DNA of 64,000 nt, from the NCBI GenBank assembly GCA_016871675.1, contig VHCN01000010.1:1-64000 (forward strand), given 5' to 3'. The notes under the pieces were generated by a model that saw only the letters and a list, made by a program, of their open reading frames with translations, searched no databases and was not told the origin of the DNA. Shown one piece after another: positions 1-64,000 of this stretch. Both the position numbers and the translations under genes were made by a program. Source of the DNA: Verrucomicrobiota bacterium (GTDB lineage Bacteria; Verrucomicrobiota; Verrucomicrobiia; Limisphaerales; VHCN01). Numbering within the stretch: position 1 is the first letter of the stretch; every line of letters begins with the position of its first letter.

Positions 1-780
1 GTCGCGGAAGACTTTCACCGCGTCGTCCGGGCCCATGTGGACATTGCGAAAACTCTCCGGGAAATACGCGCCGATGGGCAGCAGCGCGACCTGCGGCTTG
101 AGGCGCACGCCGATGTCCTTGAAGCCCTCGAAGTAGGCGCTGTCGCCGGCGTGATAGACTGAACGGCCCTGGTGTTCCAGCACGAAACCGCCGTAGCCCC
201 GGTGCTGGTCGTGGAGCATCCGTGCGCCCCAGTGTTTGCACGGCGTGAGCGTCACGCGCCAGTCGCCGTGCTGAAAGCTTTCCCACCACTGCAACTCCAC
301 GATGCGCGAGAAGCCCAACCCGCGCGCCAGATCCCCCATGCCCCACGGCATCACGCCGATCTTCGGATGCGGCAGCCGTCGGAGCGTCGGTTTGTGGAAG
401 TGGTCGAAGTGCGCGTGCGTCAGCAGCACCAGGTCAACCGGCGGCAGGTCCTTCAGCTTGAGCCCCGCGCGCTTGATGCGTTTGATCAGGAAGAGCCAGT
501 TGGCGAAGTTCGGGTCCACCAGCACGTTCAAGTCCGTGAACTGCACCAGGAACGACGCGTGCCCGATCCACGTCACCGCCATCTGCCCCTCGCGCAGGCG
601 CGGGAACGCTGGCGCCCGGTGCGCGCCCGTGCGGCGCGTGAGCCACGCCTTCCACACCATCTCGCGGAAGAATGTGCGCGGGCTGAAGTGTCTGCTGGGG
701 GTCAGGTCGCTGAAGGATCGCGGCAGGCGCCGCCGCGGTTTGTCGGCGCCGGGATGACTTGGGCCGGGGTCGGAGGTCAT
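1..780 (-). CDS. MBL-fold metal-dependent hydrolase (partial, runs off the left edge)
   Basis: Predicted metal-dependent hydrolase with the metallo-beta-lactamase fold, of the UlaG / NAPE-PLD-like branch; the substrate is unknown. Reading from ATG at 780 gives at least 260 residues with no stop before the window edge. The zinc-binding HxHxDH motif is at residues 122-127 (THAHFDHF). It is preceded by a WIGHASF strand near residue 71 and followed by YHAGDSAYF near residue 209, which carries the expected bridging aspartate. There is no signal peptide, so it is probably cytoplasmic. It is transcribed divergently from the gene at 869. The C terminus lies outside the window. Confidence 0.85.
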   Translation of the reverse strand, partial: MTSDPGPSHPGADKPRRRLPRSFSDLTPSRHFSPRTFFREMVWKAWLTRRTGAHRAPAFPRLREGQMAVTWIGHASFLVQFTDLNVLVDPNFANWLFLIKRIKRAGLKLKDLPPVDLVLLTHAHFDHFHKPTLRRLPHPKIGVMPWGMGDLARGLGFSRIVELQWWESFQHGDWRVTLTPCKHWGARMLHDQHRGYGGFVLEHQGRSVYHAGDSAYFEGFKDIGVRLKPQVALLPIGAYFPESFRNVHMGPDDAVKVFRD

Positions 781-789
781 CGGGATGCG

Positions 790-826
790 TGGCCAACTTA
801 GGCCGCGTCCTGAATATTGGCCAACT
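790..826. promoter_or_regulatory. Direct repeats in a divergent promoter region
   Basis: The 9-base word TGGCCAACT occurs at 790-798 and again at 818-826, a period of 28 bases, in the 88-base gap between two divergent genes. The second copy sits inside the palindrome TTGGCCAA (817-824). This could be an operator for a dimeric regulator. Two 9-base copies so close together are suggestive, but the binding role is inference. Confidence 0.3.
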
Positions 827-868
827 CATTCCGTCGAACACGCCAACAATCACCAAAGAAAGGGATCG

Positions 869-1303
869 ATGAAACTCACGCTGGCCATGCTCCTCGTCCT
901 CGCCTTGTTCAGCGCAAAGGCCCCGAGGGCAGCCGCCGGGGATCGTGAATGGGCCACGGCCGGGAAAGTCCTCACCGGACTCCTGGCGGCGAAGGTCATC
1001 CACGAAATCGCCGAACCCCGCCGCGTGGTCGTGCAAGCGCCGCCGCAAGTCATTTACTACCAGCCCGCACCGGCCTTCGTCGCGCCGCACCAGCCCCAGA
1101 TCATCTACGCGCCGCCGCCGCAGGTCTTGGTGCAGCAGCCCGCGGTTCAGGTTCAACCTGCTCCTGTCTATGTCCAGACGGCGCCGGCGGGACCAGTCGT
1201 CTACGTCCAGCAGGTGCCGGTCATGGTGCACCCTGCGCCTGTCGTGACTTACACTTACGGGCCGGTCTGCCGACCCCGCGTGTTTATCGGCGCTCGCTGG
1301 TAG
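869..1303 (+). CDS. Secreted Pro/Gln/Val-rich protein of unknown function
   Basis: A 144-residue protein whose function is not recognised. The ATG at 869 is chosen because it follows the purine-rich AAAGAAAGGGA and opens a clear signal peptide: Met-Lys, a hydrophobic stretch, then an Ala-rich cleavage region near residue 23. A short region follows (TAGKVLTGLLAAKVIHEI) that resembles the glycine/alanine-rich segment of small envelope proteins. The rest is low complexity, with repeated PPQVIYYQP / PAPVYVQ / PVVYVQQ-like units that should form extended surface strands. It is probably exported to the periplasm or cell surface. A strong intrinsic terminator follows 33 bases after the stop, so it is likely a monocistronic unit. 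Confidence 0.75.
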   Translation: MKLTLAMLLVLALFSAKAPRAAAGDREWATAGKVLTGLLAAKVIHEIAEPRRVVVQAPPQVIYYQPAPAFVAPHQPQIIYAPPPQVLVQQPAVQVQPAPVYVQTAPAGPVVYVQQVPVMVHPAPVVTYTYGPVCRPRVFIGARW

Positions 1304-1335
1304 TCCATTTCAAAGGAGGACTGATTGGGTTAAAT

Positions 1336-1364
1336 CCCGCCGGACGCTCGTCCGGCGGGTTTTT
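1336..1364 (+). terminator. Rho-independent terminator
   Basis: A perfect 9-bp stem pairs CCCGCCGGA (1336-1344) with TCCGGCGGG (1351-1359) around a 6-base loop and is followed by TTTTT (1360-1364). It lies 33 bases after the stop of the secreted-protein gene and should end that transcript. Confidence 0.9.
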
Positions 1365-1365
1365 C

Positions 1366-1613
1366 CTTTGCAGGAGGCGTGCCTGCTGAAGCGCCGCGGA
1401 GCGCGCCTTGATTTCAGCGCATTTACGAAGTCATCCGCGCTCCGGCGCGAAAAACCGTCCCGCATCCGCGCGAGCTTCACGCCAGCCAATTGCGCAGCAC
1501 AGCCAGGTCCTTCTTCATCACCGCAAGCAGCTCCGCGCGTCCATCGGGCAGCTTGAACTCATGGTGCTGCGAGATGGGGCCGGGTTCATGCGGATTCGCG
1601 CGTGCGGTTTGGC
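1366..1613. other. Gap with no clear gene
   Basis: No gene with a usable start is seen. The minus strand has a short coding-looking frame ending at 1477 (it includes HEFKLPDGRAELL and ends in LRNWLA), but no start codon precedes it before it runs into the neighbouring gene. It may be a gene remnant. Confidence 0.4.
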
Positions 1614-1970
1614 TTACTTGAAGAACAACAACTTCACCCCCACCAGCACCAGAAACGCGCCGAAGCCGCGCTTGAGCATCTCGGACGGAATGTGCCCGAC
1701 CAGCAGCGCGCCGAGATAGCCCCCGAGGATCGCCATCGGGATGAGCGATGCCGCGGCGCGCCAGTCCACGTGGCCCTGCGCGTGATGCTTGATCGTGCCG
1801 GAGAGCGCGGTGGGGATGATCACGGCCAGCGAGGTGCCGACCGCCATTTTGATGTCCATTTTCAGCAGGAGCATCATGGCCGGCACCATCACCACGCCGC
1901 CGCCGACGCCGAAGAGTCCGCTGGTCACTCCCCCGAAAAGGCCGATGAGCCCTGCGATCACGTATTGCAT
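1614..1970 (-). CDS. Half-length TauE/SafE (TSUP) family membrane protein
   Basis: A 118-residue integral membrane protein of the TSUP family, whose members export sulfite, sulfoacetate or similar organosulfur anions. The N terminus carries the family signature: a first hydrophobic helix, then GLFGVGGGVVMVPAMMLL. A VGTSLAVIIPTALSGT helix, a GHVDWR loop and two further hydrophobic segments (ILGGYLGALL, FGAFLVLVGVKLLFF) follow. Classical TSUP proteins have about 240-260 residues made of two such repeats. This one has only one repeat and would have to dimerise. The reading frame is intact with a stop at 1614, so it is a natural half-size form, not an obvious truncation. The substrate is not predictable. 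Confidence 0.82.
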   Translation of the reverse strand: MQYVIAGLIGLFGGVTSGLFGVGGGVVMVPAMMLLLKMDIKMAVGTSLAVIIPTALSGTIKHHAQGHVDWRAAASLIPMAILGGYLGALLVGHIPSEMLKRGFGAFLVLVGVKLLFFK

Positions 1971-2035
1971 GGGCGCTTCATGCCCCCGCCCGGCGCAGCC
2001 GACAACTCATTTCTCGGCGCCCGCCGCGCCGCGCG

Positions 2036-3802
2036 TCACTTCGCGGATGGCGATTTGGGCTCCACGGGCTTCGCGGGAAACGCGGGCTTCACTCCGACCG
2101 CAATGAGTCCGTCCAACTCCGGCGGAATCATCAGCGTCGAGTGGACGGTGTCCGCAAAGACCTTTCGCAGCGCGGGCATCGTGCCCACCGCCGCCGATTC
2201 CTCGCGTTCCCCTACTTTCGCCGCGCCCCGGAGCCGCAGGTGCACCAACCGGCCCGGCGCGAGCCCGGCGGGCAGCGTGACCTTCATCGTGGTGTTCGTG
2301 GCTTTCGCGGCGATGATGTCATTCTCGATCGTGAAACCCGGCGACGGCTCCGCGAACGCGAGCTTCACCGGCCCGTCGTGACCGGCGCGCGCGCAGTCCA
2401 CCTTCAACGAAAAACTCCCGCCCGCCGCCGCCTCGAACTTGTCCGTGTCCACGCTCAGCGCGAACGCGGGCGCGGGCGCAAGCTCGATGCGATAGGCGAG
2501 ATTCGTGCCGCCAAGCCGGTTCACCTCCTCGACGCGCAACCGATACGTGCCCGCCTCGGTGAAGGTGTTCGTGATCGCGGCCTCCTCGACCGCGGTGGGC
2601 CGCGTCGCGGCGAGGCGCGTGCCGTCGGGTTTGAACAATTCCATGTAACAGTCGCACGGCGAACCGAGCGTGCGCGTGCGGCTCGCGATGAGCAGGCGCT
2701 CGCCCTTCGCCACGGTGAACTCGAACCAGTCGCGGTCGCGCGGCCTGGCGAACCGCCCGTTCACCGCGCACGGCAGCGCGAGCTTCTGCGCGAGCGTGTT
2801 CGTGTCGTTTGGCTCCACCTCGTTCACTTCGTTGAAGCCTGTGACGAGCACGCCGCCGAAGCCCGTGGCTGCGCCGCGCGGCAGTTTCGCGTTCACCGGC
2901 ACGCGGCCGGCGAAGGCGGACTTCGGCGCGAGCAGCGCCAGCGGTTTCGCCGTTTCGAGCCCCTTGCCGACGAGCGAGAAGCTTCCGGCATCGCCCGCCT
3001 TCGCCGCGAAGGGAAACGGAAATTCCACGAGCGGGAAGCTCCCCACGCGCAGCCGGTAGCGAAACGCCGCGCCGCCGCGATATTCGATGTCGCGCACCTC
3101 GATGAAATACGCGCCCGCCGCGGGAATCTCGAACAGCGCGCGGCTGTCGCGGCCCGCGGACGGGTCGTCGTCGCTCCACGCGAGCTCGCGGCCCTTCGCG
3201 TCGAACACGCGCACGACCGGGTCGAGCGCCGAGCCGAGCCGCCGCGCCACGCAGTCCACGGCGATGCGGTCGCCCTTCTTCGCGGTGAACTTGAAGAAGT
3301 CGTAGCTGAGTTCCTCGCACGCGCCGTCCACGGCCACGGGCAGCGTGAGCGCCTGCGCGTTGGTGACGGCCTTGTTCGTGCCGTTGTCCGCGATGCTCGG
3401 CAGGTCGTCCACCAGGAACGGCACGAGGCCCGAGACGCCGTTCGTCGTGGCGACGCGCACCGCGCCGATGCCGACGGGTTGCGTCGCGGGCAGCGTGAGG
3501 CGAAACGTGACCTTCGACGCGTCCGGCGCGTTCGTGCCCGCGGGCGGGACAAGCTCGGCCTTCGCGTTGAAGCTCGTCCACAGCGCGGCCGTGCCCGCGA
3601 GGTTCGCGCCGGCGAAGGTGATTTCAGTGGCCCTGCCCGGCGCGGCGGCGGCGGGCGACGCGGAGTTGACCGAGGGGCTTTGGGCGAAGCACGGAAACGC
3701 GAGCGCGAGCGCGAGGAAAGTCAGAGCCGGCTTGATGGTCACCGTCGAATCGTAACCGGCCGCGCCAGCCCGCGCCAAGCGTGGTTTGGACACGCGATTC
3801 AC
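2036..3802 (-). CDS. Secreted PPC-domain protein
   Basis: A large exported protein of 588 residues with bacterial pre-peptidase C-terminal (PPC) type beta-sandwich domains, common in planctomycetes and verrucomicrobia; no catalytic domain is seen. After the signal peptide comes an IPT/TIG-like segment (about residues 45-130, PSVNSASPAAAAPGR). One PPC unit lies at about 135-250 (DFFKFTAKKGDRIAVD, YFIEVRDIEYRGG) and a second at about 325-440 (EVEPNDTNTLAQ, DWFEFTVAKGERL, YRLRVEEVNRLGG). The frame opens at GTG 3802 behind a GAGGTGAGG ribosome site. A GTG at 3742, directly before the signal-peptide helix (TIKPALTFLALALAF), is the alternative start and would remove 20 residues. Role in the envelope unknown. 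Confidence 0.82.
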   Translation of the reverse strand: MNRVSKPRLARAGAAGYDSTVTIKPALTFLALALAFPCFAQSPSVNSASPAAAAPGRATEITFAGANLAGTAALWTSFNAKAELVPPAGTNAPDASKVTFRLTLPATQPVGIGAVRVATTNGVSGLVPFLVDDLPSIADNGTNKAVTNAQALTLPVAVDGACEELSYDFFKFTAKKGDRIAVDCVARRLGSALDPVVRVFDAKGRELAWSDDDPSAGRDSRALFEIPAAGAYFIEVRDIEYRGGAAFRYRLRVGSFPLVEFPFPFAAKAGDAGSFSLVGKGLETAKPLALLAPKSAFAGRVPVNAKLPRGAATGFGGVLVTGFNEVNEVEPNDTNTLAQKLALPCAVNGRFARPRDRDWFEFTVAKGERLLIASRTRTLGSPCDCYMELFKPDGTRLAATRPTAVEEAAITNTFTEAGTYRLRVEEVNRLGGTNLAYRIELAPAPAFALSVDTDKFEAAAGGSFSLKVDCARAGHDGPVKLAFAEPSPGFTIENDIIAAKATNTTMKVTLPAGLAPGRLVHLRLRGAAKVGEREESAAVGTMPALRKVFADTVHSTLMIPPELDGLIAVGVKPAFPAKPVEPKSPSAK

Positions 3803-3841
3803 CCCTCACCTCATCCCTCTCAATATTCGCGCGATTTCACT

Positions 3842-4315
3842 TCAAGCGTTCAGTTCGCCGTTCGAACTGCGGCGGCAGTCCGCAAGCTTCACGCCACCAC
3901 ACCCATCACCGGCTTGCCGGCGCGCGAGCAGCACGCTCTGTCCGTAGGTCGTGCGGCCGTAGCGGTCGCGCACCTTGTCGGGCTCGCTCGCGAGGTCGAA
4001 GGCCTTGCGCAGCTTCGGCGACGTGAGCATCGCCATCGCGCGCTCGTAGTAGTCGTTGATGCCGCGCGCGGTGGCCGAGTAATCGAGCAGGCGCGCCTGC
4101 GCATCAATGAGCTTCTGCACTTCGCGGCGCTGTTGCAGGCGCCCGGGCGTGATGTCCGCGGGCAGGCTCAACTCGGGCAGCGCGAAGGCCGGGTCGTTGG
4201 GATTCTGCGTGACGAGCAGCGGGTCGTGCCCGCCGACCTTCAGCGCGTGGCGGCGGTTGAACGCCGCGGCGTGGAAGCCGGCGCAGGCGGGCGAATGGGT
4301 GCGGGTGGAGCGCAT
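3842..4315 (-). pseudogene. DUF1501 gene remnant with internal deletion and lost C terminus
   Basis: This encodes pieces of a DUF1501 protein (Tat-exported, sulfatase/alkaline-phosphatase-like fold, usually paired with DUF1549 proteins). The first 29 residues are a typical N terminus ending NRRHALKVGG. They are fused directly to HDPLLVTQNPNDPAFALP, which in full-length proteins lies well over 100 residues further on. The text then follows the family (ITPGRLQQRREVQKLID, GINDYYERAMAML, YGRTTYGQSVLLARR) and stops matching at LLARR, about halfway through the domain. The remainder is frame-shifted nonsense. So the gene has lost the metal-binding start of the domain in frame, plus the entire C-terminal half, and cannot be functional. 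Compare the intact 467-residue relative at 51785-53188. Confidence 0.8.
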
Positions 4316-4523
4316 CGGTGAACCGTGGGGGAGTGTATCACCCGACCCGCGCCGGCATTGGGGGAGTTGGTCCTCAGCTCTTAATCCTGATCTTCATCCT
4401 GATCCTAATCCTCCGAACGCGCCGAGTCAGCCTTTCCCATCCGGTTGAGGAATTCAGCTTGTCCAACCGCGACGGTTCTGCAACGGTGCGGACGATCCCA
4501 GACACATTGCCGGACCCACCGTC

Positions 4524-5410
4524 ATGAAAACCCACGCCATCCCCTCGAGTCCGTCGCGTGCGAACGTCCCGCGCGCATCAAGTGCGTCAGCAATCTCAAG
4601 CAGGTCTGCCTCGCGTTCCACGTGTTCGCCAACGACAACGACGCCCGCATGCCCTACCGCACGCAGGGCAACTGGCTCACCGGCTCGGCCGGGCAGGTCA
4701 CGCCCGACGTGGCGCTCGGCGCCTGCCGCACGGTCCAGGCGGCCGGGGCGCGCTACATCCGCAGTTCCGAGGCGGTGTTCGACACGTTTGGCTTCCTTTC
4801 GAACGAGCTGGGCAGCGCGAAAATCCTGATGTGCCCCGGCGACAAGCTTCGCCGCAACGTCATGGCCACCGACTGGGGCACGACGATCAGCCCGCCGGCG
4901 AACATCGGTTACTTCGCCAACCCCAGCGGCGCGATTGTCCCCCACCCCATCCCGGGGAACTTCGCGCTCGACCGCGGCGCCGCGAGCTACGCGATCGGCT
5001 ACGATGCGGATGAAATCCGTCCGACGGTTCCGCTCAGCGGCGATGGCAACATCGGCCCCGGCATCTCGGCGAGCGCCCTCTCGCCGTCGGTGCCGCCTTA
5101 TGGCAGCGGGAACAACGGCCAGTCCGTGCAGGCTTACAACAGCCCGATGACGCCATCGAACGGGCGCTACGGCGGGCAGTTTTCGGTCAGCACACCGAAC
5201 TCGATCGCCTGGGTCATCGGCAGCAACTCCGGCATCATGGCCGGAGGCGCGGCCGCGCACCATGACCTCGCCGGCAACATCGCGCTGTCCGACGGGAGCA
5301 TCCAGCAGATGGACTCGAAGGGGTTCGACGGAATGCTCACGCTCTCAATCACCGCCGTGAATGGCACCACGGCGGGCGGCGCCTTCGTCACCGGCGTGCT
5401 GCCGCAGTGA
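4524..5410 (+). pseudogene. Pseudopilin-like gene lacking its pilin signal
   Basis: The frame from about 4580 encodes the body of a type II secretion-like pseudopilin of the H-Xn-DG/DUF1559-like kind (ARIKCVSNLKQVCLAFHVF near its start, [12 protein letters not shown] near its end). Such proteins begin with a short basic leader, then [17 protein letters not shown] and a helix ending in KAKAQRIKC-type text. Here a leader-like ATG (4524, MKTHAIPSSPSR) is present but in a different frame, and the whole prepilin cleavage/helix segment is absent between it and ARIKC. An open frame does extend upstream of the body to an ATG at 4445, but those residues (HCRTHRHENPRHPLE and so on) look non-coding. The simplest reading is a deletion of the signal with a frame change, leaving a dead gene. 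Confidence 0.65.
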
Positions 5411-5574
5411 ACCGGGGCGGGATGGGGGCGCCGGAAAACCGCTTGTCAGCGTCATCCGCTTGTGCAAGCGTCCGACCAATCCAAAAGCCGGCAGCACCCC
5501 GCGGTGTGATTGGCACTTCCATCGGCCCCGCGGTCGTGTCACGGCTGAAACAAAGCCTGCCCAAGCCCACGATC

Positions 5575-6519
5575 ATGAATGCCATCGTCTCCCGATCCGG
5601 CACGCCTCGCGCCCGCGCGCGCGGTTTCACCCTCATCGAATTGCTCGTCGTCATCGCGATCATTGCGATTCTCGCCGCCATGCTTCTCCCGGCGCTTGCG
5701 CAGGCCAAGAAGCGCGGCCAGATGGCCAAGTGCATGAGCAACAACAAACAGGTCGGAACCGCCATGATCATGTATATGAGCGACGCCGACGACAAGATGG
5801 CCTACGCGAACATCACCTTCGGCAACGCCAACCCCCTGCTCACCGCGAGCATGACGTGGGACGACTTGATCGCCAGCTACCTCGGCACGCCGCTCACGCT
5901 GGCGGAGCAGTGGTTCGTCGTGAACCAGAAAGCCACGGCCGCGCTCGCCTGCCCCTCGGACCGCAACCCGCTCTTCCGGCCGACGACCCAGGCCTTCCTC
6001 GCGACGCTGGCCAGCCCGCCGAAGTATTCGCGCCGGTCCTACACGATGCCGATGTATCAGGACACGGCGGCGCCCACGTGGCCGCCGGGGCCGGATGTGC
6101 AGGAAGGGGCCGGATTGAACTGGAGCTTCCCCGCCAATGCCGCGACGACCGCGACGTGGAACAACGCCGACTCGTCCTCGCCAAGCTTCAACGGGGTGAC
6201 GCCGCCGAATCCCGCGCCAAGCCGTCAACTGGCCCTCCGTGAAAACACCTTCAACGACCCCACCGGCACGATCATGATCACCGAGTATTTCCACGTCGAC
6301 AACATCGCCGGTTACCCCGACCGGGCGGTGCTTCGCGATGCGGCCGGCCACTACGCCTCGCCCGGCAGCGTCTACAACTACATCAAAAACGAGCATCACG
6401 GCATGGACAACTACAACTACCTGTTCGTGGACGGACATGCGCAATTCCTGAAGACATTCGAGACGACGCCTGCCCTCAACCAGCGCCGAGGCATGTGGAG
6501 CATCCGAAAGGGCGACTAG
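5575..6519 (+). CDS. Type II secretion-like pseudopilin with H-Xn-DG C-terminal motif
   Basis: A 314-residue prepilin-like protein. The start is placed at ATG 5575 so that a short basic leader ([16 protein letters not shown]) ends at the prepilin peptidase site before [20 protein letters not shown], the hydrophobic helix that anchors in the membrane and packs in the filament. The variable globular part follows. Near the C terminus [14 protein letters not shown] gives an H-X10-DG motif, a variant of the H-X9-DG signature of the large pseudopilin-like paralog families in PVC bacteria. These are probably exported to the envelope; individual roles are unknown. The intact leader here contrasts with the damaged relative just upstream. 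An in-frame ATG at 5407 would bury the leader and is unlikely. Confidence 0.88.
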
Positions 6520-6527
6520 TTCGACCG

Positions 6528-6966
6528 ATGATCCGCGCGCTCAACACTTGCGTGGCCGCCGGTGCGTTCGCCCTCGCGGCGTGCAGCGGCAAGCCGCCGC
6601 CCGAAGCGACCAAGCCCATCCAGGTCGCCACGCCGCCCTCCGAGCGCAAGGCGCCCGCCTCGCCCGTCACGGCACCCGCGGCAACAGCGCCCGCCGCACC
6701 GGCCGCGCCCGTTGCCGAGATGTCTCCCGCTGAAAAGGCGGCAGCCAGCGCCGACGCGCTCGCGCACTTTGGCGCAAGGATGGATCAAGCCAGCGTGCTC
6801 ACCCGCGCCAACTCCGTGCTCGCGTATCACATCGACCGGTTCAAGGAGAACAACGGCCGGTGGCCCCGCAGCCTCGCCGAGGCAGGCATCGGCCTGCATC
6901 GACCTGCCCCCCGGCAAGAAAGTCCAATACAACGCCGCCACCGGCCAGGCGACGATCACGGACTAG
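6528..6966 (+). pseudogene. Small lipoprotein gene with an apparent frameshift
   Basis: ATG 6528 opens a lipoprotein signal (hydrophobic segment ending ALAACSGK, with a lipobox cysteine near residue 17). A long Pro/Ala-rich linker follows, then a folded-looking segment (LTRANSVLAYHIDRF, NNGRWPRSLAEAG). In this frame the text then turns into Arg/Pro-rich noise and runs on to a stop at 7043. In the next frame the natural ending resumes at once (IDLPPGKKVQYNAATGQATITD, stop at 6964-6966). PxGxKxxYxxxTG endings are usual for such small PVC proteins, so a single frameshift lies at about 6886-6903. It could be a real mutation or a sequencing/assembly error. Function unknown. Confidence 0.6.
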
Positions 6967-7039
6967 TCGGGCCGTCCTCGCCTCGCTCGCGTTCAACTCC
7001 CTCCTTGACCTCCCGTTTCGTCGCGTCTTGGCTTCCAGC

Positions 7040-10000
7040 ATGAACCGCCGCCGCTGGTCCGCCGCCGCGCCCGGCCTCGCCCTCACGCTCGCCCTCGCCG
7101 CCCCCGGGCCCGGGCAGGATTCCAAGCCCGCGCCCAAGGCTCCTGCGAAGCAGAAGTCAAACGTCACCTACTCCGACGCCTACGGCAAAAAAGGCGAGCA
7201 GCCCAAGCTCGACGCCGCGAAGGACCTGCCGCGATTCCCCGCGCTCTCGCCCGCCGACGCGGTCAAGTCGTTCAAAGTGAAGAAAGGCTTCCGCGTCGAG
7301 CTGGCCGCGGGCGAGCCGCTCGTGAACAGCCCCATCGCGATGGTTTTCGACGAGAACAACCGCCTCTTCGTCGTCGAGATGCGCGACTACTCCGAGCTGC
7401 GCGACGAGAAGCCCCACCTCGGCCGCGTCCGCATGCTCGAAAGCACGCGCGGCGACGGCGTGTTCGACAAGGCCACCGTCTTCGCCGACGACCTGCCGTG
7501 GCCCACGGGCGTGATCTGCTGGAACGGCGGCATCTTCGTCATCGCCACGCCGGACATCCTCTGGCTCAAGGACACCAACGGCGACGGCAAGGCCGACGAG
7601 CGCAAGGTCGTCTTCACCGGCTTCGGCTCCACGGCGTCCCGGCTCAACGTGCAGGCGTTGCCGAACAGCTTGAACTGGGGACTCGACAATCGCATCCACG
7701 GCGCGACCGCGGGCAACGGCGGCGTCATCAAACAGGTCGCCGCGAACCCGCCGCCGCCGGACCTCGCGCTGAATGGCCGCGACTTCTCCTTCGACCCGCG
7801 CACGCTCGTGATGCGCGCCGAGGGGCCGACCGCGCAATACGGGATGAGCTTCGACAGCAAGGGCCGCAAGTTCGTCTGCTCGAACTCCGACCACTTGCAG
7901 GTGCTCATGTATGACGCGCGCTACGCCGGCCGCAACCCGCACTACGCCATGCCCAGCCCGCGCGTGAGCATCGCGGCGGACGGCCCGGCGGCGGAGGTCT
8001 TCCGCATCAGCCCGGACGAACCGTGGCGCATCATCCGCACGCGCTGGCGCATCAGCGGCGTGGTGCCCGGCGGGGTCGAAGGCGGCGGGCGCGTCTCCGG
8101 CTACTTCACCGGCGCAACCGGCGCGACCATCTACCGCGGCGACGCCTACGGGCCGGACTTCGCGGACAATGCCTTCATCGGCGACGCCGGCGGCAACCTC
8201 GTTCACCGGAAGAAGATTTATCCCGCGCCCGACGGCGTGGGACTCGTCGCGAAGCGGCCGGACGACGAGCAGGGCTTCGAGTTCCTCGCGAGCACGGACA
8301 CGTGGTTCCGCCCGGTGCAGTTCCAGAATGCGCCTGACGGGTGCCTCTACATCGCGGACATGTATCGCGAGGTCATCGAGCATCCGTGGAGCATTCCCGA
8401 GAGCATCAAGCAGCACATTGACCTCAACAGCGGCAGCGACCGCGGCCGCATCTGGCGCATCGTGCCGGAGAACTTCAAGCAGCCCAAACCCGCGCAGCTC
8501 GGCAAGGCCACCACTGCCGAGCTGGTGAAACTGCTCGAACATCCGAACGGCTGGCACCGAGAGACGGCGGCGCGGTTGCTTTATGAGCGGCAGGACAAGG
8601 CGGGGGTTGTGATGTTGCGGAAGTTGCTGAATGACTCACCGTTTGAGCTGACGTGCGCTCACGCGCTGCAGGGGCTGCAAGGTCTCAACGCCCTCACCGA
8701 GGCAGACTTGCTCGCAGCGCTCAGGAAGGCCGAAGGAACGCTTGCGCGGGAACGGGCCATCATGCTCAGCGAATCGTTCGCCACAAATGGAGAACTTTCC
8801 GACGACCTTCTCGGCGCGATTGCAGCCCAATGCCACCATTTCAACAATCGCCTCGCCTTTCAAGCAGCACTGACCCTGGGAGGCCTTCGCTTCAAGGACA
8901 AAGGGGCGGTGTGGATCGCGGTTGTGTTCAAGCAGTTCGATAGCCCTTGGTTCCGTTCAGCGCTGCTGAATTCGCTGGGTGATGAGGCGATTGATGTCTT
9001 TGAAGTTCTCGCCTCGCTCGCTTTGGAAGACGCAACGGTTACCGCGCCAGACTTTCACAGACTGCTGAGGGACATGGCGGCTTTGATTGGTTCCAAGAGC
9101 CAGCCAAAGAATGTCGCAAAGGTCGCGTCGCAATTGAGTGGCGCTCGCTTGCCATCCGTTGCATTCCCACTCATCCGCGCTCTCGGCGAGGGCTTGCAGC
9201 GCGCGGGCAGTTCGCTCGCGAAGGCCGACCCGGAGGGCAAGTTGAAACCGCAGTTTGCGCAGGCCGCGCGTCTCGCTGCCGACGCCAAGACGCACGAGTC
9301 CACGCGCGCCGAGGCCATTCAGTTGCTCGGCCTCACCAGTTACGCCGATTCAGGAGCGACATTGCTCGCGCTGCTCGACGCCGCGCAGCCGCAGCCCGTG
9401 CAGCTCGCCGCGCTCGGCACGCTCTCGCGCTTCACGGAGCCGGCGCTGGGCGGCGAGTTGACGAAGCGCTGGAGCGGCTTCAGTTCACGCCTCAAGAGCG
9501 AGGCGCTCACCGCGTTGCTCGCGCGGCCCGAGCGCACCGGTGCGCTGCTTGCGGCCCTCGAGGGCGGTGTCATCAAGCCCGCCGAGTTGAGTTCCACGCA
9601 GATCAAGCCGTTGCTCGCCCATCGCGACGCAGCCATCCGCGAGCGCGCCACGAAACTGCTCGGCGCCGTCCTTCCGCAACCGCGCGACACGGTGGTGAAG
9701 ACCTTCATGCCCGCGCTTACAATGAAAGGCGACGCGGCCAAGGGCAAAGCCATCTACACCGAGCGCTGCGCCTCGTGCCACCGTGCCGGCACGGAGGGCT
9801 TTGTGCTCGGCCCCGACCTCGTGACCGTGAAGAACACCGGCGCGGAGAAACTGCTCGTGAACATCCTCGACCCAAACCGCGAGGTCGCGCCGCAGTTCCT
9901 CGCCTTCACCGTCGAGACGAAGGACGACGAGAGCCTCGCCGCGCTCATCGCGAACGAGACCACCACGCACGTCACGCTGCGCATGGCCAGCGGCATCGAG

Positions 10001-10132
10001 CGGACGCTCCCGCGCGCGAGCATCCGCGGCATGAAAAGCTCCGGCCAGTCGCTCATGCCCGAGGGTCTTGAACAGAATCTCACGCCGCAGGGGCTGGCGG
10101 ACTTGATCGAGTTCGTGATGACCCTGAAATAG
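7040..10132 (+). CDS. PVC-type membrane-bound dehydrogenase with HEAT-like repeats and cytochrome c domain
   Basis: A 1030-residue exported oxidoreductase-like protein of the TIGR02604 (N-terminal beta-propeller) plus TIGR02603 (CxxCH heme-binding) architecture found in planctomycetes and verrucomicrobia. Start at ATG 7040; residues 1-25 form a signal peptide. Residues about 70-470 carry the propeller, with blade motifs such as FDENNRLFVVEMRDY, PDILWLKDTNGDGKAD and FQNAPDGCLYIADMYREVIEHPW. About 480-870 is HEAT-repeat-like helical sequence (AELVKLLEHPNGWHRETAAR). A single c-type heme site CASCH is at residues 910-914, followed by the GPDLVTVKNTGAEKLLVNILDPN segment of the family. It probably oxidises a sugar-like compound in the periplasm, but the substrate is unknown. 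The middle of the HEAT region has lower G+C and different codon choice from the rest. Confidence 0.88.
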   Translation: MNRRRWSAAAPGLALTLALAAPGPGQDSKPAPKAPAKQKSNVTYSDAYGKKGEQPKLDAAKDLPRFPALSPADAVKSFKVKKGFRVELAAGEPLVNSPIAMVFDENNRLFVVEMRDYSELRDEKPHLGRVRMLESTRGDGVFDKATVFADDLPWPTGVICWNGGIFVIATPDILWLKDTNGDGKADERKVVFTGFGSTASRLNVQALPNSLNWGLDNRIHGATAGNGGVIKQVAANPPPPDLALNGRDFSFDPRTLVMRAEGPTAQYGMSFDSKGRKFVCSNSDHLQVLMYDARYAGRNPHYAMPSPRVSIAADGPAAEVFRISPDEPWRIIRTRWRISGVVPGGVEGGGRVSGYFTGATGATIYRGDAYGPDFADNAFIGDAGGNLVHRKKIYPAPDGVGLVAKRPDDEQGFEFLASTDTWFRPVQFQNAPDGCLYIADMYREVIEHPWSIPESIKQHIDLNSGSDRGRIWRIVPENFKQPKPAQLGKATTAELVKLLEHPNGWHRETAARLLYERQDKAGVVMLRKLLNDSPFELTCAHALQGLQGLNALTEADLLAALRKAEGTLARERAIMLSESFATNGELSDDLLGAIAAQCHHFNNRLAFQAALTLGGLRFKDKGAVWIAVVFKQFDSPWFRSALLNSLGDEAIDVFEVLASLALEDATVTAPDFHRLLRDMAALIGSKSQPKNVAKVASQLSGARLPSVAFPLIRALGEGLQRAGSSLAKADPEGKLKPQFAQAARLAADAKTHESTRAEAIQLLGLTSYADSGATLLALLDAAQPQPVQLAALGTLSRFTEPALGGELTKRWSGFSSRLKSEALTALLARPERTGALLAALEGGVIKPAELSSTQIKPLLAHRDAAIRERATKLLGAVLPQPRDTVVKTFMPALTMKGDAAKGKAIYTERCASCHRAGTEGFVLGPDLVTVKNTGAEKLLVNILDPNREVAPQFLAFTVETKDDESLAALIANETTTHVTLRMASGIERTLPRASIRGMKSSGQSLMPEGLEQNLTPQGLADLIEFVMTLK

Positions 10133-10331
10133 GAGCGCCGCGCTGGATCGTCGCCGCGAAACACAGCGGCGCAGATCACCCCGCGGCAAGGGCTGGCGCG
10201 GGAAGGGTCATGCGGGTCGCGCCGATGTCTGGCGGACCCGCGGCACGGTGCAAGCCACGTTGCCGGCGGCGGGCAGGAAAAGTTTTCGACTTCGATTCTT
10301 CTCCGCACAACACTCGCCCACTGAAGCGCCG

Positions 10332-12305
10332 ATGAACCGCATCCGACTCCTGCCCGACCACGTGGCGAACCAGATCGCCGCGGGCGAGGTCGTCGAACGG
10401 CCCGCGAGTGTCGTCAAGGAACTCGTCGAGAACGCGCTCGACGCGCAGGCCGCGCGCATCCACGTCGAGGTGCAGGCCGGCGGGCGCAGCCTCATCCGCG
10501 TGACGGATGACGGCCTGGGCATGAGCCGCGACGACGCGCTGCTCTGCCTCGAACGCCACGCGACGAGCAAGATCCGGCGCGCCGAGGACCTCGCGTCCAT
10601 CGGCACGATGGGCTTCCGCGGCGAGGCGCTTCCGAGCATCGCAAGCGTGAGCCGGTTCACGCTCACGACGCGCGAGCGCGACAGCGGCTCGCCCGAGGGC
10701 ACGCAGGTCGTGATCAACGGCGGCAAGATCATCGAGGTGAGGGCGGCGGGTTGCGCGCCGGGCACAAGCGTCGAGGCGCGGCAGCTTTTCTTCAACCTGC
10801 CCGCGCGCCGCAAATTCCTCCGCGCCGAGGAAACGGAGCGCGCGCACATCCAGCACTACGTGATGCTCGCCGCGCTGGCGCATCCGCACGTCGCCTTCAG
10901 CTTCACGCACGACGGCCGGGCCGTGTGGCAGTTGCCCGCGGCGAAGTCCGGCGCGGACGCCGCGTCGCAACTCGCCGCGCTGCGCGAGCGCCTCCGCGCC
11001 TTTCACGGCGCGGAACTCAAGCTGCTCCCCGTGGACTGCACGGGCACGATTGACGCAAGCGTCATGGAAGACGCCTCCGCTCCATCCGCGACCGGCAACC
11101 GGCAATCACAAATCCGGCTCCGGGGTTTCCTCGGCGCGCCCGGTGTGTCGCGCGCGACGCGCGAGGACCAGCACTTGTTCGTGAACCGCCGCCCGGTCGA
11201 GAACCGCGGGCTGAACCATGCGCTCATCGAGGGCTACCACACCGCGCTCATGAAGGGCCGCTTCCCCGTGTGCTGCCTGTTCCTCGAGATCGACCCGGCC
11301 GAGGTGGACGTGAACATCCATCCCGCGAAGCGCGAGGTGAAATTCCACCGCGAACGCGACGTGCGCGGGTTCGTTTCAGAATCCGTCCGCCAGACGCTGC
11401 TCGCGTTCCATCGCGGCACGGCGGAGATCGACGCTCAAGGCTCGACGGTCAAGGTTCAAAGTTCTTCGAGCCCGGCGCCGCGCGAGATTTCGATTCCCGG
11501 TCACCCGCAGGTCGGGAAGGCCGCCGTCGCGGAACCGCCGCAGTTGCCGAACTTCCCGCTGCCCGCCAAGCCCATCCCCGAATGGCCTGTCGCGCGCGGC
11601 GAACAACGCCCGCTCCCCATGGGCTTCGCGCCGCCCGCCCCCGTCACGCAGCACACACCACGCACCACTCCGCCCCCGTCCACCATTCCCCATCCCCCAT
11701 CCGCCCCGCCCCCGCTGCTCGCCGTCCCGCTCCGCATCCTCGGCGTGGTGGGCCGCCTCTACGTGGTGCTGGAGTCGGACCGCGGCCTGGTGCTGATGGA
11801 TCAGCATGCGGCGCACGAGCGCGTGCTGTTCGAGCAAATGCTCGCGCGGCTCGAGGCGGGCGGCGTGGCGGCGTCGCAAAAGCTTCTGTTGCCGGAGACG
11901 GTCGATCTGTCGCCGCGCGACGCGCAGTTCCTCCGCGACCTGCTGCCCACGCTCACGCGGCTCGGCGTGGGACTCGCGGAGTTCGGCGAGCGCACGTTCC
12001 TGCTCGACGGCCTGCCGCCGCTGGTGAAGACATCGGACGCGCGGCGGTTCGTGCTGGAGCTGGTGGACGAGCTGAAGGCCGCGGGCGACGGCGTCAACCC
12101 GCTGCGGCTCGGCGAAGCCGTCGTGACCAAGACCGTGTGCCGCCACGCGGTGAAGGCGAACGACCCGCTCGCGCTGCCGGAGCTGGAGGCGCTGCTCGCG
12201 GACCTGCGGCGCTGCGCGATGCCCTATACCTGCCCGCACGGCCGCCCGACGCTCATCGAGATGAACTTCCGCGAACTGGAAAAAAAGTTCGGAAGGACGC
12301 AGTGA
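10332..12305 (+). CDS. mutL: DNA mismatch repair protein MutL (endonuclease type)
   Basis: A 657-residue MutL. It couples mismatch recognition by MutS to strand incision and excision. Start at ATG 10332, giving the canonical NRIRLLPDHVANQIAAGEVV. The GHKL ATPase motifs are present: ELVENALDA, DDGLGM, TMGFRGEALPSI. A transducer domain, a Pro-rich linker (about 370-455) and a C-terminal dimerisation domain follow. The C-terminal domain has DQHAAHERVLFE at 490-501, matching the DQHA(X)2E(X)4E metal-binding endonuclease motif, plus CRHAVKA, CPHGRP (634-639) and a terminal FGR. So it should nick DNA itself, as in bacteria without MutH. Two short repeat-like tracts are inserted in frame (11081-11120 and 11434-11466). 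Confidence 0.96.
   Translation: MNRIRLLPDHVANQIAAGEVVERPASVVKELVENALDAQAARIHVEVQAGGRSLIRVTDDGLGMSRDDALLCLERHATSKIRRAEDLASIGTMGFRGEALPSIASVSRFTLTTRERDSGSPEGTQVVINGGKIIEVRAAGCAPGTSVEARQLFFNLPARRKFLRAEETERAHIQHYVMLAALAHPHVAFSFTHDGRAVWQLPAAKSGADAASQLAALRERLRAFHGAELKLLPVDCTGTIDASVMEDASAPSATGNRQSQIRLRGFLGAPGVSRATREDQHLFVNRRPVENRGLNHALIEGYHTALMKGRFPVCCLFLEIDPAEVDVNIHPAKREVKFHRERDVRGFVSESVRQTLLAFHRGTAEIDAQGSTVKVQSSSSPAPREISIPGHPQVGKAAVAEPPQLPNFPLPAKPIPEWPVARGEQRPLPMGFAPPAPVTQHTPRTTPPPSTIPHPPSAPPPLLAVPLRILGVVGRLYVVLESDRGLVLMDQHAAHERVLFEQMLARLEAGGVAASQKLLLPETVDLSPRDAQFLRDLLPTLTRLGVGLAEFGERTFLLDGLPPLVKTSDARRFVLELVDELKAAGDGVNPLRLGEAVVTKTVCRHAVKANDPLALPELEALLADLRRCAMPYTCPHGRPTLIEMNFRELEKKFGRTQ
11081..11120 (+). 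repeat. Heptad-like mini-repeat tract inside mutL
   Basis: The segment contains ATCCGCGACCGGCAACCGG followed by CAATCACAAATCCGG, degenerate copies of an AATCCGC/CAATCxC heptad. It encodes TGNRQSQIR, which interrupts the transducer domain between ASAPSA and LRGFL. Similar tracts occur in ubiE and between genes. Confidence 0.45.
11434..11466 (+). repeat. TCAAGGTTCAAAGTTC-type tract inside mutL
   Basis: CTCAAGGCTCGACGGTCAAGG followed by TTCAAAGTTC, a degenerate TCAAGGT/TTCAAAG heptad tract, at the start of the MutL linker. It encodes the Ser/Val/Gln-rich STVKVQSSSS. It resembles the tracts at 13374-13407 and 57111-57145. Confidence 0.4.
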
Positions 12306-12338
12306 GATGGAACAGGCCGCCAGCCGGGTGACAATCGC

Positions 12339-13037
12339 ATGAAACCAACGGACGGCCGGTTCATCGTCATCACCGGAGTCACGCGCGGGCTGGGGCGCGC
12401 GATGGCGGTGGAGTTTGCGCGGCTCGGTCACAGGGTCGCGGGCTGCGGGCGTTCGGAGGACGCGGTCGAGCGGCTTCGCGTGGACCTCGGCGCGCCGCAC
12501 GACTTCGACTGCGTGGACGTCGCGGACGACGAAGCGGTCGAACGCTGGGCGGCGCGGCTGGTCGAGGCGTTCGGTGCGCCGCAGTTGGTGTTGAACAATG
12601 CCGCGCTCATCAACCGCAACGCGCCGCTCTGGCGGGTGGGCGCGGAGGAATTCTCGGCGGTGATTGACGTGAATCTCAAGGGCGTGGCGAACGTGATCCG
12701 GTGGTTCGCGCCGCCGATGATCGCGCGCAAGGCGGGAGTCATCGTCAACTTCAGCTCCGGTTGGGGCCGCTCGACGGACGCGCAGGTCGCGCCGTATTGC
12801 GCGACGAAGTGGGCCATCGAGGGCCTCACGCAGTCGCTCGCGCAGGAACTTCCCGACGGGCTCGCGGCGGTCGCGCTCAACCCGGGCATCATCCACACGG
12901 ATATGTTGCAGAGCTGCTTCGGGTCGTCCGCCGCGGGCTTTCCATCTCCGCGCGCGTGGGCGCAGACGGCGGTGCCGTTCCTCCTCAAGCTTGGCCCGAA
13001 GGACAACGGCAAGCCGCTCACCGCGCCGGGCGGTTGA
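12339..13037 (+). CDS. Short-chain dehydrogenase/reductase (SDR)
   Basis: A 232-residue classical SDR, an NAD(P)(H)-dependent oxidoreductase probably acting in the cytoplasm. The cofactor motif TGVTRGLG (TGxxxGxG) is near residue 12 and an NNAA segment near 87. A conserved NLKG helix is followed by the catalytic serine in VNFSSGWGR and the YCATK (YxxxK) catalytic pair. GIIHTDML follows near the C terminus, as in acyl- and sugar-reducing members. The substrate cannot be told from sequence. It starts 33 bases after mutL on the same strand and may be cotranscribed, although no functional link is evident. Confidence 0.88.
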   Translation: MKPTDGRFIVITGVTRGLGRAMAVEFARLGHRVAGCGRSEDAVERLRVDLGAPHDFDCVDVADDEAVERWAARLVEAFGAPQLVLNNAALINRNAPLWRVGAEEFSAVIDVNLKGVANVIRWFAPPMIARKAGVIVNFSSGWGRSTDAQVAPYCATKWAIEGLTQSLAQELPDGLAAVALNPGIIHTDMLQSCFGSSAAGFPSPRAWAQTAVPFLLKLGPKDNGKPLTAPGG

Positions 13038-13428
13038 GGCGCCGCCTTGCAGAATCGGACTTCCCGCGTCTGCGGGGGGCGTTTATCCTGCGCGGCAACG
13101 ACGGTCCTTGCGTCCATGGTCCACACGCCCGTCTTCCTCGCGCGCGCCTTGTCCGGCGGCGCGCTGGTGCTCGCCGTCGCGCGTGCCGACGCGGCGTCGC
13201 CGCGCGCGAGCGGAGCGGCCTTGTGGACGTGACCAACGCGGCGTGGGAGCGCGGGCTCAAGGAAACACCCGGCGGCATCGGGCGCGGGAAGGGCAGATGA
13301 GCTTCAAGTTCCAAGTTGCGATTCCGGCGCGACGCGGACGGGGCTCGCGCGGCTCGATCGCGACCCAGGATCCGGAACCTTGAACTTTGAACTTTGAACT
13401 TCGGAACCGCCGGTCTTAATCCACGACC
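13038..13428. other. Intergenic stretch with a possible gene remnant and repeat tracts
   Basis: No intact gene. From ATG 13116 there is a signal-peptide-like start (MVHTPVFLARALSGGALVLA, followed by an Ala-rich cut site) that stops after 38 codons. In the next frame the text continues as SGLVDVTNAAWERG, similar to the FVDVT start of CRTAC/VCBS-type repeats, to a stop at 13300. This may be a collapsed secreted-protein gene. Repeat tracts lie at 13302-13327 and 13374-13407. Confidence 0.35.
13302..13407. repeat. Heptad mini-repeat tracts
   Basis: 13374-13407 contains three tandem units of TTGAACT/CTTTGAA period 7 (CCTTGAACTTTGAACTTTG and on). 13302-13327 contains CTTCAAGTTCCAAGTTGCG and on to ATTCCGG, a looser version. 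Short period-7 tracts like these recur elsewhere in the window. Confidence 0.6.
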
Positions 13429-13995
13429 ATGAGCCGCACCGCCGGGGAGCACTTCCAGCAACTCGACACGTATCTGCGACGCACGCCGCGGCTGGGCGCC
13501 GGGGTTTACCTCGCGAACACAGCCGTGGTTGTCGGCGACGTGACGATCGGTGACCACTCGAGCGTGTGGTTCGGCTCGGTGCTTCGCGGCGACATCAACC
13601 GCATCGAGATCGGGCACCACTCCAACATTCAAGACCTCTCGATGGTCCATCTGGCGGATGATTTCCCGTGCCTGATCGGCAACTGGGTCACCGTCGGCCA
13701 CTCCGCCGTGGTGCACGCCTGCACCATCGCGGACGAGTGCCTCATCGGGATGGGCGCGACGATCCTCGACGGCGCGGAGATCGGCGCGCAGTCCATCGTG
13801 GGTGCGAACGCGTTGGTGACGCAGCGCACGAAGATTCCGCCGGGCTCGCTCGTGCTGGGCTCGCCCGCGAAGGTGGTGCGTGAACTCAAGTCCGAGGAAC
13901 GCGCTGGCCTCCGCTGGTGGGCGGACAAGTATGTGTGGAGCGCGGAGTATTATCTCCGGCACCGCATCGCCGTGGGCGCGGTGATTCCGAACTGA
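13429..13995 (+). CDS. Gamma-class carbonic anhydrase-like hexapeptide-repeat protein
   Basis: A 188-residue left-handed beta-helix protein of the gamma carbonic anhydrase / PaaY-YrdA family, which would interconvert CO2 and bicarbonate as a cytoplasmic trimer. Hexapeptide repeats run from about residue 34 to 150 (VVVGDVTIGDHSSVWFG through VGANALVTQRTKIPPG). The three zinc-ligand histidines of the family appear at H74 (SMVHLA), H91 (VGHSA) and H96 (VVHAC), with the expected close spacing of the last two. A C-terminal helix (ERAGLRWWADKYVWSAEYY) packs against the helix. Many family members lack proven activity, so the reaction is inferred. It converges with rplI, 11 bases apart. Confidence 0.9.
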   Translation: MSRTAGEHFQQLDTYLRRTPRLGAGVYLANTAVVVGDVTIGDHSSVWFGSVLRGDINRIEIGHHSNIQDLSMVHLADDFPCLIGNWVTVGHSAVVHACTIADECLIGMGATILDGAEIGAQSIVGANALVTQRTKIPPGSLVLGSPAKVVRELKSEERAGLRWWADKYVWSAEYYLRHRIAVGAVIPN

Positions 13996-14006
13996 AGCCC
14001 GTCAGC

Positions 14007-14609
14007 TTACTTCGCCGCTTCGGGCGCGGCGTCCCTTGCGGGACGCGCCCGGCGCTCTCCGCGGTCGGGGCGCGGTCCGCGGCGGCCGCGCGCGTCCTTC
14101 GGCTGCTCGCCTTCATTCGCAGGAGGCGGCGCGACGGGCGCGGGCGGCGGTGTGGAGCTGACGACGGTGATCTTGAGCGTGGTCTTGACCTCCGGGTGGA
14201 GGCGCATCTCGACCTCGAGTTCGCCGAGCGACTTGATGGGTTTCTCGAGGTGGATTTTCTTCCGGTCGAGCGCGATTTCGAACTGGTTCTTGAGCTCGTC
14301 GGCAATGGTGCCGTTGGTGACGGCGCCGTGCATCTTGCCGTCCTCGCCCGTCTTGACCGTGATGGTCAGGAGCATCTTGGAGAGGCTCTTGGCGAGCTCG
14401 GTCATTGTGTTCAGCTCGTGGGCTTCGCGCTGGGCGCGGGCCTGCCGGAGTGCCTCGAGCCGGCGCTTGCCGACGGCCGTGTGGAGCAGGGCGAGACGGT
14501 GCGGCAGGAGGTAGTTGCGGGCGTAACCGGCGGCGACCTTCACTTGGTCACCTTCGGCGCCGAGGCCGACGATGTGCTGCAGCAGGATGATTTCAATCTT
14601 CTTGGCCAT
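14007..14609 (-). CDS. rplI: 50S ribosomal protein bL9 with basic C-terminal tail
   Basis: Ribosomal protein bL9 of the large subunit, which spans from the L1 stalk region of 23S rRNA and helps keep reading frame. The N-terminal domain is typical (VGLGAEGDQVKVAAGYARNYLLPHRLA), then a connecting helix, then the C-terminal domain (AVTNGTIADEL, IKSLGELEVEMRLHPEV). The usual length is about 150 residues. This one has 200, because residues about 153-200 form a Pro- then Arg/Gly/Asp-rich low-complexity tail (ARGRRGPRPDRGERRARPA). It is the last gene of the rpsF-ssb-rplI run. The rpsR gene that usually sits between ssb and rplI is missing. Confidence 0.96.
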   Translation of the reverse strand: MAKKIEIILLQHIVGLGAEGDQVKVAAGYARNYLLPHRLALLHTAVGKRRLEALRQARAQREAHELNTMTELAKSLSKMLLTITVKTGEDGKMHGAVTNGTIADELKNQFEIALDRKKIHLEKPIKSLGELEVEMRLHPEVKTTLKITVVSSTPPPAPVAPPPANEGEQPKDARGRRGPRPDRGERRARPARDAAPEAAK

Positions 14610-14645
14610 GGTGGGCGTATGTTGAAAGGGTGCGGGCGGTCGGGA

Positions 14646-15116
14646 TCAGAACGGCACGTCGTCGTGCGGTTCGGCGGGCGGTTCATCGGGTTCGGCGGGC
14701 GTGGATTGGGCGGCCGGGGCGGCGGGGCGCGTGGTGGCGGCTGTCGAGGGGGAGGAACCTTCGCCTTGCGCGGGCCTGCCGCCGGAATCCATAAAGTGGA
14801 AGGACTCGCAAACCACTTTGAGTTTGCTGCGCTTCTGGCCGCTTTGCTTGTCGTCCCACTGGTCGAGCTTTAGCCGGCCCTCGATGAACACGGGCCGGCC
14901 CTTCTTGAGATACTGGCCCATGATCTCGGCGGTCTTTCCCCATGCCTCGACATCCACGAAGGTGACGTCTTCCTTTTTTTCGCCGGCCTGGTTGGTGAAC
15001 ACGCGGTTCACGGCGATTCCGAGATTGGCGATGGCGGTTCCCTGGGCGGTGAACTTCAACTCGGGGTCGCGGGTGAGATTCCCGGCCAGGAGGACTTTGT
15101 TGATGTTGGCGGCCAT
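14646..15116 (-). CDS. ssb: Single-stranded DNA-binding protein
   Basis: SSB, 156 residues, coats single-stranded DNA in replication, recombination and repair. The start at ATG 15116 gives MAANINKVLLAGNLTRDPEL, the normal OB-fold opening. The OB fold spans about residues 1-110 (NLGIAVNRVF, FVDVEAWGKTAEI, GRPVFIEGRLKLDQW). A Pro/Ala/Ser-rich linker and the acidic tip DDVPF, which recruits partner proteins, complete it. It lies between rpsF (26 bases upstream) and rplI (36 bases downstream), the standard ribosomal context. Confidence 0.97.
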   Translation of the reverse strand: MAANINKVLLAGNLTRDPELKFTAQGTAIANLGIAVNRVFTNQAGEKKEDVTFVDVEAWGKTAEIMGQYLKKGRPVFIEGRLKLDQWDDKQSGQKRSKLKVVCESFHFMDSGGRPAQGEGSSPSTAATTRPAAPAAQSTPAEPDEPPAEPHDDVPF

Positions 15117-15142
15117 AAGCCAGTGGGGTCGGAGTGGGGGTG

Positions 15143-15469
15143 TCAAGCCGCCGGGATCAGCCCGGGTGTTGCGGCCTTCGGCGGCGGCGCGATCGTGAAA
15201 AGGGTGCGAAAGACGTCCGCGCTCATCTTGAACTTGTGCCGGAGCTTGGGCAGCGCCTTCGGGTCGGTCTCGAAAATGATGTTCACGTAGTAGCCGGAGG
15301 CGTGTTTCTTGTCGGCGACGCGCGTGAACGGGCGCTTGTCCATTTTCTGGACGGTCTCGACTTTGCCGCCCGCGGCGGCGATGTCGGCGGAGATGTGGTC
15401 GATGATTTCCTTCACGCCGTCTTCGCGTCCGGCGGTGTTCAGGATAAACAGGCCTTCGTATCGTTTCAC
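15143..15469 (-). CDS. rpsF: 30S ribosomal protein bS6
   Basis: Ribosomal protein bS6, 108 residues, small subunit, normally the partner of bS18. The start is a GTG at 15469 (VKRYEGLFILNT) preceded by AAGGA at a normal spacing. GTG shares bases with the TGA of pth (GTGA, a 4-base overlap), so the two are probably translationally coupled. Family text is clear: GKVETVQKMDKRPFTRV, SGYYVNIIFETDPKAL. Confidence 0.95.
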   Translation of the reverse strand: MKRYEGLFILNTAGREDGVKEIIDHISADIAAAGGKVETVQKMDKRPFTRVADKKHASGYYVNIIFETDPKALPKLRHKFKMSADVFRTLFTIAPPPKAATPGLIPAA

Positions 15470-16074
15470 TTCGTGTCCTTCTGCTCTGGGCCCTCGACGG
15501 GCCCGTTGAACTGACTCATTGCCTTCGACAACCCGCCCGCCAGCCAGCACTCGACCTGGCTTGCCGCGCGGTCCAAGACTGTCGCGACGCATTCGGCCTC
15601 GGCCTTCGCGAAGCGTCCCAGCACATGGCCGGTGATTTCCCGCACCGCCGGGTCGCGCCGGCCGATGCCCATCCGTAGCCGCGCGTAATGGCGCGTGCCG
15701 AGGTGCCGCTCCACGGACTCGAGCCCGTGATGCCCGCCCGCGCTGCCGTTGCCGCGCATGCGGATGCTGCCCAGCGGCAGGTCGGCATCGTCCACCGCCA
15801 CGAGCACCCGTTCCAGCGGCACGTGGTAAAACGCGCGCGCCGCCTGCACGGCTGAGCCGCTCTCGTTCATGAACGTCTGCGGCTCGCAGAGCAACACGCG
15901 CCGGTCGGCGACTCCGGCCTCGGCCATGCGCGCGTCAAACTTTCTGACGGTCTTCCAGACGGCCCGCCAGCGCGCGGCGAGCGCATCGGCGAGCATGAAC
16001 CCGATGTTGTGGCGCGTCCGTTCGTATTCGGCGCCCGGGTTGCCCAAGCCCGCGATGAGATACAGGTTCTCCAT
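15466..16074 (-). CDS. pth: Peptidyl-tRNA hydrolase
   Basis: Pth, 202 residues, releases tRNA from peptidyl-tRNA that drops off the ribosome. ATG 16074 gives MENLYLIAGLGNPGAEYERTR. The catalytic histidine is H22 (TRHNIGF) and the substrate-binding asparagine N12 (GNPG). The DDADLPLGSIRMRGNGSAGGH loop carries the conserved aspartate and the glycine-rich tRNA-binding segment, with GHHGLESV following. The stop overlaps the rpsF GTG. It follows rplY by 66 bases, the common rplY(ctc)-pth pairing. Confidence 0.96.
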   Translation of the reverse strand: MENLYLIAGLGNPGAEYERTRHNIGFMLADALAARWRAVWKTVRKFDARMAEAGVADRRVLLCEPQTFMNESGSAVQAARAFYHVPLERVLVAVDDADLPLGSIRMRGNGSAGGHHGLESVERHLGTRHYARLRMGIGRRDPAVREITGHVLGRFAKAEAECVATVLDRAASQVECWLAGGLSKAMSQFNGPVEGPEQKDTK

Positions 16075-16140
16075 CGCAGCCTCGCAGTCGCCCGCGTCCG
16101 GTTCCCCGCCCAAGGCAGTGGCCGGAAGCACGGTCGAAAG

Positions 16141-16941
16141 CTACTTCTTTTTCTCCGGCTTCTTCTCTTCTTTTGCCGGTGCAGCGCCCTTGGCGGGGGC
16201 GGCGGCCTTGGCCGCGGCCTTGTCGTCGGGTTTTGCGGCGGCTCTGTCGCCCTTTGCGGCCTTCGCATCCTTCGCGTCGGCGGGGGCGGCGCCTTCTTCG
16301 TCTTTCTTTTCCTTGATCATCTCGACCTCGGTCGGCGCCTCGGCGGCGGCGGCCGCGGCCGCGGCCTCCTGCTCCTCGGTGATGGGCGCGACGACCGCGA
16401 TGACGGGGACTTTCTTGTCACCCAAAATCTCGACGCCTTCGGGCGCAGGGATTTCGCCGATGTGGATGATCTTGCCGATGTCGAGGGCGGAGACGTCCAC
16501 CGAAAGGGTTTCGGGAAGGTCCTTCGGGAAGGCGCGGATACGGAGCTTGAAGAGGACGTGTTCGAGGGTGCCGCCGTTCTTGACGCCGATGGCCTCGCCG
16601 ACGGTTTCGACAGGGACGCTGATGGCGACCTTCTCGTCTTCCTTCACCTCGTGGAAGTCCACGTGGAGGACCTTGCCGGAAAGGGGATGGTGCTGGACCT
16701 CCTGCACGAGGGCGAGGCGCTTGGGGCGGTCGTCGCCGTTGACGGCGAGGTCCACGAGGATGTTCTCGGAGACCGAGTGCTTGAGGAGCAGGCTGAACTC
16801 CTTGTCGCTGAGCGCGAGGCTCTGGGACTGGAGTTGCCGGCCGTAAATGACGGCGGGCACGAGGCCCTGGGCCCGGAGTTTCTTGACCGCGGTGCGGCGG
16901 GTGGCCGTGCGCGGGGACGCGGAGAGTGCGACTGATTTCAT
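16141..16941 (-). CDS. rplY: 50S ribosomal protein bL25 (Ctc form) with Ala/Lys-rich tail
   Basis: Ribosomal protein bL25 of the long general-stress (Ctc/TL5) form, which binds 5S rRNA. ATG 16941 gives MKSVALSASPRTATRRTAVKKLR. The N-terminal 5S-binding domain is at about 1-95 (LVPAVIYGRQ, HVDFHEVKEDEKVAISVPV). The Ctc beta domain is at about 96-185 (IGVKNGGTLEHVLFKLRIRAFPKDLPETLSVDVSALDIG, whose text is highly typical). Residues 190-266 are low complexity, Ala/Glu then Ala/Lys (AAAKAAAPAKGAAPAKEEKK), a tail longer than in most relatives. It lies between prs and pth. Confidence 0.95.
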   Translation of the reverse strand: MKSVALSASPRTATRRTAVKKLRAQGLVPAVIYGRQLQSQSLALSDKEFSLLLKHSVSENILVDLAVNGDDRPKRLALVQEVQHHPLSGKVLHVDFHEVKEDEKVAISVPVETVGEAIGVKNGGTLEHVLFKLRIRAFPKDLPETLSVDVSALDIGKIIHIGEIPAPEGVEILGDKKVPVIAVVAPITEEQEAAAAAAAAEAPTEVEMIKEKKDEEGAAPADAKDAKAAKGDRAAAKPDDKAAAKAAAPAKGAAPAKEEKKPEKKK

Positions 16942-16978
16942 GTCAAATTCTACCTCGGGTCCGCGGCTGAACCCACGT

Positions 16979-17923
16979 TCAGCCGGCGCGCCCGCCCTTA
17001 AATTCAAACAGCGATGTCACCGAGGAATTGCTGTGAATCCGCTTGATGGCTTCGCCGAGCATTCCTGCGACGGAAAGGGTCGTGATGCGCACCCCGTCTA
17101 TCGCAGGGCGCTGGACAGTATCAGTGGTGATGAGTTCGTCAATCTTCGATTTGCGCAATCTTTCGATGCCCAGTTGATTGAGAATGGCGTGGGAAACGCA
17201 GGCGTAAATGCGCCTCGCGCCCTTGCGCCGGAGCAGCTTGGCCGCCGTCGTCAGCGTGCCGGCCGTCTCGGTCAGGTCGTCCACCAGCAGCACGTTCTTG
17301 CCGCGGATTTCGCCGATGACGCTCATGGACTCGACCTCGGTGGCGCTCTTGCGGCGCTTGGCGACGATGGCCAGTCCGGCCTCCAGGAACTGCGAATACG
17401 CGTAGGCCATCTTCAACCCGCCGACGTCGGGACTCACCACCACGAGGTCGGGGATTTCCTTGCCGAGCAGGTAGTCGAACATCACGGGCGCCGCGTAGAG
17501 ATGGTCCACGGGGATGTCGAAGAAGCCCTGAATCTGCTGCGCGTGCAGGTCCATCGTCAGCACCCGGTTCGCGCCCGCGGCGACGAGCAGGTTGGCGACG
17601 AGCTTGGCCGTGATGGGCACGCGCGGCTGGTCTTTGCGATCCTGCCGCGCGTAACCGTAGAAGGGCAGCACCGCGGTGATGCGCGAGGCGCTCGACCGGC
17701 GCAGCGCGTCCATCATGATGAACAACTCCATCAAGTGATGGTTGGTCGGCGGACTCGTGGACTGGACGATGAACACATCCTCGCCGCGGACGTTCTCGTC
17801 AATCTTCACAAACGTCTCGCCATCGGGGAACGCCGACACGGTGCACTTGCCCAGATCGATGCCCATGTATTCGCAGATGGCCCTGGCAAGGGGCTCGTTG
17901 GATGTGCCGCTGAATACTTTCAA
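16979..17923 (-). CDS. prs: Ribose-phosphate pyrophosphokinase (PRPP synthetase)
   Basis: Prs, 314 residues, makes PRPP from ribose 5-phosphate and ATP for nucleotide, His and Trp synthesis. The start is taken as TTG at 17923 (LKVFSGTSNEPLARAI) because GGAG lies 9 bases upstream and the family N terminus begins here; longer in-frame starts add non-homologous text. Family motifs: FPDGET, FYGYARQDRKDQPRVPI, TMDLHAQQIQGFF, the PRPP loop VLLVDDLTETAGTL (catalysis-related DDLTETAGT), and VSPDVGG. It heads the rplY-pth-rpsF-ssb-rplI series, 37 bases from rplY. Confidence 0.95.
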   Translation of the reverse strand: MKVFSGTSNEPLARAICEYMGIDLGKCTVSAFPDGETFVKIDENVRGEDVFIVQSTSPPTNHHLMELFIMMDALRRSSASRITAVLPFYGYARQDRKDQPRVPITAKLVANLLVAAGANRVLTMDLHAQQIQGFFDIPVDHLYAAPVMFDYLLGKEIPDLVVVSPDVGGLKMAYAYSQFLEAGLAIVAKRRKSATEVESMSVIGEIRGKNVLLVDDLTETAGTLTTAAKLLRRKGARRIYACVSHAILNQLGIERLRKSKIDELITTDTVQRPAIDGVRITTLSVAGMLGEAIKRIHSNSSVTSLFEFKGGRAG

Positions 17924-18041
17924 GGTGCGTGGCTCCGTGGGTCTCTCACGGCGACATGTTTTCCGTCCGTGGCCGCCGAGTTGTGCGCGGACTGTATCAG
18001 CGAGCAAAGGGCAGGCAAGTGCGAATCGGCCGCGACGCCAC

Positions 18042-20201
18042 TCACACAACCTCCACCGGGCACTTGGGCAGGGAGTTGAGGAAGTCGCGGCCGTAGCGTT
18101 TGGCGAGGACGCGGTTGTCGAGGATGACGACGATGCCCGTGTCGGACTTGGTGCGGATGAGCCGGCCGACGCCCTGGCGGAATCTCAGCACGGCCTCGGG
18201 CAGCGAGAGTTCCATGAAGGAGTTGCCCCCGCGCGCCTCGATGGCCTCGAGCTTCGCCTCGATGAGCGGGTGGTCGGGCACGGCGAAGGGCAGCCGGGTG
18301 ATGATCACGTTGCTCAACGCCTCGCCCGGCACGTCCACGCCCTGCCAGAAGCTCGCGGTGCCGAAGAGCACCGAGTTCACGTCCTCCTTGAAGTGCTCGA
18401 GCATCGTGTTGCGTGGCATGCCGGTGCCTTGGACGAAGCATTTCACGCCGAGCCGCCCGAAGAATGGCTCCATTCGCGAGCCGACGTCCTGCATGAGCTT
18501 CGTGCTTGTGAACAGCACGAACGCCTTGCCGTGGGTCATTTTCACGAAGTGCCCGATCCAATGCTCAAGGGCCCCGGCGTAGTCGGCGTCGCGCGGGTCG
18601 GGCATGCGGTTGGCGACGAACACCTTCATCTGCCGCTCGTAGTCGAAAGGCGAGCCCACCTGCAGCAGCGTGGCGTTTTCCGCGCCGACCTGCCGCGCGA
18701 AGTAATCCATCCCGCCGCCCGCTGTTGCGGGGTTCGGGCCGCGGGTTGCGGGCCTGGGCGGGCGTTCGGAATCCGCCGCCTCGATGCCGGGCGGTGAAAC
18801 CTGCGTGGCCAGCGTCGCGCTGGTCATCACCACCGATGTCCCGCGTTCAAACAGCCGGCGGCGCAGGTAATCCGCCACGCGGACCGGCGCGGCGTTGAGC
18901 GAGAGGGTGCGCTGCACCTTGCCGCCGCGCTCGACCCAGTAAACGTGATCCTCGGCGGTCTGGCTCAGGAATGCCGCCACGGCGCCCCGCAGTTCGAGCA
19001 GCCGCCGGTTGCATTCGGCGAGTTCCTCCGCCATTTCCTTGTCCCCGGACTGCTTGATCAGCTCGCTCACGGCCTCGCGCACGCGCGTGATCGGGAGCGT
19101 GAGCGAGTCTTTCACGAGGTCGGGCCTGCGGATGCGCAGTTCGGTCCACGCCCGCGCGCGGCCGGCGGCGGATTCGGGCGCGGCGCGGCGCGAAGTGGCC
19201 GGAGCGGGCGCGGCGCGGAGTTCCTCGCACGCCTCCTCGATCTTGTGGAAGAAGCCATCGGCCTCGCCGAGCAGGTCGGCGACGAGCTTCACCGCTCCGC
19301 CCTGCCGCAACACCGCGAGCAGGCCTTTCTCCGTGCGCGGGTTCCACAGCCGCTGCAGCGCGTAACGCACCTGCCCGCTGGAGATGTTGAGGCCGATGTG
19401 CTTCGCGGCGACCTGCTCCATCGTGTGCGCCTCGTCGAAGATGAGGAAGTCGTTCTTGAACAGGATGCCCTCGCTGTCGCCCTCCTCTTCCATGGCGCCG
19501 AGCAGTGTGAAGAAAAGCGTGTGGTTCACCACGAGCACGTCGGCCGAAAGGAACCGCTGGCGCGCGCGCTGGAAAAAGCACACGTCCCGGTCCTTCGCGA
19601 AGTCGCTGTCGCGTCCGCAAAGCTTCGGCGAGCACAGCCCGCGCTCGGAGCACACTTGCGCCCACACTTTTGGATCGGGCTCGGTGTCGAAGTCCGACAA
19701 GCTGCCGTCGGTGGTCCGCTTCGACCATTCGAAGACGCGCTTGAGTTCCTCCTGCTCGGGCGAGGTGAAGAGGTGGTCGGCCTGCAGCATCGCCTTGTGG
19801 AGCCGGCGCAGGCACAGATAATTCCCGCGGCCCTTGAGGAGCGTGTGCGAGAACTTCACCGGAAGGATCGCCTCGAGCATTGGCAGGTCCTTTTGCGAGA
19901 GTTGCTCCTGCAAGTTGATGGTGTGCGTGGAGACGACGGCCTTCCGCCCGTGCGCGGTGGCGCAGAGGACGGCCGGGATGAGATACGCGAGCGACTTGCC
20001 GACGCCCGTGCCCGCCTCGACCGCGAGGTGCGAGTGGTCGAGCAGCGCGCGTGTGACGGCCACGGCCATCTGCTGCTGCTGCGGGCGATACTCGAAGTTC
20101 TTCGCGCGCGCGAGCCGACCGGCCGGGCCGAAAAACTCCCCGACCTGCGCGACGAGGTCGGTCACACCGGCGGCGGGCTGGGCTTCGTCAAGGCTGATCA
20201 C
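18042..20201 (-). CDS. dinG: DinG-family ATP-dependent DNA helicase (Rad3/XPD-like)
   Basis: Superfamily 2 helicase of the DinG/Rad3 type, 719 residues, which would unwind DNA 5'-3' including R-loops and structured DNA. GTG 20201 is chosen because the family text starts soon after (GEFFGPAGRLARAKNFEYRPQQ). The Walker A is AGTGVGKS at 63-70 and the DEAH box is IFDEAHTMEQV. Four cysteines for the Fe-S cluster sit between them (NYLCLRRL, CSERGLCSPKLC, DVCFF). The C-terminal half has HFKEDVNSVLFGTASFWQGVDVPGEALSNVII and the motif VI QGVGRLIRT. It has no N-terminal exonuclease domain, unlike the Gram-positive DinG. Confidence 0.93.
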   Translation of the reverse strand: MISLDEAQPAAGVTDLVAQVGEFFGPAGRLARAKNFEYRPQQQQMAVAVTRALLDHSHLAVEAGTGVGKSLAYLIPAVLCATAHGRKAVVSTHTINLQEQLSQKDLPMLEAILPVKFSHTLLKGRGNYLCLRRLHKAMLQADHLFTSPEQEELKRVFEWSKRTTDGSLSDFDTEPDPKVWAQVCSERGLCSPKLCGRDSDFAKDRDVCFFQRARQRFLSADVLVVNHTLFFTLLGAMEEEGDSEGILFKNDFLIFDEAHTMEQVAAKHIGLNISSGQVRYALQRLWNPRTEKGLLAVLRQGGAVKLVADLLGEADGFFHKIEEACEELRAAPAPATSRRAAPESAAGRARAWTELRIRRPDLVKDSLTLPITRVREAVSELIKQSGDKEMAEELAECNRRLLELRGAVAAFLSQTAEDHVYWVERGGKVQRTLSLNAAPVRVADYLRRRLFERGTSVVMTSATLATQVSPPGIEAADSERPPRPATRGPNPATAGGGMDYFARQVGAENATLLQVGSPFDYERQMKVFVANRMPDPRDADYAGALEHWIGHFVKMTHGKAFVLFTSTKLMQDVGSRMEPFFGRLGVKCFVQGTGMPRNTMLEHFKEDVNSVLFGTASFWQGVDVPGEALSNVIITRLPFAVPDHPLIEAKLEAIEARGGNSFMELSLPEAVLRFRQGVGRLIRTKSDTGIVVILDNRVLAKRYGRDFLNSLPKCPVEVV

Positions 20202-20361
20202 GCGATCCCGCGGCTGCGGGACGCCGAGCCTGCACCGCCGCCGCGTCCGTTGCAAGGAGGCCCGCGCGCGCGGGCGACCAGTTCGGGCTGGGTCGCGTGA
20301 CGAAGTAACCGCGGCCGCCTCGAATCCTCGCGCGGCGCGCGGCGTCAGGCATTCACCTGCC

Positions 20362-21057
20362 ATGCATGCGAATTCACTCCTTCTCGCCGCGCTGGTTTTC
20401 GCACATCCCGCGGCCATGCCCGCCGCCGACGCGCCGCACAACACGCTCACCGAAGCCGAGAAGCGGGCCGGGTGGAAACTGCTCTTCGACGGCAAGTCAC
20501 TCGCGAACTGGCGCGGCATCAAGAAACCCGGCCCGCCCGAGAGCGGCTGGGAGATCAAGGACGGCGCGCTCACGTGCGTGAAGGGCGGCAAGGGCGGCAA
20601 CCTGCTGTCGGTGGAGACCTACGAGCAGTTCGAGTTCGCGTGGGAGTGGAAGATGCCGCCGCGCTCCAACAACGGGGTGAAATACTTTTTCAGCGAAGCC
20701 ACGGGCGTCGGGCACGAGTATCAACTGCTGGACGACGTGCTCACCAAGGACACGTTGTCGAGTTGCGCGTCGTTCTATCTCATCGTCGCGCCCGACCCGG
20801 AGAAGAAGAAGCTCAAGCCGTGGGGCGAATGGAACTCGTCGCGAATCCTGGTGAAGGGAAACCACGTCGAGCACTGGCTCAACGGCGAGAAGGTGGTCGA
20901 ATACGACTGCGGCGATCCCCAAATCCTCGAGCGTGTGTCCAGGTCAAAGTTCAAGAACGCCGCCGGCTTCGGCACGCGGCGGCGCGGGCACCTCCTGCTC
21001 ACGTATCACTCCGACGAGTGCAGCTTCCGAAACGTGAAGGTGCGCGAGATTCAGTAG
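20362..21057 (+). CDS. Secreted DUF1080 (3-keto-disaccharide hydrolase-like) protein
   Basis: A 231-residue exported protein of the DUF1080 family, a concanavalin-like beta-sandwich. Some members hydrolyse 3-keto-glycosides after a 3-dehydrogenase acts. ATG 20362 opens a signal peptide (MHANSLLLAALVFAHPAAMPAADA). The family opening GWKLLFDGKSLANWRG is at about residues 37-52. DGALTCVKGGKGGNLLS, FEFAWEWKMPPRSNNGVKYF, KPWGEWNSSRILVKGNHVEHWLNGEKVVEYD and a final KNVKVREIQ-like strand all fit. Probably periplasmic. The activity is inferred from the family only. Confidence 0.9.
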   Translation: MHANSLLLAALVFAHPAAMPAADAPHNTLTEAEKRAGWKLLFDGKSLANWRGIKKPGPPESGWEIKDGALTCVKGGKGGNLLSVETYEQFEFAWEWKMPPRSNNGVKYFFSEATGVGHEYQLLDDVLTKDTLSSCASFYLIVAPDPEKKKLKPWGEWNSSRILVKGNHVEHWLNGEKVVEYDCGDPQILERVSRSKFKNAAGFGTRRRGHLLLTYHSDECSFRNVKVREIQ

Positions 21058-21072
21058 TTGTCGGCGGCCGGG

Positions 21073-22458
21073 TCACGAGGGGAGGCCGCGGACCCGCGGC
21101 GCGTTCGCACCCGGTTCCTGTTCCTTCCGCTTCAACCCCGCGCGCGCCGCGTAATCAATGAACTCCTCGGCGGTTGCTTTGGCCTTTGCCGCGTCGGGAG
21201 CCTTCGCGTCCGCGAGCGCGATGATCGCCTCCTCGGCGCGCACCGCCGCGGGCGAGCCGGGGAAGAGCGCGACAATCCGCGCGTGCGCGGCGCGGGCTGC
21301 GGCCGGGTCGCGGCCGATGCGCAGGTTCAGGTCCGCGGCGCGGTTCAGCCACCGGACGACCTGCTTCTGCGGTTGGTGCGGCGCGGCAATGAGTTGTTCG
21401 AGCTGGTCAAGCGCGAGGTCGAGCCGCTGGTAGTGATCGGCGTAGATGAGCGCGAGTTCCTCCCGCGCCTCCCAGTCCGACGGATAATGCTGAAGCCGCT
21501 CGACATAGCGCTGCGCCTTTTGCCCGGCCGATTCCTCCTCGGGCGCCTTGACGGCGAGCTTCATGCCGCGCAATCCCAGGTCGCGCTCATACTCGGGCAT
21601 CACCACGGACTCGCGTTTCTCGCGCGGGCCCGCCGTGGCCAGGCGCGAGAGCCGCTGGATCGTCTGTTGTTCGAGCTCGGTGCCCGGGAACGCCGAGACG
21701 ATGCGCTCGAGCGCGGCCGTCGCGCCCGCGGTGTCGCCGGTCTTGAGCAGCCAGTCCGCGAGCGTGTTCAGCGCGTAGCTCACTTGATGCGGCTCGCGCG
21801 CTGTCTGCGCCAGCGCCTCCTTGACCGTGCGTGTGGCGGCGGCGAGGTCGTTGAAATTCTCCGCCTGCACCGACGCGATGAACATCATGCCGTCGAAGTC
21901 CTCCGGGAACCGCTCCAGCTCGGCGCGCACGAGCGCGATGGCCTCGGGATAACGGCCGCGCATGCGTTGCGCGTGCGCCTGCGAGTAACAGGCCTTGTGG
22001 TCGGGCTCGTCGCCGCCCTCAAACATGCTCGTGAACGGCCGGGCCAGCATCGCGCCGATGTTCGGCGCCCACATCACGGACATGCCGACACCCACCACCG
22101 CCAGCAGCGGCACACCGTAAATGCCGAGCATCGGCACGGCGAATCCCGCGAGCACGATCAGTCCCAGCGAAACCATCCACTTGACCACGAGCCGCACCGG
22201 GTCGTCCTGCGTGTGATAAAGCCACACGAGGCCGAGCACGCCGGCGAAATACGAGCCCTTCACCAGCACCACGAGCCCCGAGCCGAAATTCGGACCGAAC
22301 AGGGGCAGCAGGAGGAATAGCCCCGCGATGAGCCGCCGCCGGCTCCGCGCCTCGCCGCGAAGCTGCTTTGTGCGGTTCAGCTCGACGAGGAATCCGGCGA
22401 CGAACGCCGCGCACACCACGAGTTGCGCCGAGGCCGCGATGAGTTCCAGGATGGGCAT
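21073..22458 (-). CDS. TPR-repeat membrane protein of unknown function
   Basis: A 461-residue protein starting at ATG 22458 (MPILELIAASAQLVV). The first 125 residues contain about four hydrophobic helices (AQLVVCAAFVAGFLVEL, LIAGLFLLLPLFGP, YFAGVLGLVWLYH, WMVSLGLIVLAGFAVPMLG). From about residue 180 the text is tetratricopeptide-like: QAHAQRMRGRYPEAIALVRAELERFPEDFDGMM, LNTLADWLLKTGDTAGATAALERIVSAFPG, ELALIYADHYQRLDLALDQLEQLI. Overall this looks like a membrane-anchored scaffold with a soluble TPR domain. It is divergent from ubiE. No catalytic motif was seen. Confidence 0.82.
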   Translation of the reverse strand: MPILELIAASAQLVVCAAFVAGFLVELNRTKQLRGEARSRRRLIAGLFLLLPLFGPNFGSGLVVLVKGSYFAGVLGLVWLYHTQDDPVRLVVKWMVSLGLIVLAGFAVPMLGIYGVPLLAVVGVGMSVMWAPNIGAMLARPFTSMFEGGDEPDHKACYSQAHAQRMRGRYPEAIALVRAELERFPEDFDGMMFIASVQAENFNDLAAATRTVKEALAQTAREPHQVSYALNTLADWLLKTGDTAGATAALERIVSAFPGTELEQQTIQRLSRLATAGPREKRESVVMPEYERDLGLRGMKLAVKAPEEESAGQKAQRYVERLQHYPSDWEAREELALIYADHYQRLDLALDQLEQLIAAPHQPQKQVVRWLNRAADLNLRIGRDPAAARAAHARIVALFPGSPAAVRAEEAIIALADAKAPDAAKAKATAEEFIDYAARAGLKRKEQEPGANAPRVRGLPS

Positions 22459-22569
22459 GGGCGTGTGGCGGACTGTGCTTCGCGCTCCGGGGCTTGGCAA
22501 GAGTCGACCCGGCAAAGTCACCCCGCGCGCGAGTCGCAAGTTGCCGAGCCGTTGTGTTACGCTTGCCGC

Positions 22570-23337
22570 GTGGCCAATCGCTACTACGCGGCGGGCGCGC
22601 CGCGCGCGGAGAAGGTCGGCGACCTTTTTGCCGGCATCGCGGACCGCTACGACCTGCTCAACGACCTGCAAAGCTTCGGCCTGCACCGTCGGTGGAAGCG
22701 GCAGCTTGTCGAACTCGCGCGCGTGAAGCCGGGCGACACCGCGCTCGACCTGTGCTGCGGCACGGGCGACGTCGCCTTCGCGCTCGCCCGCGCGGGCGCG
22801 GAAGTCACGGGACTCGACTTCAGCGAGCCGATGCTCCAAGTCGCGCGCGAAAGAAGTTCACAGTTCGAGGCTGACGGGACGGCGAATCGAACCCCGGCCA
22901 ATCCCCAACCGGCCATCCGCCATCCGCATTTCATCCAAGGTGACGCGCTTCGCACGCCGTTCGCGGACGCGAGCTTCGCCGTGGTGAGCATCAGCTATGG
23001 ACTGCGCAACCTCGCGGACTTCGACGCCGGGCTGCGCGAGATGTGGCGCGTCACGCGGCCGGGCGCGCGGTTGCTCGTGCTCGATTTCGGCAGGCCCGAC
23101 AACGCGCTCTGGCGATCGATCTACTTTGGCTGGCTCCGCTGCGCGGTGCCGGTGCTCGGCCGCGTCTTCTGCCGGAACGCGCCGGCTTACGCTTACATCC
23201 ACGAGTCGCTTCTGCACTACCCGGCGCAACGCGGCGTGGAGGCGAAGCTCCGCGAACTCGGCGCGGTGAACTTGCGCACGATCAACCTCGTCGGCGGGGC
23301 GATGAGCATCAACGTGGGAGAGAAGCGAAAGGCATGA
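22570..23337 (+). CDS. ubiE: Ubiquinone/menaquinone C-methyltransferase
   Basis: SAM-dependent methyltransferase of the UbiE/MenG family, 255 residues, acting on demethylmenaquinone (and 2-polyprenyl-benzoquinol). The start is a GTG at 22570 (VANRYYAAGAPRAEKVGDLF). The family block FAGIADRYDLLNDLQSFGLHRRWKR is followed by SAM motif I LDLCCGTGDVA, motif II HFIQGDALRTPFADASF and the characteristic SISYGLRNLADFDAGLREMWRVTRPG. The C-terminal YIHESLLHYPA resembles the usual YLxESI. An unusual in-frame insertion (about residues 96-121, ending NPQPAIRHP) interrupts the domain between motif I and motif II and coincides with a repeat tract. Confidence 0.94.
   Translation: MANRYYAAGAPRAEKVGDLFAGIADRYDLLNDLQSFGLHRRWKRQLVELARVKPGDTALDLCCGTGDVAFALARAGAEVTGLDFSEPMLQVARERSSQFEADGTANRTPANPQPAIRHPHFIQGDALRTPFADASFAVVSISYGLRNLADFDAGLREMWRVTRPGARLLVLDFGRPDNALWRSIYFGWLRCAVPVLGRVFCRNAPAYAYIHESLLHYPAQRGVEAKLRELGAVNLRTINLVGGAMSINVGEKRKA
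22855..22932 (+). repeat. Heptad-like mini-repeat tract inside ubiE
   Basis: Degenerate copies of a CCGGCCA/ATCCGCC unit: ACCCCGGCCAATCCCCAACC, then GGCCATCCGCCATCCGCAT. The tract adds about 25 residues in frame (SSQFEADGTANRTPANPQP and on) before the HFIQGD motif. Its style matches the tracts in mutL and at 53247-53270. Confidence 0.5.
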
Positions 23338-23508
23338 AGGCTGACGTGGCGGATCGCCGAATCGTCGGTCGCTCTCCCCGGGTCATCCTTCGATTCCCGT
23401 TCTTCGAACCTGTGCTGCCCCGACCGCCCCGCCCGGAGCGGGACGGGTGAGGGGTGGCCGGGCGGGTTAAGTTGAACCCATCGCGCGCCGCGGCGGCCGG
23501 AGATTCAC

Positions 23509-25377
23509 TCACGTCACCGCCAGCTTCTCAAACCCTTCCTCGATGAACGTCGTGTTCTGGATGCGCGCGAGTTTCGCGTAGAGGCCGCCGGCCGCGAGCA
23601 GTTCGTCGTGCGTGCCGCGCTCGACGATTTGGCCGTGCATCATCACGAGGATGCGGTCGGCGTTGCGGATGGTGCTCAGCCGGTGCGCGATGACGAAGCT
23701 CGTGCGCCCCGCCATCAACCGTTCGAGCGCCTCCTGAATCAGCCGCTCGGTCTGCGTGTCCACGCTCGCCGTCGCCTCGTCGAGGATGAGGATGGGCGCG
23801 TCCTTGAGGAGCGCGCGGGCGATGCTGACGCGCTGTTTCTCTCCGACGCTCAGCTTCACGCCGCGCTCGCCCACGCGCGAGTCGTAGCCCTGCGGCAGGC
23901 GCGAGATGAACTCGTGGCAGTTGGCCGCGTTCGACGCGGCGAGGAGTTCCGCCGCCGTCGCGTCGAGCCGGCCGTAGAGGATGTTCTCGCGCACGGTGCC
24001 GTTGAAGAGGAACGCCTCCTGGCTCACGACGCTGATCTGCTGGCGCAGTTCGTGAAGCGTGAGGTTCGCGATGTCGCAGTCATCAATGGTGATCCGGCCC
24101 GACGTGGCCCGGTAAAAGCCGGGCAGCAGGTTCACAAGCGTGGACTTGCCCGCGCCGGTCGGGCCGACGAGCGCAATCATCTGCCCGGGCCTCGCGCCGA
24201 GGGAGATGTCCTTGAGCACGACGCGCTCGGGCCCGTAGCTGAAGCCGACGGATTCGTAGCTCACCTCGCCCCGCGCGCGCCAGTGGATCGCGCCCGAGGG
24301 CGCCTGCGCGTCCGCGCCCGGCGTCGAGCGGAGGATGGCGGGCGCACTCACGAGGTTGCTGCGTTCCTCGCCGGTGTCGAGGATGTCAAACACGCGCTCG
24401 CCCGCCGCGCGCGCGGACTGAAGCATCTGGTTGAGGCCGTGCAACCGCGCGACCGGCTCGTAAAACAGCACGAGGTAAAAGATGAACCCGACCAGTTCCC
24501 CCACGGTCATCTCGCCGCGGATCACCGTCGCGCCGCCGACCCACAGCACGAGACCCGCGCCCGCCGACGCGAAGAACGCCATCGCCGGCGAATACATCGC
24601 CCACACGCGCATCACGCCGAGCGTGCCGAGCCGCAGGTCGTTCGCGCGCTCTGCGAAGCGCCTGTCCTCGTGCGGCTCGCGGCCGAAGGTCTTGATCTGG
24701 CGCACGCCCTGCAGGTTGTCCATGAGCAGCGCGTTCATCGCGCTCGCGGCCTCGCGTTGGGCCCGGTAGCGGCGGTGCGCCGTGAGCGTATACCAGAGCG
24801 CGCCGCCCGCGAGGAAGGGCAGCGGCGCGAGCGCGACCCCCGTGAGCGGGGCGTTCGTCGCGAAGAGAATCACCAGCACACCCACGATGCTCAGCACGGC
24901 CACGGTGCCCTGCTCCGTGCCGTCAATGAGCACGCGCTCGACCGAGTTCACGTCCTCGATCACACGCGTCATCAAGTCGCCCGACGCGCGCTGGTCGAAC
25001 CACCCGACCGGCAGCCGTTGCAGCCGCGCATAGACATCGCGGCGCATGTCGAAGATGACCTTCTGCTCGAACTCGTTGTTGATGCGGATGCGCAGGCTGT
25101 TGAAGAGTTCGCGCAGCGCGAACGCCGCCATGAGCATCAGCATCACGGGCGCGAGGCGGGCGGCGTCCTTCTTGACGATCACGTCGTCGATGATGAGCTG
25201 CGTGAGCTTGGGATAGGCGAAGGCGAACGCGAGCGAGAGCAGCGCGCAGGCGATCGTGCCCGCGGCCATCAGCTTGTAGGGACGCAGATAAACCGCCACG
25301 CGACGGAGGATTTCCATCGTCGAGCGCTTCCTCGCGGAGAAGGTCGGGTCGGCGTGCGCGCCGGCGTGGTGGTGCAT
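23509..25377 (-). CDS. ABC exporter, fused membrane and ATPase domains (MsbA-like)
   Basis: A 622-residue half-transporter ABC exporter: six-helix membrane domain (about residues 30-320) fused to an ATPase domain (about 370-610). Start at ATG 25377; ATG 25317 (MEILRRVAVYLRPYK), which lies right before the first helix, is the alternative. ATPase motifs: Walker A VGPTGAGKSTLV, Q-loop SQEAFLFNGTVRENI, signature LSVGEKQRVSIARAL (Val-Gly-Glu in place of the usual SGGQ), Walker B ILILDEATASVD, and H-loop FVIAHRLSTIRNAD. The VGWFDQRASGDLMTRV coupling segment and close similarity to the MsbA/lipid-exporter group suggest export of a lipid or hydrophobic compound. The substrate is unknown. Confidence 0.9.
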   Translation of the reverse strand: MHHHAGAHADPTFSARKRSTMEILRRVAVYLRPYKLMAAGTIACALLSLAFAFAYPKLTQLIIDDVIVKKDAARLAPVMLMLMAAFALRELFNSLRIRINNEFEQKVIFDMRRDVYARLQRLPVGWFDQRASGDLMTRVIEDVNSVERVLIDGTEQGTVAVLSIVGVLVILFATNAPLTGVALAPLPFLAGGALWYTLTAHRRYRAQREAASAMNALLMDNLQGVRQIKTFGREPHEDRRFAERANDLRLGTLGVMRVWAMYSPAMAFFASAGAGLVLWVGGATVIRGEMTVGELVGFIFYLVLFYEPVARLHGLNQMLQSARAAGERVFDILDTGEERSNLVSAPAILRSTPGADAQAPSGAIHWRARGEVSYESVGFSYGPERVVLKDISLGARPGQMIALVGPTGAGKSTLVNLLPGFYRATSGRITIDDCDIANLTLHELRQQISVVSQEAFLFNGTVRENILYGRLDATAAELLAASNAANCHEFISRLPQGYDSRVGERGVKLSVGEKQRVSIARALLKDAPILILDEATASVDTQTERLIQEALERLMAGRTSFVIAHRLSTIRNADRILVMMHGQIVERGTHDELLAAGGLYAKLARIQNTTFIEEGFEKLAVT

Positions 25378-25644
25378 GGACTTCAGCGGCGTCGCGTGTC
25401 GCGTGACGCGGCCGGACTTTCGCAGACCCGCGTCGGCCCGCGCAAGCGCGGGCGCGGGTTGAACCGTGTTGAAAAGGCGGCGGCCGTTCACGGACACTTG
25501 CCGCGCCTGGCGCCCTCCGCACTGTTCAATCCGCTCGGCGCGTTCCGCCAGTGCGCGCGCCTGCCCCGCCTGCCCGACGCCCGGCCCGGCCGGATGGCGC
25601 TCGTGCTTCAAGTTCCCCGGGCGGCCCATCGCCGGGAACCGGTT

Positions 25645-27075
25645 TCAATTCTCCTCGAGCTTCGTGAACGCCGCGACGTCCACGAGGAATCTCACGCCGA
25701 ACGGCGAGCCGTTCACGGAGCCGAGCGGGATCCTGCCTTCGCGGAGCGTCAACGTCGGCCAGCCCGCGTCGCTCGCGTGGTAGAGGTCGCCGTGGAGCTT
25801 GAGCATCTGTTCCTGCACGGGCTTGGGAAACTGCGACAGGCCGGCGTTGTAGTGGTGACCGTTGCGCTCGACGCTCTCGATGCCGAGCGCGGCGCAGACC
25901 GCGAGGTCCTGCAGCAATGCGACCGGGCCGACGTTGCAGAGATCCTCGCCGCTCATCATGAACCGCGCGTCCGCGGGCGCGGCCGTGGCGCGGCGCTTGA
26001 GCAGGCACCGGTTGGCGACGCCCTTGAACACGCCCTTGCAATTTTTGTGGCTCGTGCCCGCGTAGCCGAGCGCGAGCGCGGCGGGCAGGCTTTCGAGCGT
26101 GGCGTCCGATTCGTCGATGATCATCGGCGGCGCGTCGGGCCAGTCGCGCAGCGGACCGACCGCGGCGGGGTCGAGCGCCACGTCGCGGTGCAGCGGTTGT
26201 TCCACGAACAGCAGGCGTTCGAGGAACGGCCGGAGCGCCTCGCTCGCTCGCAGCGCCTCCCAGAAGCGGCGGAAGTCGGCGAGCGACTTGAACTGCTCGT
26301 TGCCGTCGAGCGTGAACGCGAAGTCCGCGGGCGCGTGGTCGCGGATGATCCCCGCCACGCGGTGCATCCGGTCGAGGTCACGCTCGAGGTCTCCGTTGAC
26401 CTTGATTTTGAAATGCCGCAGGCCGTAGTGGCGGATGCACAACGCGAGCGACTGCGGCAGGCCGTCGCTCACCCGGTCGGCCGGCGCGATGTCGGCCTCC
26501 GCGAGCGGGTCGGACAGGCCGACGGTGTGGCGGGCGGTGATGTGCTCGAGGGGCTTCTCCGGCAGGAAGTCCGCGGGATGGGAGCCGCCGAGTTCCGCGT
26601 GCAGCTCGCCCATCCGCATTCCGAAGGCGTGTTCGCGCAGCAGCCGCGCGAAGGGCTTGCCGGCGGCCCGGCATGCGGCGTCGAGCACGGCGCGCTCGAC
26701 GAGCGACGTGCCGAAGTGCGCGAGCAGCGGCGGGAGATTCTGCTGCGCGGCCCAGCGCGATTGCGCGGCGTGCAGCATCTTCCACAGGTCGAACGGTGTC
26801 TCCGCGCTCATCCCGCGCGCGAGGGTCATCGCGTGGCGGATGACACGGAGCATCTCGACGATTTCCCCGGCGAGCGGGCGGGCGGGATCCTTCGTGAACC
26901 ACTTGGGCGGGAGCAGGTCCGCGGCGATGCCGGGCGATTGCGTGCGGCCGGTCTCGACGGCGAGCCGCACGAAGGCCATCGGCATCTGCGTCATCGTGGC
27001 GATGCCGTATTTGAACGGCATCCGCGTGCGCAGCTCGATCATGTGCAGGTCGCCGCCGAGGACGCGCGTCTTCAT
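25645..27075 (-). CDS. Enolase-superfamily (mandelate racemase/muconate lactonizing) enzyme
   Basis: A 476-residue cytoplasmic enzyme of the MR/MLE branch of the enolase superfamily, which abstracts a proton alpha to a carboxylate using Mg2+. The capping domain is N-terminal. In the barrel the KxK base is in HYGLRHFKIKVNG (about residue 225). Metal ligands follow as Asp in FTLDGNEQF, Glu in LFVEQPLHR and Asp in PMIIDESDATLES, with a catalytic-type lysine in GTSHKNCKGVFK. It is longer than the usual ~360-400 residues, with an extended N terminus. The substrate is unknown. It starts inside the stop of the upstream gene (ATGA), so the two are translationally coupled. Confidence 0.85.
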   Translation of the reverse strand: MKTRVLGGDLHMIELRTRMPFKYGIATMTQMPMAFVRLAVETGRTQSPGIAADLLPPKWFTKDPARPLAGEIVEMLRVIRHAMTLARGMSAETPFDLWKMLHAAQSRWAAQQNLPPLLAHFGTSLVERAVLDAACRAAGKPFARLLREHAFGMRMGELHAELGGSHPADFLPEKPLEHITARHTVGLSDPLAEADIAPADRVSDGLPQSLALCIRHYGLRHFKIKVNGDLERDLDRMHRVAGIIRDHAPADFAFTLDGNEQFKSLADFRRFWEALRASEALRPFLERLLFVEQPLHRDVALDPAAVGPLRDWPDAPPMIIDESDATLESLPAALALGYAGTSHKNCKGVFKGVANRCLLKRRATAAPADARFMMSGEDLCNVGPVALLQDLAVCAALGIESVERNGHHYNAGLSQFPKPVQEQMLKLHGDLYHASDAGWPTLTLREGRIPLGSVNGSPFGVRFLVDVAAFTKLEEN

Positions 27076-27482
27076 GCCAGTGCGGGCGGGGGCTGGAGGA
27101 GGACGACTTGGAGCGGGATGCGGGCGATCATCTTGTCGTCAACCGAGATGTCGATGGAATACTGGCCGGGGCGCTTGAATTCGATGCCTTGCAGGTTGAG
27201 GCACACGTTGGTGCTGAGGAAGAAGAGGTGGTCCGGGAGCGCGACGTTCATCTCGCCGCCGAGCTTCGGGAGCAGGTTGCAGCCGTCCTCGTCGATGAGC
27301 GAGAACTTGAGCAGGTGGCGACCGCGGTCATCGTCGCGAAACAGGATGCGCAGCGCGATGTAGCAGTGCGCACGCTTGATGGGGAACGAGGGCGCGACGA
27401 CCGTGTCGAACACGCCGACGACGCAGAGCTTGCCGCCGTAGTCGGCGGCGAAATCACAAAGGGCGGCGACCTGGACTTCCAT
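27072..27482 (-). CDS. DUF6941-like small protein
   Basis: A protein of 136 residues (ATG 27482, or 140 from ATG 27494) that appears to belong to the DUF6941 family. The signature is the N-terminal block EVQVAALCDFAADYGGKLCVVGVFDTVVAPSFP. After it comes a predicted beta-sandwich (RAHCYIALRILFRDDDRG, HLLKFSLIDEDG, GIEFKRPGQYSIDISVDDKMIARIPLQVVL). No function is established for the family. There is no signal peptide or membrane segment. Its TGA overlaps the ATG of the enolase-superfamily gene by 4 bases, so the two proteins may act together. Family assignment is from memory of the N-terminal motif. Confidence 0.7.
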   Translation of the reverse strand: MEVQVAALCDFAADYGGKLCVVGVFDTVVAPSFPIKRAHCYIALRILFRDDDRGRHLLKFSLIDEDGCNLLPKLGGEMNVALPDHLFFLSTNVCLNLQGIEFKRPGQYSIDISVDDKMIARIPLQVVLLQPPPALA

Positions 27483-27597
27483 GGGATGCGCCATGAGACG
27501 CGCGGCCATTAAACGGACGGCAACGTGGACGCGCGAGGGGAAAGTGGGCGGCTTTCCGGGCGGCGAAACTGGACAGGTCTCCGCTTCTTCGCGCAGT

Positions 27598-28323
27598 TCA
27601 CGGCTGCGGGAGTCCCGCGAAGCGCGCGAACTCGGGCTCGGGGGGCGCGGTGAATTCCCACGCCCGTCCGCGCCATCCGACCCGGATTGTGTTCGCGTGC
27701 AACGCCTGATGTTCCAGCATCAAGCGCGCGCGCTGCTCGTCCGTCTGCCGGCCGCGCACGAAATCGAGATACAACCGTTCGTCGCCGCCGTAGAGCTTGT
27801 CGCCCACGACCGGGTGGCCGATGTGCGCGAGGTGGATGCGAATCTGGTGCTTCCGGCCGGTGAGCAGGTGCACCCGCGTGAGCGTAAACTCACGCCCGTC
27901 CCGCGCGAAGCGGCTCACCACGTCGTAGCCCGTCTGCGACGGGGCGCCATCCGCGCACACGCAATCCTTGATGAACGTCTGCGCGGACTCGTCGTGGCCG
28001 AGCGGGGCATCCACCAGGCCGCGCTCGTCGCGGATGTGGCCGTGGACGATGGCGAGATACTCCTTCGCGACGAGGCGCGACTCCCACAACTTGCGCAGGT
28101 CGCGCGCGGTGGCGTCAGACTTGGCGATGAGGATGACGCCGCTGGTCTCGCGATCGAGCCGGTTGATCAGGTGAGGCTTCACGGCCCCGCCGAGGTGCAG
28201 CCGCGCGCGGCTGATGAGGCTGGAGAGCGGGCCAGACTTGGTCGGGTGGCAGGCGAGGCCCGCGGGCTTGTTCAGGGCGAGGAGGTCGGCGTCCTCGTGG
28301 AGGATTCGAACAAGGGGTTCCAT
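27598..28323 (-). CDS. RluA-family RNA pseudouridine synthase
   Basis: A 241-residue pseudouridine synthase, RluA/RluD-like but without an N-terminal S4 domain. It isomerises uridine in rRNA or tRNA. ATG 28323 gives EPLVRILHEDADLLALNKPAGLACHPT. Catalytic motif II is INRLDRETSGVILIAKSD, with the active-site aspartate in RLDRETSG. KEYLAIVHGHI, TRVHLLTGRKHQIRIHLAHIGHPVVGDKLYG (the family's RTHQIRVH-type segment) and LMLEHQALHANTI follow. The target nucleotide cannot be read from sequence. Confidence 0.93.
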   Translation of the reverse strand: MEPLVRILHEDADLLALNKPAGLACHPTKSGPLSSLISRARLHLGGAVKPHLINRLDRETSGVILIAKSDATARDLRKLWESRLVAKEYLAIVHGHIRDERGLVDAPLGHDESAQTFIKDCVCADGAPSQTGYDVVSRFARDGREFTLTRVHLLTGRKHQIRIHLAHIGHPVVGDKLYGGDERLYLDFVRGRQTDEQRARLMLEHQALHANTIRVGWRGRAWEFTAPPEPEFARFAGLPQP

Positions 28324-28472
28324 CGTGCCGCGAGCGAGGCTCGGGCAGCGGGGTCGAAGTTGCAACGGGCAATGCGTCCCGATTCCCGCGCGTGCCGATG
28401 CGCCGCGGGGGTGGGCGATGCGGACTCGCTTCGGCATTGAGCAAACGCGGCGCGCTGCTACGCTCCGCGGCG

Positions 28473-28559
28473 ATGTTGCGCCTTGTGTTGATTGCCTTGT
28501 GGCTTGCGCTTCTGCTCCAGCCCGCGCCCGGCGCGGCCGCGAATCGAACATCCTCATGA
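28473..28559 (+). CDS. Possible 28-residue hydrophobic leader peptide
   Basis: ATG 28473 opens a 28-codon frame: MLRLVLIALWLALLLQ followed by PAPGAAANRTSS, ending at TGA 28557-28559. It looks exactly like a signal peptide with an Ala-x-Ala cut site. Its stop overlaps the ATG of the next gene by ATGA, so translation of that gene could be coupled to it. No strong ribosome site was seen before it. It could be a remnant signal sequence of a lost gene or a short regulatory frame. Confidence 0.35.
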   Translation: MLRLVLIALWLALLLQPAPGAAANRTSS

Positions 28560-30112
28560 ACCCACGTCATCCCCGCACCGCCGCCCGGTTAAGGCGGCGC
28601 GAGTTCCTGAAAGGCAGCGTCGCCACGTTCGCGGCGTCGGCCGCAGCCGGGGCGGAAGCGCGGGCGCAAACCCGCGCCACGGCGCGCCGGGCATCGGCCA
28701 TCGCCGCCGAGAACGCGAGGCCCGGCGCGCTCGACTGGCAGCTCACGCGCGTGCGGCTCGACAAGAACCTGGGCTTCCGGTCGCCCGCCATCGAGGGCTA
28801 TTGCTCGCGCCAGAGCGTGAGAGCCGGCGAGCAGCTCGACTTCATGGTCAGCACGAACCCCGCCGCGCGCTTCACGCTCGAGGTTTTCCGCATGGGCTTC
28901 TACGGAGGGCGCGGTGCGCGGCGGATGATGAAGACGGACCCCATTCCATGCACGAAACAGTCCGACCCGCCCGTGGGCGACAAGCGCCTGCGCGAGTGCA
29001 GGTGGGAGCCGGTCCTCTCGTTCAAGATTCCCGCCGACTGGACGAGCGGCGTGTATCTCGGCCGGATCACGACCGTGCCCGACCAAGCCGCCGGGCCCTA
29101 TTGGCAGAGCTACGTGGTGTTCATCGTGAAGGACGAGCGCCGCGCGGACTTTCTCTTTCAATGCAGCGACAACACGTGGCAGGCCTACAACAAGTGGCCT
29201 GACAATTACTCGCTCTACACGGACCCGCGCGGCGCGCACGCGGTGGGCGTGGCGGCGAGCTTCGACCGGCCTTACGGCAAATACGCGCAGATTTACGAGC
29301 ACCCGCTTTCGATCGGGTCGGGCGAATTCCTGCTGTGGGAATTCCCGCTCGCCTACTGGCTCGAGGAACACGGCTACGACGTGACCTACTGCTCGAACCG
29401 CGACTGCCTCGAACCTGGCAACATCACGCGCTGCAAGACATTCCTCAGCGTCGGGCACGACGAGTATTGGGATCCTCGGCAGTTCGACGCCGTGAAGGGC
29501 GCGATTGCCGCGGGCACGAACGCGCTGTGGCTCTGCGGGAATTCGGTCTTCGGTGTCACGCCGTTCTCGCCCTCCTCGGGCGGCGCGGGCGGACGCATCC
29601 TGACGCGCACCGGCATTTACGCGGGACTCACGGACCCGGAAATCGAGGATTCCATCAGCGTCTTCACGAAGGACTGGAAACGCGATTCCCGCAACGAGGC
29701 GGACCTCATCGGCGCGCGGAGCATCGTGCCCTTCAACGGCGGCGGCGACTGGACCTGCACGAAACCCGAACACTGGATCTTCGAGGGCACCGGCATGAAG
29801 CAGGGCGAGTCGGTGCCCGGGCTGGTCGGTTGGGAACATCACGGGGCGCCGGCGAACATCCCCGGACTCGAAGTCGTGGCCGAGGGAACCGTGTGGCGCG
29901 GCGGCGTCACGCCGGCGCACTGGACGGCTACGATCTTCCCGGGGCCGAAGAACAACATCGTCTTCAACGCCGCGACGATCTGGTGGGCGCAGGGACTGAG
30001 TTCGCCGCCGGGCCACATCCTGCCGTGGTCACACTGGTCGCGCCCGCACGGTCCCGACGCGCGCGTGCAGCGCATCACACACAACCTCCTGCGCCGGACG
30101 CTGCGCGCCTGA
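28556..30112 (+). CDS. Tat-exported N,N-dimethylformamidase beta-subunit-like protein
   Basis: A 518-residue protein similar to the large subunit of N,N-dimethylformamidase (DMFase). The start at ATG 28556 gives a twin-arginine leader (RLRRREFLKGSVATFAASAAAGA). Family-like blocks: GFRSPAIEGYCSRQSVRAGE, FRMGFYGGRGARRM, SDNTWQAYNKWPDNYSLY, VTYCSNRDC, LSVGHDEYWDPRQFDAVKGAIAAGTNALWLCGNSVFG and the C-terminal FNAATIWWAQGLSSPPGH. The true DMFase is a cytoplasmic iron enzyme with a small alpha subunit. This protein is probably exported and no alpha-subunit gene lies near, so its substrate may differ. Confidence 0.83.
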   Translation: MNPRHPRTAARLRRREFLKGSVATFAASAAAGAEARAQTRATARRASAIAAENARPGALDWQLTRVRLDKNLGFRSPAIEGYCSRQSVRAGEQLDFMVSTNPAARFTLEVFRMGFYGGRGARRMMKTDPIPCTKQSDPPVGDKRLRECRWEPVLSFKIPADWTSGVYLGRITTVPDQAAGPYWQSYVVFIVKDERRADFLFQCSDNTWQAYNKWPDNYSLYTDPRGAHAVGVAASFDRPYGKYAQIYEHPLSIGSGEFLLWEFPLAYWLEEHGYDVTYCSNRDCLEPGNITRCKTFLSVGHDEYWDPRQFDAVKGAIAAGTNALWLCGNSVFGVTPFSPSSGGAGGRILTRTGIYAGLTDPEIEDSISVFTKDWKRDSRNEADLIGARSIVPFNGGGDWTCTKPEHWIFEGTGMKQGESVPGLVGWEHHGAPANIPGLEVVAEGTVWRGGVTPAHWTATIFPGPKNNIVFNAATIWWAQGLSSPPGHILPWSHWSRPHGPDARVQRITHNLLRRTLRA

Positions 30113-30191
30113 GCCTGTTCCGCCGCCCATCCTTCCGGGCGCAGGCATGGTGTTCATCCTTGGCGTCGACCGCACGATGTCGGACGCGCGC

Positions 30192-30551
30192 TCAATCCGC
30201 CCGCAGATACACCGCCCACACGATGACCGCGAAGAGGGCGAGCGCGCCCGCGGTGAATCTCCAGAACCAGCGGTCTTCACGGATGACACCGGCGTCGATG
30301 AGCATCACGCGAATGCCGTAGGCCATGTGGATGAGCAGGCAGAGCAGCAGCACGAGGTCGAGGGCGGCGTTGAAGTGCATCTGCTTCGGCGAACCCGGCA
30401 GGATCCACGGCAGGCGGTCGCGCGCGGCCCAGCCGGTGTAGAGTTTCAGCGGCAGCAGCACGATCATCACGATGGCCGAGATGCGCTGGATGACCCACGC
30501 CACGGTGCCGCGATACGGCGCGCGGCGCGGAGGTCCGGGCGGTTCGTTCAT
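30192..30551 (-). CDS. Succinate dehydrogenase-type membrane anchor (SdhD/FrdD-like)
   Basis: A 119-residue membrane protein with three helices, resembling the cytochrome b anchor subunit of succinate dehydrogenase. Helix 1 is GTVAWVIQRISAIVMIVLLPL, helix 2 is LDLVLLLCLLIHMAYGIRVMLID with a likely heme-ligand histidine in the IHMAYGIRVMLID segment, and helix 3 is FAVIVWAVYL. Its start overlaps the stop of the fumarase beta gene (ATGA). No SdhA, SdhB or second anchor gene is adjacent; the next gene downstream is convergent. So this anchor is separated from its catalytic subunits, which must be elsewhere if it is used. Confidence 0.72.
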   Translation of the reverse strand: MNEPPGPPRRAPYRGTVAWVIQRISAIVMIVLLPLKLYTGWAARDRLPWILPGSPKQMHFNAALDLVLLLCLLIHMAYGIRVMLIDAGVIREDRWFWRFTAGALALFAVIVWAVYLRAD

Positions 30552-31141
30552 GCGACACCCATCTTGCGCAGAATGTCCGCCGACCTGCGCTCGGCTTCTC
30601 CCTGCACGTCGAGCTGGAGGTTGTTCCCCTGCGCATCAATGCCCACGATCAGAGGCCCCATGCCCTTCACGCGGAATTGCCACAGGCACTCGGGCATCAG
30701 GTCTTCCCAAAACACGCGCTCGATCGCCTCGGTCTGCAACGTCTGGCCCGCCGCCGCGCCGCCGGTGACGCTCAAATACACCGCGCCGTATCGCGCCATC
30801 AACGCCGCGCTCGACGCCGAGAGGCCGCCCTTGCCGAGGATCGCGCGCACGCCGTGGTCGCGCAGCAGCGGCTCGGTGTAGCGGTCCATACGCAGGCTCG
30901 TGGTGGTGCCGATGGACAACGGCTCGTAGCGGCCGTCGGGAAGTTTGCGGACGTTCGGCGCCGTGTGCAGCAGCGCGGCTCCGCGCAAATCCACCGGGCA
31001 TGGCACGCCTTGGTCGAACAGGCGGATGAGGCCCGCGTCGCGGATGCCGAACACGACGCCGTCGAGCGTGACGGAATCGCCGGCCTTGAGTTGGCGCACG
31101 GCGGCCTCGGAAGGCGGGGTGGTGAAACGAAAGGAAGCCAT
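30548..31141 (-). CDS. Class I fumarate hydratase beta subunit (TtdB/FumA C-terminal type)
   Basis: A 197-residue C-terminal domain of the class I (Fe-S) fumarase / L-tartrate dehydratase family, as a separate polypeptide. The start is at ATG 31141. Motifs: LDGVVFGIRDAG, ALLHTAPNV, PLSIGTTTSLRMDRYTEPLLRDHGVRAILGKGG, VYLSVTGGAAAGQTLQTEAIERVFWEDLMPECLWQFRVKGMGPLIVGIDAQGN. It sits one base after the alpha-subunit stop, so the two form the two-subunit enzyme. The reaction is reversible hydration of fumarate to malate, or tartrate dehydration; fumarase is more likely. Confidence 0.9.
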   Translation of the reverse strand: MASFRFTTPPSEAAVRQLKAGDSVTLDGVVFGIRDAGLIRLFDQGVPCPVDLRGAALLHTAPNVRKLPDGRYEPLSIGTTTSLRMDRYTEPLLRDHGVRAILGKGGLSASSAALMARYGAVYLSVTGGAAAGQTLQTEAIERVFWEDLMPECLWQFRVKGMGPLIVGIDAQGNNLQLDVQGEAERRSADILRKMGVA

Positions 31142-31142
31142 G

Positions 31143-32030
31143 TCAAAAACCGAACTCCACCGTTCCGTCCGCGGACAAAGTCGCGCGGCGGCGTTCAGCA
31201 CGCCAGCATTGCAGGTTCACGGCGACGGGGTTGCAGGTGATGTGCGTCCACGCAGCCTCGATGTGAACGGCCAGCGCCGTGGTGTCGCCTCCGAGTCCCT
31301 GCGGGCCGATGCCGGTGGCGTTGATGGCGTTGAAGAGTTCCTCCTCGAGGGCGGCGAATTGCGGGTCGGGGTTGCGCGTGCCGAGCGGGCGCGCGGTGGC
31401 TTTTTTGGCGAGCGCCAGGCAGAGATCGGACGAGCCGCCGATGCCGATGCCGACGATGGTGGGCGGGCACGGCTTGGCGCCCGCGCCGACGACTTGTTCG
31501 AGCACGAAGCGCTTGATGCCGTTTACGCCGTCGGCGGGCACGAGCATTTTCAGCGAGCTCATGTTCTCCGAGCCGCTGCCTTTCGGCATGAATAAAATGT
31601 CGAGCGTGTCGGCGTCCGGCACGAAGTCGAAGTGGATGATGGGGATGCCTTCGCCGGTGCTGGTCTGGCGGTTCTCGCGGGTCAGTGGCGAGACGATGCT
31701 GCTGCGGAGCGGATGGTCGCGCGTGGCGCGTTCGGTGCCGAGGCGGATGGCGTCGGCAAGTCGCGCGCCATCGAGCCGCAGCCGGCAGCCGATGCCGGCC
31801 CAGTAGATGGGGATGCCGGTATCCTGGCATACAATCATGTCGCGGGCGCGGCCGAGTTCGATGGATTCAAGATACGCGGCGAAGATGCGCCGGGCGACTT
31901 CCTTCGTCTCGCGCGCGGCCGCGCGGCGGATGGCCTCAACGACGTCGGGGGGGATTTCCTTGAGCGACCGGATGTAGAGCTCGCGGCAGGTGTGCTCGAC
32001 GAGCGGGTAGAATGTCTCCGGAACTTCCAT
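31143..32030 (-). CDS. Class I fumarate hydratase alpha subunit (TtdA type)
   Basis: A 295-residue Fe-S domain of the class I fumarase family. Three cluster-ligand cysteines are visible in their usual settings: MIVCQDTGIPIYW (about residue 67), GAKPCPPTIVG (about 187) and VNLQCWRAERR near 275. Other family text: HPLRSSIVSPLTRENRQTSTGEGIPIIHFD, GSGSENMSSLKMLVPADGV, ALEEELFNAINATGIGPQGLGGDTTALAVHIE. It is first in an operon alpha-beta-SdhD-like anchor. As a two-subunit form it is probably oxygen sensitive. Confidence 0.92.
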   Translation of the reverse strand: MEVPETFYPLVEHTCRELYIRSLKEIPPDVVEAIRRAAARETKEVARRIFAAYLESIELGRARDMIVCQDTGIPIYWAGIGCRLRLDGARLADAIRLGTERATRDHPLRSSIVSPLTRENRQTSTGEGIPIIHFDFVPDADTLDILFMPKGSGSENMSSLKMLVPADGVNGIKRFVLEQVVGAGAKPCPPTIVGIGIGGSSDLCLALAKKATARPLGTRNPDPQFAALEEELFNAINATGIGPQGLGGDTTALAVHIEAAWTHITCNPVAVNLQCWRAERRRATLSADGTVEFGF

Positions 32031-32189
32031 CAGGCCTGTGCGCCGACGCTACACGCGGCGCGGCGCCTCGGCACCAAGAATCTCCCGTCCGCCGTGGGTT
32101 TGATCCCGGAAACCAAAGTGCGCCACTCGCGGCTTGGGTTTTTTCCCGTGGCGGTTATCGTGGCTGTGTCCCGCCGTCGCGGGACGACC

Positions 32190-32522
32190 ATGATTCACGA
32201 CACGATTGCGCAGCTTCGCGGTCGGCTCGAAGCATCGGGCGCGCTCAAGCCCGAGGCCAAGTCCGCGGTGCTCGGCCTGCTGGAGACGCTCAAGTCCGAG
32301 GTGAACGAGTTGTCCGCCACGCACGCGGACCAGGCGCGGAGCATCGCGGGCTTCACGCAGGTCTCGGCGCACGAGGCCACGCGCGAGCGACCGGACACGC
32401 GCCTGAAGGAGCTCTCGATCGAAGGCTTGCGCGCGTCAGTCGCGGGGTTCGAGGAATCGCATCCGAAGCTGGCCGCCGCGGTGAACCGTGTGTGCATGGC
32501 GCTTTCCAATCTCGGCATCTGA
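32190..32522 (+). CDS. DUF4404-family small helical protein
   Basis: A 110-residue protein of the DUF4404 type: MIHDTIAQLRGRLEASGALKPE at the start, repeated Leu/Glu-rich helices (VLGLLETLKSEVNEL), then a SIEGLRASVAGFEESHPKLAAAVNRVCMALSNLGI C-terminal segment. Likely a soluble, largely helical protein of unknown role. It is followed two bases later by the DUF971 gene on the same strand. Confidence 0.75.
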   Translation: MIHDTIAQLRGRLEASGALKPEAKSAVLGLLETLKSEVNELSATHADQARSIAGFTQVSAHEATRERPDTRLKELSIEGLRASVAGFEESHPKLAAAVNRVCMALSNLGI

Positions 32523-32524
32523 CC

Positions 32525-32827
32525 ATGCACCCCACGGACGTGCAGGTGATCGGCACGGAACTCGCCGTGAAATGGGACGACGGCTCGGAGAGTTTCATCC
32601 CGCTCGAAGCGCTCCGCCGCGCGTGCCCGTGCGCGGCATGCCACGGCGAGCAGGACATCTTCGGCAAGGTTTACAAGGGACCGGAACGCGCGTTCACGCC
32701 GGAGTCCTTCAAGCTGTCGCGGGTGGTTCCCGTGGGTGGATACGCGGTGCAGCCGTTCTGGGCGGACGGACACTCCTCGGGGCTGTTCGCCTTTGACTAC
32801 CTGCGGCGGGTGGCGGGCGCAGAATAG
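32525..32827 (+). CDS. DUF971 / gamma-butyrobetaine hydroxylase N-terminal-like protein
   Basis: A 100-residue protein of the DUF971 family: a small beta fold with the sequence LAVKWDDGSESFIPLEALRRACPCAACHGE, whose CPCAxC cysteines bind a metal in the related N-terminal domain of gamma-butyrobetaine hydroxylase. The SFKLSRVVPVGGYAVQPFWADGHSSGLFAFDYLRRV ending matches the family. In other bacteria such genes are linked to Fe-S maturation (ApbC/Mrp neighbourhoods). Here it follows a DUF4404 gene, and its role is unproven. Confidence 0.88.
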   Translation: MHPTDVQVIGTELAVKWDDGSESFIPLEALRRACPCAACHGEQDIFGKVYKGPERAFTPESFKLSRVVPVGGYAVQPFWADGHSSGLFAFDYLRRVAGAE

Positions 32828-32855
32828 GTGGGCGTGTCGGACGGCGGCCGGCGCC

Positions 32856-33323
32856 TCAAGCCTTGCCGCCGAAGCTCACATGGTCGTCCACGTCGAGCAC
32901 ATCGAACCAGCTCAGGATGTCCGTGCGCGCCGGGGCGAGCTTTTCGAGATATTTGTGGTTGAAGTATTCGCGGGACTCGAAATCCGCCGGGCCGCGGTTC
33001 TCGTGGTAGGCGCTCCATGCCGATACTTCGATGACGCTGTGCTTCTGCTTCGCGTGCTTCCCGATCCAGGCAAGGATTTCACCGTCGCCCTTTCCCGCGG
33101 CGAGTTGCTTCAGCAACGCGTCGGGATTCACACCGGCGAAGTCGAGGAAGTGCCGGTCAAGCGGGCAGTTGAAGTGATACTCGCCGTTCCTGCCCACAAG
33201 TTGCGCGCGGCCTTTGTCGAGCATGCGCGGGAGAATGACGTAGCCGCCGAGTCGCACGCGGGCGCTGCGGGGCGGGCGTTGCGTGAGGTCGGGCGCGGCG
33301 AGGGCGGCTTGGGTCGAGGCCAT
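32856..33323 (-). CDS. DUF5069-family protein
   Basis: A 155-residue protein resembling DUF5069: APDLTQRPPRSARVRLGGYVILPRMLDKGRAQL at the start, NGEYHFNCPLDRHFLDFAGVNPDALLKQLAAGKGDGEILAWI in the middle, and a C-terminal helix FNHKYLEKLAPARTDILSWFDVLDVDD. The family is common in verrucomicrobia, planctomycetes and some acidobacteria and has no assigned function. No signal peptide. Confidence 0.8.
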   Translation of the reverse strand: MASTQAALAAPDLTQRPPRSARVRLGGYVILPRMLDKGRAQLVGRNGEYHFNCPLDRHFLDFAGVNPDALLKQLAAGKGDGEILAWIGKHAKQKHSVIEVSAWSAYHENRGPADFESREYFNHKYLEKLAPARTDILSWFDVLDVDDHVSFGGKA

Positions 33324-33329
33324 GATCGG

Positions 33330-34955
33330 TCAGGCGGTGGCGGCGGGCGCGGGTTCGGGCGCGGGTGTGGGAACCTCCGGCGCCGGCGCGGGCCCGGCAT
33401 TCGCGGGTGCGGGCGCGGGTGACTCGCTCAGTTCCACGACGCCGTCCTCGGTGGAGGGTGCATCGGCAGCGGGCGCGGGCTTCGCATCGGGGGCGGGTTT
33501 CTTGGCGGGGCGTTCGGGCCGGGGCAGCGGGCGCTTTGCCGTTTCGAGGATTCCGTTGGTGGCAAACTCAATCACGTGCCCCTCGTGAATGAGCCAGTGC
33601 AAATCGGCGTTGAGCGCCTCCTGCTCGGGTGACATGGGCGGCGCGGCGGGCGCAGCCGGCGCGGGGGGTGTTGCCGCCGCTTCCGGTGGCGCGGCGGCGG
33701 GAACAGGCGCGGGCGCGAGCGTGTCGAGCAGCCTGCGGCGCGTGCACTTCGGGTGCGAGTTGATGAACTCGATCAGCCTGCGCACGTTGCCCGAGACGGG
33801 CGTGGAGTCGAGGTCGAGGAAATGCGGCCGCGCAACGCAAACGTGCGTCACGGTCTTGTTGACCTTGAAGAACTGAAGCCCGTGCCCGCCGAACTGCTGG
33901 CTGAGCGTCGTGGCGAGCCGGATCGGGAACTTTGACTGGTCCTCCCACGCGACGCGCACGAGGTTGCGGAGGGGCGTGCACGGGAGCGCGCGGGCGGCGA
34001 CGCCGGGGACCGTGTGCGACTCGGCGGGCTTGACGAGGTTCGGCAGGTGCGTGACGCGGAAGTGCTGCTCGACCTGGTCGCGGGTGTCGAACTTCAGCGG
34101 CTCGGGCACGTTGAGCGCGGTGAACGAGGTCTTGTAGCTCTGCTCCTCGAGCCATTGCTTCACCACGGCCTCGTCCTTCACGATCTTCACGCGGGACTTG
34201 AACACGTCGAAGGGCATCCGCGAAAAGCGCTCCGTGTGGAGCTGGCGGAGCTTTTCCTGGTAGCCGTGATAGTTGGGCGGGCCGAGCACCACGCCGCTCA
34301 TGCCGCACTGTGCGACGAAGGTGTAGGTGCCCTTCGGCGAATCGCCGGCGATGCGCTCGCTCGCATAAAAGGTGTCGAAGTGCCGGTGCAACAGGTGGCC
34401 GGCGACCTCGGCCTCGGAGAGCCACAACGTGTCGTCGAGGCTGCACAGGAAGAGCGGTTGCGCCGGTGAGCCGTCGGGTTTCTTGACGATGCCGAGCTGG
34501 ACGTTGAACCGCTCGGGCTTGCGCAGGATGAGCTGCGCGATCTCGAAGAGCGGATACGCGCGCCCCGTGAGGCGCACCTGTCGCGCGAGTCCCTCGACGC
34601 CTTTTTCCTCGGGGATGAAAGTGACATTGAGCTCGGGCGGCGGCGGGCCGGTCTCGCGCCGCTCTTCTCGCCGGCCTTCAAAGTCCTGCCTCGGCCCGCG
34701 ACCACGGTCGCCGGAACGCCCGGGTCCGCCGGGACCTTCCCGGCGCGGTCCATCGCGGCGGGGTCCGCGCGGCCCGCGGTCGCCGCCGCCACCGAAGCCG
34801 CGCCGGCCACGATCCTCGTGCCCGCCGGGCCCGCCGCGGCGGGGACGGTCCTCGCCGCCGGCGAAGTTGGCATACTTGTTGGCCGCCGGCTGCTTGGCCC
34901 ACGTGGGGAGGAACAGCGACTCGAGGTCAAACTCGGGATCGGGTGTCTGGCTCAT
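33330..34955 (-). CDS. RGG-box protein of unknown function with a conserved core
   Basis: A 541-residue protein not assignable to a named family. Residues about 35-105 are low complexity, Arg/Gly/Asp-rich, with many RGG/GPRR/RGPR units (RRGFGGGGDRGPRGPRRDG) typical of RNA-binding disordered tails. Residues about 115-420 form a non-repetitive, folded-looking core (GRAYPLFEIAQLILRKPERFNVQLGIVKK, FVAQCGMSGVVLGPPNYHGYQEKLR, SQQFGGHGLQFFKVNKTVTHVC). After that comes Pro/Ala-rich linker, an LNADLHWLIHEGHVIEFATNGIL segment, and a long PAP/EPAPA tail. It is probably cytoplasmic, and RNA or nucleoprotein binding is a guess from the RGG region. Confidence 0.75.
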   Translation of the reverse strand: MSQTPDPEFDLESLFLPTWAKQPAANKYANFAGGEDRPRRGGPGGHEDRGRRGFGGGGDRGPRGPRRDGPRREGPGGPGRSGDRGRGPRQDFEGRREERRETGPPPPELNVTFIPEEKGVEGLARQVRLTGRAYPLFEIAQLILRKPERFNVQLGIVKKPDGSPAQPLFLCSLDDTLWLSEAEVAGHLLHRHFDTFYASERIAGDSPKGTYTFVAQCGMSGVVLGPPNYHGYQEKLRQLHTERFSRMPFDVFKSRVKIVKDEAVVKQWLEEQSYKTSFTALNVPEPLKFDTRDQVEQHFRVTHLPNLVKPAESHTVPGVAARALPCTPLRNLVRVAWEDQSKFPIRLATTLSQQFGGHGLQFFKVNKTVTHVCVARPHFLDLDSTPVSGNVRRLIEFINSHPKCTRRRLLDTLAPAPVPAAAPPEAAATPPAPAAPAAPPMSPEQEALNADLHWLIHEGHVIEFATNGILETAKRPLPRPERPAKKPAPDAKPAPAADAPSTEDGVVELSESPAPAPANAGPAPAPEVPTPAPEPAPAATA

Positions 34956-35072
34956 GCTACTCTGCCGCGGCAGGCACTTTTCCTGCGTTCCGGGTCAGGG
35001 GGCGCCAACAATGGGACGGGAGTTTGAGGAATGCAAGTGCGCGGTGGCGTCCCACGGGAGGGCGTCGGGCCG

Positions 35073-36026
35073 TCATTTGGGGGCGGACTTTGCGGCAGCG
35101 GCGCGGCGGGAGCGCGGGTGGAATTTGTCGTGCACCTCGCGCAGGCGGCTGCCGGCGACGTGCGTGTAAACTTCCGTCGTGCTGATGGAGGCGTGGCCGA
35201 GCAGTTCCTGAATGACGCGCAAGTCCGCGCCGTGATCGAGGAGGTGCGTGGCGAAGCTGTGGCGCAGCATGTGCGGCGTGACGTTGCGGGCGATGCCCGC
35301 GAGCCGCGCCCGGCGCTTGATCCGCAGCCACAATGTCGTGCGGGCGAAGGGCGTGCCGCGCCGCGTGAGAAACACATTCGCGGGCGTGCGCGGCGTGACG
35401 AGCCTGGGGCGCGCGGTGTCGAGGTAGCGGTGGAGCGCCGCGACCGCCTTGGAGCCGACGGGCACGACGCGTTCCTTGTTGCCCTTGCCGACGACGGTGA
35501 TGAAGCCCGCTTCGAGGTGGAGCTGTTCGAGCCGCAGGCCGCGCAGTTCGGACAGGCGCAACCCGCTGGCGTAGGCGAGCTCGAGCGCGGCGTGGTCGCA
35601 GAGCGCGTCGGGCGTTCCCTCGGCGGGCGGCGCGAGCAGTTGCTGGATTTCGGCGTCGGTCAGCGACTTGGGGAGGCGTTTCCAGCGGCGCGGCAGCGAG
35701 AGCTTTTCGGCGACGTTCGCGGGGACGAATTTCTCCCGCTCGGCGAAGCGATAGAGGGCGCGAAGAGCGGCAATCTGCAGATACACGCTCGCGCCACTGA
35801 GCCGGCGCGGCGAACCTTCGGGCGCGTTGGCGAGCGCGCGGTCCCGCTCGTGCTGGAGGAAGTCCATCAGGTGCTTCAATTGCACCTCGCGCCAGTCGCT
35901 CACGCCGTGCGCCCCGGCCCACGTGACAAACCGTGTCAGCAGGCCGGCGTAGGTGGCCACCGTGTTTGCCGCCTGCCCGCGCTCGTGCCGCAGGTGGACG
36001 AGGAAATCCTCGATGAGCGCGTGCAT
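35073..36026 (-). CDS. Tyrosine recombinase, XerC/XerD type
   Basis: A 317-residue site-specific recombinase of the Xer family, which resolves chromosome dimers at dif. The N-terminal SAM-like domain (about 1-110) starts FLVHLRHERGQAANTVATYAG. The catalytic domain has the full set: R157 (SGLRLSEL), K181 (VVGKGNKER), H252 and R255 (HMLRHSFATHLLDHGADLR), H278 (LLGHASISTTEVY) and the nucleophile Y287. The smooth XerC/D-like length and lack of neighbouring mobile-element genes argue for the housekeeping enzyme. Whether it is XerC or XerD cannot be fixed here. Confidence 0.92.
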   Translation of the reverse strand: MHALIEDFLVHLRHERGQAANTVATYAGLLTRFVTWAGAHGVSDWREVQLKHLMDFLQHERDRALANAPEGSPRRLSGASVYLQIAALRALYRFAEREKFVPANVAEKLSLPRRWKRLPKSLTDAEIQQLLAPPAEGTPDALCDHAALELAYASGLRLSELRGLRLEQLHLEAGFITVVGKGNKERVVPVGSKAVAALHRYLDTARPRLVTPRTPANVFLTRRGTPFARTTLWLRIKRRARLAGIARNVTPHMLRHSFATHLLDHGADLRVIQELLGHASISTTEVYTHVAGSRLREVHDKFHPRSRRAAAAKSAPK

Positions 36027-36035
36027 GAGCCCGCC

Positions 36036-36227
36036 TCACTTCGCCGACGCCGGCGCACGCAGATACTGGTCCATCCACTCGTTGAGCACGCGCAGCTCGA
36101 TGGAGTTCGAGCCAGTCAAGGTGCCTGCGGTGTTTGTGGCTGAAGGGCGCGCGGGGCGCGCGAGCAGGTTCTCCGCATCAATCCGGAGGCTCCGATGCAG
36201 GCTGAAGACGGCCATGATTCCGCACAT
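36036..36227 (-). CDS. Possible short protein upstream of the recombinase
   Basis: A 63-codon frame from ATG 36227 (MCGIMAVFSLHRSLRIDAEN) ending NSIELRVLNEWMDQYLRAPASAK, 9 bases before the recombinase start. The C-terminal 20 residues look like real coding sequence (amphipathic helix), but there is no clear ribosome site and no family match. It might be the tail of a lost gene. Confidence 0.3.
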   Translation of the reverse strand: MCGIMAVFSLHRSLRIDAENLLARPARPSATNTAGTLTGSNSIELRVLNEWMDQYLRAPASAK

Positions 36228-36347
36228 AGGCGAGTGGGGGGCTGGTGCGGCGCTCGCCTCGTGGGTTTCAGCGGACGTCGGAACGGGGCGGCGCTCCGGG
36301 AAAGGGTGGCGGCGTGAACGGCGGAGCGGCAAGCAGATTCGCGGCGT

Positions 36348-37436
36348 TCACTCGAGGCAGCGGGCGTCGGTGGTCTTCGGCCGTGGCGCGGCTTGGAGGC
36401 GCTCGCGGAGAATGTCGGCGCGGATGAGGTCGCGCTTCTCGGGCTCGAGTTTTTCGCCGCAATGCTGCTGGAGATGGGCCTGCTGGATGAGGATGAACAT
36501 CTCCTCGAGGAGTGAGCGCGGGATTTCGGGGAAGAGGTTCAAGTCCACGCCCAGCCGCAGGAGCGAGAGCTGGTTCATCGCCTCCTTCGACGTGATGATG
36601 TGGGAGTTGGTGAGGATGCCGTAGGCGCGGCCGATGTAGTTGAAGAGCGCCTTGGGCTTGCGCTGGAGGAGGCGCTTGCGGGCGTCGAGCTCGGTGGTGA
36701 GCACCTGGTCGAGCGCCTTGGCGACCCGCTCGACGATTTCGAGCTCGGCCTCGCCGAGGGTCTTCTGGTTGGAGACCTGGAAAATGTTGCCGAGCGCCTC
36801 GGTGCCTTCGCCGTAAAGGCCGCGGACGGCGAGGCCGAGTTTGTTCACGGAGTTGATGATGGCGTTGATCTGCTCGTCGAGCACAAGGCCGGGCAGATGC
36901 AGCATGGCGCTGACGCGGATGCCGGTGCCCAGATTGGTGGGGCAGGCCGTGAGATAGCCGAGGTCGGGAGAGAACGCGTAGTCGAGGCGCTTCTCGAGCG
37001 TGGAATCCACCTGGTCAATGAGCGCCCAGGCCTTGCGCACGTGCAGGCCGGTTTGCAGCGACTGCATCCGCAGGTGGTCTTCCTCGTTGATCATCACGCA
37101 GAGGGATTCCTCCTTGTTGAGGACGAGCCCGCTGCCGGAGCTGCGCGCGGCGTGTTCGCGGCTGATGAGGTGGCGCTCGACCAGCGTGAGTTTGTCCTGC
37201 GGCGTGAGCTCGTCCATCGTCGCCGAGTAGGCGCCGGCCATTTCGGGCAGGCCCTCGACGGTCGGCCGGATGAGTTCGAGCGCGCGGACGCGGTCGGGCT
37301 TCTTGGCGTGGCCGGGGAAGGAATGGCCGCGGAGGTTGCGCGCGAGGCGGACGCGGCTGCTCAGCACGATGCGGTCATGCGGCCCGGTGCGCCGGCACGA
37401 CTGCGCAAGCGGGGCGAGGAACTGGTGGACGTTCAT
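36348..37436 (-). CDS. mcsB: Protein-arginine kinase McsB
   Basis: A 362-residue McsB, the phosphagen-kinase-fold enzyme that phosphorylates arginine side chains of proteins, in Bacillus marking them for ClpCP degradation. Text matches through the domain: DRIVLSSRVRLARNLRGHSFP, HLISREHAARSSGSGLVLN, EEDHLRMQSLQTGLHVRKAW, AFSPDLGYLTACPTNLGTGIRVSAMLHLPGL, VRGLYGEGTEALGNIFQVSNQKTLG, FNYIGRAYGILTNSHIITSKEAMNQLSLLRLGVDL. It lies 3 bases after mcsA. Neither ctsR nor clpC is adjacent. Well known from Firmicutes; here in another phylum. Confidence 0.94.
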   Translation of the reverse strand: MNVHQFLAPLAQSCRRTGPHDRIVLSSRVRLARNLRGHSFPGHAKKPDRVRALELIRPTVEGLPEMAGAYSATMDELTPQDKLTLVERHLISREHAARSSGSGLVLNKEESLCVMINEEDHLRMQSLQTGLHVRKAWALIDQVDSTLEKRLDYAFSPDLGYLTACPTNLGTGIRVSAMLHLPGLVLDEQINAIINSVNKLGLAVRGLYGEGTEALGNIFQVSNQKTLGEAELEIVERVAKALDQVLTTELDARKRLLQRKPKALFNYIGRAYGILTNSHIITSKEAMNQLSLLRLGVDLNLFPEIPRSLLEEMFILIQQAHLQQHCGEKLEPEKRDLIRADILRERLQAAPRPKTTDARCLE

Positions 37437-37439
37437 GGC

Positions 37440-37943
37440 TCAGGCGGGGACGTTGCCGAGCTTTTCGCGGGCCTGCCGGATTTCGTCGCGCAACGCGGCG
37501 GCGGTCTCGTAGTCCTCCTCGAGGATGGCCTTTTCGAGGCGCTTCTGGAGCTGCTTGAGCTTGCCGCTTGCGTCGCGGAACTGCTGCATGGAGACGGGTG
37601 CCTTGCCCTTGTGCTGCGTGCCCTTGTGCATGCTTTTGAGCAGCACCTCGAGGCCTTCGGAGAAAGTCTGGTAACACTCGGCGCAGCCGAACCGGCCGGA
37701 TTTCTTGAAGTCGGCGTGCGTGTAGCCGCAGGCGGGGCACTTGAGCTCGGGGCCGGAGGGCTCCTCGATTTCCTGCGCGGCGCCGACGCCGAGCAGCAGG
37801 TCGGCGAAGGAAAAGTTCTCCGGGTCCGTGGCGTTGTTCTTCTTGGAGCAGGCCTCGCAGAGGTCCACCTGCTTCATCTTGTCCATGTGGACTTGCGTGA
37901 AGTGGACCGTGGCCTCGTTCTCTTTGCAGACGTTGCAGAGCAT
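37440..37943 (-). CDS. mcsA: McsA-like zinc-binding activator with UVR domain
   Basis: A 167-residue protein, the usual activator partner of McsB. It has four CxxC pairs for zinc: CNVC (residue 3), CEAC (about 29), CPAC (about 69) and CAEC (about 86), and a C-terminal UvrB/UvrC (UVR) helix pair (QLQKRLEKAILEEDYETAAALRDEI). It is first in an apparent two-gene operon with mcsB. In Firmicutes the genes form ctsR-mcsA-mcsB-clpC; here only the middle two are seen together. Confidence 0.93.
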   Translation of the reverse strand: MLCNVCKENEATVHFTQVHMDKMKQVDLCEACSKKNNATDPENFSFADLLLGVGAAQEIEEPSGPELKCPACGYTHADFKKSGRFGCAECYQTFSEGLEVLLKSMHKGTQHKGKAPVSMQQFRDASGKLKQLQKRLEKAILEEDYETAAALRDEIRQAREKLGNVPA

Positions 37944-37948
37944 GACAA

Positions 37949-38821
37949 TCAGCCGCCGATCGGCTCGCCGGAAACCTGCGTCAACGCCTTGTATTTTTCA
38001 ATCAAACTCCGGGTGGTCGCCCCGGGGCGCCCGGTGCCGATCACACGGCCGTCGATCTTCACCACGGGGATGATCTCCGCGCCGGTGCCGGTCAGGAAGC
38101 ACTCGTCCGCGATGTAGAGGTCGTAGCGCGTGAGGTTCGGCTCGCCCGTCTCGAGGCCGGACTCGCGCCCGAGGTCGAGCACCACGCCGCGCGTGATGCC
38201 GTAAAGCGCGCCGGCGGACAACGGCGGGGTGAGCAGCCGACGGCCCTTCACGATGAACAGGTTGTCCGCCGTGCACTCCGCCACGAAGCCCTCGCCGTTG
38301 AGCAGGATGGCCTCCTCGACGCCCGCGATGTTTGCCTCGATCTTGGCGAGGATGTTGTTCAGGTAGTTGAGCGACTTGATGGCCGGGTTGACCGCGTTCA
38401 CGAGGTTGCGCGTGGTCGGCACGGTGACGATGTCCATGCCGCGTTCGTAGAGCGCGGGCGGGTAGACCTGGATTTTCCCCGCGATGATGATCACGGACGC
38501 GCGCTTGCAGCGGTTCGGGTCGAGGCCGAGCGTGCCGACGCCGCGGGTGACGACGAGCCGGATGTAGGCGTCGGTGAGTTTGTTGCGGCGGCAGGTCTCG
38601 ACGACGGCCCGGCCCATTTCGGCCGGCGTCAGCGGGATGGTGAGCAGGATGGACTTCGCGGAATTGAACAGCCGCTCGACGTGCTCCGTGAGCCGGAAGA
38701 CGCGGCCGTTGTAGGCGCGAATGCCCTCGAATACGCCGTCGCCATAAAGCAGCCCGTGGTCGAACACGGAGACCTTCGCGTTCTTCTCGTCGTAGAATTT
38801 GCCGTCAACGTAAACCTTCAT
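37949..38821 (-). CDS. ilvE: Branched-chain amino acid aminotransferase (class IV PLP)
   Basis: A 290-residue class IV aminotransferase, most likely IlvE, which makes and degrades Leu, Ile and Val. The PLP lysine is K149 (NPAIKSLNYLNNILAKIEA). Family text: VFDHGLLYGDGVFEGIRAYNGRVFRL, RLVVTRGVGTLGLDP, LLNGEGFVAECTADNLFIVK, PPLSAGALYGITR, ECFLTGTGAEIIPVVKIDGR. D-amino acid or aminodeoxychorismate relatives are close, but GEGFVAECTADNLF and the GIRAYNGR region favour IlvE. It is 5 bases upstream of mcsA and may be cotranscribed. Confidence 0.9.
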   Translation of the reverse strand: MKVYVDGKFYDEKNAKVSVFDHGLLYGDGVFEGIRAYNGRVFRLTEHVERLFNSAKSILLTIPLTPAEMGRAVVETCRRNKLTDAYIRLVVTRGVGTLGLDPNRCKRASVIIIAGKIQVYPPALYERGMDIVTVPTTRNLVNAVNPAIKSLNYLNNILAKIEANIAGVEEAILLNGEGFVAECTADNLFIVKGRRLLTPPLSAGALYGITRGVVLDLGRESGLETGEPNLTRYDLYIADECFLTGTGAEIIPVVKIDGRVIGTGRPGATTRSLIEKYKALTQVSGEPIGG

Positions 38822-38939
38822 GTGTCAAGCGGCGCGCACCTTACGGCAGCGCGCGAATGCGGCGCAATGAGGAACTGGGCCGGCGGCGGCGGGACACTCG
38901 AACTGTCCGCGATTCACTCGCGGCTGGCGTTGTCCCGGC

Positions 38940-40211
38940 TCAGTCAACCTTGCCGAACACCACGGGCTGACCGCCGACGGTGGTGGTGAGTTTGTCATCC
39001 TTGAGGGTCACCTCGCTGTCGCCGAGGTCGCCGAGCGTCAGCGTGTAGGAGTCGGAGGAGCCGCTTTTCCAGGTGCCCGTGAGGAAGGTCTTGAAGATGT
39101 TTGTATTGGAGAAATTGGTGGAGAGCTTCGAGATGTCGATGTTCTTCGGAAGCGTGTAAGCCAGCACCCGTCCCAACGTCTGGCCGTCCGCGATGGAGCC
39201 TCGCACGGAAATCTGGTTGTTCGCGCTCGCGACGATCGTGATGTCCTTGAGCATGGAGCGATACATCGTCGTGAGGTATTTGAGCTCGGGCAGCGGCGGG
39301 TTGCGCTTCTTGCGGATGGCCTGCACCGTCGGCACGAGGTCGAGCTGCCAGCGGCCGAGCAGCTTCTCCTTTTCATACTTCGGCGATGTCCCGTTCGTGG
39401 CGAACTTGAGCACGTCGCCCAGGTCCATATCCCGGTAGAGAGCCTGCAGGTCCTTGTTCTTCATCAACTCCTGCGTCATCCCGCTCTTGAGCACGACCAT
39501 GAAGTTCGTCTTCGAGGCGATGCGGGCCAGGTAGTTGGTCCGTCGCTCTTCCTCGAAGGCTTGAAAATCGGGCCGGTCCTCCAGGGTGTTGAAGAGCGGA
39601 TAATCCATGAGCCGCTTGCGCAGGTCGGGGTTGTGGTAAAGCAGGCCGACGAGGTCCGACGTGAGGTAGAAATTCTCGCCGACGGGACTGACCGCCAGCA
39701 CCACGCGGTCCAGGCCCGTGGTCTTCATGTCGGCCGTCATGCGCGTGAGAATCTGGAAGCCCATCGGGTCGCTCGTCCCGTTCTTCACCTGCGTCGTGAA
39801 GTAGCCCGCCGTGTGGATGAGCACGCCGAGAATCACCACGTAAAGCGAGCCCACGATCATGCCGACGATGATCCCGAGCCGGGAGTTGACCCGCTCCCAG
39901 TTGAGCCGCACGTCGTCCGCCGCGCGGTATTGGTAGTGGATTTCGATCTTGTGATGCACCCCGAAGGCGATGCTCGCGAAGATCAGGTTCAGCAGCACGA
40001 ACGTGAGGATCGGCGGCAGGGCCCACGCCGTCACCGGATTGTGGAACCCCATCACCTTCGGCACCCAGTCGAGCATCGGGGAAAGCGGGCTCGCCAGCGA
40101 AAACGAGATGATGACTCCGAGCAATTGGATCGAAAGCCGGATGCCGCCGCCCATCGCGCCCGCCGACCCGAACATCAACATCAAGAACAGCGCAAAAATC
40201 CAAATGGTCAT
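38940..40211 (-). CDS. CvpA-type membrane protein with large C-terminal domain
   Basis: A 423-residue protein. The start at ATG 40211 (MTIWIFALFLMLMFGSAGAMGGGIRLSIQLLGVIISF) gives about four transmembrane helices in the first 150 residues, arranged like the CvpA family (colicin V production-type): glycine-rich first helices, then LNLIFASIAFGVHHKIEIHYQY and LGIIVGMIVGSLYVVILGVLIHTAGYF. After residue ~160 comes a large non-membrane domain (LDRVVLAVSPVGENFYLTSDLVGLLYHNPDLRKRLMDYP, TLGRVLAYTLPKNIDISKL) that ends in a lipocalin-like VTLKDDKLTTTVGGQPVVF. CvpA proteins usually stop near 160 residues, so this is an extended form. Function unknown. Confidence 0.72.
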   Translation of the reverse strand: MTIWIFALFLMLMFGSAGAMGGGIRLSIQLLGVIISFSLASPLSPMLDWVPKVMGFHNPVTAWALPPILTFVLLNLIFASIAFGVHHKIEIHYQYRAADDVRLNWERVNSRLGIIVGMIVGSLYVVILGVLIHTAGYFTTQVKNGTSDPMGFQILTRMTADMKTTGLDRVVLAVSPVGENFYLTSDLVGLLYHNPDLRKRLMDYPLFNTLEDRPDFQAFEEERRTNYLARIASKTNFMVVLKSGMTQELMKNKDLQALYRDMDLGDVLKFATNGTSPKYEKEKLLGRWQLDLVPTVQAIRKKRNPPLPELKYLTTMYRSMLKDITIVASANNQISVRGSIADGQTLGRVLAYTLPKNIDISKLSTNFSNTNIFKTFLTGTWKSGSSDSYTLTLGDLGDSEVTLKDDKLTTTVGGQPVVFGKVD

Positions 40212-40336
40212 GGCCGTGACAGATAATGGCCTCCCCGGGAAAAGGCACGAAGAAAATGCGCCCCGCCCGGTGCACACGCCGTCGGTTCTCTTCCCCTTGC
40301 CCGCACCGCCGCGCCGTGGCTCAATCCAGCGTTCGC

Positions 40337-42472
40337 ATGAAATTCACGCACCTCTTCCTCATGTCGCTTGCCGCAACCAGCGCCCCTTCACACGCCGCCG
40401 ACCAGCCGCGGCTCGCGTATCCCGTCACGGCCAGGACCAACCACGTGGACGACTACCACGGCACGAAGATCCCCGACCCGTTCCGCTGGCTCGAGGACGA
40501 CAACGCTGCCGACACCAAGGCGTGGGTCGAGGCGCAGAACAAGGTCACCTTCGGCTATCTCGACACGATCCCCGAGCGCGCCCGCATCAAGGAACGGCTC
40601 ACGAAGCTCTGGAACTTCGAGCGCTACGGCCTGCCGCACCGCGAAGGCTCGCGCTACTTCTGGTCCAAGAACGACGGCCTGCAAAACCAAAGCGTGCTCT
40701 ACGTCGCGGACACGCTCGACGCGGAGCCGCGCGTGCTGCTCGATCCGAACAAACTTTCCGCCGACGGCACCGTCGCGCTTTCAAGCTACAGCATCAGCGC
40801 GGACGGCAACTTGATGGCCTACGGCCTCTCGGCCAGCGGTTCGGACTGGCAGGAGTGGAAGGTGCGCGACGTGAAGACCGGCGCGGACCTGTCCGACCAC
40901 ATCAAGTGGGTGAAGTTCAGCGGCGCGTCGTGGACGAAGGACGGCAAGGGATTCTTCTACTCGCGCTACGCCGAGCCCAAACCCGGCGAGTCGCTCAAGG
41001 GCGCGAACTATTTCCAGAAACTCTACTTCCACAAACTCGGCACGCCGCAATCCGACGACACGCTCATCTACGAACGGCCCGACCAGAAGGAATGGGGCTT
41101 CGGCGGCCACGTCACGGACGACGGCAAGTTCCTCGTCCTCTCCATTTGGAAGGGCACGCTGCGCAAGAACCTCCTCTTCTACCGCGACCTTTCGCAGGCG
41201 AACGCGCCCGTCGTCGAACTCATCAAGGACTTCGAGGCCGACTACGGTTTCGTGGACAACGTCGGTTCGACGTTTTATCTGCGCACCGATCTCAACGCGC
41301 CCCGCGGTCGCGTCGTGGCGATTGACCTCGCGAAACCGGAGAAAACGAACTGGAAGGAAGTCATCCCGCAAGCCGCCGAGACGCTGCGCGGCGTGAACCT
41401 GCTCAGCGACCAGTTCGTCGCCAGCTACCTCAAGGACGCGCGCTCGCAGGTGAAGGTGTTCGCGCGCGACGGCAAGTTTGCCCGCGAGATTGCGCTGCCC
41501 GGCATCGGCAGCACGGGCGGCTTTGGAGGCAAGCGCACGGACACCGAGACGTTCTACTCGTTCACGAGCTACACCGTGCCCGGCTCGATCTACCGGCACG
41601 ACATGAAGACGGGGAAGAGTTCCGTGTTCCGCAAGCCGAAGGTGGACTTCAACTCCGCCGGCTTCGAGACCAAGCAGGTCTTCTACGCGAGCAAGGACGG
41701 CACGCGCGTGCCGATGTTCATCACGCACCGCAAAGGGCTGAAGCTCGACGGCTCGAACCCGACGTATCTCTACGGCTACGGCGGCTTCAACATCCCGCAG
41801 ACGCCGGGCTTCAGCGTGAGCATGGCCGTGTGGCTGGAGATGGGCGGCGTGTTCGCCGTGGCGAACCTGCGCGGCGGCGGCGAATACGGCGAGGAATGGC
41901 ACCTCTCCGGCACGAAGGCGCGCAAGCAGAACGTCTTCGACGACTTCATCGCCGCGGCGGAGCGGCTCATCGCGCAGAAATACACCTCGCCGAAGACGCT
42001 CGCCATCGCCGGCGGCTCGAACGGCGGCCTGCTCGTCGGCGCGTGCATGACGCAGCGGCCCGAGCTGTTCGGCGCGGCGCTGCCCGCGGTGGGCGTGATG
42101 GACATGCTCCGCTTCCACAAGTTCACCATCGGCTGGGCGTGGACGAGCGACTACGGCAGCGCGGACAACGCGGACGAGTTCAAGGCGCTCCTTGCCTACT
42201 CGCCGCTGCACAACCTCAAGCCCGGCGTGAAGTATCCGCCCACGCTCGTGACGACGGCGGACCACGACGACCGCGTGGTGCCGGCGCACAGCTTCAAATT
42301 TGCCGCGCGCCTGCAGGAATGCCAGCCCTCCGACGGCCCGCCCGTGCTCATCCGCATCGAGACCAAGGCCGGCCACGGCGCGGGCAAACCGACGACGAAG
42401 CTCATCGAGGAGTCGGCGGACAAGTTCGGCTTCCTCGTGCGCGAGCTGGGGATGAAGCTGCCGGCGAATTGA
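40337..42472 (+). CDS. Secreted prolyl oligopeptidase (S9A)
   Basis: A 711-residue S9A serine peptidase that cleaves short peptides after proline. ATG 40337 opens a signal peptide (KFTHLFLMSLAATSAPSHA). The text then follows prolyl oligopeptidase: DDYHGTKIPDPFRWLEDD, FYSRYAEPKPGESLKGAN in the seven-bladed propeller, and the catalytic domain with S561 (AGGSNGGLLVGA), Asp in TADHDDRVVP (near 642-645) and H680 (TKAGHGAGKPT). Its final helix matches the family. The signal peptide suggests a periplasmic or secreted role. Confidence 0.95.
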   Translation: MKFTHLFLMSLAATSAPSHAADQPRLAYPVTARTNHVDDYHGTKIPDPFRWLEDDNAADTKAWVEAQNKVTFGYLDTIPERARIKERLTKLWNFERYGLPHREGSRYFWSKNDGLQNQSVLYVADTLDAEPRVLLDPNKLSADGTVALSSYSISADGNLMAYGLSASGSDWQEWKVRDVKTGADLSDHIKWVKFSGASWTKDGKGFFYSRYAEPKPGESLKGANYFQKLYFHKLGTPQSDDTLIYERPDQKEWGFGGHVTDDGKFLVLSIWKGTLRKNLLFYRDLSQANAPVVELIKDFEADYGFVDNVGSTFYLRTDLNAPRGRVVAIDLAKPEKTNWKEVIPQAAETLRGVNLLSDQFVASYLKDARSQVKVFARDGKFAREIALPGIGSTGGFGGKRTDTETFYSFTSYTVPGSIYRHDMKTGKSSVFRKPKVDFNSAGFETKQVFYASKDGTRVPMFITHRKGLKLDGSNPTYLYGYGGFNIPQTPGFSVSMAVWLEMGGVFAVANLRGGGEYGEEWHLSGTKARKQNVFDDFIAAAERLIAQKYTSPKTLAIAGGSNGGLLVGACMTQRPELFGAALPAVGVMDMLRFHKFTIGWAWTSDYGSADNADEFKALLAYSPLHNLKPGVKYPPTLVTTADHDDRVVPAHSFKFAARLQECQPSDGPPVLIRIETKAGHGAGKPTTKLIEESADKFGFLVRELGMKLPAN

Positions 42473-42702
42473 ACCAGCGGGATTGTCCTTTGCCGCCGAG
42501 CCTGACGGAAGCATGTCACCGGGGAGATGCCGAGGGCGCGGGCTCCCGGCAAGGCTGGTTGGCCTCGTCGTGCTCTTCCGCGGGATTTCGACCGGCGGTA
42601 TCAGTGCCCGCCCGGGATGCAATGCTGACGGCGGACGGCAAGTCTGGCGCGGACCGGTTGCTGTTCCGGAACGACGGCAGGCTTGCGCTGGCTGCCATCT
42701 GG

Positions 42703-43572
42703 CTACTTGATCGGAATCTGAGCGGAGGTGCCCCAGCGGCGTTGCGAGGATTTGAGTTCGACTTCCGCGCCGTTGGGGTCGGGCTTGCCGGTGGCAATGA
42801 GCGCGAAAGACACGTCGCCTTCCTCCTCGGTGTGCGTGTCGGTGACGCTCGCGGGCACTTTGGCGCCGAGTTTGATGCGCATGGTGGATTCCTTGATGGT
42901 CAGCCCGGGGGGCAGCGGCGGGAAGAAGCTGCCCTTGACCTCGCTGCCGAGGTGCAGGATGCGCTTGCCGCCGTCGGTGGTCACTTTCTCAAGCGTCACC
43001 TTGCCCGCGAGATTCTCGGCGCGGAGGTTGCCCTTGGCCTGCATGTCCTTGATCATGGCGGCGGCGTTGACGTTCCACGAGTCGCCGACTTTCTTGCGCT
43101 CCTTGGTGCCGAAGAACTCGTCGTCGGACGCGCCGGACTTGCCGACGGACGCGGCGGCGCTCAACGCGCGCGCGAGTTCGCCCGTCGCGCGCTCACCGGC
43201 GGCTTCGAACACGGGCTTGCCGTCCTCAAGGAAGGCCTTCACCACGGCGCCGCCGCCGAGGAGCTGTTTGCGCTCCGCGCCGACGGTGAGCGCGAGGTTC
43301 GAGACCTTGTGCGTGAAGCGTTGGGGCTTGCCCTTCGCGTCCACCTCCTCGACGGTCGCCTCGGACTTGAACTCGATGAGGAGCTTTTCCCTGCGATTGG
43401 TGACGGCCTTGCCGCCAGCGGAGAGCGCGGTCTCGGTTTCCTCGTGGACGGTTTTGGTGATGGCGAAGCGGTCGCCGGCCTTCAGAGGGCGGTGGAGCCG
43501 GATTTCGAAGTCCTGCGCGGCGGCGGCGGCGGTGAAGGCGGCGAGGAGCAGCGGGAGGCGCGCGAGTGTCAT
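42703..43572 (-). CDS. Secreted protein of unknown function
   Basis: A 289-residue exported protein; ATG 43572 opens a signal peptide (MTLARLPLLLAAFTAAAAAQ). The mature part is beta-rich with a repeated pattern of hydrophobic strands (FEIRLHRPLKAGDRFAITKTV, LLIEFKSEATVEEVDAKGKPQRFTHKVSNL, GKVTLEKVTTDGGKRILHLGSEVKGSF, MRIKLGAKVPASVTDTHTEEEGDVSF). No known domain was recognised. It is convergent with the prolyl oligopeptidase gene and divergent from gltB. Confidence 0.7.
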   Translation of the reverse strand: MTLARLPLLLAAFTAAAAAQDFEIRLHRPLKAGDRFAITKTVHEETETALSAGGKAVTNRREKLLIEFKSEATVEEVDAKGKPQRFTHKVSNLALTVGAERKQLLGGGAVVKAFLEDGKPVFEAAGERATGELARALSAAASVGKSGASDDEFFGTKERKKVGDSWNVNAAAMIKDMQAKGNLRAENLAGKVTLEKVTTDGGKRILHLGSEVKGSFFPPLPPGLTIKESTMRIKLGAKVPASVTDTHTEEEGDVSFALIATGKPDPNGAEVELKSSQRRWGTSAQIPIK

Positions 43573-43697
43573 GGGGGTGCGAGGGTTGTAGGCGCGCGCG
43601 GGCCGGAAGGCGAACAGATTTTCGCGGGCGGGTTTCGCCGGGCTCGGGAGGCGATTCAGGCCTGCGCTGCCTGCGCGGTCATTGTCTGAAATAGCTT

Positions 43698-43726
43698 TTG
43701 CACTCCGTGACGGGCTTCGATACGTT
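43698..43726 (+). promoter_or_regulatory. Weak promoter candidate upstream of gltB
   Basis: TTGCAC (43698-43703) and TACGTT (43721-43726) are separated by exactly 17 bases. They would place a start near 43733 and a 96-base leader before gltB. The -10 match is poor (T-A----T), so this is only a candidate. Confidence 0.25.
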
Positions 43727-43828
43727 TCGCGAGCTTGGTGTCCGGCTGGCTGACCCATTCCCGGTTGAGTCGCTTCTCCGACAGAACCCCGCCGGCTTCC
43801 ACGCAGCGCAAACCGAAGCATCATCACG

Positions 43829-46800
43829 ATGAGCCAGTCACAGACGAGCACCCAGGCCCGCTGGCACGGCCTCCCGCCCAAGCAGGGCCTTTACGATCCG
43901 CGGTTCGAGCATGACGCGTGCGGCGTCGGCTTCGTCGTGAACATCAAAGGGAAGAAGTCGCATGAGATTTTGCGGCAGGGCGTCCAGATCCTGGTCAACC
44001 TCGACCATCGCGGCGCGTGCGGATGCGAGCCGAACACGGGCGACGGCGCGGGCGTGCTGTTCCAGATTCCGCACAAGTTTTTCCAGAAGGTCGCCACCGC
44101 GCACGACTTCGAACTGCCCGCGCCCGGCCGCTACGGCGTGGCGATGATCTACATGACGAAGAAGTCGGATGACCGCCACCATTGCGAGCGGATCTTCGAG
44201 CGGGTGGTGCGCGAGGAAGGGCAGACGGTGCTCGGCTGGCGCACGGTGCCGACGGACAACTCGACGCTCGGCGCGACCGCGCGCGCGGCCGAGCCGTTCG
44301 TCCGCCAGTGCTTCATCGGCCGCAACACGCGCAAGGCGCGCGACGAGCAGACGTTCGAGCGCAAGCTGTTCATCATCCGCAAGCGCGCCCTCACCGAGAT
44401 CCGCAACTCCGGCGAGCGCGGCACGCAGTGGTGGTATGTGCCGAGCATTTCGTGCCGCACGATCGTTTACAAGGGCATGCTCATGCCGGGGCAGGTGGAC
44501 CATTATTATCCCGACCTGCGCGACCCGGACATGGAGACGGCGCTGGCGCTGGTGCACTCGCGCTTCTCGACGAACACCTTCCCGAGCTGGGAGCGCGCGC
44601 ACCCGTATCGCTACCTCGCGCACAACGGCGAGATCAACACGCTCCGCGGCAACATCAACTGGATGCACGCGCGCCAGGCGATGTTCGAGTCGGACGTCTT
44701 CGGCAAGGACATCAACAAGATCTTCCCCATCATCAACCCGAACGGCTCGGACTCCTCGATGTTCGACAACTGCCTCGAACTGCTCGTGCTCGCCGGCCGC
44801 CCGCTGCCGCACGCAATGATGATGATGATCCCCGAGCCGTGGACGAACCACGAGTCCATGAGCGACGAGCGCAAGGCGTTTTACGAATACCACTCGTGCC
44901 TGATGGAGCCGTGGGATGGTCCGGCCTCGATTGCGTTCACCGACGGCGTTCAAATCGGCGCGTGCCTTGACCGCAACGGGCTGCGGCCTTCGCGCTACTA
45001 CGTCACCAAGGACGACCTCGTGGTGATGGCGAGCGAAGTCGGCGTGCTCGACATCGCGCCGGAGCGCGTGTTGCAAAAGGGCCGCCTCCAGCCCGGCCGC
45101 ATGTTTCTTGTGGACACCGCGCAGGGCCGCATCATCGCCGACGAGGAGATCAAGGACTCCATCGCCAAGGCGCAGCCGTATCGCCAGTGGATCAACGAGA
45201 ACATGGTCGAGCTCGACAAGCTGCCCGACGCGCCGCACGTGCCCGAGCCCGACCACAACACGGTGCTGCACCGGCAGATGGCGTTCGGCTACACGTTCGA
45301 GGACTTGCGGCTGCTGATGGTCCCGATGGCGCGCGACGGCGTGGAGGCCGTCGGCTCGATGGGCACGGACACCCCGCTCGCGGTGCTCTCGCAGAAGCCG
45401 CAGTTGCTCTACACTTATTTCAAGCAGCTCTTCGCGCAGGTCACCAACCCGCCGATTGACTGCATCCGCGAGGAAATTGTCACCTCGACCGAGACGACCA
45501 TCGGCTCCGAGCGCAGCCTGCTCAAGCCCGAGGCCGAGAGCTGCCGGCTCATCGAGCTCAAGCAGCCCATCCTCAGCAACGAGGAGTTTGCGAAGCTCAA
45601 GCACCTCAACCATCCGCACTTCAAGTCCGCCACGCTGCCGATCCTCTTCAAGGCGGGCGAGGGACCCGGCGGCTTGGAGAAGGCGATGGACGACTTGTGC
45701 GAGGCCGCGACGAAGGCCATCAAGGACGGCGCGAACGTGCTCATCCTCTCCGACCGCGGCGTGAACAAGGACAACGCGCCCATCCCCGCGCTGCTCGCGG
45801 TCGCCGGCGTGCATCATCATCTCATCCGCGAGGGCACGCGCACGCGCACCGGACTCGTGCTCGAATCCGGCGAGCCGCGCGAGGTGCACCACTACTCGCT
45901 GCTCATCGGCTACGGCTGCGGCGCGATCAATCCGTATCTCGCTTACGAGACGCTCGACGACCTCATCCAGCAGGGCTTGCTCACCGGCATCAATCACAAG
46001 ACCGCGGTGAAGAACTACACGAAGGCGGCCGTGAAAGGCGTCGTGAAGGTGACGTCCAAGATGGGCATCAGCACCATCCAGAGTTACCGCGGCGCGCAGA
46101 TCTTCGAGGCCATCGGCCTCAACGACGCGGTCATAGACAAGTATTTCACCTGGACGCCCTCGCGCGTCGGCGGCATCGGCATCGAAGCCATCGGCAGGGA
46201 AGTGCTCACGCGGCACGAGCACGCGTTCCCCGACCGCCCGGCGAACGGGCACGCGCTCGACGTGGGCGGCCAGTATCAGTGGCGCGCGGACGGCGAGCTG
46301 CACCTCTTCAATCCGCAGACCGTCCACAAGCTGCAGAAGGCCGTTCGCAACAACGATTACAAGACCTTCAAGGAATACTCCGCGCTCGTGAACTCGCAGA
46401 TGCGCGACCTCTACACGCTGCGCGGGCTGCTGGAGTTCAAGCCGGCGACGGCCATCCCGATCGGGCTGGTCGAGCCCGTCGAGAGCATCATGCGGCGCTT
46501 CAAGTCGGGCGCGATGAGCTACGGCTCCATCAGCGGCGAGGCGCACGAGACCCTCGCCATCGCGATGAACCGCATCGGCGGCAAATCCAACACCGGCGAA
46601 GGCGGCGAGGATCCCGCGCGCTACGCGTGGACCAACGACCGCGGCGACTCGAAGAATTCCGCGATCAAGCAGGTCGCGAGCGGGCGCTTCGGCGTCACGA
46701 GCCTTTACCTCACGCACGCGAAGGAACTGCAAATCAAGATGGCGCAGGGCGCGAAGCCCGGCGAAGGCGGCCAGCTTCCCGGCGGCAAGGTGTATCCGTG

Positions 46801-48457
46801 GATCGCGCGCGTCCGCCACTCGACACCCGGGGTCGGACTCATTTCACCGCCGCCGCATCACGACATCTATTCCATCGAGGACCTCGCGGAACTCATCCAC
46901 GACCTCAAGAACTCGAACCGCGAGGCGCGCATCAGCGTCAAGCTCGTCGCCGAAGTCGGCGTGGGCACCGTCGCCGCGGGCGTCGCGAAGGCGCACGCGG
47001 ATGTCGTGCTCATCAGCGGTTACGACGGCGGCACGGGCGCATCGCCGCAGACGAGCATCAAGCACGCGGGCATTCCGTGGGAACTCGGCCTCGCCGAGAC
47101 GCACCAGACGCTCGTGCTGAACAACCTGCGCGCGCGCATCGCGGTCGAGACCGATGGCCAGCTCAAGACCGGTCGCGACGTCATCCTCGCCGCGCTGCTT
47201 GGCGCGGAGGAGTTCGGCTTCGCCACCGGCCCGCTCGTCGCCATGGGCTGCATCATGATGCGCGTCTGCCATCTGAACACCTGCCCGGTCGGCGTGGCCA
47301 CGCAGGATCCGCGGTTGCGCGGCCTCTTCCCCGGCAAGCCCGAGGACGTGGTGAATTTCATGACCTTCATCGCGCAGGAAGTCCGCGAGCTGATGGCGCA
47401 GCTCGGCTTCCGCACGATCAACGAGATGATCGGTCGCGTGGACGTGCTCGAGCCGCGCAAGGCCGTCGAGCATTGGAAGGCGCGCGGGCTGGACTTCAGC
47501 AACATCCTGCACTCACCCGACGTGCATCTCAGCGTCGGGCGCTACTGCCAGGTGCCGCAGGAACACGGCCTCGAGAAGTCTCTCGACATGACGATCCTAC
47601 TCGACCTGTGCAAGCCCGCGATTGAGAAGCGGGAAAAGGTGGTGGTGCAGTTGCCGATTCGGAACACGAATCGCGTCGTCGGCACGATCCTCGGCAACGA
47701 AATCACCAAGCGCCACGGCGCGGGGGGTTTGCCCGAGGACACCATTCAGCTTCACTTCAAGGGGTCGGCGGGACAGAGCCTCGCCGCGTTCGTGCCGGGC
47801 GGTGTCACCATCCGCCTCGAAGGCGACGCCAACGATTATTGCGGCAAGGGACTGAGCGGCGGCCGGCTCATCATCTATCCGCCCGGCGGCTCCACGTTCC
47901 GCGCGGAGCACAACATCATCGTCGGCAATGTGGCGCTCTATGGCGCGACGGGCGGCGAGGCGTTCATCCGCGGCATGGCGGGCGAGCGCTTCGGTGTGCG
48001 CAACTCCGGCGTGTGCACGGTCGTCGAGGCCGTCGGCGACCACGGCTGCGAATACATGACCGGCGGCACCGTGGTCGTGCTCGGCAGGACGGGCCGCAAC
48101 TTCGCGGCGGGCATGAGCGGCGGCGTCGCCTACGTGCTTGATGAGGACGGCGACTTCGCCCGGCGCTGCAACATGCAGATGGTCGGCTTGGAGCGCATCG
48201 AGGGCCGCGACGAGTCGAACGCGGTGCGCGACTTGATCGAGCGGCACGTGATCTACACCGGCAGCGAGCGCGGCCGCAACGTGCTTGCGATGTGGCAGGC
48301 CATCGTGCCGAAGTTCGTGAAGGTGATGCCCAAGGACTACAAGCGCGTGCTGGCTTCGCTGAAGAAGGCCGAGGCGGCGGGACTCACCGGCGACGACGCC
48401 CTCACCGCCGCGTTCGAGGAGAACTCGAAGGACGCCGCGCGCGTGGGCGGCGGTTGA
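43829..48457 (+). CDS. gltB: Glutamate synthase large subunit
   Basis: GltB, 1542 residues, makes two glutamates from glutamine and 2-oxoglutarate with the GltD partner. The class II glutaminase nucleophile is C31 ([20 protein letters not shown]), exposed after propeptide removal. The synthase/FMN barrel follows. The 3Fe-4S cysteines are C1141, C1147 and C1152 ([14 protein letters not shown]5-C-X4-C). The C-terminal GXGXG beta-helix domain is clear ([32 protein letters not shown]). gltD follows 65 bases downstream. No regulatory gene is adjacent. Confidence 0.97.
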
Positions 48458-48522
48458 TGCGATGACCTTCTGGCCGACCGTCAACCGAGCGGAAACCCCC
48501 GCACCGATTCTCAACCACTGAC

Positions 48523-50007
48523 ATGGGCAAACCCACCGGATTCCTTGAATTCACGCGGCAGCTTCCCGCCGACCGCGAACCGCTCGTGCGCACCGCCGAC
48601 TGGCGCGAGTTTCACGACCCCATGCCGGAGCCCAAGCTCCGCGAGCAGGGCGCGCGCTGCATGGATTGCGGCGTGCCCTTCTGCCACACCGGCCAGCTCC
48701 TCAGCGGCATGGCCAGCGGCTGCCCCATCAACAACCTCATCCCGGAGTGGAACGACCTCATCTATCGCGGCCTCTGGCAGGAGGCCCTCGAACGCCTGCA
48801 CAAGACAAACAACTTCCCCGAGTTCACCGGCCGCGTCTGCCCCGCGCCGTGCGAAGGCTCCTGCGTGCTCGGCCTCAGCGCGCCGCCCGTCACGATCAAG
48901 AACATCGAGAATGCAATCATTGACCGCGGCTGGGACGAAGGCTGGGTCAAACCCGAGCCGCCCGCCACGCGCACCGGCAAGAAAGTCGCCGTCGTCGGCT
49001 CGGGTCCCGCCGGCCTCAGCGCCGCCGCGCAACTCAACCGCGTCGGCCACCGCGTGCTCGTCTTCGAGCGCGCCGACCGCCCCGGCGGCCTGCTCATGTA
49101 TGGCATCCCCAACATGAAACTCGACAAGAACGAGGTCGTGCTGCGCCGCCTCAAGCTGATGGAGGAGGAGGGCATCAAGTTCGTCTGCAACTGCGAAGTC
49201 GGCAAAGACCTCACCACCAAGCAGCTCATGGAGGAGTTCGACGCCGTCGTGCTCGCCACCGGCGCGACCAAGCCGCGCGACCTGCCGATCGAGGGCCGCC
49301 AGCTCAAGGGCGTCCACTTCGCGATGGAGTTCCTGCACAACAACACCAAGGCGCTTCTCGACCAGCACAAGAACGGCAGCTTCATCACGGCCGGGGGCAA
49401 GGACGTCGTCGTCATCGGCGGCGGCGACACCGGCACCGACTGCGTCGGCACCGCGATGCGGCACGGATGCAAGAGCCTTGTGCAGGTGGAAATTCTTCCC
49501 AAGCCGCCGCTGGACCGTGCCAAAGACAACCCCTGGCCTGAATGGCCCAGGACCTACAAGCTCGACTACGGGCAGGAGGAAGCTGCGGCGAAGTTTGGCG
49601 CCGATCCGCGCGTGTATCTCACCACGGCGACGAAGTTCGAGGGCGACGAGAACGGTCAGGTCAAAGCCGTTCACCTCATCAACGTCGAGTGGTCCCGCAA
49701 CGAGAAAGGGCAGTTCATCCCGAAGAACATCCCGGGCACTGAACGCGTCCTTCCCGCGCAACTCGTCCTGCTGGCGATGGGCTTCCTCGGACCCGAGCAG
49801 CCGCTCCTCGAAGCCCTCGGCGTCGAGCGCGACCCGCGTTCCAACGTGAAGGCCGACCACGGCAAATTCCAGACCAGCCTGCCGAACGTCTTCGCCGCGG
49901 GCGACTGCCGTCGCGGCCAGAGCCTCGTCGTCTGGGCCTTCAACGAAGGCCGCGGCGCCGCGCGCGAGTGCGACCGCTACCTGATGGGCGCGACGAACCT
50001 GCCCTGA
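48523..50007 (+). CDS. gltD: Glutamate synthase small subunit
   Basis: GltD, 494 residues, the FAD/NADPH subunit that feeds electrons to GltB through Fe-S clusters. The N-terminal cysteines for two 4Fe-4S clusters are present: [44 protein letters not shown]. The first nucleotide-binding motif is [14 protein letters not shown] and the second [15 protein letters not shown]. The end ([27 protein letters not shown]) is typical. ATG 48523 ([15 protein letters not shown]) is the natural start. About 290 bases of unannotated sequence follow. Confidence 0.97.
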
Positions 50008-50299
50008 GCAAACCCCTCGTGCAGGCGGGGTGGACGCGCCATCCGGGTGAATCAAGCGGGTCTGGTTGCCGGCCCCCCGCAACTCATTCGCAGGATCCGG
50101 CAAGTCCCTGCCGCGATGGAAGCAGCGCCTGGCGCCGTTCGCGCTCGCCCGGATTGCAAGAACGCCCTCGTATCCGCGCTCGTTTGGTGAGTAGCGGGTG
50201 ACAAGGCTGCGGAGCTGGGCTTCCGCCGATCGTTGTGGCATCGCGGACTGGGTGGCAACCACGGATTGCTCATGGTTCGAAGGTCCGCCCGACTCGGCG

Positions 50300-50860
50300 C
50301 TACACCGTCATGATCTCCTTTTCCTTGTGTGCAAGGTGATCGTCTATCTTCTTGATGTATTGGTCGGTGAGCTTCTGCACTTCCTCCTCGCCGCCCTTGA
50401 TGTCGTCCTCGGAGATGTGGCCGTCCTTCTTGAGCTTCTTCAGAGCCTCAATGGCTTGACGGCGTTCGTTTCGGATGGCGATGCGGTTGTCCTCGGCCAT
50501 TTTCTTGCCGACCTTGACGAGTTCCTGCCGGCGCTCGGTGCTGAGCTCGGGGAGGAAGAGCCGGATCACGCGTCCCTGCACGGATGGGTTCAGCCCGATG
50601 TTGGCGGCTTGGATGGCCTTCTCGATGGCCTTTGCGTTGCCGGCGTCGAAGGGCTGCACCACGAGCGCGCGCGGTTCGGGCGTGCTGATGGAGGCCAGTT
50701 CGCGCAGTCGCATCGTCGCGCCGTAGGCCTCGACCTGGATGTTCTCGATGAGCGCGGGTGAAGCCTTGCCCGTGCGCAGCGCGGAGAACTCGCTCACCAC
50801 GTGCTGCTCGGTCTTGATCATCTTCTCCTCGGTCTCCAGCAGGATGTCGTCCACGGTCAT
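50300..50860 (-). CDS. frr: Ribosome recycling factor
   Basis: Frr, 186 residues, splits the post-termination ribosome with EF-G. Text is typical: TVDDILLETEEKMIKTEQHVVSEFSALRTGKASPALIENIQVEAYGATMRLRELASIS, ALVVQPFDAGNAKAIEKAIQAANIGLNPSVQGRVIRLFLPELSTERRQELVKVGKKMAEDNRIAIRNERR. In the usual order it follows pyrH (about 90 bases apart). Confidence 0.97.
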   Translation of the reverse strand: MTVDDILLETEEKMIKTEQHVVSEFSALRTGKASPALIENIQVEAYGATMRLRELASISTPEPRALVVQPFDAGNAKAIEKAIQAANIGLNPSVQGRVIRLFLPELSTERRQELVKVGKKMAEDNRIAIRNERRQAIEALKKLKKDGHISEDDIKGGEEEVQKLTDQYIKKIDDHLAHKEKEIMTV

Positions 50861-50870
50861 AAGCCTGTCG

Positions 50871-50940
50871 TCGGTTTTGGGTTTCGGGCCTCGAGTTTCG
50901 GGTTCGGCGTGCCGGCGTTCAACTTCAAACCTGAGACTCC
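50871..50940. repeat. Heptad-like tracts between pyrH and frr
   Basis: GGTTTTGGGTTTCGGGCCTC then GAGTTTCGGGTTCGGCG and GTTCAACTTCAAACCTGAG. These are degenerate TTTCGGG and TTCAACT units of about seven bases, like those at 13374-13407 and 57111-57145. Confidence 0.45.
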
Positions 50941-50951
50941 CGCCATGCGTG

Positions 50952-53188
<2,237 letters not shown>

Positions 53189-53246
53189 GGCGTGTGGGCG
53201 GGGATTGCCCGGGCTTTGATGGTCGCCACTGTGGGCGCGTCTCCCG

Positions 53247-53270
53247 CCATTGGCAATTCGAAATCCGGCC
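53247..53270. repeat. AATTCG/AATCCGG mini-repeat tract
   Basis: CCATTGGCAATTCGAAATCC followed by GG, degenerate units of the CAATTCG/AAATCCG heptad, in the gap between divergent DUF1501 and luxE-like genes. Confidence 0.35.
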
Positions 53271-53378
53271 GGTGCCCGGCAGCGGGGTGCATCCGATTTC
53301 CCGCTCGACTTGGGTCCGGGTGCGCGGAAGATGCGCGGCACGGCTGTCGCGGAAAACCAGCCGCGAATCAAACACCGC

Positions 53379-54452
53379 ATGACTTGCCCGGATTCCCTTC
53401 ACGCACTGGCTTCCGACGTTCGCGCGCTGATGCGCAGCCCGGGGGCGAGCGATGCAGCCTTTTCCGGACTTGCCCTGCGCCTCTATGCGGCGCAGTCGCA
53501 CGCCAATCCACCCTACCGGCGCCTGGGCGGGCAGCGCGGGCTCCCGGCATCGGGTGTCGCCTCGTGGCGCGACATCCCGGCGGTGCCCGCGTGCGCGTTC
53601 AGGGAGTTTGAGTTCTCGTGCCTCGAACCCGCGGACCGGACCGCCGTCTTCCACTCGAGCGGCACCACGGGCGCAACGCCGAGCCGCCACTTCCACGGGC
53701 GCGACTCGCTCGCGCTCTACGACGATTCCGCATGGCACTGGTTCGAAGGTTGCGTGAGACCGGCGGAACGGAGCCGGCTTTTCATTCTCACGCCGCCGCC
53801 GGCCGCCGCGCCGCACTCCTCGCTGGTCCGCATGTTCGACACGGTGCGGCGCAAGCTGTCCGCGGGTGACGCGTGTTTCCACGGTCGCGCCGACTCGGCC
53901 GGGGCGTGGCACCTGGATTTGGAACCGCTCGCGGATTCCCTCGCCGCGTCGGCGGCGGCGGAGCTGCCGGCGCTTGTTCTCGGCACGGCGTTTTCATTCG
54001 TTCACCTGCTGGACGGGCTCGCCGGCGCGGGACGCCGCGTGGCGCTTGCCCCCGGTTCGCGCGTGATGGAAACGGGCGGTTACAAGGGCCGCTCCCGCGA
54101 GCTTGCGCCGGGCCGGTTGCACGAGATCATGACGCGGCAACTCGGCGTCGCTCCGCGCGACATCGTGCGCGAATACGGCATGAGCGAACTCAGCTCGCAG
54201 GCCTACGGCGGCGCGGCCGGCGGCGGGTTCCGCTTTCCGCCGTGGGCGCGCGCGCTCGTGGTGTCGCCCGAGACGGGACGGGAGGTGGCCGAGGGTGAAA
54301 CCGGCTTGCTCCGCGTGGTGGACCTCGCCAACGTCTGGTCGGTGATGGCGATTCAAACGGAGGACCTCGCGGTGAGGCGCGGCTCCGGGTTCGAGCTGGT
54401 GGGACGCGCTGCGCCCGCCGAGCCGCGCGGCTGTTCGCTGATGGCGGCCTGA
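53379..54452 (+). CDS. LuxE-like acyl-protein synthetase
   Basis: A 357-residue protein of the LuxE / acyl-protein synthetase family (adenylating superfamily), which activates fatty acids as acyl-AMP and passes the acyl group to a cysteine of its own. Motifs: HSSGTTGATPSRHFH (nucleotide-binding loop, near residue 90), METGGYKGRSREL, REYGMSELSSQAYG, and a C-terminal RGCSL whose C352 matches the acyl-carrying cysteine on the swinging arm of LuxE. ATG 53379 is the likely start. One base separates it from the MFS gene, and LuxC follows next, so it should form an acid-reducing unit without luciferase genes. Confidence 0.88.
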   Translation: MTCPDSLHALASDVRALMRSPGASDAAFSGLALRLYAAQSHANPPYRRLGGQRGLPASGVASWRDIPAVPACAFREFEFSCLEPADRTAVFHSSGTTGATPSRHFHGRDSLALYDDSAWHWFEGCVRPAERSRLFILTPPPAAAPHSSLVRMFDTVRRKLSAGDACFHGRADSAGAWHLDLEPLADSLAASAAAELPALVLGTAFSFVHLLDGLAGAGRRVALAPGSRVMETGGYKGRSRELAPGRLHEIMTRQLGVAPRDIVREYGMSELSSQAYGGAAGGGFRFPPWARALVVSPETGREVAEGETGLLRVVDLANVWSVMAIQTEDLAVRRGSGFELVGRAAPAEPRGCSLMAA

Positions 54453-54453
54453 C

Positions 54454-55737
54454 ATGAGCCCGGCGCCCCATCGCTCCCGCACGCTTGCGCTCGCCGCGGT
54501 GCTGCATGCCTTCACGCACATCTACCAGGTGGCGCTCATGCCGCTTTACCTGCCGATCGTCGCAGACCTCAAGCTCGAGGGAGAAGGTCAGGCGACGCTG
54601 CTGGTGACGGTGATGCTCGTGGCGTATTTCGGGCCCGCGTATCCGGTCGGGATGCTCGCGGACAAATTCAGCCGCACGACCCTGCTTGGCTGGGGCCTGC
54701 TGCTCAACGCCGTGGCTTTCATCGCGCTCGCCTTCGCGCCGAACTACGCCGTCGCGCTCGCCTGCGTCGCGGTGTCGGGCGTGGGCGGCAGCTTTTTCCA
54801 TCCGTCGGCGACGGCGCTCGTGGCGCAGCTCTACCCGGTGGGGACCGGCCGCGCGCTCGGCCTGCTCGGCGTGGGTGCGAGCCTCGGGTTCTTCGTTGGG
54901 CCGCTGTTTTCCGGTTGGCGCGCGGAGACCACGGGCAGTTGGCGCGCGCCGGTGCTCGAACTCGGCGTGCTGGGCGTGGTGATGGCCGGCGTGTTTGCGT
55001 GGGTTGCGAGGGAAGTGCGCGCCACGGGTGCTTCCACGAAGGAGCCGCCGCGGCCGGTCCCGGCCCGGATGTTCAACACGCGCGCGGCGTGGGTGCTGTT
55101 CGTCGGGGCGGCGCTGGCGTTTGGGCTGCGGGATTTCGCGGGTCACGGGATGGCCAGCCTCGGCTCGCTGTTTCTGCAGAAGGCGCACGCGTTCTCGGTG
55201 AAGGAAGTCGGCGCGGCGCTCGGCGCGATGTATCTGCTCTCGGCCCTGAGCAACCCGATCTTCGGCCACTTCAGCGACCGCGGGCGGATTCGATGGACGT
55301 GCGCCGTGCTCTTGGCGAGCGCGGCGCTCATCGCGGTGTATCCGCACCTCGCGCGCGGCGGGCTGGTGCCGGTGTTTCTGCTGTATGGATTCTTCCTCAT
55401 GGCGAGCTACCCGATGGTCGAGGCGGCGTTGATGGAGTCGGTGCCGGACTCGGTGCGCGGGCGGGTGTTCGGCCTGTTCATCACCATCGGCGGCATGGTG
55501 GGCAACACCTCGCACGCGCTCGCGGGCCGGCTCGTGGAAAACCTCGGCCCGCGCGCCTCGGACCCGCCCGCCTACTTCAGCGTGTATGCGGGACTTTCCG
55601 GTTTGATGGTCATCTCGCTTGCGGGCCTCGCGTGCCTGCACTGGCTGCGGCGCGCGGAGCAGGCGGCCCGCGATGCCGGCGGTCGCGGGCCGGCCGTCCT
55701 GCCTTCCACCGCGGGCGAACCATCCGCCGCCTCATGA
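54454..55737 (+). CDS. Major facilitator superfamily transporter
   Basis: A 427-residue MFS permease, about 12 helices. The first half has LPIVADLKLEGEGQATLLVTVMLVAYFGPAYPVGMLADKFSRTTLLG (the loop 2-3 motif is GMLADKFSR), then VSGVGGSFFHPSATALVAQLYPVGTGRALGL, similar to the fosmidomycin-resistance (Fsr) group. The gene is sandwiched between luxE-like (1 base) and luxC-like (4-base ATGA overlap) genes. That implies coordinated expression, and perhaps export of the aldehyde or a product made from it. The substrate is unknown. Confidence 0.87.
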   Translation: MSPAPHRSRTLALAAVLHAFTHIYQVALMPLYLPIVADLKLEGEGQATLLVTVMLVAYFGPAYPVGMLADKFSRTTLLGWGLLLNAVAFIALAFAPNYAVALACVAVSGVGGSFFHPSATALVAQLYPVGTGRALGLLGVGASLGFFVGPLFSGWRAETTGSWRAPVLELGVLGVVMAGVFAWVAREVRATGASTKEPPRPVPARMFNTRAAWVLFVGAALAFGLRDFAGHGMASLGSLFLQKAHAFSVKEVGAALGAMYLLSALSNPIFGHFSDRGRIRWTCAVLLASAALIAVYPHLARGGLVPVFLLYGFFLMASYPMVEAALMESVPDSVRGRVFGLFITIGGMVGNTSHALAGRLVENLGPRASDPPAYFSVYAGLSGLMVISLAGLACLHWLRRAEQAARDAGGRGPAVLPSTAGEPSAAS

Positions 55738-57095
55738 CGCTGCCCAATTATTTCCTGGCCGACCTGCCGGTGGGGACGGTCTTCAGCGCGGAGATGATCC
55801 GCGAGGCGTGCCTCACGTTGAAGCGCAACCGGCTTCAATACCTTGCCGTGCGCCGCACGCAGAGCCTGGTCCGCGCGCTCATCCTCACGGCGGAAAACTG
55901 GCTGGACGACGAGTTCCCGCTGCGCCGGCTTGCCGCGCAGGAGGGCCCCGCGCAGACGGGGTTTTCGCAGGCCACGCTGATGGGCGGGCTCGACGCGTAT
56001 TTCAAGCAGCTCAACGGCGAGCATATCGAGTCGCTGCTGCTGCAGGAGCTCGGGCATTTGCAGCGCCTCGACGGGATGGCGTCGCCGCCGAACGAGCACC
56101 GCTCGCAGCGCTTCGCGATGGCCACCGGGCCGGACCTGCTGGTGCACATCACCGGCGGGCTTGTGCCCAATCCGGTCATCAACAACCTCGTGCTCGGCCT
56201 GCTGCTGCGCTCGGCGCAGTTCGTCAAGTGCGCGCGCGGGACGTCGTTCATCCCGCGCCTCTTCGCGCATGCGTTGCGGCAGACCGAGGCCAAACTTGGC
56301 GCGTGCATCGAGATCGCCGAGTGGCCCGGCGGCACCGAGGAACTCGAGCGCGAGCTGTTTTCGCAGGCCCGGTGCGTCACCGTGATGGGTTCGGACGAAA
56401 CCCTGCAGGCCGTCCGGCAGAAACTCCCGCCGCGCGTCAGCTTCGTCGGCTACGGCCACCGCGTCAGCTTCGGCTACATCACGCGCGAAGCGCTCAGCGG
56501 CTGGCGCTTCAAGAAAATCGTCGCGGCCGCGGCGGACGACGTGACCGCGTGGAACCAGCTCGGCTGCCTCTCGCCGCACGCGTTTTACGTCGAGGACAAC
56601 GCGACCGGCGACGCGGAGCAGTTCGCGTCGCAGCTCGCCGCGGAGCTCGACCGCCGCGAAGCCGCCGAGCCGCGCGGACCGGTGGATGCCGGGGCCGCGT
56701 CGCGCATCGCGATGATGCGCGGCTTCTATGAAGTCCGGCAGGCGCACAGCCTCGGCACGCGCCAGTGGGCCAGCGAGGGTTCGACCGCGTGGACGGTGAT
56801 TTTCGAGGTGGACCCGCGCTTTCAAGTGTCCTGCCTGAACCGGTTCATCTACGTGAAGGCCACGCCCGGCTTGAAGGAAGCGCTCGAGGGCGTGGACCGT
56901 TTCCAGGGGCAAGTCTCGACGGTCGGCGTGGCGGCGGGCGAGACCGAGCTCGAGGAAATCGCGGCGCAACTGGCGCACTGGGGCGTCACGCGCATCTGCC
57001 CGCTCGGCCGGATGCAGCACCCGCCGCTCACATGGCGTCACGACGGCCGTCCGCCGCTCGGCGACCTGGTGACATGGACCGATTGGGAACAGTGA
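55734..57095 (+). CDS. LuxC-like acyl-CoA reductase
   Basis: A 453-residue protein of the LuxC family (PF05893-type), which reduces an acyl thioester to an aldehyde with NADPH. The start ATG overlaps the MFS stop (ATGA). The conserved segments include VHITGGLVPNPVINNLVLGLLLRSAQFVKCARGTSFIPRLFAHAL, CVTVMGSDETLQAVR, RVSFVGYGHRVSFGYI, the nucleophile C278 in WNQLGCLSPHAFYVED, and a C-terminal WGVTRICPLGRMQHPPLTWRHDGRPPLGDLVTW, where LGRMQxPPLxWxHDG is strongly family-like. With the LuxE-like protein it would convert a fatty acid to a fatty aldehyde. No LuxA, LuxB or LuxD is present in the window. Confidence 0.9.
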   Translation: MTLPNYFLADLPVGTVFSAEMIREACLTLKRNRLQYLAVRRTQSLVRALILTAENWLDDEFPLRRLAAQEGPAQTGFSQATLMGGLDAYFKQLNGEHIESLLLQELGHLQRLDGMASPPNEHRSQRFAMATGPDLLVHITGGLVPNPVINNLVLGLLLRSAQFVKCARGTSFIPRLFAHALRQTEAKLGACIEIAEWPGGTEELERELFSQARCVTVMGSDETLQAVRQKLPPRVSFVGYGHRVSFGYITREALSGWRFKKIVAAAADDVTAWNQLGCLSPHAFYVEDNATGDAEQFASQLAAELDRREAAEPRGPVDAGAASRIAMMRGFYEVRQAHSLGTRQWASEGSTAWTVIFEVDPRFQVSCLNRFIYVKATPGLKEALEGVDRFQGQVSTVGVAAGETELEEIAAQLAHWGVTRICPLGRMQHPPLTWRHDGRPPLGDLVTWTDWEQ

Positions 57096-57110
57096 CCGCC
57101 GTCGCTGCCG

Positions 57111-57145
57111 ATGACTTTGCACTTTGAACCTTCAACTTTGAACCC
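57111..57145 (+). repeat. CTTTGAAC mini-repeat tract
   Basis: ATGACTTTGCACTTTGAACC then TTCAACTTTGAACCC: about four CTTTGAA/TTCAACT heptads between the luxC-like gene and queD. They match the tract at 13374-13407. Confidence 0.55.
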
Positions 57146-57158
57146 ACGCCCCGCGCCC

Positions 57159-57521
57159 ATGCACATCGAACTTCGCAAAACATTTCAGTTTGAAGCCGCG
57201 CACCTCCTGCCCGGGCTGCCCGAGGCGCACAAGTGCCGGCGCCTTCATGGCCACAGTTTCATGGTGGACGTGGTGGTCGCGGGCGAATGCGACCCGAAGC
57301 TCGGGTGGCTGATGGATTACGCGGACATCTCGGCCGCGTTCAAGCCGCTCTGGGAACAGCTCGACCACCGCTACCTCAACGACGTGCCCGGCCTCGACAA
57401 CCCGACCAGCGAACGGATTGCGGTGTGGATTTGGGACCGCCTCAAGCCGGCGATGCCGCTGCTTCGCGAAGTTGTGGTCGCGGAGACCTGCACCGCGCGG
57501 GCGGTCTATCGTGGCGGGTAG
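57159..57521 (+). CDS. queD: 6-carboxy-5,6,7,8-tetrahydropterin synthase (QueD)
   Basis: QueD, 120 residues, converts 7,8-dihydroneopterin triphosphate to 6-carboxytetrahydropterin for queuosine. ATG 57159 is chosen because the family begins [19 protein letters not shown]. Zinc ligands: H15 (EAAHLL), H30 and H32 (RLHGHSF); the catalytic cysteine is C26 ([10 protein letters not shown]). [47 protein letters not shown] and [11 protein letters not shown] complete the fold. No other queuosine gene is adjacent. Confidence 0.95.
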
Positions 57522-57553
57522 GTGGCTGCGCCGGGACGTCGTCATCTTTGCCG

Positions 57554-57582
57554 TTGACCCGCCCTGCGCGCGCGGCTACACC
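57554..57582 (+). promoter_or_regulatory. Candidate promoter of the leuA leader
   Basis: TTGACC (57554-57559, 5 of 6 to the -35 consensus) and TACACC (57577-57582, weak -10) are separated by exactly 17 bases. A start 6-8 bases after the -10 falls at about 57588-57590, at or next to the GTG of the leader peptide, so the mRNA could be leaderless. Only the -10 is poor. Confidence 0.45.
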
Positions 57583-57589
57583 AGCGGCC

Positions 57590-57664
57590 GTGATTCGCGA
57601 ACGGAACCTTCGACTCGCACTGCTTGGCGCGCTGCTTCTTGGCGGCGCGGCGGTCGGGTTCTGA
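57590..57664 (+). CDS. leuL: Leucine-rich leader peptide of leuA (leuL)
   Basis: A 24-residue peptide from GTG 57590 to TGA 57662-57664: MIRERNLRLALLGALLLGGA and on to AVGF. Seven of 24 residues are leucine, at positions 7, 9, 11, 12, 15, 16 and 17. Four of the seven codons are CTT, which looks uncommon in the neighbouring genes. Directly downstream are an alternative structure and an intrinsic terminator, and leuA begins 90 bases after its stop. This is the classical design of an amino-acid attenuator: a ribosome slowed at leucine codons when charged leucyl-tRNA is low permits antitermination. A TTG at 57554 could extend the frame by 12 codons. The peptide itself needs no function. Confidence 0.75.
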   Translation: MIRERNLRLALLGALLLGGAAVGF

Positions 57665-57714
57665 GCGAAGACGAGATTTGACGAACCCCACTGCCAGACG
57701 GCGGTGGGGTTTTT
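57605..57714 (+). promoter_or_regulatory. Leucine transcription attenuator (regions 1-4)
   Basis: Region 1 AACCTTCGAC (57605-57614, within the Leu codons) pairs with region 2 GTCGGGTT (57653-57660), 8 pairs with a TT bulge. Region 2 extended, GGCGGTCGGGTT (57649-57660), pairs with region 3 AACCCCACTGCC (57684-57695), 11 of 12 positions including one G-U, with one C-C mismatch. Region 3 CCCCACTGCC pairs with region 4 GGCGGTGGGG (57700-57709), 10 pairs. The three pairings share bases and cannot coexist. Leucine shortage would stall ribosomes on region 1, allow 2:3 and block terminator 3:4. With leucine, 1:2 and 3:4 form and transcription stops before leuA. Confidence 0.72.
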
Positions 57715-57719
57715 GTTTT
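57686..57719 (+). terminator. Intrinsic terminator of the leuA leader (attenuator)
   Basis: A 10-bp stem (one T-G wobble) pairs CCCCACTGCC with GGCGGTGGGG around an AGAC loop and is followed by TTTTTGTTTT. It ends 36 bases before the leuA ATG, so it lies inside the leuA leader, not after queD alone. Confidence 0.9.
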
Positions 57720-57754
57720 ATGACGAAACCGCGCCGCCCCGGCCCAAACCAACC

Positions 57755-59323
57755 ATGAACACCCACCACGTCACCATCTTCGACACCACGTTGCGCGATG
57801 GCGAGCAATGCCCCGGCGCCAGCATGAACCTGCGCGAGAAGCTCGAGGTCGCCCGCCAGCTTGCCCGGCTGCGCGTGGATGTCATCGAGGCCGGATTTCC
57901 CGTCATCAGCCAGGGGGACTTCGAATCCGTCCACACCATCGCCCGCGAGATCAAGGGCCCGGTCATCGCCGGGCTCGCGCGCTGCGTGCCGAGGGACATC
58001 GATGCCGCGGGCGCCGCTGTGAAACCCGCGGGCAGGCGCGCCCGCATCCACGTCTTCCTCGGCACCTCGAAAATCCACCGCGAGCACAAGCTCGGCAAGG
58101 CGCAGAGCGAAATCCTCCGCCTCGCCGTCGAGGGCGTGCGGCGCGCCCGCGGCTTCGTGAAGGACGTGGAGTTTTCGCCCGAGGACGCCTCGCGCACGGA
58201 GCTCGACTTCCTCGTGAAGATCGTCGAGGCCGCGATCTCCGCCGGCGCCACGACGATCAACATGCCCGACACCGTCGGCTACGCGACGCCGGAGGAATAC
58301 GGCCGCATGTTCCGGCACGTCATCGAGAACGCCCGCGGCGCGCGCGACGTGGTCTTCAGCGCGCATTGCCACGACGACCTCGGGCTGGCCGTGGCCAACT
58401 CGCTCGCGGCCGTGCAGAACGGCGCGCGGCAGGTCGAGGGAACCATCAACGGCATCGGCGAACGGGCCGGCAACACGGCGCTCGAGGAGTTCGTGATGGC
58501 GCTGCGCACGCGGCGCGGCTTCTTCAAGAACCTCGGGACCGGCATCAAGACGCGCGAGATCGTCAAGAGTTCGCGGCTCGTCTCGCGGATGTGCAGCTTC
58601 CTCGTCCCGCGCAACAAGGCCATCGTCGGCGAGAACGCGTTCTCGCACGGCGCGGGCATCCATCAGGACGGCATCCTCAAGAAACGCGAGACCTACGAGA
58701 TCATGGATCCGCGCGACGTGGGCTGGGGCTTGACCGAGCTGCCGCTCACCAAGCACAGCGGTCGCGCCGCGCTCGCCGCGCGGCTGCGCCACCTCGGCTT
58801 CAAGATGACCGACGCGGACGTGGCGTCGATTTTCGCGCGCTTCAAGGACATCGGTGACAAGAAGAAGTTTGTTTACGACGACGACCTCGTGGCGCTCGTC
58901 GAGGGGCAGATCGCCGAGGTGCCTGAGACGTGGTCGCTCGATTACCTCAACGTCACCAGCGGCAACCACACCGTGCCCACCGCGACCGTGCGTCTCAAGC
59001 GCGCGGGCGACGGCGTGGCCGAGGACGCCGCGCTCGGGGACGGGCCCGTGGACGCCGCGCTCAAGGCCATTGACCGGCTCACCAAGACGCGCGGCAAGCT
59101 GATGGACTACTCGTTGCGCGCCGTGTCGCAGGGCAAGGACGCCCTTGGCGAGGTGACGGTGAAGGTGGACTTCGGGAACGGCGAGACGCTCACCGGAAAG
59201 GGCGCGAGCACGGACGTGATCGAGGCGAGCGCGCGCGCGTATTTGAACGCGGTGAACCGGCACTTGTGCGAGTCCCGCGCCGCGACGCCGGCTCGGGTTC
59301 CCCCCGTATTGCGTAACGCCTAA
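57755..59323 (+). CDS. leuA: 2-isopropylmalate synthase
   Basis: LeuA, 522 residues, condenses acetyl-CoA with 2-oxoisovalerate, the first committed step of leucine synthesis. The start at ATG 57755 gives [24 protein letters not shown]. The HMGL-like barrel shows [27 protein letters not shown] and the metal motif [16 protein letters not shown], with [20 protein letters not shown] after it. The regulatory region KHSGRAAL and the C-terminal leucine-binding domain ([56 protein letters not shown]) are intact, so feedback inhibition is likely. Expression appears to be set by an upstream attenuator. No leuB, leuC or leuD lies in the window. Confidence 0.96.
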
Positions 59324-59358
59324 AACGTAGGATTCTCGCCGGACGTGCCCACCCGGCC

Positions 59359-60573
59359 ATGCGCATCCTCCTCATCAATCACCACCGCCGCTTCAAGGCG
59401 TCGTGGCGATCCGTGAAATTCGCATCGGAACTTGCGCGCCGCGGCCATCAGCCCACCGTGCTTTGCATCGCCGACACGCGGAAGATTCGCGGCGCGACCA
59501 TCCGGCAGGACGGCGTGGAAATTGTCGAGTCCCCCGACTTGCTCTGGGGCCGGCTGCGTTCCGGCTGGGACCTGTGGGATTGCCTGTGGAGGATGGGATT
59601 CCTGCGGCACCGCGATTTTGACCTCATCCATGCGTTCGAGAGCCGGCCGGCGACGATTCATCCCGTGCTGCGCTCGCTCCGCCGCCGCCCGGTGCCGCTC
59701 GTGATGGACTGGATTGACTGGTGGGGCCGCGGCGGGCTCATCGCCGAACAGCGGCCGTGGTGGTATCAGCAACTCCTCGGCGGCGTGGAGACGTGGTATG
59801 AGGAGCACTTCCGCACGCTTGCCGACGCGACGACCGTCATCAGCCACGGCTTGAACGACCGGGCGCAGGATCTCGGCGTGACGGCCGAGAGCATCTTCTG
59901 GATTCCGAACGGCTGCGCGCCACCGGGTCCGGTCACGGCCGGCCCCGGGGCGGACCGCGCGGAGTTCGGCCTGCCCGCGGGCGCGTTCGTCGTCGGCTTC
60001 TCCGCGCTCGACGTCACGCTCGGGCTCGACTCCGTGCTCCGCGCGATGCGCCTGCTGGCGCAGCGGCGTCCGGACGCCGTGTTGATGATGACCGGCAAAC
60101 TCTCCGCCGCGATGAAGCGCCAGATTTCGGAACTCGGCGTGGCCGGTCACGTGCGCCATCTCGGCTTCGTGCGCGACGAGGATTTCCCGCGCGCGCTCGC
60201 GTGCGCGGATGTGTTCGCGGTGCCGTTTGTGGACAAGCCCGCCAACCGGGGCCGCTGGCCCGGGCGCGTGAACGAGTATTTCGTCCTCGGCAAACCGATC
60301 GTCACGAATCCCGTCGGGGAGATGAAGGCGCTGCTCTCGCGGCACGACGTTGGCCTGCTTGCCTCCGACACGCCCACGGACTTCGCGGACAAACTCGACC
60401 AGCTTGCCTCCGACGCCACGCTGCGCGCCCGCCTCGGGGCGAACGCGCGCCAGCTTGCCGCGGCCGAACTTTCGTGGCCCGTGATTGTAGACCGGCTCGA
60501 AGCCGCCTACGCTTTCGCCGCGCGCGCCCATGACTTGAAGCAAACCGCGCGCGATCCGGCCCCAACCGCATGA
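59359..60573 (+). CDS. Family 4-type glycosyltransferase (GT-B)
   Basis: A 404-residue GT-B glycosyltransferase with a group-1 C-terminal domain. The N-terminal half is MRILLINHHRRFKASWRSVKFASELARRGHQPTVLC. The second half has GLPAGAFVVGFSALDVTLGLDSVLRAMRLLAQRRPDAVLMMTGKL, then HVRHLGFVRDEDFPRALACADVFAVPFVDKPANRGRWPGRVNEYFVLGKPIVTNPVGEMKALLSRHDVGLLAS, in which GRVNEYFVLGKPIVTN carries the sugar-nucleotide-binding glutamate region. It probably adds a sugar to a surface polysaccharide; the sugar is unknown. Its stop overlaps the start of the next gene (ATGA). Confidence 0.87.
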   Translation: MRILLINHHRRFKASWRSVKFASELARRGHQPTVLCIADTRKIRGATIRQDGVEIVESPDLLWGRLRSGWDLWDCLWRMGFLRHRDFDLIHAFESRPATIHPVLRSLRRRPVPLVMDWIDWWGRGGLIAEQRPWWYQQLLGGVETWYEEHFRTLADATTVISHGLNDRAQDLGVTAESIFWIPNGCAPPGPVTAGPGADRAEFGLPAGAFVVGFSALDVTLGLDSVLRAMRLLAQRRPDAVLMMTGKLSAAMKRQISELGVAGHVRHLGFVRDEDFPRALACADVFAVPFVDKPANRGRWPGRVNEYFVLGKPIVTNPVGEMKALLSRHDVGLLASDTPTDFADKLDQLASDATLRARLGANARQLAAAELSWPVIVDRLEAAYAFAARAHDLKQTARDPAPTA

Positions 60574-61958
60574 CCATGACCATCGGGAACACGGTGTCCG
60601 TCGTCGGCCTCGGCAAGCTGGGCGCCTGCATGGCCGCGGCGATGGCCTCGCGCGGGCTCGACGTGATCGGCGTGGACGTGAACGAACGGGCGGTCCAAAG
60701 CGTGAATGCCGGGCAGTCGCCCGTGCGCGAGCCGGGTCTCGCGGAAATGATCGCGGCGCATCGCGCGCAGCTCCGTGCGACGACTTCCTTCGAGGACGCC
60801 GTGGTGCATTCCGCCGCGACGTTCGTGGTGGTGCCGACGCCGAGCGACGGGCGCGGTGCGTTCAGCCTCGCGCATGCGTCGCGGTCGTTCGAGGCCATCG
60901 GCGCGGCGCTGCGGCAGAAGCGCGGTGACCACCTTGTGGTGCTCACGAGCACGGTGCTGCCGGGCTCGACGCGGCACGGGCTGATTCCGTTGCTCGAAAA
61001 AGCCTCCGGCCGGCGCTGCGGCCCGGATTTCGGCCTGTGCTACAACCCGGAGTTCATCGCGCTCGGCAGCGTGCTTCGCGATTTCCTGAACCCGGACTTC
61101 CACCTCGTCGGCGAGTTCGACCGCGCCTCGGGCGACCGGCTCGAGGCGATCAACCGGCGCGTGTGCCTCAACGCCGCGCCGTTCCGCCGCATGAGCATCG
61201 AGAACGCGGAACTCGCGAAGATCGCGCTCAACAGCTACGTCACGCTCAAGATTTCCTTCGCGAACATGCTCGCCGATTTGTGCGAGCGCCTGCCGGGCGG
61301 GAACGTGGACGCGGTGTCGGACGCGCTCGGCCTCGACTCGCGCATCGGGCGCAAATACCTGACCGGCGGGCTGGGCTTCGGCGGGCCGTGCTTCCCGCGC
61401 GACAACGCGGCGTTGAACTTCATCGGGGAGGCGCTTGGCGCGGACTGCGCGGTCATCCGCGAGAACGACGCCTACAACCGCCGGCTCTCGGCTCGCGTTG
61501 TCGCGCGGTTGCTGCCGTGCCTCGAATCCTCGGGCGCCGTCGCCGTGCTCGGGCTCGCCTACAAGCCGCAGTCGGACGTGGTCGAGCAGTCGGCCGGCAT
61601 CGCGCTCGCGCTCGCGCTGGCGGATGCGGGGCGCCAGGTGGTCGCGTTCGACCCGCTCGCGTCGGCGAATGCGCGCGCAGTCTTGAATGGCCGTGCAGAA
61701 GTTTGCGACACGGTCGCCGGCGCGCTGCGCGACGCCACGACCGTGCTCGTCGCGACGCCGGATGCGGCGTTCCGGGGCCTGCGCGCCGCCGACCTGCTCG
61801 GCGCGAAAGCGCGCGTGACCGTGGTGGATTTCTGGCGCGCGCTCGATCCCTCGCTCGGCTCGCAACCGGGCATTCGTTACATTCCCATCGGCCACGGGAC
61901 GGACGTGCCGGCGGCGGAGCGCGCGCTTCGCGAACTGTGGCATCCGACGGCGGACTGA
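60570..61958 (+). CDS. UDP-glucose/GDP-mannose-type nucleotide sugar dehydrogenase
   Basis: A 462-residue NAD-dependent nucleotide-sugar dehydrogenase that oxidises a sugar to its uronic acid. N-terminal VSVVGLGKLGACMAAAMASRG is the NAD fold. ELAKIALNSYVTLKISFANMLADLCE is the linking helix region. The catalytic cysteine is C274 (GLGFGGPCFPRDN). The C-terminal domain includes VAVLGLAYKPQSDVVEQSAGIALA. The exact substrate (UDP-glucose, GDP-mannose or UDP-HexNAc) cannot be fixed by eye. Lying next to a GDP-mannose 3,5-epimerase-like gene makes GDP-mannose an attractive guess. Confidence 0.9.
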   Translation: MTMTIGNTVSVVGLGKLGACMAAAMASRGLDVIGVDVNERAVQSVNAGQSPVREPGLAEMIAAHRAQLRATTSFEDAVVHSAATFVVVPTPSDGRGAFSLAHASRSFEAIGAALRQKRGDHLVVLTSTVLPGSTRHGLIPLLEKASGRRCGPDFGLCYNPEFIALGSVLRDFLNPDFHLVGEFDRASGDRLEAINRRVCLNAAPFRRMSIENAELAKIALNSYVTLKISFANMLADLCERLPGGNVDAVSDALGLDSRIGRKYLTGGLGFGGPCFPRDNAALNFIGEALGADCAVIRENDAYNRRLSARVVARLLPCLESSGAVAVLGLAYKPQSDVVEQSAGIALALALADAGRQVVAFDPLASANARAVLNGRAEVCDTVAGALRDATTVLVATPDAAFRGLRAADLLGAKARVTVVDFWRALDPSLGSQPGIRYIPIGHGTDVPAAERALRELWHPTAD

Positions 61959-61974
61959 GAATTCCCAACACCCC

Positions 61975-62949
61975 ATGGCATCCGAATTGATCGTTGTGTG
62001 CGGCGCGGGCGGGTTCATCGGCGGGCACCTGACCGGCGAATTGCTACGTCAGGGCGCGCGCGTCCGCGCGGTGGACGTGAAGCCGTTCGACGAGTGGTTC
62101 CAGAGGTTCCCGGCGGCGGAGAATCTCCAGCTCAACCTGCAGGACAAGGCCGCGTGCGGGCAGGCGGCGCGCGGGGCGCAAACGATTTACAACCTCGCGG
62201 CGGACATGGGCGGCATGGGCTTCATCGAGCACAACAAGGCGCTGTGCATGCTCTCGGTGCTCATCAACACGCACCTGCTCATGGCCGCGCGCGACGCGGG
62301 CGCGCAGCGGTTTTTCTTCGCGTCGTCGGCGTGCGTTTACAACGCCGACAAGCAGCGCGACGAGAACGTGACCGCGTTGAAGGAGGCCGACGCCTATCCC
62401 GCGATGCCCGAGGATGGCTACGGGTGGGAGAAACTTTTCAGCGAGCGGATGTGCCGTCATTACCGGGAGGACTACGGGCTCGCGACGCGCATCGCGCGCT
62501 ACCACAACGTCTATGGACCGCATGGCACGTTCGATGGCGGCCGCGAGAAGGCGCCCGCGGCCATCTGCCGGAAGGTCATCACGGCGAAGCTCACCGGGCG
62601 GCACGAGATTGAAATCTGGGGCGACGGCCGGCAGACCCGCAGCTTCATGTTCATCGACGACTGTCTGAAGGGCACGCAGATGCTCACCGCGAGTGAATTT
62701 GTGGAGCCCATCAACATCGGCAGCAGCGAGCTGGTGAGCATCAACCAGCTGGTGGACATCGCCGAGTCCATCGCCGGCATCAAACTGCAGCGCAGCTACA
62801 ACCTCTCCGCGCCCAAGGGCGTGAACGGCCGCAACAGCGACAACACGCTCATCCGGCAGGTCTTCGGCTGGGAGCCCGACACGCGCTTGCGCGACGGGCT
62901 GGAAGAGACTTACCGCTGGATTCACGACCAGATGGCGCGGGCGCGCTGA
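61975..62949 (+). CDS. GDP-mannose 3,5-epimerase-like SDR epimerase
   Basis: A 324-residue extended SDR (NAD-dependent epimerase/dehydratase). VCGAGGFIGGHLTGEL binds NAD. The line NLAADMGGMGFIEHNKALCM is characteristic of plant-type GDP-mannose 3,5-epimerase, with SSACVYN and YGWEKLFSERMCRHY giving the Ser/Tyr/Lys catalytic set. RYHNVYGPHGTFDGGREKAPAAICRKVI and SFMFIDDCLKGT are typical. It would make GDP-L-galactose or GDP-L-gulose from GDP-mannose for surface glycans. It is 16 bases after the dehydrogenase. Confidence 0.87.
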   Translation: MASELIVVCGAGGFIGGHLTGELLRQGARVRAVDVKPFDEWFQRFPAAENLQLNLQDKAACGQAARGAQTIYNLAADMGGMGFIEHNKALCMLSVLINTHLLMAARDAGAQRFFFASSACVYNADKQRDENVTALKEADAYPAMPEDGYGWEKLFSERMCRHYREDYGLATRIARYHNVYGPHGTFDGGREKAPAAICRKVITAKLTGRHEIEIWGDGRQTRSFMFIDDCLKGTQMLTASEFVEPINIGSSELVSINQLVDIAESIAGIKLQRSYNLSAPKGVNGRNSDNTLIRQVFGWEPDTRLRDGLEETYRWIHDQMARAR

Positions 62950-63002
62950 GCCGCGCACGCCGCTTCACCCGCGCTTGCGACTGCGCTATTGTGCGGCGCC
63001 AC

Positions 63003-64000
63003 ATGGCCGAAACCCCCACAACCAGCCCGCAAGCCGGCGGGGATTTCCAGTCCGAAGCCGCGCGCGTGTGGGCGGCGATGCCGCGCAAGGCGGTGTTCCT
63101 CGCGCTGCTCGGCGCGTGGGTCGCGCTGTTCCACTGGCAGGGCAACTCGACGCTCGGCTACGTCCGCACGCCGAGCCTGTTCTTGTGGATGGAGAATGCG
63201 TGGCGCTCGAACGCGGACGACCAGCACGGCTACTTCATCCCGCTGGTCGTGCTGGCGTTGCTGTGGTGGCGGCGCGACGAACTGCTGGCGCTGCCCAAGC
63301 GCCCGTGGTGGCCGGCGCTGGCGCTCGTGAAGCTGATGATCTCGCTGCACGCGGCGGGGTTCGTCCTGCAACAGGCGCGCGTGTCGGTGGTGGCGTTCTT
63401 CGCCGGGCTCTGGGCGATCACGGGACTCATGTGGGGCGCGGCCTGGCTTCGCGCGACTTTTTTTCCGTTTGTGATGTTCGCCTTTTGCGTGCCGATGGCG
63501 AACGTCGGCGATGCCGCGACCTTTCCGCTGCGCCTGCTGGCGACGAAGATCACGGTGGCGCTTTCGCACGTGTTCCTCGGGCTCGACGTCACGCAATCGG
63601 GCACGGCCATCGTGGACCCGGCGGGGCGCTTCCACTACGAAGTGGCGGCGGCGTGCAGCGGCATCCGGAGCCTCACGGCGATCGCGGCCATCGCGGCGGT
63701 GTATGGGTTCGTGAGATTCCGAAGGCCGTGGAAGCGCGCGGTGTTGATCCTTTCGGCGGTTCCCATCGCGGTCGCGGCGAATGTGCTGCGGCTGTTGTGC
63801 ATCATCATCGCGGCCGATGCGTTCGGGCAGAAGGCGGGCAACGCCGTCCACACGAGCCCGTGGCTGAGCCTGCTGCCGTATGTGCCGGCGATGGCGGGCG
63901 TGTTCGCGTTGGGCCGCTGGCTGCGGGAGGATGGGGCCGATGGGACGGGGGGGGCCGGTGCGAGCGGCCGCCCGGCGGAACCCGCTCCTGCTGACTCGGC
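63003..64000 (+). CDS. Exosortase/archaeosortase family protein (partial, runs off the right edge)
   Basis: The first 332 residues of an integral membrane exosortase, the putative transpeptidase that sorts PEP-CTERM-like proteins. ATG 63003 is the start. The visible part has about eight hydrophobic helices and the catalytic set: C218 in AACSGIRSLTAIAAI, R263 in NVLRLLCII and H283 in NAVHTSPW. The HGYFIPLVVLALLWWRRDEL segment near residue 75 is typical. Exosortases are usually encoded beside exopolysaccharide genes, as here (glycosyltransferase, sugar dehydrogenase and epimerase just upstream). The end, including any fused EpsI domain, is outside the window. Confidence 0.9.
   Translation, partial: MAETPTTSPQAGGDFQSEAARVWAAMPRKAVFLALLGAWVALFHWQGNSTLGYVRTPSLFLWMENAWRSNADDQHGYFIPLVVLALLWWRRDELLALPKRPWWPALALVKLMISLHAAGFVLQQARVSVVAFFAGLWAITGLMWGAAWLRATFFPFVMFAFCVPMANVGDAATFPLRLLATKITVALSHVFLGLDVTQSGTAIVDPAGRFHYEVAAACSGIRSLTAIAAIAAVYGFVRFRRPWKRAVLILSAVPIAVAANVLRLLCIIIAADAFGQKAGNAVHTSPWLSLLPYVPAMAGVFALGRWLREDGADGTGGAGASGRPAEPAPADS

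Follow-up and report, generated by a model that had tools for sequence, protein, structure and literature searches.

Comparative analysis of a luxE-luxC locus in a Verrucomicrobiota bacterium indicated that a LuxE-like protein, a LuxC-like protein and a class III aminotransferase (AT) very likely replace QueC and QueF in a route to preQ1. This route appeared to be core to the order Limisphaerales (Verrucomicrobiota; Verrucomicrobia subdivision 3), to which the host belongs, and to be carried as gene cassettes in several other phyla. The case was built on the protein families, the conserved cysteines and PLP lysine, the gene linkage, and the anti-correlation with QueF. Both bacteria and eukaryotes use queuosine, which bacteria synthesize. 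In the textbook precursor pathway (FolE-QueD-QueE-QueC-QueF-TGT), QueC converts 7-carboxy-7-deazaguanine (CDG) to preQ0 and QueF converts preQ0 to preQ1, from which the tRNA base queuosine derives.

The window analyzed was a 64,000-nucleotide stretch (positions 1 to 64,000, forward strand) of contig VHCN01000010.1 of assembly GCA_016871675.1. The block under study consisted of four genes:

53379..54452, forward strand, LuxE-like adenylating acyl-transferase
54454..55737, forward strand, MFS transporter, an optional member of the block (PF07690, 160 bits)
55734..57095, forward strand, LuxC-like thioester reductase
57159..57521, forward strand, QueD (6-carboxytetrahydropterin synthase, PTPS-I type)

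The luxE and MFS genes were separated by a 1-base gap (C at 54453), the MFS and luxC genes shared an ATGA overlap (55734-55737), and queD lay 63 bp behind luxC. The first-pass annotation had placed three genes here with this gap and overlap, and all of its positions were exact. The operon of three genes that it described was made up of genuine genes and was incomplete, as queD, which it did not mention, follows luxC as the fourth.

The LuxC-like protein (P0003) matched the LuxC family PF05893 at 210 bits (cut-off 21), and the host genome contained one LuxC above the family cut-off. The LuxE-like protein (P0001) was a weak match to the LuxE family PF04443 (22.6 bits, under the cut-off of 24.9). 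The solved Photobacterium LuxE-LuxC complex (PDB 7xc6) served as the reference for cysteine alignment; the LuxE orthologue profile matched the LuxE chain 7xc6_E over 345 positions (E = 9e-21), and the LuxC orthologue profile matched the LuxC chain 7xc6_A (1e-20). Cysteine 352 of the LuxE-like protein, in the motif RGCSL, was invariant in 27/27 orthologues and aligned with the GCSL cysteine of 7xc6_E. Cysteine 278 of the LuxC-like protein, in the motif GCLSPH, was invariant in 24/24 orthologues and aligned with the corresponding cysteine of 7xc6_A. The earlier assignment of both residues as retained catalytic cysteines was thus borne out by alignment.

The pair resembled the LuxE/LuxC fatty-acid reductase of luminous bacteria (7xc6) in being a homologous two-protein acid reductase with both cysteines and adjacent genes. 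However, neither luxD nor luxAB was present here, and the scores were far under the NCBI equivalog cut-offs for LuxE (NF052244, 27 bits against 550) and LuxC (NF052251, 40 bits against 750). The gene partners were queD, queE and the aminotransferase instead of luciferase, which agrees with the original view that the module is unrelated to light. Sequence comparison therefore supports a predicted acid-to-aldehyde module with no part in luminescence. Fused LuxE-LuxC proteins were seen in two genomes (G456 and G628), where they co-occurred with QueF; these probably have a different job.

An orthologue of luxC was near-universal in the order, being found in 148 of 154 good Limisphaerales genomes; the genomes compared were mostly draft MAGs. 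That the order is Limisphaerales followed from named relatives within the luxE tree clade. Among 40 Limisphaerales loci, drawn from many families, luxE lay upstream of luxC in 39 and queD downstream of luxC in 38, making queD the most constant luxC partner after luxE. Methylacidiphilum-like loci had no queD beside luxC. Outside the block, no gene within 6 kb was common to more than 9 of 41 loci; general synteny therefore does not explain the block. The MFS gene lay between luxE and luxC in 19 of the 40 loci and was absent from the other 21, so it was regarded as an optional part. The three-gene order first described was thus kept in relatives as to the luxE-luxC pair, whereas the transporter between them, although also present in relatives, was kept in the 19 loci only. 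Its nearest solved relative was NorA (1.5e-14), and as a guess it perhaps moves a 7-deazaguanine base. A search for viral copies found none.

The product of queD exceeded the cut-off of the TIGR03367 equivalog (104 bits against 89.25), and its motif CRRLHGH fits CxxxHGH, which is diagnostic of QueD/PTPS-I (PMC5041015). With this motif and a near-universal FolB, a folate bypass by PTPS-III was ruled out. The host QueE was encoded at another locus (L173:9180-9914, minus strand), and its closest model was TIGR04349 (257 bits, cut-off 300). Behind queE at the same locus, the host genome encoded an orthologue of the class III (omega-type) aminotransferase (G000:C41, 58% identical). Most other Limisphaerales genomes also carried this orthologue away from luxE-luxC, usually directly behind queE; a QueE orthologue lay directly upstream of the aminotransferase on the same strand in 17/20 Limisphaerales loci, and likewise in the host genome. 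The linkage of queE and the aminotransferase had been expected from the hypothesis in advance and was then found. The PLP lysine of the aminotransferase (K275) was invariant in 20/20 sequences, and its nearest solved relatives were aminotransferases for GABA and putrescine, enzymes that convert primary amines to aldehydes and back. None of the curated equivalogs was reached by the aminotransferase.

Elsewhere in the phylum, luxE-luxC pairs were rare (15/336 genomes outside Limisphaerales). Pairs were also found in Myxococcota, Elusimicrobiota, Omnitrophota, Armatimonadota, Planctomycetota, KSB1, and Gemmatimonadota. The aminotransferase gene adjoined luxE or luxC in the first six of these phyla, mostly with overlaps of 4-11 nt; the Gemmatimonadota pairs had no adjoining aminotransferase gene and no que gene within 6 kb. 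Minus-strand shadow ORFs of GC-rich loci were left out of this neighbor comparison. At one locus (L160), queE-AT-luxE-luxC-queD ran in a row on one strand with gaps of +99, +43, +110, and -11 (a luxC/queD overlap). The same five genes with one antisense insertion occurred at L106 and L140, queE-AT-luxE-luxC occurred at L094, L098, L102, and L103, and at L081 queA lay beside luxE-luxC-queD.

These arrangements bear on the product proposed in the first-pass annotation, a fatty aldehyde or alcohol with a dedicated exporter. LuxE and LuxC would then make a fatty aldehyde (for an ether lipid, a wax, or a signal), the MFS protein would export the product, and queD would be a bystander. Such a function draws on the fact that the only characterized homologues are lux fatty-acid reductase subunits and on the 19 loci with the MFS gene inside the operon. 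However, the would-be exporter was missing from 21 of the 40 loci, whereas the constant partners were queD, queE and the aminotransferase; queD kept its place behind luxC in 38 loci despite otherwise unconserved neighborhoods, and clusters of queE-AT-luxE-luxC-queD exist. The scores far under the LuxE and LuxC equivalog cut-offs, the anti-correlation of the LuxC module with QueF described below, and the finding that genomes bearing the module were mostly without QueC and QueF yet had TGT also spoke against it. A fatty-aldehyde product was considered very unlikely.

Queuosine genes were then compared across genomes. TGT was found in 55/58 Limisphaerales genomes, including 40/40 of the good ones, and the bacterial TGT of the host scored 516 bits. 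With counts of QueC and QueF confined to the host's phylum and QueF taken as real at >90 bits, QueC was found in 8/58 and QueF in 7/58 Limisphaerales genomes, and all seven genomes with QueF also had QueC. The host genome had neither QueC nor QueF, and the textbook queuosine route was ruled out for it. QueD without QueC, a near-universal TGT, and the aminotransferase orthologue together led to the hypothesis that CDG is converted to preQ1 by activation, reduction, and transamination. Set out ahead of the comparisons, the hypothesis predicted that queE would go with these genes, that the two halves would be joined in other lineages, and that QueF would be missing.

Among Limisphaerales genomes with both LuxC and the aminotransferase, QueF was present in 2/45, compared with 5/13 of the remaining genomes (Fisher 0.0045, relatedness ignored). 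Outside the order, none of the genomes that carry luxE and luxC as separate genes had QueF (0/9), as against 10/11 LuxC-free genomes (Fisher 1e-4, relatedness ignored); the single QueF-less genome among the 11 was a 0.9 Mb genome. Seven families were represented among the luxE-luxC-positive genomes outside the order, and G536, one of these genomes, belonged to the same family as QueF-bearing, LuxC-free genomes. Two genomes (G003 and G035) held both routes, with LuxC and the aminotransferase plus QueF. Eight genomes had neither the complete LuxC and aminotransferase set nor QueF, and several of these were incomplete MAGs. No preQ1 riboswitch was found near the clusters at the Rfam gathering score in 12 loci, and the segment searched in the window gave none with E<=1 either.

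The position of queD next to luxC, and the lack of QueC in most genomes, could also suit a role in pterin metabolism, in which LuxE and LuxC would reduce the QueD product, 6-carboxytetrahydropterin, to a new pterin aldehyde or amine, for example as a cofactor. However, this reduction would use up the carboxylate that QueE needs, and queE clusters with the aminotransferase gene, luxE, and luxC, which makes this role unlikely; the near-universal TGT would moreover be left with no precursor. FolB was present in 56/58 Limisphaerales genomes, so that a folate bypass is unneeded, and a biopterin-dependent hydroxylase was present in just 1/58. A pterin product was judged extremely improbable. A BH4-type cofactor was rejected on the same single occurrence of the hydroxylase.

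Another 7-deazaguanine product, such as a secondary metabolite or a DNA base, might instead be made from CDG, with tRNA queuosine coming from salvaged preQ1 or queuine. Bases of this kind are also used in DNA modification and in antibiotics (PMC13329287, PMC6884629), and genomes with TGT and without QueC and QueF are now classed as preQ1 salvagers (PMC6593275). However, the near-universal, single-copy core-gene pattern in the order is more in keeping with a tRNA function than with secondary metabolism, queA is a neighbor of the cluster at L081, and the 0/9 versus 10/11 exchange was with QueF, whose product is preQ1. This alternative was regarded as unlikely.

In the preferred route to preQ1, the opening steps would be those of the textbook pathway, with QueD and QueE turning the FolE product into CDG. 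LuxE would use ATP to activate the carboxylate of CDG, which would become bound to Cys352 in a thioester. From LuxE the acyl group would move to Cys278 of LuxC, and its reduction by LuxC with NAD(P)H would yield 7-formyl-7-deazaguanine. The class III PLP aminotransferase would then convert this aldehyde to 7-aminomethyl-7-deazaguanine (preQ1), and TGT would insert preQ1 into tRNA. We infer the LuxE, LuxC and aminotransferase steps from the known chemistry of their families. CDG is the proposed substrate because of the company of QueD, QueE, TGT, and QueA and the missing QueC and QueF; since a carboxyl-to-aminomethyl change on CDG gives exactly preQ1, preQ1 fits as the predicted product.

The proposed route would share with the canonical queuosine pathway the QueD and QueE first steps, the TGT last step, and preQ1 as the likely product. 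It differs in that QueC and QueF were missing in most genomes, and in that the canonical amide and nitrile chemistry, with nitrile reduction, would give way to a carboxylate that is reduced to an aldehyde and transaminated. The same logic of activating an acid, reducing it to an aldehyde, and transaminating it with a class III enzyme is found with aminotransferases of the LysJ and PigE types, which follow a carboxylate reductase and turn its semialdehyde or aldehyde into an amine; however, the aminotransferase here matched no curated equivalog, and the enzymes for activation and reduction are Lux-type. A search of the open-access literature found no papers on LuxE/LuxC in Verrucomicrobia or on preQ1 formation via an aldehyde or a transaminase.

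TGT-positive genomes without QueC and QueF are currently read as non-makers that depend on salvage (PMC6593275). If the proposed route is true, queuosine would be produced by Limisphaerales, an order common in soil and water, and by some bacteria of several other phyla, and genes annotated as 'LuxE', 'LuxC' or 'aminotransferase' would in many cases be misnamed. Lux-type acid reductases would also gain a non-luminous role on a heterocyclic acid, and an enzyme set for carboxyl-to-aminomethyl conversion would be defined.

The region upstream of luxE in the window contained the following genes:

51785-53380, - strand: DUF1501 protein, divergent neighbour whose longest ORF directly adjoins the luxE start
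43829-50007, + strand: gltB and gltD-like genes, farther upstream

Gemmatimonadota luxE-luxC pairs were found at 12 loci (L110, L115, L118, L137, L142, L146, L148, L155, L161, L162, L165, and L167); the protein conserved upstream of these pairs spans roughly 90-115 aa and is probably helical, and no que genes were found within 6 kb. The LuxE tree was at odds with some record titles, placing the MAGs titled 'Gammaproteobacteria' (L115, L165) within Gemmatimonadota, and those titled 'Methylacidimicrobium' and 'Akkermansia muciniphila' (L151, L163) within Limisphaerales.

Three Limisphaerales genomes carried separate queD-queE-queC-queF clusters:

G003:C67 (L091)
G035:C313 (L090)
G039:C161 (L088)

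Their QueD was divergent, the clusters were possibly acquired, and those of G003 and G035 coexisted with the LuxE/LuxC route.

Fused LuxE-LuxC proteins, single chains of about 830-840 aa, were carried by two related genomes (G628 and G456), both of which retained QueF:

L080:3740-6229, - strand: LuxE-LuxC fusion
L082:4432-6954, + strand: LuxE-LuxC fusion

The substrate of the fused proteins probably differs from that of the separate proteins. A further queC locus showed a weak FolE/QueF-like match nearby, true QueF being absent:

G047:C89:5718-8165 (L089): queC and divergent PTPS

This locus may function in making a different 7-deazaguanine product.
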